NCBI GenBank assembly: GCA_017937765.1
Contig: JAGBCY010000029.1
Span: forward strand, 1 to 49,241
DNA length: 49,241 nt
Direction of reading: 5' to 3'
DNA from: Alistipes sp.
GTDB lineage: Bacteria; Bacteroidota; Bacteroidia; Bacteroidales; Rikenellaceae
The position numbers and the translations under genes were made by a program. Under the pieces are notes generated by a model. The model was not told the origin of the DNA and ran no database searches. It saw only the letters and a program-made list of their open reading frames with translations. Positions 1 through 49,241 of the stretch are shown here, piece by piece (position 1 is the first letter of the stretch; each line of letters starts with the position of its first letter).

Positions 1-243
1 ATTAGTAAAACCTATTGTTTGCAGATATTCGCTTACATTTGTGATAGTGATGTCCTTGCTGCAACCATTAAGAAATACCACCAACGGCAATATATACAAT
101 GGTGTAACAAAACCTACATCAGAGAAATCAAGAGTAATTTTCTCATCAGAAGCCTCGTTAATCTGATTGATGGCATTCATTGCCTCCAGCAATCCATCAG
201 ATATGCGTTCATTTGCAATATGTGCTTTTAATTTAATGTCCAT
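1..243 (-). CDS. STAS-like domain protein, N-terminal part (runs off the window)
   Basis: An open frame reads leftward from an ATG at 243-241 and is still open at base 1, giving 81 residues. It begins MDIKLKAHIANERISDG and contains ITLDFSDVGFVTPLYILPLV (about residues 36-55), the 'hydrophobic strand, D-F-S-D-V, helix' pattern of STAS/anti-sigma-antagonist-like folds. In related accessory proteins such a segment can precede a GHKL/HATPase domain; here the rest lies outside the window, so this is only a possibility. It follows the RES-domain gene on the same strand with an 87-base gap. A TATCTTTC at 257-264 resembles the -7 box, so it may have its own weak promoter. Base composition is A+T-rich like the RES gene and unlike the rest of the window. 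The frame and start are clear; the family is a fold-level judgement. Confidence 0.6.
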   Translation of the reverse strand, partial: MDIKLKAHIANERISDGLLEAMNAINQINEASDEKITLDFSDVGFVTPLYILPLVVFLNGCSKDITITNVSEYLQTIGFTN

Positions 244-330
244 ATGTATATTATACGAAAGATACCTAAATTTTGTTTCTTAACAGGGTATTATAACAAT
301 TCATTCTTAATATTATGTTATGTTCTTGTA

Positions 331-1386
331 TTATAATTTAGAAACAATAACTTTGTCACTATCAAGTAGCCAACGCTCAATTAATCCAAACTCTGAAACC
401 TCATATTTATCTAACTTAGAAAGGCTTTTAGGGCTCTCTACATAAGGGTATAATATTTTATTTATTGCTATCGAGGTGGTCGGAGATATGGCAAATAAAC
501 TACTTAATTCATCGCAGTACCCTTTTTCTTTACTTCGCTTAATTGGGATGACATAATTATCAAATAGTCTAATATCATCAAAAATACATCTTTTACTATC
601 ATATAGAGATGAAGTATACTTTATACCATCGCAATAGAATTTATTGGACTTATCATTCTTTCTAATCATACAATTTAAAAGGATTTGGGGGATAATGTAT
701 TCAGGCTTAAATGGCGATGTTTTATCGCTTGTTTTTAATGAGCATATTAAGCTCAGGACCATATTATACAAATCTGCCTCAATAAACTCTTCTGTGTACT
801 TATTACTCAAAGACAGATCAATAACTTCCAATTGCCCGACATTCTCTAATGCAACAATATTGCACATTTCTACATCTGGACGGTTTAATTCCTCCCAGCA
901 CCCATATACTGAATTACCAAGATACAAACAAGGATAACCGGAAATACTATATCTCTGATTTGTAGTTAATGAACGCTTTTCAAAAGGTATATGAAACATC
1001 TCTAGCTGAGTATACAATTCGTATGTTTCATTACTTCGCATTCTAAAAAAAAGTGTATTAGTATGTATACTATCATATTTAAGCAGAATTCTTTTCGAAT
1101 TATTTTCATCGAAAAAAGTTTTAAACATTATCTCCCTACTTTTATCAAAACGTCCATGAAAGTATGCTTCTATACACCCAATAGCATTTTCATAAATATA
1201 TTTAATATTATCCCTTATTTTGCGTTCACTACTTCCTAGAACATCAAACTCATCATCATCTAATGCGTAAATATATGACAATAATATATCTCTTTGATCA
1301 ACTAAACGGTTAATAATATATTGATCGGTCCGAACATCTCTTCTATGCAAGTTCTTAATTTTCCGAATTAACGTTTTGAGAGTCAT
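331..1386 (-). CDS. RES-domain protein (candidate NAD+-degrading toxin/effector)
   Basis: A 351-residue protein. The frame is open upstream to 1617, but a TATCTTTG promoter box lies at 1417-1424, so the ATG at 1386 (MTLKTLIRKIKN) is the likely start. Residues 1-105 are helical and charged. The RES-like part starts with FFRMRS (114-119), followed by EMFHIPFEKR (129-138), RYSISGYPCLYLG (145-157) and YGCWEEL (161-167), which supply the conserved Arg and Glu positions of RES/ART-like folds; Ser-rich stretches follow near residue 300. Characterised RES proteins phosphorolyse or cleave NAD+, normally held by an Xre-like antitoxin. No Xre gene is visible here; the same-strand neighbour is STAS-like. 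The gene is A+T-rich, suggesting acquisition. Family membership rests on motif recall; the NAD+ activity is inferred. Confidence 0.6.
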   Translation of the reverse strand: MTLKTLIRKIKNLHRRDVRTDQYIINRLVDQRDILLSYIYALDDDEFDVLGSSERKIRDNIKYIYENAIGCIEAYFHGRFDKSREIMFKTFFDENNSKRILLKYDSIHTNTLFFRMRSNETYELYTQLEMFHIPFEKRSLTTNQRYSISGYPCLYLGNSVYGCWEELNRPDVEMCNIVALENVGQLEVIDLSLSNKYTEEFIEADLYNMVLSLICSLKTSDKTSPFKPEYIIPQILLNCMIRKNDKSNKFYCDGIKYTSSLYDSKRCIFDDIRLFDNYVIPIKRSKEKGYCDELSSLFAISPTTSIAINKILYPYVESPKSLSKLDKYEVSEFGLIERWLLDSDKVIVSKL

Positions 1387-1764
1387 ATTGTACTTATTAT
1401 AGTGTTTATTATGGTACAAAGATAGCGATTTAGTGAGAACAACACTATCCATTAGTGCAAAAAAACACTCAAAACCCAATAGCAAAAACAACTCTGATTC
1501 CGACCTCGGTTTCAGAGCCGTTTTTGTACCTTTTCGGGGTAAAAAATGCGTTTTTTTGCAAGTTTTTGTACCTCGGGTTTTGATATTCAAGAAATTACAC
1601 TTACTTTTACATTCCAAAATGGAGGTACAAGGCGAAAAGTGCGTTGAAAATCACTAACTTACACATTCTCAACGACTTGCCAAATGACTGATTGTACCTT
1701 TTAGAGTGCTAAATGACTGATTGATAATCATCTACACTTTTTGCATCGGGAAATAGAGACATAT
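1387..1764. other. A+T-rich intergenic boundary with short repeats
   Basis: This 378-base stretch holds no convincing gene. It contains the leftward RES promoter (1417-1424), two copies of TTTTTGTACC (1521-1530 and 1563-1572), another TTGTACCTTTT near 1692, an inverted GGTACAA near 1626, and two copies of AAATGACTGATTG (1682-1694 and 1711-1723, 29 bases apart). Base composition changes sharply at its right end, where the G+C-richer chromosome begins. Confidence 0.6.
1417..1424 (-). promoter_or_regulatory. Bacteroidetes -7 box for the RES gene
   Basis: On the minus strand the sequence is TATCTTTG, a perfect TAnnTTTG, 30 bases upstream of the ATG at 1386. It lies inside the longer open frame, which argues against any upstream start. 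A clear -33 TTTG at the usual spacing was not found; TTG triplets occur somewhat nearer. Confidence 0.55.
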
Positions 1765-2082
1765 ATGATTGGGAAATACAGGGTTATTACACTTTGTGGA
1801 AGCACAAAGTTCAAGGAACAATTTATCGAAGCACAGAAGCGTCTGACACTCGAGGGGAATATCGTAATATCCGTCGGGCTTTTCGGCCACAGCGGCGATG
1901 ACGAGGTGTGGACCGAGGGCACTAAGGTAATGCTCGACGATATGCACTTGCGTAAGATTGATATGGCCGATGAGATTTTCGTCATCAACGTAGGTGGCTA
2001 CATCGGTCAGAGCACGAGCAACGAGATTGCCTATGCCAGATCGAAGGGTATCGCAGTACGCTATTTAGAAGATCAAGCATAA
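1765..2082 (+). CDS. Nucleoside 2-deoxyribosyltransferase-like protein
   Basis: A 105-residue Rossmann-like protein. YRVITLCGSTKF (5-16) is the nucleotide-binding loop seen in short deoxyribosyltransferase/DUF4406-type proteins; DMADEIFVINVGGYIGQST (66-84) and SNEIAYA (85-91) match the second half of the family, where the Glu of NE is the expected catalytic nucleophile position. The frame also has a TTG at 1741, but the ATG at 1765 places the conserved strand at the N-terminus as in relatives. It may act on the N-glycosidic bond of (deoxy)nucleosides or simply bind nucleotides; the substrate cannot be read. It is followed six bases later by a membrane methyltransferase-like gene, so the two are probably cotranscribed. 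Confidence 0.75.
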   Translation: MIGKYRVITLCGSTKFKEQFIEAQKRLTLEGNIVISVGLFGHSGDDEVWTEGTKVMLDDMHLRKIDMADEIFVINVGGYIGQSTSNEIAYARSKGIAVRYLEDQA

Positions 2083-2088
2083 CAATCT

Positions 2089-2760
2089 ATGAGAGCACGA
2101 TTAGCCATAAGAGGTCTTTCGCGATTCTTGGCCGGAATAATACTTATTACAGCAATGCTGTTTTGGTCTGCTGGATCGTGGGCCTATTGGAACGCTTGGT
2201 TACTAATGGGCGTTCTGTTTATCCCGATTCTCATTCTCGGCATCGTGATGCTCATATACTCACCCTCATTGCTCAGCAAACGCCTCAGTGCGAAGGAGCA
2301 CGACGTGGAGCAACGGTGGGTAGTAGCACTCTCCGGGATAATGTTTATGGCGAGTTTTGTGGTGGCGGGCCTAAACTTCAGGTTCGGATGGACCACGATG
2401 CCTTCGTGGGTCACGTGGGTTGGCACGGCAATATTTCTGCTATCGTACATACTATATGCCGAGGTTGTGAGGGAGAATGCCTATCTATCGCGTACCATCG
2501 AGATTCAAGAGGGGCAAACGGTCGTTGACACAGGACTATATGGCATCGTTCGCCACCCGATGTATTCGGTCACAATTCTTATGTTTCTATCTATACCACT
2601 GATACTTGGCTCAATCATTTCATTTGCAATAATGGTGGCATACATTCCGATTATCGCCATAAGGATCAAGAACGAGGAGCGCGTGCTCGAGACTGGTTTA
2701 ATGGGATATAGCGGGTACAAACAACGTGTACGATACAAGATAATTCCATATATTTGGTAA
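2089..2760 (+). CDS. Isoprenylcysteine-methyltransferase-like membrane protein
   Basis: A 223-residue integral membrane protein with hydrophobic segments around residues 12-34, 37-58, 80-97, 104-124 and 160-195. The C-terminal signature VDTGLYGIVRHPMYS (about 146-160) followed by IKNEERVLE and GYKQRVRYKIIP is characteristic of the ICMT/PEMT-like family, in which the RHP(M/N)Y and EE segments bind S-adenosylmethionine at the membrane interface. The methyl acceptor is unknown in bacteria lacking prenylated proteins; a lipid or quinone-like substrate is possible. It starts six bases after the deoxyribosyltransferase-like gene and ends four bases before the epimerase-like gene, so a three-gene operon is likely. 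Confidence 0.75.
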   Translation: MRARLAIRGLSRFLAGIILITAMLFWSAGSWAYWNAWLLMGVLFIPILILGIVMLIYSPSLLSKRLSAKEHDVEQRWVVALSGIMFMASFVVAGLNFRFGWTTMPSWVTWVGTAIFLLSYILYAEVVRENAYLSRTIEIQEGQTVVDTGLYGIVRHPMYSVTILMFLSIPLILGSIISFAIMVAYIPIIAIRIKNEERVLETGLMGYSGYKQRVRYKIIPYIW

Positions 2761-2764
2761 CATT

Positions 2765-3409
2765 ATGAAGATAATAATCACAGGCGCAACAGGATACGTC
2801 GGCGAGGGTGTTATGCTCGAGTGTCTCAACAACCCCGAGGTAGAGAAGGTGCTCAGCGTCAGCCGCCGCCCGAGCGGTCATAGCCATCCGAAACTCGAGG
2901 AGTATATCGTCGAGGACTTTATGACGTTGAAGGTAGGAGATCCTAAGTTGCAGGGCTACGATGCCGTATTCTTCATCGCAGGCATTAGCAGTGTGGGGGT
3001 TAAAGAGGAGCAATACAAAATAATCAGCCACGATATACCTCTGCACTTCGCCGATGTGGTTGGCCCTAAAGAGAGGCTTACATTTGTCTACCTCAGCGGA
3101 GCGGGCAACTATCGCAACACTAAACAGATGTGGGTACGCATAAAAAAGAGCACCGAGGATGCCCTCGCTACGATGCCGTTCAAGGGTGCGTACAACTTTC
3201 GCCCGGCGATAATGTGGCGATACTCGGGACAAAAGCATATCCAAACGATGCAATATATCTTCTGGGCGATGTATCCGCTGGTGAAACTCGTAGGTATGTG
3301 GAATACGATGAGCGAGGTGGGCCGAGCTATGATAGCTGTCACGAAGGGCGGCTACGCCAAGAGAGCTATCGAATGTAGCGACATTTCAAAGTTAGCCAGA
3401 CGAGGATAA
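2765..3409 (+). CDS. NAD(P)-binding epimerase/oxidoreductase-like protein (atypical SDR)
   Basis: A 214-residue atypical short-chain dehydrogenase. MKIIITGATGYVGEGVM carries the TGxxGxxG dinucleotide loop (residues 6-13), with LSVSRRPSG after the second strand, where the Arg suits NADP. YDAVFFIAGISS (about 66-77) is the fourth strand. No standard YxxxK is obvious; the protein resembles the small NmrA/NAD(P)H-binding group of redox sensors or reductases. The length is normal for that group. It is the last gene of the 1765-3409 operon, followed at once by a strong hairpin terminator. Cofactor binding is well supported; the substrate is unknown. Confidence 0.75.
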   Translation: MKIIITGATGYVGEGVMLECLNNPEVEKVLSVSRRPSGHSHPKLEEYIVEDFMTLKVGDPKLQGYDAVFFIAGISSVGVKEEQYKIISHDIPLHFADVVGPKERLTFVYLSGAGNYRNTKQMWVRIKKSTEDALATMPFKGAYNFRPAIMWRYSGQKHIQTMQYIFWAMYPLVKLVGMWNTMSEVGRAMIAVTKGGYAKRAIECSDISKLARRG

Positions 3410-3414
3410 AGATA

Positions 3415-3438
3415 GAGGCTGCCCCAAAAGGCAGCCTC
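3415..3438. terminator. Hairpin terminator, probably bidirectional
   Basis: A perfect nine-base stem, GAGGCTGCC (3415-3423) and GGCAGCCTC (3430-3438), with a six-base loop, lies between the converging epimerase-like gene (ends 3409) and the winged-helix gene (ends 3472 on the minus strand). There is no long U-tract on either side. Confidence 0.65.
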
Positions 3439-3471
3439 AAAACTTACTTATCGTCACTGGCGAAGAGCCTA

Positions 3472-3651
3472 TTATTTTGCGGGCTCCCACTTGCAACGCA
3501 CGGGCGACACGATCGAACCCTCGTCCTTGAGCTGCTTCATAGCCTTATCAACCTCCTTGCGGTCGAGGCCTGAAAGCTCAGCGATCTTACCTGCGTTCAG
3601 GGGCTCGCCTGCCTCCTTCATCGTTGCCAATACCTTATCCTTTGTCTCCAT
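3472..3651 (-). CDS. Small winged-helix DNA-binding protein
   Basis: A 59-residue protein read directly from the minus strand: [20 protein letters not shown] at the start, then [19 protein letters not shown], and ending VRCKWEPAK. The helix, turn, '[21 protein letters not shown]' helix pair and the following GSIV.P..CKWE wing form a minimal winged helix such as those of MarR/ArsR-like regulators. The ATG at 3651 is preceded on the same strand by the rubredoxin gene, whose stop is 38 bases upstream, so the two are probably cotranscribed from the promoter at 3903-3910. It may be a redox- or metal-linked regulator of the pair, but no ligand site beyond a single Cys is visible. Gene reality is well supported by composition and by the conserved fold pattern. 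Confidence 0.75.
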
Positions 3652-3689
3652 AGTCTCAATCTTTTATAATATCCTTTTAACTTAACCTA

Positions 3690-3848
3690 CTACTCCTTCT
3701 CGAAGAGATCCTTACCTACGCCACACACGGGGCAAGTCCAATCATCGGGTAACTCCTCAAAAGGTGTGCCAGGCGCGATGCCATTCTCGGGGTCTCCAAT
3801 TGCGGGATCATACTCCCAGCCACAAGGTGTACAAGTATACTTATCCAT
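3690..3848 (-). CDS. Rubredoxin
   Basis: A 52-residue protein with the complete rubredoxin signature: [20 protein letters not shown] at the N-terminus and [18 protein letters not shown] at the C-terminus. The two CxxC pairs hold one iron; the acidic surface and aromatic positions (Y4, W11, Y13, W37) are canonical, and the length is exactly that of clostridial-type rubredoxins. Rubredoxins carry single electrons to flavodiiron proteins, rubrerythrin or superoxide reductase in anaerobes; a flavodiiron protein is encoded at 25670-26833 in this window and is a plausible partner. It is transcribed leftward ahead of the small winged-helix gene. The TACCTTTG promoter box (3903-3910) lies 55 bases upstream. 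Confidence 0.95.
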
Positions 3849-3902
3849 AGTCTCTATTGTTTTTAGTTTTTATTAGTTAATTATTTGTTTTCTTTTCTGG
3901 TG

Positions 3903-3910
3903 CAAAGGTA
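3903..3910 (-). promoter_or_regulatory. -7 box for the rubredoxin/winged-helix pair
   Basis: The minus strand reads TACCTTTG, a perfect TAnnTTTG. It is followed by an A-rich untranslated leader of about 48 bases before the ATG at 3848. No clear TTTG -33 box was seen at 19-21 bases. Confidence 0.6.
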
Positions 3911-3974
3911 ATAAGAATTTCTAATTCTACATCATAATTTCCATCATACTTTCTTATAAGCATATTACTTAAAA

Positions 3975-5153
3975 TTATAATGCACCCAAACCCCGCGCCT
4001 CTATCTCGGCAATCACCTCGTTCGTCAGATGCGTCCAGCGGCCGACAATCACACCCTCCGTATCGACGAGCATAAAGCAGGGAATCTCCTCCACGCCATA
4101 AGCCAACGAGAGGTCGGCCTGCTCGGGGAAGTAGTAGCTATCGGCATCGTTGGGGCGACTAACTCTTAACTGTGGCCACGCATCGAGGTCGTATTGCTCC
4201 ACCGCCTCGCGCCACTCCGTCTCATCGTGGTCTACCGACACACTAATAATCTGCAACCCCTCGCCAAACATCTCATTGAGCTCTTTCACACGCGGTATCT
4301 CGCCAATGCAGGGGCGACACCAACTCGCCCAAAAGTCGAGAAGAACAAAGCCCCGGGCATAGCACTCCGAGAGGCGCACTACCCCACCGCGCACCTCCTC
4401 GAGTGCAAAGTCCAAGGCGCAACCTCCTACACTGCCTCCGCACGTCTGCGCTATATCGCGCTTAATGGCGAGCAGTTCTCCCATTGCACTATCGCGTTGC
4501 ACGTCCGAGAGATTATCGTACAACGCCTCCACCTCGCCATACTCAACAAGCCCCGCAATAATATTTGGCACAATCTTATAGTCGGGATGAGTCCGAACAA
4601 ACTCCTCGGCCAGCTCCGGCCAACGTGCCGCTATGGCGTGATGCTCCAACACAAGGGCATAAAACTCCGCCCATAGCTCGTCTACATTCTCTGCGCCGCT
4701 ATCATAGGCTGCCACCCACGCCATATTCTTCAACTGCACCTGATGTAGTAACTCATAAATTACCTTGTCGTACCCTCCAAATGCCACATTGTATTCAGCG
4801 ATCTCATCGCCTATACTCAGCCCCTGCAACGTATAGTCGTAGAGAGCATCACGCTCCGCGCTGAAGGATATGCGCGACGGCTCGATATAGATCTTGGCAT
4901 AGTCCATATTCTCGAAGTGCAGATACGCAGGCACGACATCCTCAACAACACCCTCAAAGCTAAACGAGCCATTCTCAACATAGGCGGTATCCACCTGCTC
5001 ATACCACGTGTCACCCCGCTTCATAGGATACGACAGACAGACCATCTCGCCCTCCTCGGCACCACCGAGTCTACCCTCAAGTGTAAATCTCGCATCATCC
5101 CTACCGCACGCCACGCCCAAAAGCAGCGCGCACCAAATAATACTCTTTCGCAT
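3975..5153 (-). CDS. TlpA/ResA-like thioredoxin lipoprotein with DUF4369-like N-terminus
   Basis: A 392-residue lipoprotein: MRKSIIWCALLLGVACG gives a lipobox with Cys16. Residues 22-115 form a beta-rich DUF4369-like domain (FTLEGRLGG, GSFSFEGVVED, ISFSAE), 120-250 a helical linker, and 255-392 a TlpA/AhpC-like thioredoxin fold with FWASWCRPC (active cysteines C279 and C282) and a cis-Pro loop GVEEIPCFMLVD. Such Bacteroidetes proteins are tethered in the periplasm and reduce or rearrange disulfides during envelope maturation. The extra Cys after the cis-Pro is unusual but harmless. It stands alone on the minus strand; no TAnnTTTG box is evident in the A+T-rich 5154-5230 region, which contains a run of alternating T and A. 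Confidence 0.9.
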   Translation of the reverse strand: MRKSIIWCALLLGVACGRDDARFTLEGRLGGAEEGEMVCLSYPMKRGDTWYEQVDTAYVENGSFSFEGVVEDVVPAYLHFENMDYAKIYIEPSRISFSAERDALYDYTLQGLSIGDEIAEYNVAFGGYDKVIYELLHQVQLKNMAWVAAYDSGAENVDELWAEFYALVLEHHAIAARWPELAEEFVRTHPDYKIVPNIIAGLVEYGEVEALYDNLSDVQRDSAMGELLAIKRDIAQTCGGSVGGCALDFALEEVRGGVVRLSECYARGFVLLDFWASWCRPCIGEIPRVKELNEMFGEGLQIISVSVDHDETEWREAVEQYDLDAWPQLRVSRPNDADSYYFPEQADLSLAYGVEEIPCFMLVDTEGVIVGRWTHLTNEVIAEIEARGLGAL

Positions 5154-5297
5154 AAGGTTGTATAGATTATTGTTTACACATATTTATATATATATAACGC
5201 CCTCGTGCGGCTTTTATTATACGGTTCTAATCTTTTCACGATATTTATGCAATATGCTAAAAATTAGCACCCACGATGTTATTTTTCCACCTCAAAA

Positions 5298-5328
5298 TTT
5301 GGAAAATTCGCGGGGGGGGGTAATTTTG
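5298..5328 (+). promoter_or_regulatory. Promoter with a nine-G spacer tract (possible phase-variation switch)
   Basis: TTTG at 5298-5301 and TAATTTTG at 5321-5328 are separated by exactly 19 bases, matching the Bacteroidetes promoter spacing. The last nine bases of the spacer (5312-5320) are all G. A gain or loss of one G would alter the spacing between the two boxes and so, in principle, promoter strength. The lipoprotein ATG follows at 5358. Confidence 0.75.
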
Positions 5329-5357
5329 CAGTAGCAAATCAAAAAACAATATTTATT

Positions 5358-5804
5358 ATGAAAAGACTTATTTACGGCCTAATGGCACTCGCGCTTGTTG
5401 CGTGCAACACTAAGGATGACGACCAGTTCAAGGCAGACGTCGGCACCTACGCCTTTAAGCAGAGCGAGATTATTGTCAACGCCTCGGGAAGTGACAGTTT
5501 CCGCCTTGAGGCATACTACATCGACGAGCCCGACGCATCGCTACGCGGCACCTTCAAATTCCGCGTCAACGAGGAGCTATCAACACCCAACTGGGAGCAA
5601 TATTTTGTGGTTGCTCCATTTGGCTATATGATTATGGAGGAGGCCGAGGATGGCACGTTCTTTAGCGACATCAGCATCTGGTCCGATAAGGTCGATAAGG
5701 AGGTCGTTGTCATCTTGGACACATTCCTCGGCTACAACGATACGGCAGTAGACACCGATGGCAACCGTCCCATCAACGAGCTCACCATCCGCCTACGCCC
5801 CTAA
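5358..5804 (+). CDS. Small outer-envelope lipoprotein of unknown function
   Basis: A 148-residue protein. MKRLIYGLMALALVACNTKDD is a lipoprotein signal with the lipobox Cys at residue 16, followed by an acidic KDDDQ stretch of the type that favours export to the Bacteroidetes cell surface. The mature part is predicted beta-rich (SEIIVNASGSDSFRLEAYYI, GTFKFRVNEE, ISIWSDKVDKEVVVILD) and contains no catalytic motif or Cys. It resembles the small DUF4843-like lipoproteins sometimes found with SusC/D loci, but no such locus adjoins it. It has its own promoter with a G9 spacer and ends before a strong terminator, so it is a single-gene unit. Function unknown; a phase-variable surface protein is an inference from the promoter. 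Confidence 0.8.
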   Translation: MKRLIYGLMALALVACNTKDDDQFKADVGTYAFKQSEIIVNASGSDSFRLEAYYIDEPDASLRGTFKFRVNEELSTPNWEQYFVVAPFGYMIMEEAEDGTFFSDISIWSDKVDKEVVVILDTFLGYNDTAVDTDGNRPINELTIRLRP

Positions 5805-5834
5805 GTGCCGCGATGTAAGCAACGCCCAACCAAC

Positions 5835-5862
5835 AGACTCCGCCAAACAAAGCGCGGAGTCT
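5835..5862 (+). terminator. Hairpin terminator after the small lipoprotein gene
   Basis: AGACTCCGC (5835-5843) pairs perfectly with GCGGAGTCT (5854-5862) around a ten-base loop, 30 bases after the stop at 5804. Only a short, interrupted T-tract follows (ATTTGC). Confidence 0.65.
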
Positions 5863-5863
5863 A

Positions 5864-5895
5864 TTTGCATAATAGAAAAAGAATCGCTAAATTTG
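5864..5895 (+). promoter_or_regulatory. Promoter of the S41 protease gene
   Basis: TTTG (5864-5867) and TAAATTTG (5888-5895) are 20 bases apart, a close match to the Bacteroidetes consensus. The ATG at 5938 follows after about 42 bases. An upstream in-frame ATG at 5902 lies only seven bases past the -7 box, near the expected transcription start, and is therefore unlikely to be used. Confidence 0.7.
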
Positions 5896-5937
5896 CAATA
5901 GTTGCTGACATCTAACCTCTTACAAATATCAAGTCCT

Positions 5938-7428
5938 ATGAAACGTATATTCATACTCTTTGCCGTAGCACTTATGGGCATCGTTGTGAGTAGTGCGCAA
6001 AATATCCCCTCGGTACACAACGACGACGTCGAGCAGTCGCGCAAATATCTCCGTGGCAACGACTATCAACGCGATCTGCTTCTCTATGTCGATATGCTCA
6101 CCAAAACACACCCCTACTATGCCGACGCCAAGCAGCGGGCAGAACTAAACAGGCGACTGCACACGATGCATAAGGAGTGTGGCGACATCACTGATCTTGC
6201 TATATTTAGAGCCTACTTGGAGCAGATAGCCTCGTCGCTAAACGATGGACACACGATGGTATCCTACTGGAATAAACCCGATAGGCTGTTTCCCGTAAGG
6301 CTCTCGTTCTCGGACGATACTATTGCCATCATTGAGGTTGCCCCCGAATATCAAAATACACTACTTGGCAAAGAGGTGACGGGCATCAACGGTAAGTCAT
6401 TAGCTGAGATACTCCGCTTAGCAGCCCCGCTTATCAGTGCAGATAACGAGGTAAACTTCCGAAACATTGCGAAGGAGTATATGATGATATCCGAGTTCTG
6501 GTCGTTACTCGGAATGAGCGATGACACACTCGAACTCACGCTTACAGATGGCACCATAACCGAAGTTGCCGCCGTAAGCAAAAGCCAGCTAAAGATAGTT
6601 CAGCTACAAAAGAATACGGCAAACCGTATTACGGCTCAGCGCGGTGTACTCTTCGATTACAACATCTTTGAGGATGAGAGCATTTGCTATCTTCAGTTCA
6701 ACCAATTTGCCGATAGAGTAACACACCCTCAGTACCCTCAGTTAGCGCGATTCGACGAGTTTGTCTGCGAAATGATGCACGAGATGCGCGAGAAAGAGGT
6801 TAGGACGTTGGTTATAGACCTGCAATATAACGGTGGTGGCAATAGCACACTTGGCGACGTGCTTCTCTCGTGGCTACACCCCTACCGTGATATAAGACAA
6901 GGTTCGGGAGAGCTGAGGATGTCGGAACTGCTATGCGAGCACTATCCCCACTATCGTGAATGTACGTTGGAGGGCGAGCCATTAGAGATGGGTAAAATCT
7001 ACCAGCTGCGAGACTTCGATAGGAGCGGAGAGGACAATGAGGCTGACTATACCGCAGAGCAGGACTCAACGAAGCACATCCTAAACTTCAACGACGAGCA
7101 CATCTTCCGTGGCAACGTGATCTTTGTCGAGGGTAAGGACTCCTTCAGCAGCGCGACACTACTGCTAACTACCGCACGCGATAACGGCATAGGCATCATC
7201 GTGGGTGAGATATCTGGCGGCCGCCCCTCGCACTATGGCGATATACTCTACTGTATGCTACCCAATACCCAAACCATAGCCACCGTAAGTCATAAGTTCT
7301 TCGTGCGTCCCAACCAGGAGTTGAAGGATTTAGAGTATATCTACCCCGATTACGTTGTAAAGCTCAACGACCCCAATCGCGATCTTCTCTGGGAGTGGAT
7401 CGTGGAGAATTACGGGGCTAAGAAGTGA
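5938..7428 (+). CDS. S41-family (C-terminal processing-like) serine peptidase
   Basis: A 496-residue exported protein; MKRIFILFAVALMGIVVSSAQ is a Sec signal peptide, which decides the start at 5938 over the longer frame at 5902. S41 hallmarks are LNDGHTMVSYW, VRTLVIDLQYNGGGNSTLGD (the strand-GGG loop) and VEGKDSFSSATLLLTTARD, where the Ser of SFSS is the expected nucleophile, followed by GEISGGRPSHYGD. An N-terminal helical domain precedes the fold and no clear PDZ domain is visible, as in tricorn-core/IRBP-like members common in Bacteroidetes. It probably cleaves peptides in the periplasm. It has its own promoter and is a single-gene unit, converging on umuC. The family is clear; the substrate is unknown. 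Confidence 0.9.
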   Translation: MKRIFILFAVALMGIVVSSAQNIPSVHNDDVEQSRKYLRGNDYQRDLLLYVDMLTKTHPYYADAKQRAELNRRLHTMHKECGDITDLAIFRAYLEQIASSLNDGHTMVSYWNKPDRLFPVRLSFSDDTIAIIEVAPEYQNTLLGKEVTGINGKSLAEILRLAAPLISADNEVNFRNIAKEYMMISEFWSLLGMSDDTLELTLTDGTITEVAAVSKSQLKIVQLQKNTANRITAQRGVLFDYNIFEDESICYLQFNQFADRVTHPQYPQLARFDEFVCEMMHEMREKEVRTLVIDLQYNGGGNSTLGDVLLSWLHPYRDIRQGSGELRMSELLCEHYPHYRECTLEGEPLEMGKIYQLRDFDRSGEDNEADYTAEQDSTKHILNFNDEHIFRGNVIFVEGKDSFSSATLLLTTARDNGIGIIVGEISGGRPSHYGDILYCMLPNTQTIATVSHKFFVRPNQELKDLEYIYPDYVVKLNDPNRDLLWEWIVENYGAKK

Positions 7429-7497
7429 GACAAAATTAATTAAAGCAAGAGTTTATTTATATGTGATTAATAGCCTAACAAACAACAGACTACTCGA

Positions 7498-8763
7498 TCA
7501 CTTAACCGTTACACTCGGAATATCGCTCCACTTCGTAGTATAGTGGGGCGATTGCTTTTCGCTCGACGACAAGATGCGGCCACTACCCTGCACTGCAAAC
7601 TTTACCGTGCCTTTGCCAAACGCACTATTCACCGCATCGACCACCGACGTTAGTTTATGTTCTCGTTCCACGGCCTCACGGTCCTCAAAGAGCGAGTGCA
7701 TAACACTCTCCGCCGGAATGATGTGCGTGGCCACAACACCCGCCTTCTTATAGCCATAACCTCGGCGATAGAGCTCACGCGTTGCCGCCACCGCCCGCGT
7801 CACAATCACACGCTGGTCGTTGGTCGCCGCTGGCAGGTGTACGAGCTGCGTGCCATACATCTGGGGTGCATTGTCACGAAAGCGATTCGTGTAGGCAAAC
7901 ACCGTCAGCTCCGAGGCTGCAGAGCCCTGCTTCCTGAGCTTCTCGGCCACGGTCGATGCGAAGTTTGCCACCTGCTCCGTAAGCACTGCGACGTCGGATA
8001 TCTCCTCTGAGAAGCTACGCGATACGCATATCGACTGCTTAGCCTCGAAGCCATCCTCGAACTCTATACACGCCTCACCTCGGAGCTCCTTCCACGTCCT
8101 CACGCCCGTGATGCCCATCATATTTCTCACAACACCCTCTTCAAGCCTCGTATAGTCATAGGCCGTAAGGATGCCTATGTCCTTAAGTTTCGGTGCCGAG
8201 CGTCGACCAATACCCCACACATCCTCTATCGGATAACGGCGTAGTACCTTTTCGATATCCTCAGGGCGGTGCATATAACACCCACCCTTGAGCTTGGGAT
8301 ACTGTTTACAGAGTTTCGAGGCAATCTTTGCGAGGGTCTTTGTAGGAGCAATACCCACGGACACAGGGATGGAGGTTAGCTGCCAGCAACGTCGCGATAT
8401 ACTCTTGGCATAGCTATCGAAATCCACGCCTTGCAACCCGCGCAGATCGAGGAATGCCTCGTCAATGGAATATACCTCGATGGAGGGTGCAAACTCCTCC
8501 AACACCCACCGCACGCGTTGCGACATATCGCCATAGAGAGCCATATTTCCAGAGAATACCGCGACGTTTTGCCGCTCGACTATATCGCGTATCTTGAAAT
8601 AGGGAGCACCCATCTTTATGCCGAGAGCCTTAGCCTCGTTCGAGCGCGCAATAGCACACCCGTCATTACTCGAGAGCACAATGACAGGTCGCCCTTGCAA
8701 ATCGGGTCGAAAGACACGCTCGCAGGAGGCAAAGAAGTTATTGCAATCGGCAAGGGCAAACAT
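7498..8763 (-). CDS. umuC: DNA polymerase V catalytic subunit UmuC
   Basis: A 421-residue Y-family polymerase, the usual UmuC length. DCNNFFASCERVF at the N-terminus holds the first catalytic Asp and steric-gate region, VYSIDEAFLDL the catalytic Asp-Glu pair, VSVGIAPTKTLAKIASKLCK the palm motif, and DVWGIGRRSAPKLKDIGI the thumb HhH. The C-terminal region (residues about 235-345) is the little-finger domain and the end is DUF4113-like. Together with UmuD' it performs error-prone translesion synthesis. It starts four bases after the umuD stop, so the two are translationally coupled. Transcription presumably begins upstream of umuD or the DUF1295 gene; no LexA-box-like palindrome was recognised. 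Confidence 0.95.
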   Translation of the reverse strand: MFALADCNNFFASCERVFRPDLQGRPVIVLSSNDGCAIARSNEAKALGIKMGAPYFKIRDIVERQNVAVFSGNMALYGDMSQRVRWVLEEFAPSIEVYSIDEAFLDLRGLQGVDFDSYAKSISRRCWQLTSIPVSVGIAPTKTLAKIASKLCKQYPKLKGGCYMHRPEDIEKVLRRYPIEDVWGIGRRSAPKLKDIGILTAYDYTRLEEGVVRNMMGITGVRTWKELRGEACIEFEDGFEAKQSICVSRSFSEEISDVAVLTEQVANFASTVAEKLRKQGSAASELTVFAYTNRFRDNAPQMYGTQLVHLPAATNDQRVIVTRAVAATRELYRRGYGYKKAGVVATHIIPAESVMHSLFEDREAVEREHKLTSVVDAVNSAFGKGTVKFAVQGSGRILSSSEKQSPHYTTKWSDIPSVTVK

Positions 8764-8766
8764 CCG

Positions 8767-9195
8767 CTACATCTTCTTGATTGTATAGGTAACAACACCC
8801 CAGATTATAAAATTGTTATCAGGTGTCACCTCAATCGGCTTGTAAGCTATATTATGCTCATTAGCAGGCATCAGGCGAACGCCGCCGTGCCCTATCTCCA
8901 CGCGCTTGACGGTGTACTCTCCATCAATGAAACAAACGGCCTTACAATTATTATAGGGACTCACTGCTCTATCGACGATGATGATATCACCCTCGTCCAT
9001 ATCGGCATCGACCATCGAGACGCCGCTCACACGGAAGAAGAAGGTCGAGGCCTTGTGCTTAACGAGCAGTTTTACGAGATCCAACTTCTCGCGCACATCC
9101 TCCGCCGGCGATGGGAATCCAGCCTTTACATCACCGAGGAGTTCACTCTCAAACCCGCCATCGGTGTCGATGCTGTGGGGAATAAACTTATCCAT
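8767..9195 (-). CDS. umuD: UmuD, S24-family autoprotease subunit of Pol V
   Basis: A 142-residue protein from the ATG at 9195 (MDKFIPHSIDTDGG); the frame extends upstream to 9225 but would overlap the preceding gene. The self-cleavage site Ala25-Gly26 (DVKAGFPSPAED), the nucleophile Ser60 (RVSGVSMVDADM) and the general-base Lys97 (GEYTVKRVE) are all present at the normal spacing. RecA-stimulated cleavage would give UmuD', which activates UmuC. It sits between the DUF1295 gene (14-base gap) and umuC (3-base gap) on the same strand. Confidence 0.95.
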   Translation of the reverse strand: MDKFIPHSIDTDGGFESELLGDVKAGFPSPAEDVREKLDLVKLLVKHKASTFFFRVSGVSMVDADMDEGDIIIVDRAVSPYNNCKAVCFIDGEYTVKRVEIGHGGVRLMPANEHNIAYKPIEVTPDNNFIIWGVVTYTIKKM

Positions 9196-9209
9196 ACTAC
9201 AACCTCCGT

Positions 9210-10013
9210 TTAACCCTTCAACCACGTATGCTTTGCCACCGAGTAGATGGGTACAAAGGGGATTATCAGCGGGCGACGCTTGATATAGGCTTGAAACTCT
9301 GGGTCGCGACCATAGACCTCAGCCTGACGGAGCTCCAAGCGACGGGCTCCACTAAACATAACATAGACAATACCCACGTAGCCGAGCGTGGCGATAACCC
9401 ACTGCCACAACGTGCAGCACGCGCCAAAGCATATCACGAAGCTACCCGTCCACATCAGCACCTCGCCAAAGTAGTTGGGACAGCGCACCAAGCGATAGAG
9501 ACCCGTATCCACGAAGCGCGAGGCATTGATCTTCTTTGCGGCACTCTTCTGAGCATCGGCAACCATCTCGATGATGACACCCACAGCCGCCACAGCCATA
9601 CCTATCCACGCCCACGTGTGGTTCACAGCCTCGCCTTGCGCGAGGTTCGAGAGGTAGAATGTCACGGGGCTTATCTGTCCGATATAGAGCAGAGCACACG
9701 ATATCCATATCATAAACATCACAAACACGGGCTTTCGCGTAGTATTGTCGGGCTGATAGAGAATCTTCTTATACGATGCCGAACGACGCTCGCGAATAAG
9801 CAAATACATCGCCAAGCGAATACCGTAGACAAAGAGCACACCAGCAAGCAACAGTGCAGGGAGTGTCACGACATCGCGGAAGATAACGACCGACGCCACC
9901 GACAAGGCGGCAATCGACAGACCATAGCCGATGCTAAAGAAGTAGATGAAGTATATCCAGCCGACGGCCGACACGGCGAACGATATCGCCAAAAGGATTA
10001 ATAGGTAACTCAT
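9210..10013 (-). CDS. DUF1295-family membrane enzyme (steroid-reductase/methyltransferase-like)
   Basis: A 267-residue polytopic membrane protein from MSYLLILLAISFAVSAVGW; the upstream part of the frame (to 10061) falls within the leader. About six hydrophobic segments are visible. The C-terminal block FVDTGLYRLVRCPNYFGE, then ARRLELRQAEVYGRDPEFQAY and RRPLIIPFVP, is the DUF1295 signature, related to 5-alpha-reductases and ICMT-like methyltransferases that bind a nucleotide cofactor at the membrane. The reaction is unknown; lipid or sterol-like double-bond reduction is the usual guess. It is the first gene of a leftward unit with umuD and umuC, an odd partnership that may place the polymerase genes under this gene's promoter (10127-10134). 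The family call is sound, the function inferred. Confidence 0.8.
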   Translation of the reverse strand: MSYLLILLAISFAVSAVGWIYFIYFFSIGYGLSIAALSVASVVIFRDVVTLPALLLAGVLFVYGIRLAMYLLIRERRSASYKKILYQPDNTTRKPVFVMFMIWISCALLYIGQISPVTFYLSNLAQGEAVNHTWAWIGMAVAAVGVIIEMVADAQKSAAKKINASRFVDTGLYRLVRCPNYFGEVLMWTGSFVICFGACCTLWQWVIATLGYVGIVYVMFSGARRLELRQAEVYGRDPEFQAYIKRRPLIIPFVPIYSVAKHTWLKG

Positions 10014-10076
10014 AGCTATTCTGTTTTGTTTTTTATTCGGTAAATATGCAAATATTAGCAAACGCTATCACTTGAT

Positions 10077-10134
10077 GGTCCTCAAGGGGTAAACCACCTC
10101 GTTGCAGTAGGACCACCTAACGATTGCAAAGATA
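10077..10134 (-). promoter_or_regulatory. Promoter and hairpin leader of the DUF1295-umuDC unit
   Basis: On the minus strand TATCTTTG (10127-10134) is a perfect -7 box. About 20 bases on, GGTGGTCCT pairs with AGGACCATC (nine pairs with one G-U; core arms 10109-10114 and 10077-10082) around a loop of about 26 bases. Blocks TGGTCCTA, CTGCAA, TTTAC and CAAGTGAT recur in the same order after the promoter at 46231. The leader is about 105 bases long, ample for a cis-regulatory element. Confidence 0.5.
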
Positions 10135-10220
10135 CAAATTTATTTCATCATCCGCACATCATCGCACAATCATTGTGCCTATATTCTGATAGATTATGCA
10201 GCAGAGCCACAACCAAAGGA

Positions 10221-10251
10221 TTGCAAATAAAGATATAATTTTATATCTTTG
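10221..10251 (+). promoter_or_regulatory. Promoter of the M16-HD-GH3-GH2 operon
   Basis: TTG (10221-10223) and TATCTTTG (10244-10251) are 20 bases apart. The first gene starts at 10341, leaving a leader of about 80 bases that can form GTTCC/GGAAC and GAGG/CCTC pairings. Confidence 0.65.
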
Positions 10252-10340
10252 CATTCATAATGCGCACGTTCCATAGCGAGGCATCACTCTGAAGGGAACC
10301 TCCTATGCGACCGCCGTTTTACTTACAGAACGTTGACACT

Positions 10341-11579
10341 ATGATAAAATACAAGCAAGCAACCCTCGACAACGGCCTCACCATTCTGGTAAACCGCGAC
10401 CGCGCGTCGAAGCTCGCTGCCGTGAGCATTCTCTATAAGGTGGGTGCGCGCAACGAGCAGGAGACAAAGACCGGCTTTGCTCACCTCTTCGAGCACCTTA
10501 TGTTCCGCGGCACGCGCCTTGTTCCCGACTTCGATATCCCCGTGCAGATGGCCTCGGGCGAGAACAACGCCTTTACGAATAACGACTACACCAACTTCTA
10601 CATAACACTCCCAAAGGAGAACCTCTCCACCGCCCTATGGCTCGAGAGCGACAGAATGACAAACCTCGACATCAGCGAGGAGGCCTGCCGCACCGAGAAG
10701 CAAGTCGTCATCGAGGAGTTCAAGCAGCGTTACCTTAACCAGCCCTATGGCGACGAGCAGCTACTCCTGCGCGACCTCTGCTACACGACCCATCCCTACC
10801 GCTGGTCGACGATAGGAATATCAACGGAGCATATCGAGCGTGCCACGTTGGAGGATGTCCGCGCCTTCTACGCTCTGCACTATCGTCCTTCGCAGGCAAT
10901 ACTTGCCATCTCGGCCGACTTGGACGAAGATGAGATGATCGGTATGGCTACGGAGTATTTCAAGGATATCCCCGACAACGGTGGCAACATCGCGCCCGTC
11001 GCCGTGGAGCCCAAGCAGACAGAGCCACGACGTTTAGAGGTCGAGCGCAACGTGCCTGCCACCGACATAACCATCGCCTTTCATATGGGCGACCGTCTCT
11101 CGCGCGACTTCTTCCTCGGCGACCTCGCCTCCGATCTACTCGCTGGCGGCGAGTCGTCGCGACTGATCAACCGGTTAGTCAAGGAGCGCGGTCTATTCTC
11201 GAGCGTCAATGCCTACATCCTCGGCAGCCTCGACCCTGGGCTCTTCATCATCAAGGGACGCCTTATGCCCGAGACCTCGGAAGCAGAAGCCGAGGAGGCT
11301 CTATGGGGCGAGTTACGCGATCTTCAGCAGGGCAACATCTCGGACTATGAACTCGAGAAGGTAAAAAACAAGTTCGAGGCCAATATGCTTATGGGCGAGA
11401 TTAACGTAATGAACAAGGCGATGAACCTTTGTTTCTATGCTATGACTGGCCGTCTGGAGCTTATCAACGAGGAGGCCGACATTTTCCGTTCCATAACACG
11501 CGACGAGGTGATGGACTTCGCCCACCGCACCTTCGACAAGAATAACTCATCAACCCTTATCTACCGAGCAAAGCGATGA
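10341..11579 (+). CDS. M16-family zinc protease, active subunit
   Basis: A 412-residue pitrilysin-like protease. The inverted zinc motif HLFEH (residues 48-52) is intact, and the distal Glu ligand lies in the EKQVVIEEFKQR region about 75 residues later, so this subunit should be catalytic. The ATG at 10341 (MIKYKQATLDNGL) is preferred over 10305 because relatives begin just before the first strand. No signal peptide is seen, so it is probably cytoplasmic or a chamber-type protease. Its stop overlaps the start of the second M16 gene by four bases (ATGA), strong evidence of translational coupling and a heterodimer, as in other bacterial active/inactive M16 pairs. It heads the operon that runs to 18386. 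Confidence 0.93.
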   Translation: MIKYKQATLDNGLTILVNRDRASKLAAVSILYKVGARNEQETKTGFAHLFEHLMFRGTRLVPDFDIPVQMASGENNAFTNNDYTNFYITLPKENLSTALWLESDRMTNLDISEEACRTEKQVVIEEFKQRYLNQPYGDEQLLLRDLCYTTHPYRWSTIGISTEHIERATLEDVRAFYALHYRPSQAILAISADLDEDEMIGMATEYFKDIPDNGGNIAPVAVEPKQTEPRRLEVERNVPATDITIAFHMGDRLSRDFFLGDLASDLLAGGESSRLINRLVKERGLFSSVNAYILGSLDPGLFIIKGRLMPETSEAEAEEALWGELRDLQQGNISDYELEKVKNKFEANMLMGEINVMNKAMNLCFYAMTGRLELINEEADIFRSITRDEVMDFAHRTFDKNNSSTLIYRAKR

Positions 11580-12829
11580 TTGAGCAACCCGAGATAATCA
11601 CACCGCGCAGCGTGGATATGCCACGTGCCGTACAACACACCGCGAGCAATGGTGTAAAGATCTATGTCCTCGACACCGACGACTTCGAGGTCGTGCGCTT
11701 CACCTTTGTGTTTCGCGCCGGAACATCTATGCAGCTAAAGTCATTTACGGCATCTGCCACGGCGAATATGCTTGGCGAGGGCAGCACCTCGCTCTCGGCA
11801 CAGCAGATAGCCGACGAGCTCGACTTCTACGGCTCGTACTTCGACGTAAACATCGACCGCGACTACTCCTACATATCGTTCGTGTCGCTCTCAAAGTTCT
11901 TCTCGGAGACTGCACACGTAGCCTCTGAGATCGTGCTACGTCCAGCATTCGAGGAGCGCGAGCTTCAGCGATACTGCCAGAAACGCAAGCAGAGCCTCGC
12001 CATAGAGCGTAAGAAGGTGGAGGTGCAGTCGCGCGAGCTATTCGCCGAGGCACTCTTCGGTGCTAACCACCCATACGGAATATCAGCCTCGGGCGACAGA
12101 TACGACGACATCACGCGCGACGACATCATCGCCCTCTACCAACGACTCTATACCGCCGCCAACTGCTTTGTTGTTTGTAGTGGCCGTGTTGATGACACGG
12201 TGCTCCGCTCGATCGAAGAGATGGTTATGACGCTCCCCGCGGGCAATACCCCGCGCGTGGAGTTTCCCGACGTGGAGTCTACGCCGAGCATCCGCCGCGA
12301 TATAGACGGCGCGCTGCAATCATCCATCCGCGTAGGACGTATGCTCTTCCAGCGCACACACCCCGACTTTGTGGGTATGCAGGTCGTTGCAGCAACGCTT
12401 GGCGGCTATTTCGGTTCGCGCCTTATGCAAAACCTCCGTGAGGAGCACGGCTACACCTATGGTGTGATGGCCGCTATGGTAAACTTCGACCGCGAGGGTT
12501 ACCTCGCTATCGCCACACAGGTAGCTCGCGAGCATCGCGACGACGCCCTCCGCGAGATATACTACGAGATTGAGCGGCTGCGCACCGAGCTTATCTCGGA
12601 GGAGGAGCTCCAGATGGTCAAGAATATGATGATTGGCGAGGTGCTCCGCATCCTCGATGGACCTTTTGGCATTGCCGATGTCACCATTGAAAATATTATG
12701 TGCGGCGTAGGTAACGAGTATACCGAGCAGAACGTCGAGACTATATTTGCAATTACGCCCGAGGAGATACTGCATCTCGCCCAGAAATACCTCCGTCGCG
12801 AGGATCTCATCGAGACGGTCGTAGGATAA
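11576..12829 (+). CDS. M16-family protease, non-catalytic partner
   Basis: A 417-residue M16 fold. At the position of the zinc motif it has ASATANMLGEG, with no HxxEH, so it cannot bind zinc. It does keep RLMQNLREEHGYTYGV (about 282-297), whose Arg and Tyr complete the substrate pocket in two-subunit M16 proteases. With the upstream gene it should form one active heterodimer that degrades unfolded or short peptides. The four-base ATGA overlap supports coordinated synthesis. It is followed after 16 bases by the HD-domain gene. Confidence 0.9.
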   Translation: MIEQPEIITPRSVDMPRAVQHTASNGVKIYVLDTDDFEVVRFTFVFRAGTSMQLKSFTASATANMLGEGSTSLSAQQIADELDFYGSYFDVNIDRDYSYISFVSLSKFFSETAHVASEIVLRPAFEERELQRYCQKRKQSLAIERKKVEVQSRELFAEALFGANHPYGISASGDRYDDITRDDIIALYQRLYTAANCFVVCSGRVDDTVLRSIEEMVMTLPAGNTPRVEFPDVESTPSIRRDIDGALQSSIRVGRMLFQRTHPDFVGMQVVAATLGGYFGSRLMQNLREEHGYTYGVMAAMVNFDREGYLAIATQVAREHRDDALREIYYEIERLRTELISEEELQMVKNMMIGEVLRILDGPFGIADVTIENIMCGVGNEYTEQNVETIFAITPEEILHLAQKYLRREDLIETVVG

Positions 12830-12845
12830 CTAAACCATATGAGCT

Positions 12846-13481
12846 ATGCTTAACCCCGAACTCAGAGAGTACATCGAACGCGAGATACTTCCTCGCTACG
12901 ACCACTTCGACACAGCACATAGGCGCGACCACGTCGACACGGTGATCTCCGCGGCATTGGAGCTTGCCGATCACTACAACGTGAACAGGGATATGGTTTA
13001 CACCATTGCCGCCTACCACGACACGGGACTACGCGCTGGGCGCGACACCCACCACACCGAGTCGAAGCGTATAATCCTTGATGACGGAGAGCTGCGCCGC
13101 TGGTTTTCCGAGGAGCAGATATCAACAATGGCCGATGCCGCCGAGGATCACAGAGCCTCATCAAAGAGCGAGCCCCGCACGATTTACGGACGCATCGTAG
13201 CCGAGGCTGACAGGGTTATCGATAGTCGCACGATAATTCGTCGCACGATACAGTTTACGCTCACCAACCACCCCGAACTCAACCGCGAGGAGGGCTACGA
13301 GCGTATGGTCGAACACCTGAACGCGAAGTACAACTACGGAGGCTATCTTAAGCTATGGATCAAAGAGTCGGCAAATGCCGCGCGTCTCGAAGAGCTACGA
13401 CGCCTCATCGCCTCGCCCTCGGTCCTTCGCGCAACGTACGACGAGATATACAACAAGGAGACCGTAAAACAAGATTATTAA
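12846..13481 (+). CDS. HD-domain phosphohydrolase-like protein
   Basis: A 211-residue HD-superfamily protein. DTAHRRDHVDTVI (22-34) gives the first metal His (H29), AAYHDTGLRAG (56-66) the central HD doublet (H58-D59), and DHRASSKSEP with VAEADRVID the later helices and final Asp. The metal set therefore appears complete. Such proteins hydrolyse phosphoester bonds of nucleotides or metabolites; YedJ/YfbR-like and small HD phosphatases are the nearest types. No signal peptide is present, unlike the two glycosidases downstream. Its six-base gap to the GH3 gene and 16-base gap from the M16 partner indicate a shared transcript, though the metabolic link is not evident. Confidence 0.8.
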   Translation: MLNPELREYIEREILPRYDHFDTAHRRDHVDTVISAALELADHYNVNRDMVYTIAAYHDTGLRAGRDTHHTESKRIILDDGELRRWFSEEQISTMADAAEDHRASSKSEPRTIYGRIVAEADRVIDSRTIIRRTIQFTLTNHPELNREEGYERMVEHLNAKYNYGGYLKLWIKESANAARLEELRRLIASPSVLRATYDEIYNKETVKQDY

Positions 13482-13487
13482 CTAAAT

Positions 13488-15845
13488 ATGCTACACAGTA
13501 TGAAGAGCGTAAAATTACTACTTAGCACCCTGATGCTTGCCACCACGACACTGTCGGCAACAGCACAGGAGGTTGCACCTGCCATCGCTCGCGATAGCAA
13601 GATCGAACGCAGGGTTGAGAAGATTCTCAAGGGTATGACCCTCGAGCAGAAGGTCGGGCAGATGGCCGAGCTCGGCATTGATATGTTTGGCAATAGCGTC
13701 ACGGGCGTTGCCGACGACAAAAAATTCATTCTCAAAGAGGATGTCCTCGATGCCGTTGCCGAACAGTATATGTTTGGCTCGGTGCTCAACGCTCCGGGCA
13801 AGGCTCTCACGGCCGAGGAGTGGAACGAGCTTATCACTAAGATCAACGCCGCTTCAATAAAGCATACGGGTCTTCCCACACTCTACGGCATCGACGCCAT
13901 CCACGGTGCAACCTATACCTGGGCATCACCCCTCTTCCCGCAGGAGGTGAATGCCGCAGCATCATTCAACCGCGCCCTGGTACGCCAGATGGCCGAGATG
14001 ACGGCCTACGAGGTGCGCGCAAGCAATATCGCGTGGACCTACTCTCCGACGCTCGATCTCGGTCGTAAGGCATCGTGGCCCCGCCAGTGGGAGAGCTTCT
14101 CGGAGGATGCCTATCTCACGGCAGAGCTCGCTCGCGAGATGGTCCTCGGCTATCAGGGCGAGGATCCCAACCACATCGACCGATACCATATCGCCTCGTG
14201 TCCGAAGCACTATATGGCCTACGGTATGACCAACTCGGGCCAGGACCGCACACCGGCATACGTGTCTATCGCCGAGCTTCGCGAGAAGCACTTTGCGCCG
14301 TTCAAGGCAGCTATCGAGGCGGGCGCGTTGTCGATTATGGTGAACTCGGCATCAGTTAACGGCATACCCACGCACGCCGACTATGAGCTCCTTACCGTAT
14401 GGCTAAAGGAGGGCCTCAACTGGGACGGTATGATCGTAACCGACTGGGCCGACATCGTCAACCTCTACACCCGCGAGAAGATCGCCACCGACTACAAGGA
14501 TGCCATCCGTCTCTCGATAAACGCCGGCGTCGATATGTCGATGATTCCCTACGACGTCAACTTCTGCCCATTGCTTATCGAGCTTGTCAACGAGGGCAAG
14601 GTGTCGATGGAGCGCATTGACGATGCCGTTCGCCGTATCATCCGTATGAAGATACGCCTCGGTCTGCTCGACACACCGAACACCTACCTCGAGGACTACC
14701 CAAAGTTCCAGGGAAAGGAGATTCGCGAGGCCTGCTACGTGGCGGCAACCGAGTCGATTACGTTGCTTAAGAATAACGATAACATCCTCCCGCTGAAGCC
14801 CGAGACACGTATCCTTGTGGCTGGTCCCAATGCCGATCGTATGCGCCCCTTATGTGGCGGCTGGAGCTACTCTTGGCAAGGTGATATCGTCGACAAGGTT
14901 CTCCCAGAGGGCACCACGTTTGTCGATGCCATCCGTGCCGTCGGTGGTGATAACGTCAGCTTCGTAGCGGGCGTTGAGTACGCTACGGAGGGACACTTTG
15001 CCGGAGAGTGTAACATCGACATCGAGGCCGCCGTACGTGCTGCACAGGATGTAGACGTCGTAGTTCTCTGCATCGGCGAGAATTCATACTGCGAGACTCC
15101 GGGCAATATCACCGAGATGGCCCTCTCGGAGAATCAGCAGCAGCTCGCCAAGGCACTCATCGCCACGGGTAAGCCCGTGATCCTTGTTCTTAACGAGGGT
15201 CGTGGACGTATCATCTCGTCGTTTGTCGACGACACGGCAGCCGTTCTCCACACATACCTCCCTGGCACGGAGGGAGCCCGCGCACTTGCCGACATCCTCT
15301 ACGGTCGTGTCAACCCATCGGGCAAGCTACCCTACACCTACCAGAAGTACTCGAACGCTATGACTACCTACGACCACAAGGTATCCGAGAGCGTTGGCAC
15401 TATGGAGGGTGCCTACGACTATAACGCCGTGGTTGCCGTGCAGTGGGCATTTGGTTACGGTCTGTCGTACACCGAGTTTGAGTATAGCAACCTCCGAGTT
15501 CTCGAGGGCAAGGAGTTCAAGGCTGGCGACACCATCCGCATCGCTGTTGACGTGAAGAACGCGGGCGAGCGTAGCGGTAAGGAGAGCGTTCTACTCTTCA
15601 TCAACGACGATGTGGCTTCGATCGTTCCCGATGCACGCCGTCTCCGCGACTTCGAGAAGGTGGAGATCGCAGCAGGCCAGAGCGCGACCATCGAATTCGA
15701 GGTTCGTGCCGAGGAACTCGCCTTGGCGGCAAACGACGGCAAGTGGCACTTGGAGGAGGGCTCGTTCACCATACAGTGTGGCAACCTCACCGAACGTATC
15801 CTCTGCACCGAGACTGCACATTTGGGCTATAACATTCGCTATTAA
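13488..15845 (+). CDS. Glycoside hydrolase family 3 (beta-glucosidase-like), secreted
   Basis: A 785-residue GH3 enzyme. A second ATG at 13500 gives a cleaner signal peptide (MKSVKLLLSTLMLATTTLSATAQ); either start is possible. The barrel domain spans about 40-395, with TYGIDAIHGATYTW, the KHYMAYGM strand and the nucleophile D319 in MIVTDWADI. The alpha/beta sandwich (about 415-640) includes LLKNNDNILPLK and DVVVLCIGENSYCE, where the acid/base Glu is expected. A fibronectin-III-like domain follows FGYGLSYTEFEY. It should release beta-linked glucose or xylose from oligosaccharides in the periplasm. It lies between the HD gene and the GH2 gene in the same operon. Confidence 0.93.
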   Translation: MLHSMKSVKLLLSTLMLATTTLSATAQEVAPAIARDSKIERRVEKILKGMTLEQKVGQMAELGIDMFGNSVTGVADDKKFILKEDVLDAVAEQYMFGSVLNAPGKALTAEEWNELITKINAASIKHTGLPTLYGIDAIHGATYTWASPLFPQEVNAAASFNRALVRQMAEMTAYEVRASNIAWTYSPTLDLGRKASWPRQWESFSEDAYLTAELAREMVLGYQGEDPNHIDRYHIASCPKHYMAYGMTNSGQDRTPAYVSIAELREKHFAPFKAAIEAGALSIMVNSASVNGIPTHADYELLTVWLKEGLNWDGMIVTDWADIVNLYTREKIATDYKDAIRLSINAGVDMSMIPYDVNFCPLLIELVNEGKVSMERIDDAVRRIIRMKIRLGLLDTPNTYLEDYPKFQGKEIREACYVAATESITLLKNNDNILPLKPETRILVAGPNADRMRPLCGGWSYSWQGDIVDKVLPEGTTFVDAIRAVGGDNVSFVAGVEYATEGHFAGECNIDIEAAVRAAQDVDVVVLCIGENSYCETPGNITEMALSENQQQLAKALIATGKPVILVLNEGRGRIISSFVDDTAAVLHTYLPGTEGARALADILYGRVNPSGKLPYTYQKYSNAMTTYDHKVSESVGTMEGAYDYNAVVAVQWAFGYGLSYTEFEYSNLRVLEGKEFKAGDTIRIAVDVKNAGERSGKESVLLFINDDVASIVPDARRLRDFEKVEIAAGQSATIEFEVRAEELALAANDGKWHLEEGSFTIQCGNLTERILCTETAHLGYNIRY

Positions 15846-15866
15846 CCATTAATCATTAGAACGACT

Positions 15867-18386
15867 ATGAAACACTTAAGTATCTGTACACTCATCAGTG
15901 CAGCACTGCTTATGCTTGGCTGTGAGGCAAACACCGAGCCTCGCACAGTCGAGGACTTCAACTTCGACTGGAGATTCGCACTCGGCGACGACGTAGCGTA
16001 CGCCACGGGCGACTACGACGACAGCCACTGGCGCGACCTGCACCTCCCCCACGACTGGAGCGTCGAGGGCGAGTTCGATGCCAACAACCCATCGACCCCT
16101 GCAGGCGGTGCTCTGCCCGGCGGTATAGGTTGGTATCGCAAGTACTTCACCACCCCTAACATCGAGAACAAGGTCGTAAGCGTTGAATTCGACGGTATCT
16201 TTATGAATAGCACCGTCTATGTCAATGGCAACGAGGTAGGCTTCCGCCCCTATGGCTACTCGTCGCTATCGTACGACATCACCCCCTACCTCAAGCCCGA
16301 GGGCGAGGAGAACCTTATCGCCGTGCGTTGCGATAACTCCGAGCAGCCCAACTCGCGCTGGTATGCCGGATGTGGCATCTATCGCAACGTGCGACTCGTT
16401 GTGACCTCGGATGTATTTGTCGATTACTGTGGCACCTATGTCACCACGCCCGAGATCGATGACAAGAGGGCGACGGTAAAGGCCGCTGTAACCATCACAA
16501 ACAAGAGCGATGTCGACCGCACCGTTACCATCGTCAACGATATCCTCAATGCCAACGACAAGCGTGTATGCCGCAGCGAGAGGCGCGAGCGCGTGAAGGC
16601 TGGCGAGAGCGTTGAGGTGGAGATGGATATCAACCTCCCATCACCCCATCGCTGGGATATCGACGACCCTTATATGTACACACTCCTTACCTCAATCGAG
16701 GATCAGGATGTTATCCTCGACAAGTACACCACACCCTTCGGTATTCGTGAGTTTAAGTTCGATGCCGACACTGGCTTCTGGCTCAATGGCCGCAACGTGA
16801 AGCTACTCGGCGTGTGTATGCACCACGATATGGGTGCTCTCGGCACGGCTGTTCACCGTCGCGCACTGGAGCGTCAGCTCGACATCCTCGAGTCGTTTGG
16901 CGTAAATGCCATACGCACATCGCACAACCCTCCCACACCCGAACTGCTCGATATGTGCGACCAACGCGGTATCCTCGTAATGGACGAGGCGTTTGATATG
17001 TGGCGACGTGCAAAGACGCAGTACGACTACGCACGCTTCTTCGACGAGTGGCACGAGAAGGATCTCGTCGACTTCATAAAGCGCGACCGCAACCACCCCT
17101 CAATCGTGATGTGGTCGGTGGGTAACGAGATATTGGAGCAGTGGGATTCCGACGAGCAGTACAACCTCGACGACCTGCCCACCGAGCAGCGTAACCTCCT
17201 AATGAACTTCCTCGCAAAGAATGCCGATGGCGAGATCAGCGAGGCCGATATGAACCCCAACGTTCTGCTCACGCGCCATATCGTTGCCAAGCTCAAGGAG
17301 TACGACTCGACACGTCCCGTGACGGCCGGATGCAACGAGACACGCCCCTTCAACAACCTGCTGCGCTCGGGTGCTATCGACATCGTTGGCTTCAACTACC
17401 ACGAGAAGGATTACGACTCGGTACGCATATGGTACCCCGGAATGCCGTTTATCGGTTCGGAGACAGCATCGGCACTCAATAGCCGCGGCTTCTACCTCCA
17501 CCCCTCGAGCGAGCTCCACGTCGTCCCCGAGCGTTGGGACCTTCCTTACGACACCGACCACCACCAGTGTTCGGCCTACGACAACTCACGCGCTCCGTGG
17601 GCTACGCTTCACGAGGAGGCGTGGACCGTGGTACGCGACAGAGACTACTGTGCCGGCACCTTCGTATGGACCGGCTTCGACTATATTGGTGAGCCCACGC
17701 CCTACTCTTGGCCCTCGCGCTCATCGTACTTCGGCATCGTAGACCTCTGCGGCTTCCCGAAGGATTGCTACTATATGTACCGCTCGGAGTGGACCGACGA
17801 GCCCACCATCCACCTCTTTCCCCACTGGAACTGGACGGATGGCCAGCAAATCGACCTCTGGTGCTACTACAACACTGCCGACGAGGTTGAGCTCTTCGTA
17901 AATGGCGAGTCGCTGGGTCGCAGCCGTAAGACCGACACACGTCTCCACGCCATTTGGGAGGGTGTAACCTTCACCCCTGGTGAGATTACGGCCGTAGGTT
18001 ATAAGGATGGCAAGGAGATTATGCGCCACACCCGCAAGACTGCCGGCGACCCCGCACGCATCATACTCAGCCCCGATCGCACAAGCCTCAAGGCCGATGG
18101 CTACGACCTCTCGTACGTCACTATCGACTGCGTGGATGCTGATGGTAATTTTGTGCCTACGGCGATGAATCAGCTCTACTTCAAGGTCGAGGGTGCGGGC
18201 GAGCTTGTAGGTGTCGACAATGGTAACTCGGCAGGCACCGAGTCACTCAAGGGCAACAAGATGAAGCTCTTTAACGGCAAGGCATTGGCCATCATCCGCA
18301 CACTTAAGGATACAGCGGGAGAGATCACACTCACCGTCACAGGCGATGGTTTTGAGCCTACGACCGTTACACTCAAAAGCAAATAA
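15867..18386 (+). CDS. Glycoside hydrolase family 2 (beta-galactosidase-like) lipoprotein
   Basis: An 839-residue GH2 enzyme with a lipoprotein signal (MKHLSICTLISAALLMLGCE, lipobox Cys19). Domains in order: jelly-roll sugar-binding (about 28-190; DLHLPHDWSVEGEF), Ig-like (195-300), TIM barrel (300-605; IRTSHNPPTPELLDMCDQ), a DUF4982-like segment around 620-700 and a GH2 C-terminal Ig-like domain to 835. The acid/base E421 is in WSVGNE and the nucleophile E532 in FIGSETAS. Bacteroidetes enzymes of this layout remove beta-galactosyl or related residues from glycans. The 21-base gap after the GH3 gene and the terminator at 18404-18437 make it the last gene of the operon. Confidence 0.93.
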   Translation: MKHLSICTLISAALLMLGCEANTEPRTVEDFNFDWRFALGDDVAYATGDYDDSHWRDLHLPHDWSVEGEFDANNPSTPAGGALPGGIGWYRKYFTTPNIENKVVSVEFDGIFMNSTVYVNGNEVGFRPYGYSSLSYDITPYLKPEGEENLIAVRCDNSEQPNSRWYAGCGIYRNVRLVVTSDVFVDYCGTYVTTPEIDDKRATVKAAVTITNKSDVDRTVTIVNDILNANDKRVCRSERRERVKAGESVEVEMDINLPSPHRWDIDDPYMYTLLTSIEDQDVILDKYTTPFGIREFKFDADTGFWLNGRNVKLLGVCMHHDMGALGTAVHRRALERQLDILESFGVNAIRTSHNPPTPELLDMCDQRGILVMDEAFDMWRRAKTQYDYARFFDEWHEKDLVDFIKRDRNHPSIVMWSVGNEILEQWDSDEQYNLDDLPTEQRNLLMNFLAKNADGEISEADMNPNVLLTRHIVAKLKEYDSTRPVTAGCNETRPFNNLLRSGAIDIVGFNYHEKDYDSVRIWYPGMPFIGSETASALNSRGFYLHPSSELHVVPERWDLPYDTDHHQCSAYDNSRAPWATLHEEAWTVVRDRDYCAGTFVWTGFDYIGEPTPYSWPSRSSYFGIVDLCGFPKDCYYMYRSEWTDEPTIHLFPHWNWTDGQQIDLWCYYNTADEVELFVNGESLGRSRKTDTRLHAIWEGVTFTPGEITAVGYKDGKEIMRHTRKTAGDPARIILSPDRTSLKADGYDLSYVTIDCVDADGNFVPTAMNQLYFKVEGAGELVGVDNGNSAGTESLKGNKMKLFNGKALAIIRTLKDTAGEITLTVTGDGFEPTTVTLKSK

Positions 18387-18403
18387 TTGCATAACATTCA
18401 CAA

Positions 18404-18437
18404 AGAGAGTCGTCGTCAGCGTGGCGGCGACTCTCTT
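18404..18437 (+). terminator. Terminator of the M16-GH2 operon
   Basis: AGAGAGTCG (18404-18412) pairs perfectly with CGACTCTCT (18428-18436), with further inner pairs (CG/CG), 18 bases after the GH2 stop. A short T-rich tail (TTAATT) follows. Confidence 0.7.
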
Positions 18438-18450
18438 AATTCCAAAGACG

Positions 18451-18744
18451 ATGACAAAGATAGAACGCGAGAAGAGAGTCGTGAGCCGAATGATTGAGCT
18501 CTACTGCCGACATAACCTCAAGCTCGACACCATTTCCGAGGAGTACCGCGCACTCGAGAGCTACGCCCACAAGCGACTCGATGGTTGCAAGTTTGGCGAC
18601 AATAAGCCCGCGTGCAAGCGATGTCCGATACACTGCTATAAGCCCGAGATGCGCGAGAAGATTCGTGCCGTGATGCGTTGGGCCGGACCACGTATGATAA
18701 TATACGACCCGATTGCAGCTATACGACACTTGCTAAACAAGTAA
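18451..18744 (+). CDS. YgbA-like protein ('nitrous oxide-stimulated promoter' family)
   Basis: A 97-residue protein beginning MTKIEREKRVVSRMIELYC. The frame opens earlier, inside the GH2 gene, but the ATG at 18451 is where the family starts and lies after the terminator. It carries the family's Cys cluster, CKFGDNKPACKRCPIHCY (about 50-67), suited to a zinc or iron-sulfur site, and GPRMIIYDPIAAIRHLL near the end. In enterobacteria relatives are controlled by the NO-responsive repressor NsrR, but the molecular role is unknown. A role in nitrosative or oxidative stress fits the downstream msrA gene 44 bases away. Confidence 0.8.
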   Translation: MTKIEREKRVVSRMIELYCRHNLKLDTISEEYRALESYAHKRLDGCKFGDNKPACKRCPIHCYKPEMREKIRAVMRWAGPRMIIYDPIAAIRHLLNK

Positions 18745-18788
18745 TGCGCGGCTCAATGTTTGCATTCGAATGATAGACACTGACAACT

Positions 18789-19298
18789 ATGAGTAAAAAG
18801 ATATATTTTGCAGGAGGATGCTTCTGGGGTACGGAACACTATTTCAAGCAGGTACGTGGCGTCATCTCAACACAAGCAGGATATGCCAACGGCAATACAC
18901 CCAACCCTACATACGACGAGGTATATACCGATACTACGGGCTACGCCGAGACGGTAATGGTCGAGTACAACCCCGAGGAGGTATCGCTCACGCTCCTTGT
19001 CGAGCTATTCTTCCGCTCGATAGACCCCACGTCGCTAAACCGTCAGGGCAACGACATCGGCACACGCTACCGCACGGGCATATACTATACGTCGGACGAG
19101 GACTGCGCCGCGATTAGCGATATTTACAGAGATATGGAGCGTATCATCGGTGAGCCACTCGCGGTGGAATTAGAACCGCTCGAGAGCTTCTACCCTGCCG
19201 AAGAGTATCATCAAGACTACCTCGACAAGAACCCCACGGGCTTCTGCCATATACCCCGCGTGCTAATGCTTATGGCACGCGAGGCAAACCGCGAGTAG
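18789..19298 (+). CDS. msrA: Peptide-methionine (S)-S-oxide reductase MsrA
   Basis: A 169-residue MsrA with the active-site GCFWG (residues 10-14; catalytic Cys11) near the N-terminus and RTGIYYTSDED plus EYHQDYLDKNP further on, all canonical. The single-domain form lacks a fused MsrB. The YHQDYL region is complete, but no resolving Cys cluster is present at the C-terminus apart from the Cys in GFCHIP. It repairs methionine-S-sulfoxide in proteins in the cytoplasm; there is no signal peptide. It converges on the GH20 gene with only three bases between stops. Confidence 0.96.
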   Translation: MSKKIYFAGGCFWGTEHYFKQVRGVISTQAGYANGNTPNPTYDEVYTDTTGYAETVMVEYNPEEVSLTLLVELFFRSIDPTSLNRQGNDIGTRYRTGIYYTSDEDCAAISDIYRDMERIIGEPLAVELEPLESFYPAEEYHQDYLDKNPTGFCHIPRVLMLMAREANRE

Positions 19299-19301
19299 TC
19301 G

Positions 19302-21476
19302 CTACAACAGAGGCCAGATTGTGGGTGGCTGTATCGACACCCACTCGGCACCGTTTCCGCGCGACGTGGCCGTGATTCTCACCGCTTTGATTGCCCTCGC
19401 TGGGCTCTCAATAAAGAACATTCCCGCCTCTAAATCACCCACACGCTCGAAGGCTACGCCGTCGTAGCTAACCTCCACATATCCATTTTCGAAGATGTAT
19501 CGCGGCAGTTGGAAGTTACCCGTCGCCACCTTCATACGTCTACACCTTACCGGCTGATCGAAGGTAAACATCACCCAATCGCCAACATCTGCCGCTCGCG
19601 ACGTGCGCGCAAGACGACCATAGCCTTGTGCCTTCTCAAACGAAAATGCCTCCCTATCGTCCATCGACGAGGTGATCTTAAAGGCTGGCGTTATGGTGCG
19701 GAAGTGCTGCTCAACAGCCGCCTCGGGTGAAGAGGCCTTGCCCCGGCGCGACACAAACGAGTAATGCGCTGGCGAGGTAGTAGCAATCGGCTCGGTATAG
19801 AGATACTCCTTATCCTCCGCATCTAAACGATAATATACCTTGCTGCCATCATCTACGCTCACACTAAGCCTTCCATCCGAATACTTAACCTTCGGGGGCA
19901 CAAGACGATAGGCCACACCCATAGCGTCCATCCTCGCGTAGTGGGCAACCATACGCGAGTAGAACTCCTCCTTGTCGCGCTCATCGCCACCAACCCACGC
20001 AATCTCCGATAGAGCTACCAAGCGCGGGAAAGTCTGGTAGTGGAGATAGTCGGCCGTCTCGGGATTTCGCGAGGCGTAGGCTTCGCTGAAGAACGAGGCC
20101 TCGAGGCCAATGATGTTTTGTTGCTCCGAGGTAGTAAATCCAACACTCGCAGGGGTGAAGCCGTAGACCTTCGTCCAATCGAAGATTGCCGCCCAGTCGT
20201 GTCCCGGCTCACGTGGCGTTTGCTTCATATCGAAGTAGAAATATTGGCCGGGCATCACTACCACATCGTAGCCCGCGGCGGCCGCCGCACGACACTCCTT
20301 GATACCCTCCCAGCCATATACACGCGTTGCAGTGCTCAGTACGCCGCCATCAATAGCCTCGTTCCACACAGCCGGAAGTTTACCATAGTTTGCGAGCATA
20401 TCGCCGATACGCGCCATAAAGTAGCGTTGCAACTCCTCGGTCGAGGTCATTCCCTCGCGCTGCATAAGAGCACGGCAATCGGGACAGCGACGCCACTGCG
20501 ACATATCGACCTCGTCGCCACCGACGTGGATATACTCCGACGGAAACATAGCACACACCTCAGCAATGATATCCTCGATAAGCAGGTAGTTTGCCTCCGA
20601 TGCCGGACAGATTGCCGAGCGTGTATCATAGCCAAATGCCGCGGAGGTGTTGGGCTCATAACGGCACAGTATCTCGGGATGGAGCGTCGCCAAGCAGAGG
20701 CTATGCCCCGGTAGGTCGATCTCGGGGATAATGGTTATGTTGCGCACGCGGGCATACTCCACAAGCTCGGCAATATCTTGCTTCGTGTAGTAGCCACCCC
20801 ACCGCTCGTTCCACTTACCATATCGCGGCCATATCTTCGCATCGCCACCGCGGAAGCCACCATCGCGCGCGAGTTCGGGGTGCGACTCTATATCTATGCG
20901 CCACGCCTCATCGTCGGTAAGGTGCAAACGAAGGTTATTAATCTTATGATAGGCCAAAAGGTCGATATAATCCTTCACTGCCTCGACATCCATCCACGTA
21001 CGACACACGTCAAGCATAAAGCCACGGTGCGACCAGCGCGGCTGATCCTCGATCTCGCAAAACGGGATGCCGATAGGCAATGTGCAGCTATCATCGTAGA
21101 CGCCCTCGGGGCATAATTGCAGGAGGGTTGTTATCGCGTTAAAGACACCGCCGTAATCACCACCCGAGATCACGACACCATCTTCCGACACAACCACGCT
21201 ATATTGCTCAGTGCCAAGCGTGCCATCAACGGCCAGCCTAACAACTCCGCCACTACGTGTAATGCCGATATTCAGATGCTCGGCCAAATAACGCGCCGCA
21301 GGCAACAGCTCCTCATCGCAGCACCCGATCTTCATACCCTGCTCGATACGACATACGCCATCCATAAGCTCTATGCTTCGTGGCAAGGGTATAATCTTTG
21401 GCTCCGCAGCACGGACATAACCCACCGCCACCATCAGCGCAAGGATTACGATAACAACTCTCTGTTTCATACTCAA
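19302..21476 (-). CDS. Glycoside hydrolase family 20 beta-N-acetylhexosaminidase
   Basis: A 724-residue secreted enzyme (signal MSMKQRVVIVILALMVAVGY, ending ...VRA). Residues 26-140 form the GH20b N-terminal domain, and the TIM barrel starts at WSHRGFMLDVCRTWMD (148-163). The catalytic Asp-Glu pair, D321-E322, lies in YIHVGGDEVDM. KINNLRLHLTDDEAWRI and IPEIDLPGHS are classic barrel strands. The C-terminal ~130 residues (after 590) are an F5/8-type discoidin-like domain (VRCRRMKVATGNFQLPRYIF). It should remove terminal GlcNAc or GalNAc from mucin or host glycans. The promoter is at 21490-21520, and it is a single-gene unit. Confidence 0.95.
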   Translation of the reverse strand: MSMKQRVVIVILALMVAVGYVRAAEPKIIPLPRSIELMDGVCRIEQGMKIGCCDEELLPAARYLAEHLNIGITRSGGVVRLAVDGTLGTEQYSVVVSEDGVVISGGDYGGVFNAITTLLQLCPEGVYDDSCTLPIGIPFCEIEDQPRWSHRGFMLDVCRTWMDVEAVKDYIDLLAYHKINNLRLHLTDDEAWRIDIESHPELARDGGFRGGDAKIWPRYGKWNERWGGYYTKQDIAELVEYARVRNITIIPEIDLPGHSLCLATLHPEILCRYEPNTSAAFGYDTRSAICPASEANYLLIEDIIAEVCAMFPSEYIHVGGDEVDMSQWRRCPDCRALMQREGMTSTEELQRYFMARIGDMLANYGKLPAVWNEAIDGGVLSTATRVYGWEGIKECRAAAAAGYDVVVMPGQYFYFDMKQTPREPGHDWAAIFDWTKVYGFTPASVGFTTSEQQNIIGLEASFFSEAYASRNPETADYLHYQTFPRLVALSEIAWVGGDERDKEEFYSRMVAHYARMDAMGVAYRLVPPKVKYSDGRLSVSVDDGSKVYYRLDAEDKEYLYTEPIATTSPAHYSFVSRRGKASSPEAAVEQHFRTITPAFKITSSMDDREAFSFEKAQGYGRLARTSRAADVGDWVMFTFDQPVRCRRMKVATGNFQLPRYIFENGYVEVSYDGVAFERVGDLEAGMFFIESPARAIKAVRITATSRGNGAEWVSIQPPTIWPLL

Positions 21477-21489
21477 ATGATTTATTTAA

Positions 21490-21520
21490 CAAAGTTACGC
21501 ATTATTTCCCAATCGCACAA
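21490..21520 (-). promoter_or_regulatory. Promoter of the GH20 gene
   Basis: On the minus strand TTG (21518-21520) and TAACTTTG (21490-21497) are 20 bases apart; the ATG at 21476 follows after 13 bases. Confidence 0.6.
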
Positions 21521-21537
21521 CACATATATAAACAAGA

Positions 21538-21569
21538 GTGATGCGCCCGACATTTGTCAGGCACATCAC
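21538..21569 (-). terminator. Terminator at the end of the yicC-M23 operon
   Basis: GTGATG (21538-21543) and CATCAC (21564-21569) close a hairpin that continues with GCC/GGC and GACA/TGTC around a short loop; one C-A mismatch interrupts it. It lies 26 bases past the M23 gene stop on the minus strand and before the GH20 promoter. Confidence 0.6.
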
Positions 21570-21594
21570 CCAATATTCACCGATTAACTCCCCG

Positions 21595-22656
21595 CTATCG
21601 AACCCTCAGACGCTGACCGATACGAAGGATAGATGTCGATTTGATACCGTTGAGCTGGCAAAGCTTCGTAACCGTAGTACCATACTTACGCGCGAGAGCT
21701 CCGAGTGTATCGCCCGAACGCACCGTGTGGTACTGTATAGCTGCGGCAGCCTTGCGCTCGGCCTCCTCCTGCTTCTCTGCCTCGAGCTCATCGTCAAAGT
21801 CCTGCTCGAACTTGGCATAGATGCTAAAATGGCGACGCTTAAGCAGCAACTCATCACGACGAAGATCTCCAGTTGCAAAGTCGATAATACGCTCTGGGTC
21901 AAATGACTGACCGCGATATCTCACCTCAAAGTGGAGGTGCGGGCCGGTACTCTTGCCCGTACTACCACCCAGACCAATCTGCTGACCAGCAACCACCCAA
22001 TCGCCAACCTCGACATCGCGAGCCGAGAGGTGGGCATAGTAGGTCTCGAGGCCATTATTGTGACGAATGACAATAAGGTTACCATAGTTACCCGCCACCT
22101 TCGACACACGCACCTTACCATCGAACGTAGCATACACCGGGTCGCCCGTCTTTAGCGACAGGTCGATACCCTGATGCGGACGGCCACGGCGCGGGCCATA
22201 GCGCGAGGTGATACGACCGAGGTAGGGATAGTGGTAGCTCTCCAACGAGTCGACAAGGCGTATGGCCGTAGCCTCGGGCAGAGAGTTCACGTCGACATCG
22301 CTATAAGCGTGCGTCGCCTCCGTATTCCAGTGGTCATCAAAGACCGTGGGGTCGTTCTTATAATCCTCTGCAAGAATATATCGCCAAGTGTTATCGTTAA
22401 AGAGGATGATGCTCAGCGCATCGTTAGCCGTGGGAAGTGTGTCGATAACCGCTACTTTACCGAGCGTACGCACGGGACGCACGGGTTCGGGCTTCTGCTG
22501 AGCAACGCTATCGCGACGCGTGGTATCCGCCACAACACTCATAAGGCTATCGGTCGTAGTGCGCGAGAGGCTATCGGTCTCTTGGGCATAGCACACGCAC
22601 GACACCACAACGCCCACACACGCGAGAAGATATTTCAAACTATTAAACATAAGCAT
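21595..22656 (-). CDS. M23-family peptidoglycan endopeptidase with C-terminal LysM
   Basis: A 353-residue exported protein (hydrophobic N-terminus MFNSLKYLLACVGVVVSCVCYA; an alternative ATG at 22650 would remove two residues). The M23 domain is at about 150-255: SRYGPRRGRPHQGIDL provides the first metal His and Asp, and GPHLHFEVRYRG the HxH. A helical linker (ELEAEKQEEAERKA) precedes a single LysM, YHTVRSGDTLGALARKYGTT to IGQRLRVR, at the very end. It likely cleaves cell-wall crosslinks or acts as an amidase activator. It is the last gene of the yicC-gmk-nadD-DUF3109 operon, ten bases after the previous stop. Confidence 0.93.
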   Translation of the reverse strand: MLMFNSLKYLLACVGVVVSCVCYAQETDSLSRTTTDSLMSVVADTTRRDSVAQQKPEPVRPVRTLGKVAVIDTLPTANDALSIILFNDNTWRYILAEDYKNDPTVFDDHWNTEATHAYSDVDVNSLPEATAIRLVDSLESYHYPYLGRITSRYGPRRGRPHQGIDLSLKTGDPVYATFDGKVRVSKVAGNYGNLIVIRHNNGLETYYAHLSARDVEVGDWVVAGQQIGLGGSTGKSTGPHLHFEVRYRGQSFDPERIIDFATGDLRRDELLLKRRHFSIYAKFEQDFDDELEAEKQEEAERKAAAAIQYHTVRSGDTLGALARKYGTTVTKLCQLNGIKSTSILRIGQRLRVR

Positions 22657-22666
22657 AATACATCGG

Positions 22667-23242
22667 TTATTTCATATCCTTGAGCATATCCTCGGCGAGC
22701 TCCAATTGCTTATAGAACTCCTCGCCAAAGGCTCGAATAATAGGCTCCTTAAGGCCGCGATAAACGGGCAAACCTATTCGCTTGCCACACTCCCTCGCCG
22801 AGCTACACACTGCCCAGCGGTGGTAGTTAAGACCTGCCGAGCCGTTACGAAAACGTGTAACACGTATAGGATAGAGGTGGCACGACAGAGGCTTAATAAA
22901 CGAACACTTGCCCTCGCGATAGGCGCGCTCAATAGCGCAAAACGTGATGCCATCCTCCTCAAAGGCGTAGGCACACGCAGCATCATCGACGAGGGGTGTG
23001 GTGTAGTCACCATCGGCATCCACGACCATAAATCCCTGCTCCTCGACAGCGGCACGTCCCTCCTCGGTCATATAGGGCGAGTAGTTATCCCACTCCTCCT
23101 CCAAGATATCTACCTCGTCGATATCGAGCGGAGCACCCGAGTCTCCCTCGACACAACATATACCCTTACACTTACCCAAATCGCAAGCGAACGACTCGCG
23201 CAAGAGATCGAGGCTCACAATCTTATCATCAATCTCAATCAT
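22667..23242 (-). CDS. DUF3109-family Cys-rich protein
   Basis: A 191-residue protein. The ATG at 23242 (MIEIDDKIVSLDLL) is preferred; a GTG at 23248 would overlap the nadD stop. Conserved cysteines occur in FACDLGKCKGICC (five N-terminal positions), in AACAYAF, in FCAIERAYREGKC and in SCHLYPIRV, then VCSSARECGKR, giving a YkgJ/DUF3109-type metal-binding set (zinc or iron-sulfur). The function of the family is unknown. In Bacteroidetes it is a common housekeeping neighbour. Here it overlaps or abuts nadD and precedes the M23 gene, all in one operon. Confidence 0.85.
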   Translation of the reverse strand: MIEIDDKIVSLDLLRESFACDLGKCKGICCVEGDSGAPLDIDEVDILEEEWDNYSPYMTEEGRAAVEEQGFMVVDADGDYTTPLVDDAACAYAFEEDGITFCAIERAYREGKCSFIKPLSCHLYPIRVTRFRNGSAGLNYHRWAVCSSARECGKRIGLPVYRGLKEPIIRAFGEEFYKQLELAEDMLKDMK

Positions 23243-23247
23243 ACCCA

Positions 23248-24063
23248 CTATGGATTATAGATATCCTTATAACGGAACGACAATATCTCGTAGACCATAT
23301 CGTGAAGCTGGCGCGCCTCCTCGTTCTCGGGCTCGAGCTTCATAGCTCGGTTGAAGTCGTTAATAGCTTTACCCCACTCGTTACGACGATAGAAGCACTT
23401 ACCGCGCTCGATATAGAGCAGCGCACGCTCATCCCCCGCCTCGATCATCGACGTCAGACGCACGATATTTCCAGCCGTCGTCCACAACTGGTTGTTCTTG
23501 ATATACTCGGCAACCGAGGGCGATACATAGGCCGAAAGATCCTCACCACGCTCGGCACGTGCTCGCACCTCCGTTGACGAGAAATCCATATACGGAGCAT
23601 CAGCAAGCAACGTCACACGATCGGCGAACTTCTCCACCTCGTAACCCTTGCGCGGATAGACATAGATTTTATACTCGTTCAATATACGCTCGTAATCCTT
23701 CCACTCATCGAAGCGTGCCCAGATGTCGCTACCCGTGATTATCGAGAACTCCATCTCGTCGCCACACGTCTCCTTGAGATAGTCGAGCGTTTTAATCGTG
23801 TACGACGGCTTCTCGAGCACAAACTCTACGACCGAGGGCTTAATTCTCTCCGGGAAGCGCGACTCGCGAGCGGCCATCTCGGCCATCTCGTAGCGCGTAT
23901 ACTCGGGCGTCTGCAACACATCGGTCTTAAACGGGTTCTGGGGTGATATAATGAGTGCCACCTCGTCGGCGAGGTCGCGCTCAAGGGCATATTCGGCAAG
24001 TGCTATATGACCATTGTGAATAGGGTCAAACGAGCCGAAATATAGTAACATACGTTTTTTCAT
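23248..24063 (-). CDS. nadD: Nicotinate-nucleotide adenylyltransferase NadD with C-terminal TPR
   Basis: A 271-residue protein. Residues 1-195 are NadD: LYFGSFDPIHNGHIALAEY holds the HxGH motif (H16, H19), and DFSSTEVRAR is the second nucleotidyl-transfer motif (ISSTxIR type). It joins nicotinate mononucleotide to ATP to make deamido-NAD. Residues about 207-265 add roughly one and a half tetratricopeptide repeats (RALLYIERGKCFYRRNEWG, KAINDFNRAMKLEPENEEA), absent from classical 190-215-residue NadD. The extension suggests a protein partner. It lies in the gmk operon, eight bases after gmk. Confidence 0.93.
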   Translation of the reverse strand: MKKRMLLYFGSFDPIHNGHIALAEYALERDLADEVALIISPQNPFKTDVLQTPEYTRYEMAEMAARESRFPERIKPSVVEFVLEKPSYTIKTLDYLKETCGDEMEFSIITGSDIWARFDEWKDYERILNEYKIYVYPRKGYEVEKFADRVTLLADAPYMDFSSTEVRARAERGEDLSAYVSPSVAEYIKNNQLWTTAGNIVRLTSMIEAGDERALLYIERGKCFYRRNEWGKAINDFNRAMKLEPENEEARQLHDMVYEILSFRYKDIYNP

Positions 24064-24071
24064 CTAATCTA

Positions 24072-24632
24072 CTACTTTAAGAAGTTGGCAATGATCTCGA
24101 CGGTCTCATCGACAGCCTCCTGAAGGTCATCGTTTACGACCGTGAAGTCGAACTCCGAGGCCTTCGACAGCTCGAACTCCGCCTTATCTATACGCTTACG
24201 GATGACATCCTCGGCATCGGTGCCACGGCCACGCAACCTACGTTCGAGCTCCTCGACCGAAGGGGGCATAATAAATACCGAGCAGGCGTCGTCGCCAAAG
24301 AGGTGCTTGAGATTAATACCGCCCATAACATCCACGTCGAAGAGTATCACATTACCCTTGGACCAGATACGCTCCATCTCACTACGCAGCGTGCCGTAGC
24401 ACGTGCCGGCATAGACCTCCTCCCACTCAACGAACTCGTCGCGCTCAACACGCGCACGGAACTCGTCGTTCGATAGGAAGTAGTAATCGACACCATCCCT
24501 CTCCTCGCCACGCGGCATTCGCGACGTGGCCGAGATCGAGAACTCGAAACAATCGAAACGCTTAAGCAACTCTCGTACAATCGTTGTCTTACCCGAGCCA
24601 CTCGGGGCAGAGAATATAACCAACTTACCCAT
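24072..24632 (-). CDS. gmk: Guanylate kinase
   Basis: A 186-residue kinase of normal length. IFSAPSGSGKTTIVREL (6-22) is the P-loop; SISATSRMPRGEERDGVDYY is the GMP-binding segment, followed by FVEWEEVYAGTCYGT and VILFDVDVMGGINLK. It phosphorylates GMP to GDP with ATP and is essential. It follows yicC by eight bases, as in many bacteria, and precedes nadD by eight bases. Confidence 0.97.
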   Translation of the reverse strand: MGKLVIFSAPSGSGKTTIVRELLKRFDCFEFSISATSRMPRGEERDGVDYYFLSNDEFRARVERDEFVEWEEVYAGTCYGTLRSEMERIWSKGNVILFDVDVMGGINLKHLFGDDACSVFIMPPSVEELERRLRGRGTDAEDVIRKRIDKAEFELSKASEFDFTVVNDDLQEAVDETVEIIANFLK

Positions 24633-24640
24633 AATGCAAA

Positions 24641-25513
24641 TTATAATATATTGAGCACCTGCTCCTTAATCTTCTCTAACTCATCCTTCATCTGAACTAC
24701 CAAACGCTGCATATTTGCCTCGTTCGACTTCGAGCCCATCGTGTTAATCTCGCGGCCGAGCTCCTGAGCGATAAAGCCGAGCTTACGTCCCGGGGCATCC
24801 TCCGTAGCCGCCACCTCGCGGAAGTAGTTGCAGTGGTTATCGAGGCGCACCTTCTCCTCCGTGATATCGAGCTTCTCGATGTAGAAGATCATCTCCTGCT
24901 CCAGACGGTTGTTATCCACCTCAAGCTGCAGCTTAGCGATATTCTCGCGGATACGGTTCTTGATGACATCAACCCTTGCACTCTCGAAAGGCTCTACCTC
25001 GTGGCGATACTTCTCAATAAGATCAATTCGCTTCAACAGGTCGGCGATAAGGATAGCACCCTCCTGCACGCGGAAGCTATCGAGACCATCAGCCGCCAAG
25101 CGCGTAGCCTCCGCGATGGCTGCGAGCTCCGCGTCCGACACCTCCTGCTCCTCGGTAGAGACAACATCGGGCATACGCATCACGGCCATAAGCAACGAGT
25201 CGCCATCCGCAGCGATAAGATTGCTATCACACACACGGCGCAACTCCTCGGCATATACCTTGAACGCCTCGGCATTGATGTGTGCTGAGGTCTCCACCGA
25301 CTGCGACTCCACCGATATGAAGCAATCAACCTTACCGCGCACGAGACGCTGCGTAACGATGCTACGCACCTCTGCCTCGACGGCACGATATCTGCTCGGC
25401 AACTTAACGCTCAAATCGAGCTGCTTGGAGTTCAGCGAACGAAGCTCTACACGAAATCTCTTATCTCCACAAACGGCCTCACCCTTACCGAAGCCGGTCA
25501 TTGACTTAATCAT
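24641..25513 (-). CDS. yicC: YicC-family endoribonuclease
   Basis: A 290-residue YicC protein starting MIKSMTGFGKGEA, the family's invariant N-terminus, with VELRSLNSKQLDLSVKLPSR next and the DUF1732 end LGREINTMGSKSNEANMQRL followed by VVQMKDELEKIKEQV. YicC proteins are oligomeric Mn-dependent endoribonucleases implicated in RNA turnover and stationary phase. It is the first gene of the operon with gmk, nadD, the DUF3109 gene and the M23 gene; its promoter is at 25552-25583. Confidence 0.93.
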   Translation of the reverse strand: MIKSMTGFGKGEAVCGDKRFRVELRSLNSKQLDLSVKLPSRYRAVEAEVRSIVTQRLVRGKVDCFISVESQSVETSAHINAEAFKVYAEELRRVCDSNLIAADGDSLLMAVMRMPDVVSTEEQEVSDAELAAIAEATRLAADGLDSFRVQEGAILIADLLKRIDLIEKYRHEVEPFESARVDVIKNRIRENIAKLQLEVDNNRLEQEMIFYIEKLDITEEKVRLDNHCNYFREVAATEDAPGRKLGFIAQELGREINTMGSKSNEANMQRLVVQMKDELEKIKEQVLNIL

Positions 25514-25551
25514 ATATTGACACTCTTTTTATGTGCATAAACATTATCCCA

Positions 25552-25583
25552 CAAAGATATGTAATTTATGCCAATTTGCCAAA
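25552..25583 (-). promoter_or_regulatory. Promoter of the yicC-gmk-nadD-DUF3109-M23 operon
   Basis: On the minus strand TTTG (25580-25583) and TATCTTTG (25552-25559) are 20 bases apart, a near-perfect match. The ATG at 25513 is 38 bases downstream. Confidence 0.7.
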
Positions 25584-25611
25584 ACAAAATTTGCATTATG
25601 GCCACGAAAAA

Positions 25612-25648
25612 GTTGTTGCCGCTATCTCAATCGGACAACGGCAACAAC
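25612..25648 (-). terminator. Terminator of the flavodiiron gene
   Basis: GTTGTTGCCG (25612-25621) and CGGCAACAAC (25639-25648) form a ten-base perfect stem, followed on the minus strand by a TTTTT tract. It is 22 bases past the flavodiiron stop. Confidence 0.8.
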
Positions 25649-25669
25649 AATACTCTGCTTAAACTACAC

Positions 25670-26833
25670 TTACGCAAGCACCTCATCGGCCAGAGCCTCG
25701 AGAGCAGGGATATCCGTGGGCTTCAAGCGCGACATAATAGTCACCATCTTCTCAGCAACCGTCACACCCTTGAAGCCATCAATGATAGCGCGCATAGCAC
25801 GTCCTGCCGTAGGTGCCCACGAGCCATTCTCGATGATGCCGATACGACGCTTCGAGAAGCCCTTGATAGCGAGGTGGTGTAAGAAGTCGTGCATCGGAGG
25901 GAACACATCAGCGTCATACGATGCAGCTGCCACAACAAGGCGACTATAACGGAACGCATCCTCCACAACCTTAGCCATATCCGTACGCGAGAGATCGCGA
26001 ACAACAACATTCTTAGCACCCTTAGCGCGAAGAATCTCGGCGAACTTATTAGCCACCTCGGCCGTATTACCGTGGATCGAAGCAAAGGCTACAAGCGTAC
26101 CATCCTCCTCGGGCTCGTACTTGCTCCAAGTGTCGTAGAGGCCGATATAGTAGCCCAAGTTCTCGGTGAGCACAGGGCCGTGCAAAGGACAGATGATAGC
26201 GATATCGAGGCCGGCAGCCTTCTTCAAGAGGGCCTGCACCGGAGCACCATACTTACCGCAAATGTTGATATAGTAACGGCGCGCCTCGTCAGCCCACGGC
26301 TCATCGGCCGAGAGAGCACCAAACTTACCAAAGCCATCAGCCGAGAAGAGAACCTTATCGGTGCTATCGTATGTAACCATAACCTCGGGCCAGTGAACCA
26401 TAGGTGCCATAGCAAAGTGCAACGTATGACTGCCAAGCGACAGCGTATCACCCTCCTTAACACCAATAGTGCGGCCCTCGAAATTAACCTCGAAGAAGAA
26501 CTGAGGCATCATCTTCACAGCCTTATCCGATGCAACGACCTGCATCTCGGGATAACGCTCCAATGCCAAAGCGATAGTACCAGCGTGGTCTGGCTCAAGG
26601 TGCTGCACAACGAGGTAGTCGGGCTTACGACCTGCCAAAGCGGTGTCGAGATTCTGTAACCACTCGTCGCTCTTGCGGAGATCAACCGTATCCATCACAG
26701 CCACCTTCTCATCAAGGATAAGATATGAGTTATACGACACGCCATTGGGCACTACATACTGGCTCTCAAAGAGGTCAATATCTGTATCATCTACACCAAT
26801 ATAGACGATTTTCTCGGTTATATTCTTAATCAT
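25670..26833 (-). CDS. Flavodiiron protein (A-type flavoprotein, FprA-like)
   Basis: A 387-residue FprA-like protein. The metallo-beta-lactamase-like domain (1-245) carries HLEPDHAG (H78, E80, D82, H83), the His of PMVHWPEV, the Asp of LFSADGFGKFG and the late His of CPLHGPVL, giving a full diiron set. The flavodoxin domain (about 255-387) starts VAFASIHGNTAEVAN, the FMN phosphate loop. It reduces oxygen to water, or NO to nitrous oxide, taking electrons from rubredoxin or a flavoprotein. No rubredoxin domain is fused; a separate one lies at 3690-3848. It is a single-gene unit with its own terminator, divergent from the metal-uptake genes. Confidence 0.95.
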   Translation of the reverse strand: MIKNITEKIVYIGVDDTDIDLFESQYVVPNGVSYNSYLILDEKVAVMDTVDLRKSDEWLQNLDTALAGRKPDYLVVQHLEPDHAGTIALALERYPEMQVVASDKAVKMMPQFFFEVNFEGRTIGVKEGDTLSLGSHTLHFAMAPMVHWPEVMVTYDSTDKVLFSADGFGKFGALSADEPWADEARRYYINICGKYGAPVQALLKKAAGLDIAIICPLHGPVLTENLGYYIGLYDTWSKYEPEEDGTLVAFASIHGNTAEVANKFAEILRAKGAKNVVVRDLSRTDMAKVVEDAFRYSRLVVAAASYDADVFPPMHDFLHHLAIKGFSKRRIGIIENGSWAPTAGRAMRAIIDGFKGVTVAEKMVTIMSRLKPTDIPALEALADEVLA

Positions 26834-26911
26834 TTTGCGTAAGTTTTTAAGTTTTGCTGGGCAAATATCTAAAAATTTATGGATATAACAAAATTTAATA
26901 ACACTTTTTTA

Positions 26912-26919
26912 TACCTTTG
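26912..26919 (+). promoter_or_regulatory. -7 box of the metal-uptake gene pair
   Basis: TACCTTTG is a perfect TAnnTTTG; the lipoprotein ATG is at 26951. No clear -33 box was seen at 19-21 bases, and no Zur-like palindrome was recognised. Confidence 0.55.
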
Positions 26920-26950
26920 CGGCACATTTATTTCAGTAACGATTGATATT

Positions 26951-27802
26951 ATGAGAAGAATAGCCATATTCATAGCTTCCGTCCTACTTATCGTGGGGTG
27001 CAACAGCTCGACGAAGGGAAACACAGAAAAGACCATATTCGTAACAATAACGCCGCTTAAGAGTCTTGTCGAAGCAGTTACCTGCGGAGACTTCGACGTG
27101 GAGGTACTCGTACCCGAGGGTGCAAGCCCCGAGACATATGAGCCCACCGCACGCCAACTCACGGCACTAAACAGTGCGCGCCGCGTATTTGCCATCGGTC
27201 TTATCGACTTCGAACAGTCGCTCATTTCGAACCTTGACTCGGGAAGCATTGTCGATCTATCGACGGGCATCGACCCGATGGAGGGCAGCTGTTCGCACGG
27301 CCACAAGCACCACAGCCACGGCATCGACCCCCACACGTGGACGTCGCCCCGCGCACTTAAGACTATGGTGCGCACCATCGAGCGCGCCATAATGGCCGAC
27401 TATCCCGACTCGGCGAAGTATAGCGAAGCGGCCGATGAGCTCGTTGCACGCATCGAGGCTCTCGACAGCCGTTGCGAGGAGCGCATCGCAGGCAGTGGCG
27501 TCGAGGCGATACTCATCTACCACCCCGCCTACACCTACTACGCTCGCGACTATGGCATCCGCCAGATAGCCATCGAGCACGACGGCAAGGAGCCATCTCC
27601 CCGCCAGCTTACCTCGATCATCTCCACAGCTCGCGAAAACGGCATACGCACCATCCTTATCCAACCGCAGTATAGCCCAGATAAGGTACGTGCCATCGCC
27701 GAGGAGTGCGATGCAGAGGTTGTCGTGACCAATCCTTTGGCTGAGGATATCCTCGCGGAGATTGAACGTGTAACCGACGTAATATGCCGCCAAGATGAGT
27801 AG
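26951..27802 (+). CDS. ZnuA-like zinc/manganese-binding lipoprotein of an ABC importer
   Basis: A 283-residue lipoprotein: MRRIAIFIASVLLIVGCNSS fixes the start at 26951 and the lipobox Cys17; the frame open from 26879 contains the promoter. The cluster-A-I solute-binding fold shows ITPLKSLVEAV, VLVPEGASPETYEPTARQL, a His-rich loop CSHGHKHHSHGIDPHTW, IYHPAYTYYARDYG with a ligand His, and IEHDGKEPSP. Those His residues suit zinc. It delivers the metal to an ABC permease. It overlaps the ATPase gene by eight bases, but no permease follows. Confidence 0.92.
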   Translation: MRRIAIFIASVLLIVGCNSSTKGNTEKTIFVTITPLKSLVEAVTCGDFDVEVLVPEGASPETYEPTARQLTALNSARRVFAIGLIDFEQSLISNLDSGSIVDLSTGIDPMEGSCSHGHKHHSHGIDPHTWTSPRALKTMVRTIERAIMADYPDSAKYSEAADELVARIEALDSRCEERIAGSGVEAILIYHPAYTYYARDYGIRQIAIEHDGKEPSPRQLTSIISTARENGIRTILIQPQYSPDKVRAIAEECDAEVVVTNPLAEDILAEIERVTDVICRQDE

Positions 27803-28571
27803 AGAGCCCATAATCAGAATCCACGACCTCGGCGTTCGTTACGATAGCACGATTGCCCTCGAGCACGTCGACTTGGAGATATATGCCGATGACTTTGTCG
27901 GAATCATAGGCCCCAACGGCGGTGGCAAGAGTACACTTGTTAAGGCCATAATGGGCATTGTCCCTCATAGCGGAAGTATCGAATATAGCGACAAGCTCCT
28001 CCGCGGTAAAAAGCCACATATAGGCTACCTCCCGCAGATATCCTCTTTCGACAAGGAGTTTCCGATATCTGTTCGCGAGGTGGTTATGTCGGGACTTCAG
28101 GCCGAGCGCGGCCTATGGCAGCGGTATGGGGCGAGTGACCGTAAGCGTGTGGACGAGACCCTTGAGCGTGCATCGCTTGCCGAGCTTCGCGATCGTGCCA
28201 TCGGCGAGCTTTCGGGAGGCCAGCTTCAGCGCGTGATGCTCTGCCGAGCCATCATCTCGGAGCCCAAGCTCCTCGTCTTGGACGAGCCCACAAACTTCGT
28301 GGATAACCGCTTCGAGAACGAGCTATACAACCTTCTGCACCATCTCTCGGAGCATATGGCCATAGTTATGGTGTCGCACGACATCGGCACCATCTCGAGT
28401 GTCGTGCGTAGCATCGTATGTGTCAACCGCCACGTGCACCGCCACGATTCGAACATCATCACCGAGGAGCAGCTGCGCAACTACAACTGCCCGATACAGC
28501 TCATATCGCACGGCAATATTCCCCACACCATCCTCGGCAATCACGAGGAGTGCCCCCACTGCCACAAGTAG
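27795..28571 (+). CDS. ZnuC-like metal ABC transporter ATPase
   Basis: A 258-residue ABC ATPase: Walker A GPNGGGKST (39-47), signature ELSGGQLQRVMLCRAI, Walker B LLVLDEPTNFVD and the switch His in VMVSHDIGTISS. The Tyr/His-rich C-terminal tail, ending HTILGNHEECPHCHK, resembles a short Cys/His metal-sensing tail and could serve as a regulatory zinc site. The gene overlaps the binding-protein gene, so the two are coupled. A strong terminator follows at 28591, so the permease must be encoded elsewhere. Confidence 0.9.
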   Translation: MSREPIIRIHDLGVRYDSTIALEHVDLEIYADDFVGIIGPNGGGKSTLVKAIMGIVPHSGSIEYSDKLLRGKKPHIGYLPQISSFDKEFPISVREVVMSGLQAERGLWQRYGASDRKRVDETLERASLAELRDRAIGELSGGQLQRVMLCRAIISEPKLLVLDEPTNFVDNRFENELYNLLHHLSEHMAIVMVSHDIGTISSVVRSIVCVNRHVHRHDSNIITEEQLRNYNCPIQLISHGNIPHTILGNHEECPHCHK

Positions 28572-28590
28572 CAACAAGCGATGAAACAAC

Positions 28591-28622
28591 ATAGGGTGTC
28601 AACTATCACGTTGACACCCTAT
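28591..28622. terminator. Strong bidirectional terminator
   Basis: ATAGGGTGTCAA (28591-28602) and TTGACACCCTAT (28611-28622) form a twelve-base perfect stem with an eight-base loop, followed by ATCTTTTA. It separates the metal-uptake pair from the converging P-type ATPase. Confidence 0.85.
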
Positions 28623-28650
28623 ATCTTTTAGCAATTTACGCACGACCTTA

Positions 28651-31419
28651 CTACCTTCGCGTGCAGAGTCTAACAACATCCGGAATCAGAAGCACCGGCG
28701 AGGTGATAAGCATAATCCATCCCCAGTCCGCGGCCGAGAGCGGTGCAACGTTGAACAACTCGCCAGCGAACGTCACGATTGCAATCTGTCCGCCAACGAT
28801 CACCGCGAGAATCAACAAGAAATACTTGTTGTAGGACTCCTTTACACGCTGTGGCGCACGGAAGAGGTCGATTATATCGAGTATGAGGCTGCGATTTGTG
28901 CGGAAATACTTAGCATTAAACAAATTCCAGAACTGCATCATCACAAATACCGAGAAGAAGATGCCCATCTCATAGCCCGACATATGAGGTGCAAATCTGT
29001 TTGACTTAAACATCTCGGCAAAGAATACGTGGAACGACTCGCTCGTCAACAACTCCGACACACTCGCGATATCCACGTGGTAAAGCAGTTGCCACAATCC
29101 CACAAGGAAAACGAAGAAGAGTGAACCGCCGCCAATGATACGCATAAGCATACTGCGGTCGATAATATGGCTCTTGGGATTACGCGGTTTGTCGCATAGA
29201 ACACCCGGCTCGGGAGGTAGCGACGAGAGGGCCATCGCGGCAAATGTATCCATAATGAGGTTCACCCACAACATCTGCGTCACGGTCAATGGCGAGTCGG
29301 CACCTATGAATGCACCGAAGAGCACGATGAGACAAGCACAAAGGTTGATGGTCATCTGGAAGATGATGAAACGGCGAATATTGAGATAGAGCGAACGGCC
29401 CCACATAATAGCCTTGTTAATGCTTGCAAATGAGTTGTCGATGATGGTGATATCGCTTGCCTCCTTCGCGCGTGACGTGCCATCACCCATCGACAGACCT
29501 ACCTGAGCCTTACTCAATGCAGGGGCATCGTTGGTACCATCACCCGTAACAGCCACCACCTCGCCATTAGCCTGAAGAAGCATCACGAGGCGAGCCTTAT
29601 CGTCGGGACGAGCACGCGAGATAATCTTGAGTTTCGAGCCACGAAGTAACTCGCGCACCTCGTCATCGCTGAGAGCCGCAAACTCGGGGCCGGTTACAAT
29701 CTGTCCCGGCTCATCGCTGGTAATGAGGCCTATCTCGCGGCCTATCTCGCGGGCTGTACCGGGAGTGTCACCCGTGACGATAATCACACGAACACCTGCC
29801 GAGTTCATACAGGTGTCGATAGCCTCAGCAACATCGTCGCGTATAGGATCGGCAATACCCACAATGCCGAGGAATACCACGTCGCCGTGCGAGCCATCCT
29901 CCTTATACTCCTCGACCGCAAAACCGAGCGTACGCATCGCGCGACTCTGGTACGACTGCAACAACGCTTCAAACTCCTCGCGCGTGCGGCCCTCGGCAAT
30001 CCTATTACACTTCGACAATATGATCTCGGGCGCACCCTTTAGGAAGCAAAACTTTCTCTTCGTCTGAATCTCCGTCGCCTCCGTTGCCATAAACTTTGTC
30101 TCAGTAGAGAAGGGTTCCACCTTTATGACGTGATACTTATCGCGTAGTGTAACATAATCCTCATCCTGCCCCTTGAGCCACATTAGCAGTGCGCCCTCCG
30201 TGGGGTTACCGATTGTCGACAGCGAGCCATCGTCGTTTACCGTGATCTCTGCCGTGGAGTTCACAGCAATGCTATCAACAATGATATCCTTTAATCCATC
30301 GTTGCAGGCTTCGAACTCCATCACGGTCATACGATTCTTCGTGAGCGTACCCGTCTTATCGGTACAAATCACCGTTGCAGCACCCATCGTCTCGCAGGCG
30401 TGGAGCTTACGTACGAGGCTGTTTTCCTTGAGCATTCGGCGCATACTCATCGCCAAGCTCACCGTGATACTCATAGGCAGACCCTCGGGTACCGCCACGA
30501 CGATAAGCGTCACGGCAATCATCACAGAGCCGAGCACAAACTCTAAAATCTGGAGCCACGAAGCATCGCCCTCGAATCCGCCCGTCAGCCAGAAGTACAA
30601 CATACGTCCTACGACGATGAGCACGGCAATCACAAAGCTCGCGCGCGACATCCATCCGCCGAGCTGATTGAGTTGCTTATTCAGCGGCGTCTCCACGTCG
30701 CTACCCTCGCTTGCGCGTACCACGCCGAGGCCCTCCTCTGTATGTATACCCACACGCTGCACGTGCATATAACCACTACCCTCGATTACCGTCGCGCCAC
30801 GTAGCAGGAGGTTCGATGGGTATGTAGCATCCTTATCAAAGTCCTTCTTATCGACACACTTATTGGCATACGTCTCGCCCGTAAATATCGACTCATCGAC
30901 ACGCAGCTGCACGCTGTCAATGAGGATACCATCTGCCGGGATCTCATCACCCGCCTCCAGACGCACGATATCGCCCACGGCCACATCCTGCTTCTCGACG
31001 AGCATCATACTCGGGCGACAATCCTTGTCGGCAGTGGCTCTACGCAGCACCTTCACCGGGCGCGAATCCTTTACCTTATTTAATATATCGAACTCCTTAT
31101 TAGCCTTGACCTCGAAGATAAATCCCACACCCGTGGCCAAAAGCAGAGCCAAGAGTACACCCGCAGGCTCGAACATCAGCGACCAATCGTCGCCCATAAC
31201 GAAAATCTCGTAGAGCGACAGCGACACCGAAAGGAAGAAAACGACAAGGAGAACGATGATTATAGGGTCCTTGAATTTCTCGAGATATAGCTTCCATAGC
31301 GACTCACGCTTTGGCGGTGGGATGATATTCTGCCCCCTACCCTTTATCACCGCATCCGACGTAACTACAAGAGTTCTATTTAGATAGCCCTTCTTTTTAT
31401 CCTGCTCCATACTCAACAT
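28651..31419 (-). CDS. Ca2+-translocating P-type ATPase (PMCA-like)
   Basis: A 922-residue P-type ATPase, about the normal bacterial length. A start at 31410 (MEQDKKKGYLNR) is equally good. The phosphorylated Asp is in VICTDKTGTLTKNRM; VAVPEGLPMSITVSLAMSM is the M4 metal site with the Glu of PEGLP; TGES-type LRVDESIFTGETY is in the actuator domain, KGAPEIILSKC in the nucleotide domain, and VTGDGTNDAPALSKAQVG in the hinge. Ten hydrophobic helices are visible. It exports calcium, or possibly manganese, using ATP. It is alone on its transcript, with an 18-base palindrome just upstream (31467-31484). Confidence 0.93.
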   Translation of the reverse strand: MLSMEQDKKKGYLNRTLVVTSDAVIKGRGQNIIPPPKRESLWKLYLEKFKDPIIIVLLVVFFLSVSLSLYEIFVMGDDWSLMFEPAGVLLALLLATGVGFIFEVKANKEFDILNKVKDSRPVKVLRRATADKDCRPSMMLVEKQDVAVGDIVRLEAGDEIPADGILIDSVQLRVDESIFTGETYANKCVDKKDFDKDATYPSNLLLRGATVIEGSGYMHVQRVGIHTEEGLGVVRASEGSDVETPLNKQLNQLGGWMSRASFVIAVLIVVGRMLYFWLTGGFEGDASWLQILEFVLGSVMIAVTLIVVAVPEGLPMSITVSLAMSMRRMLKENSLVRKLHACETMGAATVICTDKTGTLTKNRMTVMEFEACNDGLKDIIVDSIAVNSTAEITVNDDGSLSTIGNPTEGALLMWLKGQDEDYVTLRDKYHVIKVEPFSTETKFMATEATEIQTKRKFCFLKGAPEIILSKCNRIAEGRTREEFEALLQSYQSRAMRTLGFAVEEYKEDGSHGDVVFLGIVGIADPIRDDVAEAIDTCMNSAGVRVIIVTGDTPGTAREIGREIGLITSDEPGQIVTGPEFAALSDDEVRELLRGSKLKIISRARPDDKARLVMLLQANGEVVAVTGDGTNDAPALSKAQVGLSMGDGTSRAKEASDITIIDNSFASINKAIMWGRSLYLNIRRFIIFQMTINLCACLIVLFGAFIGADSPLTVTQMLWVNLIMDTFAAMALSSLPPEPGVLCDKPRNPKSHIIDRSMLMRIIGGGSLFFVFLVGLWQLLYHVDIASVSELLTSESFHVFFAEMFKSNRFAPHMSGYEMGIFFSVFVMMQFWNLFNAKYFRTNRSLILDIIDLFRAPQRVKESYNKYFLLILAVIVGGQIAIVTFAGELFNVAPLSAADWGWIMLITSPVLLIPDVVRLCTRR

Positions 31420-31466
31420 TTTATGCCGCTCGGCTGCCCCGCGCTAATCCTCCACAGGTCTCTCCG

Positions 31467-31484
31467 ATACGATTTAAATCGTAT
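31467..31484. promoter_or_regulatory. 18-base perfect palindrome upstream of the P-type ATPase
   Basis: ATACGATTTAAATCGTAT reads the same on both strands and lies 47 bases upstream of the ATPase start at 31419, in the 113-base gap after the C_GCAxxG gene. A second GATT-N3-AATC lies at about 31497-31507. A dimeric regulator site is possible; as RNA it would form a nine-base hairpin with no loop, so it is a poor terminator. Confidence 0.45.
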
Positions 31485-31532
31485 AGATGGCCGAGCGATT
31501 CGAAATCTATCACCCGACCATCATTTTTTTTA

Positions 31533-32015
31533 TTATTTTTTTTCGGCGAGGTATGTCGCCACTATGCGCGCGGCCGATGCAACATACTCCGCACACGGAC
31601 GCTTCTTGTAATACTCTGCCGTTCGTGCCGAGGGCATCGCCGTCTCCTTGCGCTCGGTCATAGGCTCGAGGCCGAGCAACCTGCGACACACGATGTCACC
31701 ATTTTCCGCTCTGAAGCTCTCGGCGAAGCGTTGCACAAGGGCATAGTTCTCCTTTCGCTCCTCGAGGTTCTTGGGATCGGCCGACGGAGATATCGCCCCC
31801 GCCAACATAGCCATACCGCTCACCGTGCCGCACACCTCGCGCATACGCCCCATACCGCCACCAAAGGGTGCTGCCAGGCGTGCCAACGCCTCGGGATTCT
31901 GACCCATTATGTCGTCGAAGGCCATCACCACCGCCTGCGCACAATTATACCCCGCGGTGAAGTATCCGCGCGCACGCTCCACGCGTTCCTCTATATTTAT
32001 ATTCACTGTTTGCAT
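31533..32015 (-). CDS. C_GCAxxG_C_C-family putative redox protein
   Basis: A 160-residue protein from MQTVNINIEERVERA; the frame continues upstream to 32048 across the promoter. GYFTAGYNCAQAVVMAF holds the first Cys of the family motif and PFGGGMGRMREVCGTVSGMA the CGxxxG segment, with a third Cys in DIVCRRLLG and a fourth in CAEY. The fold is all-helical and the role unknown; a heme or redox function is proposed for the family. The stop is in an A8 run on the coding strand near the end of the gene. It is divergent from the HsdR-N gene with interleaved promoter boxes. Confidence 0.85.
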   Translation of the reverse strand: MQTVNINIEERVERARGYFTAGYNCAQAVVMAFDDIMGQNPEALARLAAPFGGGMGRMREVCGTVSGMAMLAGAISPSADPKNLEERKENYALVQRFAESFRAENGDIVCRRLLGLEPMTERKETAMPSARTAEYYKKRPCAEYVASAARIVATYLAEKK

Positions 32016-32024
32016 TATTTTGTG

Positions 32025-32045
32025 TATCTTTGTGGCGCAAATATA
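32025..32045. promoter_or_regulatory. Two opposed -7 boxes between divergent genes
   Basis: TATCTTTG on the plus strand (32025-32032) and TATATTTG on the minus strand (32038-32045) are five bases apart and face each other. They would serve the HsdR-N gene (ATG 32072) and the C_GCAxxG gene (ATG 32015). Neither has a convincing TTTG at the standard spacing. Confidence 0.5.
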
Positions 32046-32071
32046 CACTTAATTTTGGAATAACCATAGCG

Positions 32072-32521
32072 ATGGAGTACCCGCGACTACAATATCCACC
32101 CATACGGCTACGGGCACGGCGTGCGGCAAACGGCCGCACCGAGGTCTTTGACAAGACTCGCGGGCGATGGCTTGTGCTCACCCCCGAGGAGTGGGTGCGC
32201 CGTCACGTCGTGGAATATCTGAAGAGCCACTGCGGCTTCCTCGCCGAGCAGATTGTCGAGGAGTACCCCGTTACCATCAACGGTATGGCCCAGCGTGCCG
32301 ACATCGTTGCCATCGGTTCCGACGCCCGCCCGCTCATCGTCATCGAGTGTAAGGAGCCGAGCATCGCCATTGGCCGCGAGACCCTGCGCCAGGCTGCGCG
32401 TTATAACACCATCCTCGGCTGTCGGTATGTTGTTGTGACTAACGGCCTTGCGACCCACTGCTTCACCCGCAACGACTCAGACGGCTACGCCCCCTTAGAT
32501 CACTTCCCGTGCTTCGAGTAG
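32072..32521 (+). CDS. Stand-alone HsdR-N-like nuclease-fold protein
   Basis: A 149-residue protein from MEYPRLQYPPIRLRA. It keeps the core of the type-I restriction HsdR N-terminal domain: EEWVRRHVVEYLKSH, then QRADIVAIG (D77), PLIVIECKEPSI (E92, K94), and LRQAARYNTILGCRYVVVTNG. That D-ExK set is a PD-(D/E)XK nuclease site. No helicase, specificity or methylase gene is nearby, and its composition matches the genome, so it is unlikely to be a fresh restriction fragment. Bacteroidetes often carry such single-domain proteins; the role is unknown. Confidence 0.85.
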   Translation: MEYPRLQYPPIRLRARRAANGRTEVFDKTRGRWLVLTPEEWVRRHVVEYLKSHCGFLAEQIVEEYPVTINGMAQRADIVAIGSDARPLIVIECKEPSIAIGRETLRQAARYNTILGCRYVVVTNGLATHCFTRNDSDGYAPLDHFPCFE

Positions 32522-32554
32522 TTCAGAGGCAGCCTCCTTAAAGAAAGAATAAAG

Positions 32555-32589
32555 AAAAACTCCCCGAAGCGAACTTGCGAGGAGTTTTT
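32555..32589. terminator. Bidirectional terminator between the HsdR-N-like gene and the kinase
   Basis: AAAAACTCC (32555-32563) and GGAGTTTTT (32581-32589) pair perfectly, giving an A-tract on one side and a T-tract on the other, which suits termination in both directions. Confidence 0.8.
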
Positions 32590-32624
32590 ATTAAGCGGTA
32601 GCCACTTACCACCAAAGCCTAAAT

Positions 32625-34589
32625 CTAAAAAGCGGACACAGCGCGCACATAGTTGCTGCCGTTCTTAAGGTTGTAGAGGGCGTCGCCACCGTACTTAGAG
32701 ACATACCACGCGCAGAACTCACCCTCATCAACGCACTCCGTTGATGTCCAATACCATTGATTTAAAGTAGTACCATACTTCTGCAAAGTGGTATTAAGCT
32801 TGCTTTTATTATTGTATATACTCTTTAACTCATTAAGTGCAGGCAGATACCAACTGTTTCCCTTTGCTCTACACCACGCGAATGCCTCGAAATACTTACT
32901 ATCCGAGCGCGCCATAATCTTGTCGGTATTAGCCTTACCATCGCTCTCACTATTAGCATAGGTACGTGTACCATTTTTAGTCACTCGTGAATCCCAAGTT
33001 GCTCGAGTCTCATCAAGGCTAACAATCTTTCCGTGGCGGCCACCATCCCATACCTCAAAGACAACACCCTGCTTGCCATTTTCGTTATAGTAGTCACCAA
33101 TCTTATAGGTATTTACCTCTGGGGCAACAGGTTTCAGCTTACCCGCCTGCGAGATAAGAACCTCGAAACTTTGGTCGCCATACTTAACAGTAATCTTTCC
33201 GCTTCGGCTGCTCTCGCCATTATTTGCCGTAGTCGAATAACTGATTGTGCTACCCGAACGGCTGACACTAATCCAATTGGCATTGCTCTTAGCCGAGAGC
33301 TGCATATCATCGCGCGGATTGGTAAGGGTATACGTTATCTTTCCGCTGCCACCATCAGCATCAAGCGTAACGCTCGACTTAGACTTAAGCGTTAAGATCG
33401 GATCGGGAAGTTTAACTGGCTCAGGACTATCAACGGCAACGTAATCAGCAGGTTTCGTAGTCTCTTCCGCAGGAGCAGCATAGTACATATCCGCTGTCGA
33501 GGGAATCTCCTCTCCGTCGCCACCCATCAGCGCAATGCCACAAATAACTCCCACAACAGCTAACAGCAACCACAGCCACCACTTCGACATCTTAGGCTTG
33601 TCGCCCTCGGGCTTCGAGGATCGGGGCTCGGGGCGAGGCTCGCGCTGAGGCTGAGGACGAACATCGCGCTGAGGCTCGCGACGCTGTCCCTCATCGCGCT
33701 TAGGTCCGTCGACGAATGTCGTCTGGCCACCGCCGCGAACAAGCGACATAAACTCCTCGGCACTCGCAGGGCGGTCCTTACGTCTATACTGCATAGAGCG
33801 TTCGATGGCCGTGCACACGCCCGCACCGAAGTGCGACGGCAGCTCGTCGAGGCCATCCTCACCGACATTTGCCGCAGCAGGAGGCACCTTACCCATAGCA
33901 AGGTAGTAGAGTGTAGCTCCCATAGAATAGATATCGGTACGCGGCGAGAAGGTGCTGACGCCTCCCACCTGATACTGCTCGATGGGTGCAAAGCCGTGGC
34001 TGATGCCCAACGGCGTCGAGCTCGTCTGCATACCCTCCGAGTCGTAGTGCTTCGAGAGGCCGAAGTCGATGAGCAACGCGCGGTCGTCCTTAGAGCGCAC
34101 CATAACATTTCCGGGCTTGACGTCGAGGTGGGCGATGTCGTGCGAGTGGATATAACCCAACGCCGCAGCGAGCTGCTCGATATACCCCACAGCCTCGTCG
34201 CGACCGAGAGCTCCACGGCGCGATACGATACTCTGCAACGACTCACCCTCGATATACTCCATAACGTAGTAGGCCGTGCCGTTCTCCTCGAACACGTCGT
34301 GGATACGTATGATATTCGGGTGGTCGAGGCCCGCGATGATCTGCGCCTCCTTCAAAAACTTTGTCTTAAACTTATCCATCATCTGACCGAAGCCGTCAGA
34401 CGAGAGGGTTATATTGCGCGTGTCGCCATCGCGCTTGTAATAGTCCTTCGGGAAGAACTCCTTGACGCATACTTGGCGTCGTACCATAACCTGCTCGGCA
34501 AGGTAGGTAATGCCGAAGCCTCCGCGACCGAGGGTGCGGATTATGCGATAGCTGCCAGCCTTGAGCAGTGTGCCGGGTTGTAGTTGCAT
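32625..34589 (-). CDS. Receptor-type Ser/Thr kinase with BACON and DUF1566-like ectodomain
   Basis: A 654-residue membrane protein from MQLQPGTLLKAGSYRI. Kinase domain 13-285: glycine loop GRGGFGITY (21-29), Lys43 in VCVKEFFPKD, HLDVKPGN (154-161; HLD in place of HRD) and DFG (175-177), so it is probably active. Then a Pro/Arg/Glu linker (295-335), one membrane segment (about 337-355), a BACON-like Ig domain (397-483; ANWISVSRSGSTISY, VLISQAG) and a DUF1566/Lcl-like C-terminal domain (495-654; YKIGDYY, WYLPALNELKSIYNN, QWYWTSTE, NYVRAVSAF). The outside domains would sense a ligand and signal inward. It is a single-gene unit; the promoter is at 34640-34670. Confidence 0.9.
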   Translation of the reverse strand: MQLQPGTLLKAGSYRIIRTLGRGGFGITYLAEQVMVRRQVCVKEFFPKDYYKRDGDTRNITLSSDGFGQMMDKFKTKFLKEAQIIAGLDHPNIIRIHDVFEENGTAYYVMEYIEGESLQSIVSRRGALGRDEAVGYIEQLAAALGYIHSHDIAHLDVKPGNVMVRSKDDRALLIDFGLSKHYDSEGMQTSSTPLGISHGFAPIEQYQVGGVSTFSPRTDIYSMGATLYYLAMGKVPPAAANVGEDGLDELPSHFGAGVCTAIERSMQYRRKDRPASAEEFMSLVRGGGQTTFVDGPKRDEGQRREPQRDVRPQPQREPRPEPRSSKPEGDKPKMSKWWLWLLLAVVGVICGIALMGGDGEEIPSTADMYYAAPAEETTKPADYVAVDSPEPVKLPDPILTLKSKSSVTLDADGGSGKITYTLTNPRDDMQLSAKSNANWISVSRSGSTISYSTTANNGESSRSGKITVKYGDQSFEVLISQAGKLKPVAPEVNTYKIGDYYNENGKQGVVFEVWDGGRHGKIVSLDETRATWDSRVTKNGTRTYANSESDGKANTDKIMARSDSKYFEAFAWCRAKGNSWYLPALNELKSIYNNKSKLNTTLQKYGTTLNQWYWTSTECVDEGEFCAWYVSKYGGDALYNLKNGSNYVRAVSAF

Positions 34590-34639
34590 AGCGTAGTGTA
34601 AATTAAGTTGTGTAAAATACAAAACTCGAATTTGTGAAA

Positions 34640-34670
34640 CAAAGGTAGGAATAATATCCGAATATCGCAA
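34640..34670 (-). promoter_or_regulatory. Promoter of the receptor kinase gene
   Basis: On the minus strand TTG (34668-34670) and TACCTTTG (34640-34647) are 20 bases apart; the ATG at 34589 is 50 bases downstream. This placement favours 34589 over the upstream start of the open frame at 34721. Confidence 0.65.
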
Positions 34671-34762
34671 CACACAAAGCCAACGACTGCCACAAAACCC
34701 GCCGATTAACAGGACCAACAACCCATTTTCCTATGACCAATGGCTATTTTTTGGGGCTAAGG

Positions 34763-34793
34763 TTTGCTATCTTCATTTAAGTTTGTAACTTTG
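34763..34793 (+). promoter_or_regulatory. Promoter of panC-panD
   Basis: TTTG (34763-34766) and TAACTTTG (34786-34793) are exactly 19 bases apart. The panC ATG at 34806 follows after only 12 bases, so the leader is very short. Confidence 0.75.
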
Positions 34794-34805
34794 CGGCATC
34801 ATTCT

Positions 34806-35651
34806 ATGAAGAATATGAAAGTAGTAAACACCGTAGCTGATCTAAATGCAGCTTTGGCCAACACCCCGAAAGAGGGCGTAGGCTTCGTACCCACGATGGG
34901 TGCACTGCACGCAGGACACCGTTCGTTGGTGGAGCGTGCTCGTAAGGAGAACAACACTGTGGTGGTGAGCGTGTTCGTAAACCCCACGCAGTTCAATGAT
35001 AAGAACGACCTCAAGAACTATCCCCGAACCCCCGAGGCAGACTGCGCCATCTTGGAGGCAGCAGGTGCCGACATCGTGTTTATGCCAACGGTGGAGGTTA
35101 TCTACCCCGAGCCCGACACACGTCAGTTCGACTTCGGGTTGGTCGACAAGGTGATGGAGGGTGCTACTCGCCCCGGCCACTTCAACGGCGTGGCTCAGGT
35201 CGTAAGTCGTCTCTTCGACCTCGTGCGCCCCGCACGTGCATACTTCGGAGAGAAGGATTTTCAGCAGATTGCCGTAATCAAGGCTATGGTCGAGCAGCTC
35301 GCCATCGACGTTGAGATTGTTGAGTGCGCTATCGTTCGTGGTGAGGATGGCCTCGCCCTCTCGTCGCGCAACGAGCTCCTCACACCCGAGCATCGTAAGG
35401 CTGCGCCCCACATCTACGCCACCATCAGCCAGTGTGCCGAGAAGATGGCGTCGATGACACCTGCCGAGCTTACGGCCTGGGTGGTAGCGACCATCGACTC
35501 AAATCCCCTACTTAAGACCATCTACTTCGAGGCCGTCGATGCCCGCACGATGCAGAGAGTTGAGAAGTGGAGCGACTCGGAGCGCATTCAGGGATGTTGC
35601 GCCGTGCAGGCTGGCAACATCCGCCTTATCGACAACATCAAGATTAAGTAA
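34806..35651 (+). CDS. panC: Pantothenate synthetase
   Basis: A 281-residue PanC of normal length. GFVPTMGALHAGHRSLV carries the HxGH-type nucleotidyl motif; VVSVFVNPTQFNDKNDLKNY, YFGEKDFQQ and VRGEDGLALSSRN are diagnostic. It condenses pantoate with beta-alanine using ATP, the last step of pantothenate synthesis. The promoter at 34763-34793 rules out the longer frame; 34815 is an alternative ATG. panD follows after 21 bases and supplies beta-alanine. Confidence 0.97.
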   Translation: MKNMKVVNTVADLNAALANTPKEGVGFVPTMGALHAGHRSLVERARKENNTVVVSVFVNPTQFNDKNDLKNYPRTPEADCAILEAAGADIVFMPTVEVIYPEPDTRQFDFGLVDKVMEGATRPGHFNGVAQVVSRLFDLVRPARAYFGEKDFQQIAVIKAMVEQLAIDVEIVECAIVRGEDGLALSSRNELLTPEHRKAAPHIYATISQCAEKMASMTPAELTAWVVATIDSNPLLKTIYFEAVDARTMQRVEKWSDSERIQGCCAVQAGNIRLIDNIKIK

Positions 35652-35672
35652 GAAAGCTAACGACCCCAGACT

Positions 35673-36023
35673 ATGTTTATCGAGAGAATGAAATCGAAGA
35701 TTCACCGCGTGCGCGTCACGGAGGCGAATCTCAACTACGTAGGAAGCATCACCATCGACGAGGATCTGATGGATGCCGCTGGTCTTATCGAGGGCGAGAA
35801 GGTGCAGATCGTGAATAACAACAACGGCGAGCGCATCGAGACATACGTGATTCGTGGCGAGCGTGGTAGCGGTTGCATCTGCCTAAATGGTGCAGCAGCA
35901 CGTAAAACCGCCGTGGGTGATATCGTGATAATTATGGGCTACGGCTTTATGGACTTCGAGGAGGCTAAGACCTTCCAGCCTAAGGTCATCTTCCCCGACG
36001 AGCGCACAAACCGTCTGCTATAA
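35673..36023 (+). CDS. panD: Aspartate 1-decarboxylase (pro-enzyme)
   Basis: A 116-residue PanD precursor. The self-processing bond Gly24-Ser25 lies in [18 protein letters not shown] and yields the pyruvoyl cofactor at Ser25. [26 protein letters not shown] and [13 protein letters not shown] are canonical. It makes beta-alanine from aspartate for PanC. It is cotranscribed with panC and ends at a clear terminator. Confidence 0.97.
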
Positions 36024-36046
36024 TAGCGTGAGCAATAGAGAATATT

Positions 36047-36073
36047 TAGCCAGCCGTCGTGCTGGCTATTTTT
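36047..36073 (+). terminator. Terminator of panC-panD
   Basis: TAGCCAGC (36047-36054) and GCTGGCTA (36061-36068) form an eight-base stem with a six-base loop, followed by TTTTT, 24 bases after panD. Confidence 0.85.
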
Positions 36074-36077
36074 ATGT

Positions 36078-36767
36078 CTACTCCTCTGCAACCACAAGCC
36101 TATACCCTACACCGCGTACCGAGACAATCTCGATACGGGCATCGTCCATAAGATAATTGCGTAGCTTGGATATAAAGACGTTTAGCGAGCGAAGGTTATA
36201 ATAGCTGTCATCACCCCACAGATCGAGTAGCATTGCGCGCGAGCTAACCACACGCCCCACGTTTGCCGCGAGCAACCGCAGTATCGCAACCTCGCGGGCC
36301 GAGAGACGAATCGCACTTTGACCACAATGTAACGTCGAGTGCATAACATCAAACGTATAGGAGCCAATCGTATACTCCGCAAGCTCCGAGGCTGCCGAGC
36401 CGAGGCGCGAAAGAAGAGCCTCGATGCGCACCATAAGTTCGCTCATAGCAAAGGGCTTACGAAGGTAGTCGTGACCGCCCGTCCTAAAACCCTCGACGAC
36501 ATCCTCCGCACCGCTTCGTGCCGAGAGGAAGAGAAAGAGCGTGTCGGGGTGGCGAGCACGCATACGCCTAACCATCTCGAAGCCATCCATTCGTGGCATC
36601 ATTATATCGGCAACAACGAGGTCGGCGTGACGCTCCTCGAAGCAACGCATACCATCCTCGCCATCACACGCCTGAGCCACATCGTAGCCCGCCGACTCCA
36701 ACGCCTCGCAGACAATGCGTCGCAACGTCTGCTCATCCTCGACAACCAATATTCGTCTACTTGCCAT
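36078..36767 (-). CDS. OmpR-family response regulator
   Basis: A 229-residue regulator starting MASRRILVVEDEQ. The receiver has D11, the phosphoacceptor D54 (VVADIMMPRMDGF) and K105 (DYLRKPFAMSEL). The winged-helix domain (about 135-229) has LSAREVAILRLLAANVGRVV and LNVFISKLRNYL, ending GVGYRLVVAEE. Its start overlaps the end of the kinase gene by 11 bases, so the two are coupled. It resembles the Bacteroides RprY type. The TTAACA array at 38042-38079 is the obvious candidate target. Confidence 0.93.
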   Translation of the reverse strand: MASRRILVVEDEQTLRRIVCEALESAGYDVAQACDGEDGMRCFEERHADLVVADIMMPRMDGFEMVRRMRARHPDTLFLFLSARSGAEDVVEGFRTGGHDYLRKPFAMSELMVRIEALLSRLGSAASELAEYTIGSYTFDVMHSTLHCGQSAIRLSAREVAILRLLAANVGRVVSSRAMLLDLWGDDSYYNLRSLNVFISKLRNYLMDDARIEIVSVRGVGYRLVVAEE

Positions 36768-37974
36768 AACGCGGAAAATGTAGCGTGAAGCACGACCCGC
36801 GCCCAACAGACGAGCGCAGCTCGACACGACCGCCGTGGTGCTTCACGATAGATTTAACATAGTACAACCCGAGACCATAGCCCTTAGTGTCGTGGCGATT
36901 GCCCGTCGGTATTCGATAGAACTTATCGAAGATGCGTCGCTGCTCCGAACGCGATATTCCCGAGCCGTGGTCCCCGACCTCGATAATCGTCTCGCCACCA
37001 CGCTCCGTAGCCGCTATTCTCACGACAGCATCCGCCGGGCTATACTTTATAGCATTATCTACCAGCGCGCGGACAATACCCAAGAGGTGGAATCGGTCGG
37101 CTACGACCATAACACTCTCATCCATCTCAACGTTCCACAACACCTCGCGCGAGGCATACTTCAATCGCATCGAGGCAACCACCTCCGCAACCACCTCGCC
37201 CACTTCGCACTCCTCCATACGCAACGACGCTCGGCTATACTCCTCCGTCGAGCTGCGCAGTATTTCCTCAATCATCGTACTCAGATGCTCCAACTCGGCA
37301 ATCGTCATACGCAGGTATTCACCACGTCGTTCACCATCGCGGGCGAGCTCCTCGTCACTTAGCAACATATCGGTTGCCGCATAGGCTGCAGCCACCGGAG
37401 TCTTGAGTTCGTGGGTAATGTTGTGCGTGAGGTCACGGCGTATACGCTCCAGACTCTTAGCACGAAACAGCGTACGTAACAGATATGCAAACGTAGCAGC
37501 AAGGACCACGACAGAGAGTATCTGCAAGGCGATAATCCAGCGCATACGATCAAGTATCTCGGCGTGAGGATCCTCCACCGTAAGGCGCAAGATGATTGGC
37601 GCGAGATACTTATCCACCGATATCACACCGCCATCGGCAGGCACTTCGCCCATAGCCATAATAACGATTGGCTCGGCATCCGTCGTCGAGAGCACCTCGA
37701 CACGATACTCGGTCGTAAGTCCCGCAACGCGCAGACCGTCGTTGACGAAGGCATCGAAGCGCGAAATGTTACCTATGCTAATTTGCGCATTGCCATCCAT
37801 CGAGGGGGTCGCATACCTCCACGTCGCCTCCTCCAGCACGCTGGATATCTGCAACTCGTAGCTTGTGCGCATATCGCGGTAGGCACGCACTGCCCATATC
37901 GCCTCGACTGCAACGAGCAGCACAAGCGACAGCACCACGACCATCGACACGATTTTAAAGTTCAACTCCTTCAT
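36757..37974 (-). CDS. Sensor histidine kinase
   Basis: A 405-residue kinase with membrane segments at about 8-28 and 147-168 flanking a ~115-residue periplasmic sensor. The HisKA box NITHELKTPVAAAY places the phosphorylated His at 188; the ATPase has VDNAIKYSP (N), VGDHGSGIS (G1), FDKFYR (F) and GYGLGLYYVKSIV (G2). It resembles the Bacteroides RprX type. It autophosphorylates and passes the phosphate to the adjacent regulator. A TACCTTTG box at 37996-38003 on the minus strand can be its promoter. The gene diverges from the double TonB-C gene. Confidence 0.92.
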   Translation of the reverse strand: MKELNFKIVSMVVVLSLVLLVAVEAIWAVRAYRDMRTSYELQISSVLEEATWRYATPSMDGNAQISIGNISRFDAFVNDGLRVAGLTTEYRVEVLSTTDAEPIVIMAMGEVPADGGVISVDKYLAPIILRLTVEDPHAEILDRMRWIIALQILSVVVLAATFAYLLRTLFRAKSLERIRRDLTHNITHELKTPVAAAYAATDMLLSDEELARDGERRGEYLRMTIAELEHLSTMIEEILRSSTEEYSRASLRMEECEVGEVVAEVVASMRLKYASREVLWNVEMDESVMVVADRFHLLGIVRALVDNAIKYSPADAVVRIAATERGGETIIEVGDHGSGISRSEQRRIFDKFYRIPTGNRHDTKGYGLGLYYVKSIVKHHGGRVELRSSVGRGSCFTLHFPRYGK

Positions 37975-37995
37975 ATCCCAACGTCTCCTTCACCA

Positions 37996-38003
37996 CAAAG
38001 GTA
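37996..38003 (-). promoter_or_regulatory. -7 box of the two-component operon
   Basis: On the minus strand TACCTTTG lies 22 bases upstream of the kinase start at 37974. No -33 TTTG is evident, and the TTAACA repeats begin 39 bases further upstream. Confidence 0.5.
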
Positions 38004-38041
38004 GCTAAAAAAATGTAGCCCGCGTAACACCACATCGCATT

Positions 38042-38079
38042 TTAACACTATTTAACAAAACTCTTAACACTCCTTAACA
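38042..38079 (+). repeat. Four tandem TTAACA repeats, probable response-regulator sites
   Basis: TTAACA occurs at 38042, 38052, 38064 and 38074, all on one strand, with spacings of 10, 12 and 10 bases (about one helical turn). They lie directly upstream of a weak -33 box (TTAG at 38087-38090) of the promoter at 38111, the position expected for an OmpR-type activator bound as two dimers. Confidence 0.65.
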
Positions 38080-38086
38080 TTTAAAA

Positions 38087-38118
38087 TTAGGCTGCGGCTA
38101 ATTATGCTATTATCTTTG
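38087..38118 (+). promoter_or_regulatory. Promoter of the double TonB-C gene, weak -33
   Basis: TATCTTTG (38111-38118) is a perfect -7 box. At the correct distance the -33 reads TTAGG in place of TTTG. That defect and the adjacent TTAACA repeats suggest that transcription depends on an activator. Confidence 0.6.
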
Positions 38119-38182
38119 CATCAGGAAAACAACAAAGAGCTCTTGTACTAAAACCTAATGTCTAACCGTAAAGAGAGAGATT

Positions 38183-39397
38183 ATGAAACGGATACTTATT
38201 TTTATAGCGGCGATTGCTACGACCCTGAGTGCATCGGCCGCAACGGGTGTCGATGATCAGCAACCATTGGTTATCGTCGAGGGTAAGGTTATGGAATTGG
38301 AGGCTGTCAACTCGTTGGATATCGAGTCGATGACAGTATTTAAGGGAGATAGCGCGGAGGCACAAAAATTCAACCACCTCGGCAATACCGAAAACGGCGT
38401 CATTGTCATCTCGCTTAAGAGCAACGACGAGACAGAAGAGGTCTTTATCGCGACCGACGTAATGCCAACGTTTATGGGTGGCGACCTGCTCAGCTTCCGC
38501 GCCTGGGTGATGGAGAACATACGCTATCCCGAGCTGGCGATGAAGTGCGGAATGGAGGATTTGGTAGTGGTGAACTTCATCGTCAACCGTCACGGCTATA
38601 TCGAGAGCGACAATATTAAGATCATACAATCGAAGTACCCGACACTTGTCGAGGAGGCTAAGCGCGTGATATGCTCATCACCACGCTGGACACCAGGCAT
38701 TAACAACGGCCACCCCGTGCCCGTATCGTTTGTTCTGCCCATAAGTTTTAAGATTCAGGGCGAGAGTACTGGCGCGCCGCAAGAGAGCAGTAGCACCCTT
38801 CTTATAGGTAATGCAACATCAGATATTGTAGTAGTGGGTTTTGATGGCAATGTAAATCAGGAAGTAATCACCCCGATGTTCGTAATTGATGGTATTGTGT
38901 CCACCTCCGAGGAGGCCAAGAGTCTATCGGCGGATCGTATAAAGATGATGGCCGTTGCTAAGGATGACGACCTTGCAACGCTTTCGTACTACAAAGATTT
39001 TGGAGATATTTCAAACGGTATTGTCTTTATACACACCAAAGCCGATGGCACAACCATCGCGGATGACCCCGACACTCTACCCCGATTCCTCGATGGCGAC
39101 TTCGAAACCTTTTACGAATGGGTAATGCAGAATACGCACTATCCTGCCAAGCTAAAGGATAAGAACCTAACAGCACATCTTTTAGCTCAGTACATCATAA
39201 ACAGCGCGGGCTACGTCGAAGTCGTAGAGATACGCACAATGAAAGGCACGCCCGATCCGCTCTTTGATGAGGAGGTGCGCAAAGTACTGCTAAAATCACC
39301 ACGCTGGACACCCGCAACAAAGGATGGTGTAGATGTATCGTATCAGGCATCAATACCTTTCATCTTCGGATCAATGGAGATTACAGACCAGCAATAA
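38183..39397 (+). CDS. Secreted protein with two TonB C-terminal domains
   Basis: A 404-residue protein with a signal peptide (MKRILIFIAAIATTLSASAA). It is an internal duplication. Each half has a plug-like strand region (QPLVIVEGKVMELEAV at 27-42; TPMFVIDGIVSTSEEA at 230-245) followed by a TonB C-terminal domain (95-190 and 299-395), recognisable by F.GGD...F..WV..N..YP, VVNFIVNRHGYI and SSPRWTPG / KSPRWTPA. It lacks the membrane anchor and Pro-rich spacer of a working TonB. It may bind TonB boxes or the periplasmic face of receptors. It is divergent from the two-component genes. Confidence 0.8.
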   Translation: MKRILIFIAAIATTLSASAATGVDDQQPLVIVEGKVMELEAVNSLDIESMTVFKGDSAEAQKFNHLGNTENGVIVISLKSNDETEEVFIATDVMPTFMGGDLLSFRAWVMENIRYPELAMKCGMEDLVVVNFIVNRHGYIESDNIKIIQSKYPTLVEEAKRVICSSPRWTPGINNGHPVPVSFVLPISFKIQGESTGAPQESSSTLLIGNATSDIVVVGFDGNVNQEVITPMFVIDGIVSTSEEAKSLSADRIKMMAVAKDDDLATLSYYKDFGDISNGIVFIHTKADGTTIADDPDTLPRFLDGDFETFYEWVMQNTHYPAKLKDKNLTAHLLAQYIINSAGYVEVVEIRTMKGTPDPLFDEEVRKVLLKSPRWTPATKDGVDVSYQASIPFIFGSMEITDQQ

Positions 39398-39433
39398 GCA
39401 GAGAATAAGCAGACCATAAGCTATCACACAAAA

Positions 39434-39468
39434 ACCCCTCGGGAGCACTCAAAAGCTACCCGAGGGGT
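39434..39468. terminator. Bidirectional terminator
   Basis: ACCCCTCGGG (39434-39443) and CCCGAGGGGT (39459-39468) form a ten-base stem between the double TonB-C gene (ends 39397) and the converging zinc-ribbon gene (ends 39512). It is flanked by AAAA and by CTATATTT. Confidence 0.8.
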
Positions 39469-39511
39469 CTATATTTCGCAGGGGTTACACGCCCCACTTC
39501 GTCATTCCAAA

Positions 39512-40252
39512 CTACTCGCTTACGAGGATGCGACCGCAGTACTCACAGACAATCAGCTTCTTACCCTGACGGATATCAACCTGACGCTGAGGAGGGATGC
39601 GGTTGAAGCAACCACCGCAAGCATCACGCGTAACGGTAACAACAGCAAGGCCGTTGCGCACGTTGCTGCGGATACGGTTATAGGCCGAAAGCAGACGCTC
39701 GTCGATAGGCTCCTTAGCCTTCTCGGCTTTAGCCATAAGCTCGGCAACCTGCTGTGCAGTCTCGGCCTCGATAGAGTCGAGCTCCTCCTTCTTCGCCTTA
39801 TAGTCGATGTTGCGCTCCTCGACAAGGGTGTTGGTCTCCTCAATGAGGGCCTTCTTCACCTTGCTCTGTGCGGCATACTCCTTGAGACGCTTCTCGGCGA
39901 GCTCAATCTCGAGCTCCTGATACTCGATCTCCTTGGTGATAGAGTCAAACTCGCGGTTGTTACGCACGTTGTTCTGCTGCTCCTTGTAGTTGCCAATCAT
40001 AATCTTAGCCTGATCTACCTCACGCTTACGCTGACGTATAAGTGAGTTAATCTCCTCGAGCTCGGCATTGATATTCTCGATACGCGTATTCAAACCAGCG
40101 ATCTCATCCTCGAGGTCCTGCACCTCAAGGGGAAGTTCGCCCTTCACCTTGTTAATCTCGTCGATAGCTGAGTCGACCTTCTGCAACTCATAGAGTGCCA
40201 TAATCTTCTCCTGCATCGAGTAATCAACATCGTTTGTCTTCTTCTGTGCCAT
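39512..40252 (-). CDS. Coiled-coil protein with C-terminal C4 zinc ribbon
   Basis: A 246-residue protein. Residues 15-190 are a long antiparallel coiled coil rich in Glu, Lys and Ala (DLEDEIAGLNTRIENINAEL, KEIEYQELEIELAEKRLKEY). The end is a zf-RING_7-type ribbon with CGGCFNR and CEYCGRIL. Relatives in Chlamydia (CdsZ) and Helicobacter (HP0958/FlgZ) stabilise RNA or secretion factors. The function in Bacteroidetes is not established. A TAACTTTG box on the minus strand (40369-40376), inside the end of the Nif3-like gene, can act as its promoter. Confidence 0.85.
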   Translation of the reverse strand: MAQKKTNDVDYSMQEKIMALYELQKVDSAIDEINKVKGELPLEVQDLEDEIAGLNTRIENINAELEEINSLIRQRKREVDQAKIMIGNYKEQQNNVRNNREFDSITKEIEYQELEIELAEKRLKEYAAQSKVKKALIEETNTLVEERNIDYKAKKEELDSIEAETAQQVAELMAKAEKAKEPIDERLLSAYNRIRSNVRNGLAVVTVTRDACGGCFNRIPPQRQVDIRQGKKLIVCEYCGRILVSE

Positions 40253-40318
40253 ATAGTTGTTATTTAGTTATTTTCAGCTTAACTTTCTGCAGTCTTAAGC
40301 GCGAATAATTGCAACTTC

Positions 40319-41110
40319 TCAGACTAAGTAATGTATCGGGTTGCGAGAGCATACGCTCTTGCGAACTGCAAAGTTAGACATTTTTTTTGATATTACATCA
40401 TTTAAAATGCGAATTGCGCAAAATTCACTCTCAAAATGGCCAATATCTGCCAAAATCATACGACCCTCACCCTCCATAAAGTCGTTGTATCGGAGGTCGG
40501 CAGTGATGTATAGGTCGGCACCAGCAGCCCGCGCGCTGGCAATACACGAGCGTCCCGCACCCGTACATATCGCCACGCGGCGCACCATAAACTCCTCCGA
40601 GGGAATATCGCTATATCGCACTGCTCCGACATCAAATATATTCTTTACGCGCTTGAGCAATGAGAGCGCATCCTCCGAACGTGTCAACGTACCCACGACA
40701 CCGAAGCCCGCATCGGGATCATCACGACGCGGCTCAAGCACCGTCATATCGTCTAAATCAATCATAGCACCCACCTGCCAACTCATACCGTGCGACGTGC
40801 TATCGAGGTTCGTATGGCAGGCGTATAGAGCTATGCCACTGCGTATTGCGCGCTCGACACAACGCTCTACGTACGACGCCGAATTAAAGCGTTTCAGCGG
40901 CGTAAAGATTATTGGGTGGTGGGTGATGATTATATCGCAACCCTCGCGCAGAGCCTCGTCGATAACCTCCTCGGTCACGTCGACAGCAAGCAACGCAGCG
41001 TGCACCTCATCATCCAGACGACCGACGATAAGGCCCGAGTTATCGTAACTCTCCTGAAGGTTAAGCGGCGCGAATTCCTCGATCGAGGCCACAAGATCTC
41101 GTATCTTCAT
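40319..41110 (-). CDS. Nif3-like dinuclear metal-center protein
   Basis: A 263-residue member of the Nif3/YbgI (DUF34) family. LNLQESYDNSGLIVG, IIITHHPIIFTPLKRF (metal His pair), YACHTNLDS (metal His) and a C-terminal DIGHFESE (His and Glu) give the dinuclear site. It is the short form, without the ~100-residue insertion of many relatives. The biochemical role is unresolved. The last codons cross an A8 run (40381-40388 on the plus strand as T8), beyond which the protein adds only MSNFAVRKSVCSRNPIHYLV. It follows the MerR gene by 12 bases. Confidence 0.9.
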   Translation of the reverse strand: MKIRDLVASIEEFAPLNLQESYDNSGLIVGRLDDEVHAALLAVDVTEEVIDEALREGCDIIITHHPIIFTPLKRFNSASYVERCVERAIRSGIALYACHTNLDSTSHGMSWQVGAMIDLDDMTVLEPRRDDPDAGFGVVGTLTRSEDALSLLKRVKNIFDVGAVRYSDIPSEEFMVRRVAICTGAGRSCIASARAAGADLYITADLRYNDFMEGEGRMILADIGHFESEFCAIRILNDVISKKMSNFAVRKSVCSRNPIHYLV

Positions 41111-41122
41111 AGACTCCTCAAT

Positions 41123-41779
41123 TTAGAACAACGACTGCTCGTAGAATGGAAACAGCTCCTTCGACTCCTCGCTCTTCTTAGCCTTACGACGACGCTGCGT
41201 GGGCTGGCTCTCGGTGGTCTCCGCACCCTCTTGCGGCTCCACAACCTTGCGCGGGCGGCCACGACGACGCGGTGCGGGGACAGGCTCGGGCTCGGCAACC
41301 TCCTCAGCAGTAGCTTCGGGCTCAGCCACAGCAGGCTCCGTAGCAACCGTCTCCTCAGGAGTAGTCACCGCAGCAACGATCTCGCGCTTAGCCTCCTGCT
41401 CGACATCGGTGATAAGCTCCGACACAGCCTCGAGCGGTGCCTCATACTCCACGGGGCTGTTATCGCCCAACGACTCGCGCACCTCGATCAACATAGCACG
41501 TATATTCTGCAAACGCTCCAGAATCGAGACATCACGCTTGACGCTTCCACCGCGACGCTTCATAGTCTTATTCGCACCTTCGAGCGTCATACCCTTCTCC
41601 TTGACAAGATGGTATATGAGTTTAAGGTTCTCGACATCCGAGGGGGTAAACATACGATTACCCTTCTTGTTCTTGTGAGGCTTTATGCAGTCGAACTTCG
41701 ACTCCCAGTAGCGGATGAGCGATGCGTTAACATCGAACATCTCAGTAACCTCGCCCATCGAATAGAGTAGTTTTGCCAT
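41123..41779 (-). CDS. MerR-family regulator with C-terminal AT-hook
   Basis: A 218-residue protein. The N-terminal MerR winged helix is YSMGEVTEMFDVNASLIRYW with NKKGNRMFTPSDVENLKLIY (residues 6-60). It continues as a helical region, an acidic low-complexity stretch rich in Ala, Val and Glu (about 130-180), and then APRRRGRPRKVVEP, whose core GRPRK is an AT-hook, and a basic QRRRKAKKSEES. No effector-binding domain with Cys is seen. It lies in the housekeeping operon between rsmF-like and nif3-like genes. The combination of MerR with an AT-hook is distinctive. Confidence 0.85.
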   Translation of the reverse strand: MAKLLYSMGEVTEMFDVNASLIRYWESKFDCIKPHKNKKGNRMFTPSDVENLKLIYHLVKEKGMTLEGANKTMKRRGGSVKRDVSILERLQNIRAMLIEVRESLGDNSPVEYEAPLEAVSELITDVEQEAKREIVAAVTTPEETVATEPAVAEPEATAEEVAEPEPVPAPRRRGRPRKVVEPQEGAETTESQPTQRRRKAKKSEESKELFPFYEQSLF

Positions 41780-41810
41780 CTTTTATTATGTATTAAGTTT
41801 ATATTTCGTG

Positions 41811-43172
41811 TTATAGTTTCTGTATTCGTAAATCTTTAGGATACATATTATTACATCGCGCACCTATACGTTTGATAAAGCCAATGGCTATACCCTTGTA
41901 CGTAACCACGTTTATACCCTCCTCGAACTGCCCAGCAGCGATATCCAGCTTACGGAGGTAGTTCACAGCGTCCTCGTCGCTGACCTCCACAACGGGTACT
42001 ACATCGACACTACGGCCAACATATAGTGCTAACGCGTGCTCAGGCTTAAGGCGACCCTTAAACAGCTGTCCCATAGCCACACCAGAGTAGACCACCGAGA
42101 GCGACTCCGAGAGACGCGTGACATCCTCCACAACATCGCTATGATATCCATAAACCATATCGCCCACAAGCCTAAAGGCCATCTTCGAACCATCGTCCAC
42201 CCAGCGAGCCAACTCCGCAACATCGCGCTTATCTACCGTTGCAAAGACCTTACGTCGCGACTTGGGTGTCGCCCTGCGCGTCGTGCCACCCCTCTTACAC
42301 ACAACGGCAGCGAAAAAACCCTCGCCTCGCGCCTTGTGCGGATAGAAGTGGAAACACTGCGCGGCACCAATCTCACTGCGCACTATACCCCACGACTCCT
42401 CCGTCGCTATCATATCTGCTGCCACGAGCTCCTCGCCATACTCCTCGACGAGCCACGAGACAATACCCTCATCCTCCTTATCGTTAAAGGTACAGGTGCT
42501 ATATATCAACTTACCACCTGGGCGCAACGCTCGCCACGCCTCCGAGAGGATATCCCTCTGACGTGCGACACACTGCTCAACTGCAGCTGGCGACCACTCA
42601 GTGCGCGCCTCCTCCATCTTACGAAACATACCCTCGCCCGAGCAAGGGGCATCCACCGCCACCACATCGAACCACTCTTCAAAGGCTCCGATGTGCGACG
42701 GATCGTTGCACGTCACAACGACATTACCCATACCCCAACGTTGCACGTTATCGGCGAGAGCTAACGTGCGGCTACGGTTGATATCGTTTGCCACGACCAA
42801 GCCCTCGCGACCGACAAGCGTCGAGTAGATCGTAGTTTTTCCTCCAGGGGCCGCACACATATCCAACACTCGCGCACCCTTAAGCACGTCACTACCAAGC
42901 AGATGGGCCACGAACTGCGATGATGCCTCCTGCACGTAGTAGGCACCACCGTGAAGTAGCGGATCGAGCGTGAATTGAGGGCGCACGTCGAGATATCTAC
43001 CCCACTTACACCAGCCAACCCTCTCGCCATCAAATGTCGAGGCGGGCTTCGCCGGATTCAGTCTAATGGATGTAGCAGGCTCGGTGTCGAGAGCCGCGAA
43101 TAGTCTCTCGGCATCATCACCCAACTGTCGGCGCATCGAGCATATAAACTCCTCGGGAAGGGGTGTTGTCAT
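41811..43172 (-). CDS. rRNA (cytosine-C5)-methyltransferase, RsmF-like
   Basis: A 453-residue NOL1/NOP2/Sun-family enzyme. SAM-binding motif I is VLDMCAAPGGKTTIYSTL; VDAPCSGEGMFRK holds the first catalytic Cys (motif IV) and LIYSTCTFNDKED the second (motif VI). The C-terminal ~130 residues are PUA-like with DUF and RsmF-type features (HALALYVGRSV, GINVVTYKGIAIGFIKRIG). It methylates cytosine in 16S rRNA; RsmF is the nearest type, though RsmB is not excluded. It begins three bases after the deoxynucleoside kinase stop. Confidence 0.9.
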   Translation of the reverse strand: MTTPLPEEFICSMRRQLGDDAERLFAALDTEPATSIRLNPAKPASTFDGERVGWCKWGRYLDVRPQFTLDPLLHGGAYYVQEASSQFVAHLLGSDVLKGARVLDMCAAPGGKTTIYSTLVGREGLVVANDINRSRTLALADNVQRWGMGNVVVTCNDPSHIGAFEEWFDVVAVDAPCSGEGMFRKMEEARTEWSPAAVEQCVARQRDILSEAWRALRPGGKLIYSTCTFNDKEDEGIVSWLVEEYGEELVAADMIATEESWGIVRSEIGAAQCFHFYPHKARGEGFFAAVVCKRGGTTRRATPKSRRKVFATVDKRDVAELARWVDDGSKMAFRLVGDMVYGYHSDVVEDVTRLSESLSVVYSGVAMGQLFKGRLKPEHALALYVGRSVDVVPVVEVSDEDAVNYLRKLDIAAGQFEEGINVVTYKGIAIGFIKRIGARCNNMYPKDLRIQKL

Positions 43173-43175
43173 AGG

Positions 43176-43796
43176 CTAAAGCTGACGTTTTCCTGTACAC
43201 ATCTCCTCTACCGAGGCGCAGATACGGTCGATGATCGAGGGGTCGGCAACGAAGTCGTCGACATCCTTATCAACCACCAGCACACGGCCTTCGTAGATAT
43301 TCTCAATCCAGTTATTGTACTTGTCGTTGAGACGATTGAGATACTCCTCGTCGATGTTCTGCTCATAGTCCCTGCCACGCATCTTGATCTGTGCAATCAA
43401 CGTAGGCACACTCGCCTTGAGGTAGATGAGTACATCGGGGCGCGGCAATAGACTCTGCTCGATATTAAACATCTTCATATAGGTATCGAAGTCGCGACTT
43501 GCCATCAGACCCATCGAATGGAGGTTATCGGCAAAAATATGCGCATCCTCGTAGATGGTACGATCCTGCACCACGTTGTCCGAGCCATCGGCCAACATCG
43601 TGAGGGTCTGCTGTATGCGACTACCGAGGAACCACAACTGAAGATGGAACGACCAGCGACCCATATCCTCGTAGAAGTCGCTGATATAGGGGTTAGCCAA
43701 GTCCTCGTAGTAGGCCTTCGCGCCATAACGTTCAGTAAGAATTTCGGTCAGCGTAGTCTTTCCGCTGCCTATGTTTCCTGCAATTGCTATGTACAT
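43176..43796 (-). CDS. Deoxynucleoside kinase
   Basis: A 206-residue dNK-family kinase: P-loop AGNIGSGKTTL (6-16), the substrate-binding ANPYISDFYEDMGRWSFHLQ stretch, the DRT/ERS-like motif VQDRTIYEDAHIFA and RGRDYEQNIDEEYL lid. Such enzymes salvage deoxyadenosine/deoxyguanosine or deoxycytidine; specificity cannot be read. It is the first gene of the run to 39512 or follows trkA after a 69-base gap. It is coupled to the rsmF-like gene. Confidence 0.92.
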   Translation of the reverse strand: MYIAIAGNIGSGKTTLTEILTERYGAKAYYEDLANPYISDFYEDMGRWSFHLQLWFLGSRIQQTLTMLADGSDNVVQDRTIYEDAHIFADNLHSMGLMASRDFDTYMKMFNIEQSLLPRPDVLIYLKASVPTLIAQIKMRGRDYEQNIDEEYLNRLNDKYNNWIENIYEGRVLVVDKDVDDFVADPSIIDRICASVEEMCTGKRQL

Positions 43797-43865
43797 AACG
43801 GTTAGTATTTTATATTATTTTTGCTCTTTCAACACTTTAGTTCGTCCAATCGATCTACTACAAGA

Positions 43866-45206
43866 TTAATTAAAGAACTCAGCCACCCGCATCACCGAAT
43901 CCGGCATCGCAAAGACAACAACACGGTCGTAGGCGTTTATCTGCGTGTCGTCGACGGCGATAAACACCCTGTCGCCACGGACCACACCACCGATGATCGA
44001 ATTCTCAGGAAGTCCGAGGTCGCGGATGCGCGACTTTGTAGCTGGTGAGTTGGGCTTCACGATAAACTCCATAACCTCAGCCTGACTACCCGTGAGACAC
44101 TTGATAGCCTGCACGTCGGTGGTCATCGTAAAGCGGAAGATGTTGGATGCCGTGACGAGCTTCTTGTTAATGATGGTATCAACACCAATGCTCTCGGCAA
44201 GGGTAATGTAGTTGATATTCTCGACCTCGGCAATTACCTTCTTTACACCCATACGCTTTGCCAGCATAGCGGCAAGGATGTTCGTCTCGCTTCGTCCCGT
44301 CACCGCAACAAAAGCATCCATACCCGCGAGGTCCTCCTCCATCATAGCCTCCGTATTGCGACCATCCTCGTTGATGATAAGCGTCTTGTCGAGTCGCTCG
44401 GCCAGACGGAATGCCTTGTCGGCATCGTAGTCCACGAGCTTGATGTTCACCTCATTCTGCAACTCGTTAGCGATACGCACACCGATGCGTGAACCGCCGA
44501 GGATCATCATATTACGTATCGCCACCTCACGTCGTCCTGAAAGTTCACCGACGCGCTGCGTGGCATTATGACGCGTGATGGCATAGACCATATCCTCCTC
44601 CTCGAAACGCTCCTCGGCGTTGGGAATGATTGTCTGCGAGCCGCGCACGATGGCCACCACTCGATATTCGAGATCCTCGTCGCTATACTCGGGGTCAATC
44701 ACCGTACGACCAAGAAGTGGCGAAGTGAGCTCGAGACGGAAGGCCACCATCGAGAGCTTGCCCGCCGCAAAGTCAACATATTCGGTAGAGGATGTATGTC
44801 CGAGGAGGTTGATCACCTCGCGCGCCGCGATCTGCTCGGGATAGAAGAGGTAGTCGATACCCATATCAATGAATATCTCCTTGCTGTTTGGCTCGAGATA
44901 CTCGTTGCTATCGACACGTGCGATAGCCTTCTTTGCGCCGAGCTGCTTGGCCATAACGGCCGAAAGTATGTTGTCATTTTCTACCGAGCGCACGGCAATA
45001 AAGAGGTCGCACTTGCGAACACCCGCCTTACGCAACACCGAGAATTGTGTGGTGTCGCCCTCGACGGTATCCACATCTACGAGGCTTCCCACCTCAACCA
45101 ATGCTTTAGGATCGACATCCGCAACCGTGATGTCGTGGCCATTACCGCTAAGCATTTTCGAGAGGTGCGTACCCATATCACCCGCACCGGCAATAACTAT
45201 CTTCAT
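43866..45206 (-). CDS. trkA: Trk potassium uptake regulator TrkA
   Basis: A 446-residue TrkA with two RCK modules: KIVIAGAGDMGTHLSKML (2-19) begins the first NAD-binding domain and NMMILGGSRIGVRIANEL the second; each is followed by a TrkA-C domain (VAFRLELTSPLLGRTV; VMEFIVKPNSPATKSRI). It gates the TrkH/TrkG K+ channel in response to nucleotides. No trkH lies next to it in this window. Its promoter is back-to-back with that of the small membrane gene. Confidence 0.95.
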   Translation of the reverse strand: MKIVIAGAGDMGTHLSKMLSGNGHDITVADVDPKALVEVGSLVDVDTVEGDTTQFSVLRKAGVRKCDLFIAVRSVENDNILSAVMAKQLGAKKAIARVDSNEYLEPNSKEIFIDMGIDYLFYPEQIAAREVINLLGHTSSTEYVDFAAGKLSMVAFRLELTSPLLGRTVIDPEYSDEDLEYRVVAIVRGSQTIIPNAEERFEEEDMVYAITRHNATQRVGELSGRREVAIRNMMILGGSRIGVRIANELQNEVNIKLVDYDADKAFRLAERLDKTLIINEDGRNTEAMMEEDLAGMDAFVAVTGRSETNILAAMLAKRMGVKKVIAEVENINYITLAESIGVDTIINKKLVTASNIFRFTMTTDVQAIKCLTGSQAEVMEFIVKPNSPATKSRIRDLGLPENSIIGGVVRGDRVFIAVDDTQINAYDRVVVFAMPDSVMRVAEFFN

Positions 45207-45268
45207 AGACTAATCAAGTGAATATAAAACAATTATATACAGCCGTTACCTAACGACCAACTATAACA

Positions 45269-45316
45269 TTTGCAAATTACACTGCAAATATATAAATTTG
45301 CGCTGGAAATTCACAA
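45269..45316. promoter_or_regulatory. Overlapping divergent promoters (trkA / small membrane genes)
   Basis: Plus strand: TTTG (45269-45272), 20 bases, TAAATTTG (45293-45300). Minus strand: TTG (45314-45316), 21 bases, TATATTTG (45285-45292). The two -7 boxes abut, and each -33 lies on the other side, so both promoters occupy the same 48 bases and cannot be bound by polymerase together. Confidence 0.65.
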
Positions 45317-45355
45317 TAAAAGTGATGTTTTTAGCATTAGAAAAATAAAAATTAT

Positions 45356-45619
45356 ATGTCAACACTTCTTGTAACAATAATTGCAGCGGTCATCGTCGTG
45401 GGCTTCTTCGCCCTCGCAATGTCGCTCACCTACATCTTCAAGGGGCATCACATACAGTCCGAGATATCGACAAACCCCAATATGCAGAAGATGGGCATCA
45501 AGTGCGCCGTGCAGGAGACACGCGAGGATATGGGTCTGAACGACTGCGACTCGGATAACATCTGCTCAGGAAACTGCGCAGGCTGCGATATCGACCACAC
45601 CGAAGCAACTAAAAAGTAG
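45356..45619 (+). CDS. Small Cys-rich membrane protein of unknown function
   Basis: An 87-residue protein with one N-terminal membrane helix (TLLVTIIAAVIVVGFFALAM) and a short soluble part bearing six Cys: GIKCAVQETREDMGLNDCDS then DNICSGNCAGCDIDHTE. The spacing CxxxCxxC suits a metal or iron-sulfur site, or disulfides, depending on orientation. It is not a recognised enzyme. It starts right after the divergent promoter and is followed after four bases by a zinc-ribbon membrane protein gene. Similar short proteins are seen widely in Bacteroidales by recollection, with no assigned function. Confidence 0.8.
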   Translation: MSTLLVTIIAAVIVVGFFALAMSLTYIFKGHHIQSEISTNPNMQKMGIKCAVQETREDMGLNDCDSDNICSGNCAGCDIDHTEATKK

Positions 45620-45623
45620 GCGT

Positions 45624-46049
45624 ATGAAGGAGAGTATTGAGCAGACGACATGGCTGTGCCGCAACTGCAATTCGCTGGTAGAAGAGAGTCTCGCACGCTG
45701 CCCACGCTGCGGAGCTGATCGTCCCGAGGAGGAGGCCGCAGAGCCCGTGCCCGAGGGTATCAGCGAGGTAGTTACACGCGAGAACTACACCAACGCCGAG
45801 CCTAAACCTAAATCTAAGTATATATTCCGCGAAGCAGTGCTTGCAAATGCCGCAGACATACTCCTTGTTTTAGGACTCTTTGTCACGTTTGGCGCACTCA
45901 TCGCACCTATCATCATCGACTTCGGCATCGAGGCTCCGATGATGTGGGCCATATGCGCAGCCGTTGTGCTCTTTGCCGTGACGATGGTCACTTGGGCATT
46001 GTTGCGCACCGTGGCAGAGATTTCGCGTATGCTTCGCAACAAGGAGTAG
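45624..46049 (+). CDS. Membrane protein with N-terminal zinc ribbon
   Basis: A 141-residue protein. WLCRNCNSLVEESLARCPRC (10-29) is a double-CxxC zinc ribbon, followed by an acidic linker (about 35-70) and two membrane helices (about 82-102 and 107-130), ending EISRMLRNKE. The topology puts the ribbon and tail in the cytoplasm. There is no catalytic motif and the function is unknown. It begins four bases after the previous gene and ends before the hairpin at 46071, forming a two-gene operon. Confidence 0.8.
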   Translation: MKESIEQTTWLCRNCNSLVEESLARCPRCGADRPEEEAAEPVPEGISEVVTRENYTNAEPKPKSKYIFREAVLANAADILLVLGLFVTFGALIAPIIIDFGIEAPMMWAICAAVVLFAVTMVTWALLRTVAEISRMLRNKE

Positions 46050-46070
46050 ATGTTACGATAGGCGGAAATC

Positions 46071-46097
46071 GTGGAGGGGCTATTACGGTCTCTCCAC
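46071..46097 (+). terminator. Terminator of the small membrane gene pair
   Basis: GTGGAG (46071-46076) pairs with CTCCAC (46092-46097), with inner G-C and G-U pairs, followed by TTTTATTTT, 21 bases past the stop at 46049. Confidence 0.75.
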
Positions 46098-46230
46098 TTT
46101 TATTTTCACCGTACAACGACACACCGAGAAAATATCAATAAATAATTCTCACATTAACACATTAGTAATCAATAATTTACCCCCCCCCGAAAATTACTTG
46201 ATTTAGGCGAATAGTTTTAAAAAGTTTTTG

Positions 46231-46325
46231 TATCTTTGCCATAATAAGATGGTCCTATATCTGCAAGGATTTACAAATCGCGCGCCCTCAAGTGATGGAA
46301 GTTTCGCACTTTATTATTATCTTTG
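46231..46325 (+). promoter_or_regulatory. Two tandem promoters of the SusD-like gene
   Basis: TATCTTTG occurs at 46231-46238 and again at 46318-46325. Neither has a clean TTTG at 19-21 bases. The segment after the first shares ordered blocks (TGGTCCTA, CTGCAA, TTTAC, CAAGTGAT) with the leader at 10077-10134. Confidence 0.55.
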
Positions 46326-46335
46326 CCTAATGAAA

Positions 46336-46404
46336 GAACCCATTGGCCACGGCAATAACGAGGTTCGAGCCGCGAGCCAAAGAGGACACTAACCACGGAA
46401 CCTC
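46336..46404 (+). promoter_or_regulatory. Leader with alternative pairings before the SusD-like gene
   Basis: GAGGTTC (46360-46366) can pair with GAACC upstream (46336-46340) or with GAACCTC downstream (46398-46404). The two hairpins exclude each other, as in attenuators and riboswitches. The ATG is 17 bases past the last arm. No known class was recognised. Confidence 0.4.
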
Positions 46405-46420
46405 ACATAAAATTTAGGTT

Positions 46421-48322
46421 ATGAGACGACACCTTTTCCTGCTACTAACCACCGCCCTTCTCTGTTCGTCGTGCGAGGAGTTGTTCGGCGATAAGGATAA
46501 CACCGAGATAGGGACCGAGGCAGCGATAACACTGGATAATCCCGAAGAGACCAACTTTATCATAGACTACCTCAGTCAGACGATCAACGTGAAATTCACG
46601 GCAACGAGCCATTGGCACGCTGCAAGCGAGGCCACGTGGCTGACACTATCGCCCGAATTTGGCGAAGAGGGCGAGCACCTACTATCTATTAACATTGAGA
46701 CCAACGAGTCGAACGAGAGTCGCACTACTAAGGTCACCCTCTCGGATGCCACCGACAGAGACGTAACACTCACCATCGAGCAGCGCGCAAACTCCACGAA
46801 CGACGTAAAACAGCGTCTCGCTTCGATGTCGAGGATGATGAACAGCGTTAGCTCTGTTGCCTACGACCACAGCGACTTCGGCTACCACTCGGTGCGCCTT
46901 AATACAGACTTTATGGCGATGCTTACCTTCCCCTGCACGATGCCTGAGCGCGGTGGTAACACAGCATATAGTCGCTTCCAGTTCGCCAACTACGGATATG
47001 GTCTCGGCGCAGAGTCTCCATTCGCCAAATACGTATGGGTGACCTACACCACACTCATCGACCACGTAAATAAGATTATCGATGGCAGTAAACATTCGGA
47101 CGAGATGGCTCAGTACGAGGGTGTTGGTCGCGCCTTCCGCGCACTATTCTACCTCGATATGGCCTGCCTCTACGATGCACTGCCAGCAAAGGATCCTAAG
47201 AATCCATCGTACGAGGGTGCACTCGCCTCGGTCGAGGGGCTCACAGTACCCATCGTGACGGAGGATATGAGCAAGGAGCAAAGAGAGAACAATCCCCGTG
47301 CTGCGCGTGAGGAGATGTTCGAGTTCATCCTATGTGACCTCGATCTTGCCGAGGAGTTACTGGGCGACAACAAAATAGATATGCAGGCGATGCCAAACCT
47401 TGCGGCCATATATGCACTCAAGGCGCGTACCTATCTATGGCTTGGCGGCTTCGACGAGAGCTATGCAAATATTCCCACCTCGACCGAGGCCTATCGCTTA
47501 GCCGCGGAGTATGCCCGCAAGGCGATAACCGAGGCTACGAAGATGAGTGTGGCAATAACAACATCGTCGGAGTGGCTCAACCCATTCTACGCGTTTAGCA
47601 CAAAGATGCCATCGTGGATATGGGCGACAAAGCTCGAGCCAAGCGACGTACCGAGCAATCTCCACGCCTTTGCTGCACATATGTGTCCCGAGGCACTCTA
47701 CGGCTACGGGCCGTTGACTGGCGTCGGCGTATCATCGACGATGTACGAGCGTCTCGGCGAAAACGACTTCCGCAGGCTGACGATCGCAGCCCCCGATGTC
47801 GCCTACGAAAACTTCAGCCAATATACACAGATGAGCCAAGAGGAGTGGGAAGAGCAGAGATACCGCGCCCCATACACCAATTTTAAGTTCCGCCCCGGCA
47901 ATGGCGAGCGCGAAGACTACATCATAGGTAACGCCACCGCCACACCCATAATTCGCGTCGAGGAGATGTACTTCATCGAGGCTGAGGCTACGGCCCACTA
48001 CGACGAAGGTAGTGGAACGATGCTTCTCGAGACCTTTATGCGCAACTACCGCGACGTAAGCTATACCTTCTCTGGCTCGGATATCATCGAGGAGATAATC
48101 TTCCAAAAGTCGGCAGAGTTCTGGGGTGAGGGTATCGTTATGTTCGATATGAAGCGTCTCGATATGGGCATTGATACCACCAACGCCAACTATCCCATAG
48201 ATATGCAATTTAGGAGCGAAGGTCGCCTGCCTCGTTGGAACTTCGTAATCCCGAAGGATGCGATGGACGAGAACAAGGGCATCACGGAGTGCAACCCCGA
48301 TCCAAGTAACACAAATAGCTAA
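46421..48322 (+). CDS. SusD/RagB-family lipoprotein with N-terminal BACON-like domain
   Basis: A 633-residue surface lipoprotein (MRRHLFLLLTTALLCSSCEE; lipobox Cys18). Residues 35-122 form a BACON-like Ig domain (WHAASEATWLTLSPEFGEEG, TTKVTLSDATDRDVTLTIEQ). From about 125 to the end is a SusD fold: helical TPR-like pairs (FRALFYLDMACLYDALPAKD, AAIYALKARTYLWLGGFDES) and the C-terminal FMRNYRDVSYTF, EIIFQKSAEFWGEGIVMFDMKRLDMG and RWNFVIPKDAMDENKGI. SusD proteins lid a SusC TonB-dependent transporter and bind glycan or peptide. No SusC gene is adjacent on either side, and a terminator follows. The BACON fusion is unusual. Confidence 0.9.
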   Translation: MRRHLFLLLTTALLCSSCEELFGDKDNTEIGTEAAITLDNPEETNFIIDYLSQTINVKFTATSHWHAASEATWLTLSPEFGEEGEHLLSINIETNESNESRTTKVTLSDATDRDVTLTIEQRANSTNDVKQRLASMSRMMNSVSSVAYDHSDFGYHSVRLNTDFMAMLTFPCTMPERGGNTAYSRFQFANYGYGLGAESPFAKYVWVTYTTLIDHVNKIIDGSKHSDEMAQYEGVGRAFRALFYLDMACLYDALPAKDPKNPSYEGALASVEGLTVPIVTEDMSKEQRENNPRAAREEMFEFILCDLDLAEELLGDNKIDMQAMPNLAAIYALKARTYLWLGGFDESYANIPTSTEAYRLAAEYARKAITEATKMSVAITTSSEWLNPFYAFSTKMPSWIWATKLEPSDVPSNLHAFAAHMCPEALYGYGPLTGVGVSSTMYERLGENDFRRLTIAAPDVAYENFSQYTQMSQEEWEEQRYRAPYTNFKFRPGNGEREDYIIGNATATPIIRVEEMYFIEAEATAHYDEGSGTMLLETFMRNYRDVSYTFSGSDIIEEIIFQKSAEFWGEGIVMFDMKRLDMGIDTTNANYPIDMQFRSEGRLPRWNFVIPKDAMDENKGITECNPDPSNTNS

Positions 48323-48335
48323 TAATATAGAATAC

Positions 48336-48364
48336 GAGGGTGTCCAACGGATATGGACACCCTC
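48336..48364. terminator. Terminator after the SusD-like gene
   Basis: GAGGGTGTCCA (48336-48346) and TGGACACCCTC (48354-48364) form an eleven-base perfect stem with a seven-base loop between the SusD-like gene and the converging Hsp20 gene. Confidence 0.85.
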
Positions 48365-48387
48365 AATCATTATCGGCAGCTACATAG

Positions 48388-48855
48388 CTACTCGATTGCG
48401 ATCTGTTTAAGTTCTGACTTACGGTCGGCACCATCGCGCTTGGGCAACTTGATGCGCAACACGCCGTGCTTCATCTTTGCCACAATCTTATCGCGATCGA
48501 CCGAGTCAGGGAGGTTGAATATCTGGCGGAACGAGGTGTAGCTAAACTCGCGACGCAGATAGTGATGCTTCTCGTCTGGCGTACAATCCTCATCGCCGCA
48601 ACACTCCTTGCCGTTGGCATCCTTCTCGCACTCCTTATCGAGACAGACGATAAGTTGATTATCGGCATTAAGCTCGACGTGGAAGTCATCCTTCGTCATT
48701 CCCGGCGCAGCAATCTCAATCTTGAACTTCTTGTCCGTCTCGATGACGTTGATCTGCGGCGTAGTTCCGCGCTTGGTGTAGAACTCGGGCCACTGGTCGT
48801 AGAATAGATCCCCAAAGATCGAAGGCATACGATTTGTCTTTTTTACAGGCATCAT
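48388..48855 (-). CDS. Hsp20/alpha-crystallin small heat-shock protein
   Basis: A 155-residue small heat-shock protein. The alpha-crystallin domain runs from PQINVIETDKKFKIEIAAPG to MKHGVLRIKLPKRD, with FNLPDSVDRDKIVAKMKHGV as its hallmark; the C-terminal tail is short. Within the domain, after NQLIVCLDKECEKDANG, there is an extra Cys-rich loop, KECCGDEDCTPDEKHH, with five Cys over about 20 residues in place of the usual short Lys/Glu loop. It holds unfolded proteins for refolding. A start at 48852 is equally possible. Confidence 0.93.
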   Translation of the reverse strand: MMPVKKTNRMPSIFGDLFYDQWPEFYTKRGTTPQINVIETDKKFKIEIAAPGMTKDDFHVELNADNQLIVCLDKECEKDANGKECCGDEDCTPDEKHHYLRREFSYTSFRQIFNLPDSVDRDKIVAKMKHGVLRIKLPKRDGADRKSELKQIAIE

Positions 48856-49008
48856 AACGTTAAAATTTAAAAGTTAAACTCACCCACCACACGTGCAAAT
48901 TACGAGCCAAATGCGACATACAAACGCCTGCTCGACATCCGCAAAAGTTGGACACACGTATAAATTCCGCATAAAAATCGACACTGTGCCCCATTTTTTC
49001 GCAAAATG

Positions 49009-49040
49009 TTTTGCCAAACAGAAAATTGTGCGTATATTTG
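49009..49040 (+). promoter_or_regulatory. Promoter of rpsP
   Basis: TTTG ending at 49013 and TATATTTG (49033-49040) are 19 bases apart. About ten bases on, ACCC/GGGT (around 49050-49061) can form a small hairpin in the 60-base leader. Confidence 0.7.
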
Positions 49041-49102
49041 CGCGCTGAAAAACCCAGATGGGTTATGCGTATTAATTATTAACCAATAAATTTTTATAGC
49101 AA

Positions 49103-49241
49103 ATGGCTGTTAAAATTCGTTTGGCACGTCACGGTAAGAAGGGTTATGCTTTCTACCACATCGTTGCCGCAGATAGCAGAGCGCCACGTGATGGTAAGTT
49201 CATCGAGAAGTTGGGTACATACAACCCCAACACGAATCCTG
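49103..49241 (+). CDS. rpsP: Ribosomal protein S16 (cut by the right edge)
   Basis: The frame from ATG 49103 reads [20 protein letters not shown], then [20 protein letters not shown] and NPNTNP, an unmistakable S16 N-terminus (46 of about 80-180 residues). S16 is an essential assembly protein of the 30S subunit. The promoter at 49009-49040 precedes it. Nothing of the rest of the operon is visible. Confidence 0.96.

Follow-up and report, generated by a model that had tools for sequence, protein, structure and literature searches.

Promoter-spacer homopolymer phase variation is known from porA and fetA of Neisseria meningitidis, and the poly-G tracts of the Campylobacter phasome, surveyed with PhasomeIt, reportedly lie mostly in coding sequence and act by frameshift. 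For FetA, expression was high with an engineered 17-bp spacer (PMC4577077). In gut Bacteroidales, invertible promoters give on/off control of surface functions (PMC10939037, PMC11892184). Switching in gut Bacteroidota has been studied mainly as DNA inversion, and inversion searches would miss a slippage-based promoter set. In the parts of the open-licence PMC literature consulted, homopolymer-driven promoter switching was not reported for either Alistipes or Bacteroidota.

Here, we describe a G-tract promoter in a 49,241-nucleotide stretch of Alistipes sp. DNA, the whole of which we call the window. Comparing this site with related sequences, we put the probability at roughly three in four that it represents slipped-strand promoter-spacer phase variation of the porA/fetA kind in Bacteroidota, and that it belongs to a set of such promoters found genus-wide before surface-protein genes. 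The G9 run, lying within the spacer of a promoter of the Bacteroidota primary-sigma type, would be prone to slippage; whenever replication added or removed a single G, the distance from -33 to -7 would be altered, and with it the transcription of the downstream lipoprotein gene. We infer both slippage as the cause of length change and its effect on transcription.

Promoter anatomy and gene context

A preliminary description had placed a nine-G run exactly in a promoter spacer, and this anatomy was confirmed: the site reads TTTG-N19-TAATTTTG, the G9 forms the last nine spacer bases, and a lipoprotein-like open reading frame (ORF) lies downstream (Table 1). With boxes assigned by sequence, the site has the TTTG near -33 and the TANNTTTG at -7 of a Bacteroidota primary-sigma promoter, the type described for Bacteroides (PMC7366714). 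The distance from TAATTTTG to the lipoprotein ATG at 5358 is 29 bases. We found no inverted repeats of at least 11 bp in window positions 4800-5700 (901 bases around the site), and DNA inversion was rejected at this site, which lacks the repeats of an invertible promoter (inverton).

Table 1. Features of the window promoter and its surroundings, and copies of the conserved RNA at other loci. Plain coordinates refer to the window; those with an L prefix refer to the named locus.
Feature	Position	Strand	Basis or remark
TTTG box (-33)	5298-5301	+	Read directly from sequence
Extended -33 element AAAATTTGGAAAATT	5294..5308	+	Near-invariant across consensus of 86 class I sites
Promoter spacer, 19 nt, GAAAATTCGCGGGGGGGGG	5302..5320	+	Ordinary genus promoters keep N19-N20, TTTGG ones N20
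G9 tract, proposed slippage site	5312..5320	+	G7-G11 at related sites
-7 element TAATTTTG (motif TANNTTTG)	5321..5328	+	Motif as described for Bacteroides (PMC7366714)
Lipoprotein-like gene, 148 aa, proposed switched gene	5358..5804	+	ORF; homologues in genus
Perfect 9-bp hairpin 3' of lipoprotein gene, without T run; possible transcript end	5835..5862	+	
Ordinary promoter of next gene, TTTG-N20-TAAATTTG, without G run	5864..5895	+	
S41 peptidase-family gene (Peptidase_S41)	5938..7428	+	Pfam
Conserved RNA	L277:1404-1500	-	Second-layout locus, G9 spacer
Conserved RNA	L355:631-729	+	Second-layout locus, G9 spacer
Conserved RNA	L356:631-728	+	Second-layout locus, G9 spacer

Because the next gene has an ordinary promoter of its own just after the 9-bp hairpin, the G-tract promoter most likely serves only the 148-aa lipoprotein gene. 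A terminator search listed no terminator-like site for the hairpin region, and no Pfam family matched the 148-aa product. Homologues of this lipoprotein were present in eight of 180 genus genomes, its own included, and in one genome (G128) a G9 promoter stands just upstream of the homologue. Members of the S41 family, to which the next gene belongs, are found directly behind G-tract promoters in other species (a protein cluster of four). Two genes downstream, at window positions 7498-8763 (-), is a gene for an ImpB/MucB/SamB-family (IMS) polymerase.

The window holds four G8 matches (two G9 runs); shuffled sequences averaged 0.44, and none of 100 reached four. The other G9 run (46180-46188, -) has no such promoter boxes around it. 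Outside promoter boxes, G8-G9 runs adjoin short palindromic 'taaattgctgattatcag'-like sequences, as seen at 46180-46188 (-) in the window and at loci L025, L145 and L149.

Recurrence across the genus and products behind the promoters

Searching 180 genus genomes for G7TANNTTTG, that is, seven or more Gs directly before TANNTTTG, returned 105 distinct sites in 67 genomes. The reversed pattern gave 3 sites and C7TANNTTTG gave 5 (1 for its reversed form). Ninety of the 105 share a common core, roughly cAnTTTtttgcCnaAAAATTTGGAAAATTCgt-Gn-TAAATTTGtAg (consensus of 86), and make up class I; class I counts exclude the 15 core-less sites. Within class I the -7 element is TAAATTTG at 72 of 90 sites and the window's TAATTTTG at 4, and the window's own genome has two class I sites. 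Across the order, G8TANNTTTG matched 16 of 393 genomes, the own genome included, versus 6 matches of the reversed control, and nearly all those sites were without the shared core; a general Bacteroidales feature is thus not supported. A G-blind search of the 180 genomes by the -33 half (ATTTGGAAAATTN6-20TANNTTTG; counts made by eye) found 75 places in 56 genomes. A G run was present in 57 of them and absent from 18, the latter with spacings of N20 (16) or N21 (2).

Two further G9 runs in the own genome lie at the opposite end of the spacer, adjoining TTTG. This second layout (TTTGN0-4G8N3-11TANNTTTG) was found in 64 of the 180 genus genomes, with no match for the reversed control. Elsewhere in the order it was found in none of 392 other genomes (the own genome being the only one of 393), and the reversed control gave 5. 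The genus search listed 107 places; two already in hand were omitted, and the remaining 105 correspond to 103 distinct sites, with tracts of G8-G11. Either pattern (the class-I-type search or the second layout) was present in 102 of 180 genus genomes. The shuffles, the reversed-pattern and poly-C controls and the second-layout control together reject a chance run.

The genes behind these promoters are biased toward secreted products. A readable ORF follows 87 of the 90 class I sites; 42 are lipoprotein-like, 41 have a signal-like start and 4 have neither. By a simple rule (hydrophobic stretch, lipobox, early K/R), secreted or lipoprotein products were called for 83/87 class I sites versus 29/74 ordinary promoters of the same loci (Fisher p 2e-15). 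The 87 products fall into 24 protein clusters. Among 20 representatives, Pfam identified M16 and S41 peptidases, a CarboxypepD_reg-like domain, an aspartyl protease with PDZ, Redoxin, DUF4377 and DUF4837, along with below-cut-off matches to BACON and fn3; for seven there was no family. Behind second-layout promoters, 78 of 97 ORFs were secreted/lipoprotein-positive, and 11 of the other 19 belong to the conserved-RNA loci described below.

Several class I promoters have upstream sequence in common though different genes follow (334-1498 nt shared with L204, less elsewhere). The loci with shared upstream sequence, a class I promoter and different surface-type genes are L204, L209, L063, L096, L116, L132 and L139, and their genes look as if swapped behind the shared part. 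By eye, though named by no search, the shared sequence is a candidate for the end of an FtsX/MacB-type permease gene. At L045 and L048, core-less G-run TANNTTTG sites precede ORFs resembling, again by eye, UpxY-type antiterminators of capsule loci.

Conservation of the core beyond TTTG exceeds what a bare promoter requires, as would also be expected of a regulator site. An alternative reading is a fixed regulon, in which a single regulator or alternative sigma factor recognizes the extended core together with its G run, the run being a binding or shape feature and no switch. The conservation of AAAATTTGGAAAATTC well past TTTG and the likeness of the products in being secreted speak for this reading. 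We nonetheless consider it unlikely, as run length varies from 7 to 11 in class I and differs between otherwise identical copies, shifting the boxes; moreover, in the second layout the run lies at the opposite spacer end, and ATTTGGAAA is also common in G-free promoters.

One second-layout group precedes a conserved RNA of ~90-105 nt (one longer) instead of an ORF. CTGGGATGNNGACGCAACTCAC is almost invariant in it, its 3' hairpin resembles a terminator, and 6 of 21 predicted pairs showed changes on both sides in 11 sequences. The RNA is found behind G9-spacer promoters in several species, its copies having originally been gathered through the G pattern. Rfam gave no match at the gathering cut-off; a permissive search with one RNA locus gave below-cut-off matches only, the best on the opposite strand. 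The RNA model matched 7 of 71 genus genomes, four of them strongly with eight copies, and the own genome was not among them. Six of the eight strong copies had gone into building the model. The remaining two were newly found: L382, which lacks a G run, and L388, whose upstream side is cut off by the contig end. With one 5S gene among 11 loci, an origin of this non-coding group in rRNA promoters found no support. The element is a possible switched RNA.

Scanning genome_contigs for TTTGGAAAN4-9G7TANNTTTG retrieved 91 stretches, most titled as Alistipes, Rikenellaceae or Tidjanibacter MAGs from ruminant hindgut. For the relatives, these record titles bear out the gut Bacteroidetes host proposed in the preliminary description. 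Also matched were Phaeodactylibacter xiamenensis KD52 (3), TSM_CSS, TSM_CSM, Prado048 (G13), UBA2322 (2, with a third similar site beside one), one bin and some Bacteroidales MAGs. Since the pattern forces TTTGGAAA, the scan says nothing on conservation of that part. Misbinning or chance may explain the matches titled Lachnospiraceae, Bacteroidaceae, Paludibacteraceae, Phycisphaerales and Patescibacteria; L244 (titled Bacteroidaceae) and L209 (titled Lachnospiraceae) carry Alistipes-like sequence and are thus probably misbinned. Phage cargo was rejected, as the same scan in IMG/VR (viral_contigs) returned 0 stretches.

Tract length, box spacing and differences between copies

As assembly consensus calls, mostly from MAGs, tract lengths of G7, G8, G9, G10 and G11 were seen at 3, 19, 76, 6 and 1 of the 105 sites, and at 3, 17, 64, 5 and 1 in class I. 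Length sets the -33/-7 spacing one for one over this range: sites with the common 10-nt non-G part had spacings of N17 to N21 in 1, 14, 47, 2 and 1 cases. Among the fetched loci, ordinary promoters were most often spaced N19 (42) or N20 (45), the next highest value between N10 and N30 being 14 at N12, and those with TTTGG had N20 in 19 cases versus N19 in 2. G-free ATTTGGAAA promoters, taken from 150 strings among the matches listed (more exist), had N20 in 74 of 129 cases, N18, N19, N21 or N22 in 37 and N11-N14 in 18. Length changes in the G tract thus move the boxes around a constrained distance, in keeping with the proposed switch, whose run sets the distance between two boxes that otherwise keep a closely maintained spacing.

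Class I promoters with TTTGG (n=82) had N19 in 47 cases, N18 in 21 and N20 in 4, and second-layout spacing peaks at N18 (62/103). Compared with the spacing of ordinary promoters, the commonest assembled state is therefore one to two bases short. We infer that this commonest state (G9, one base short) would be weak or off and G10 stronger; G-rich DNA may shift the spacing optimum. The dominance of G9, even where the non-G spacer part differs, is as compatible with a mutational balance as with a switch.

The tract could also be hypermutable but silent, if the promoter tolerates changes in length or another promoter drives the gene. Assembled-genome tract lengths leave spacings of N17-N23, as such tolerance would allow. 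This reading is improbable given how tightly the genus's ordinary promoters keep their spacing, and given that many species retain the G run at this one position ahead of surface genes.

Natural length differences were found between near-identical copies of related promoters, in one cross-sample and one within-genome pair. In the former, the only cross-sample pair found with identical flanks and a changed tract, L180 (JAFXBB010000101.1, sheep rectum) and L244 (JAFWBM010000013.1, sheep colon co-assembly) aligned over 6720 positions and had G8 versus G9. Their 9 mismatches all lie within the last ~150 bases, leaving ~6.5 kb otherwise identical; the first 6550 bases of L180 hold two T6 runs and no other G or C run of at least 6. 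In genome G004, two contig ends (L293 and L317, on contigs C4 and C5) have 133 identical bases before the tract and 109 after it, and G10 versus G8. They share the promoter and signal sequence and then encode different proteins, and the pair could be a duplication or cassette exchange.

More broadly, tract length differed in 26 of 55 distinct related pairs (at least 85% identity over at least 250 nt), which include paralogues and pairs alike mainly upstream and are not independent. Before one pair was removed as the same contig twice (L205/L086), the fraction differing among 56 pairs was 0.46, while independent draws gave 0.44-0.49; tract length thus shows little memory of descent. Short-read assemblies are described as unreliable at such homopolymer tracts (PMC4577077). 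Most of these genomes are MAGs, yet a sequencing or assembly artefact, such as the poly-G of two-colour chemistry, is highly implausible for runs conserved on both flanks, on one strand only and across many projects, and with three such sites in the strain record of Phaeodactylibacter xiamenensis KD52.

A proposed promoter-borne phasome and its relation to known switches

The homopolymer-driven promoter switch suggested in the preliminary description gains support from a promoter that recurs before many unrelated surface-protein genes and from lengths that differ between otherwise identical copies. Taking the results jointly, we lean slightly toward a wider reading, in which much of the genus (102/180 species genomes) would have a promoter poly-G phasome comprising, across both layouts, ~190 spacer tracts. 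As usually assembled, a tract would leave the spacing one base short of its working length, and a single +1 slip would turn the surface protein on; in some species such a promoter would precede a structured small RNA. Since distant Bacteroidota have similar promoters, the layout may be ancient or may have emerged several times.

Slippage switching would be readable from length mixtures in existing metagenome reads, and the set offers many concrete loci together with a prediction of the active tract length. It may also underlie variation in the surface that common gut commensals present to host and phage.

Like the invertible promoters of Bacteroidales, the proposed Alistipes switch would control surface functions at the promoter level; the variable element differs, being a G run without an inverted repeat of at least 11 bp in the surrounding 901 bases. 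With the Campylobacter phasome it shares many poly-G tracts of about nine per genus and mostly surface functions, whereas the Alistipes tracts lie in promoter spacers. The closest likeness in architecture is to Neisseria porA/fetA, with a homopolymer between two promoter boxes, surface proteins as products and tract length setting the spacing. The Alistipes set differs in belonging to another phylum, in its TTTG/TANNTTTG promoter type and in its two layouts, and, unlike porA and fetA, it places one near-identical core before many unrelated genes in many species.
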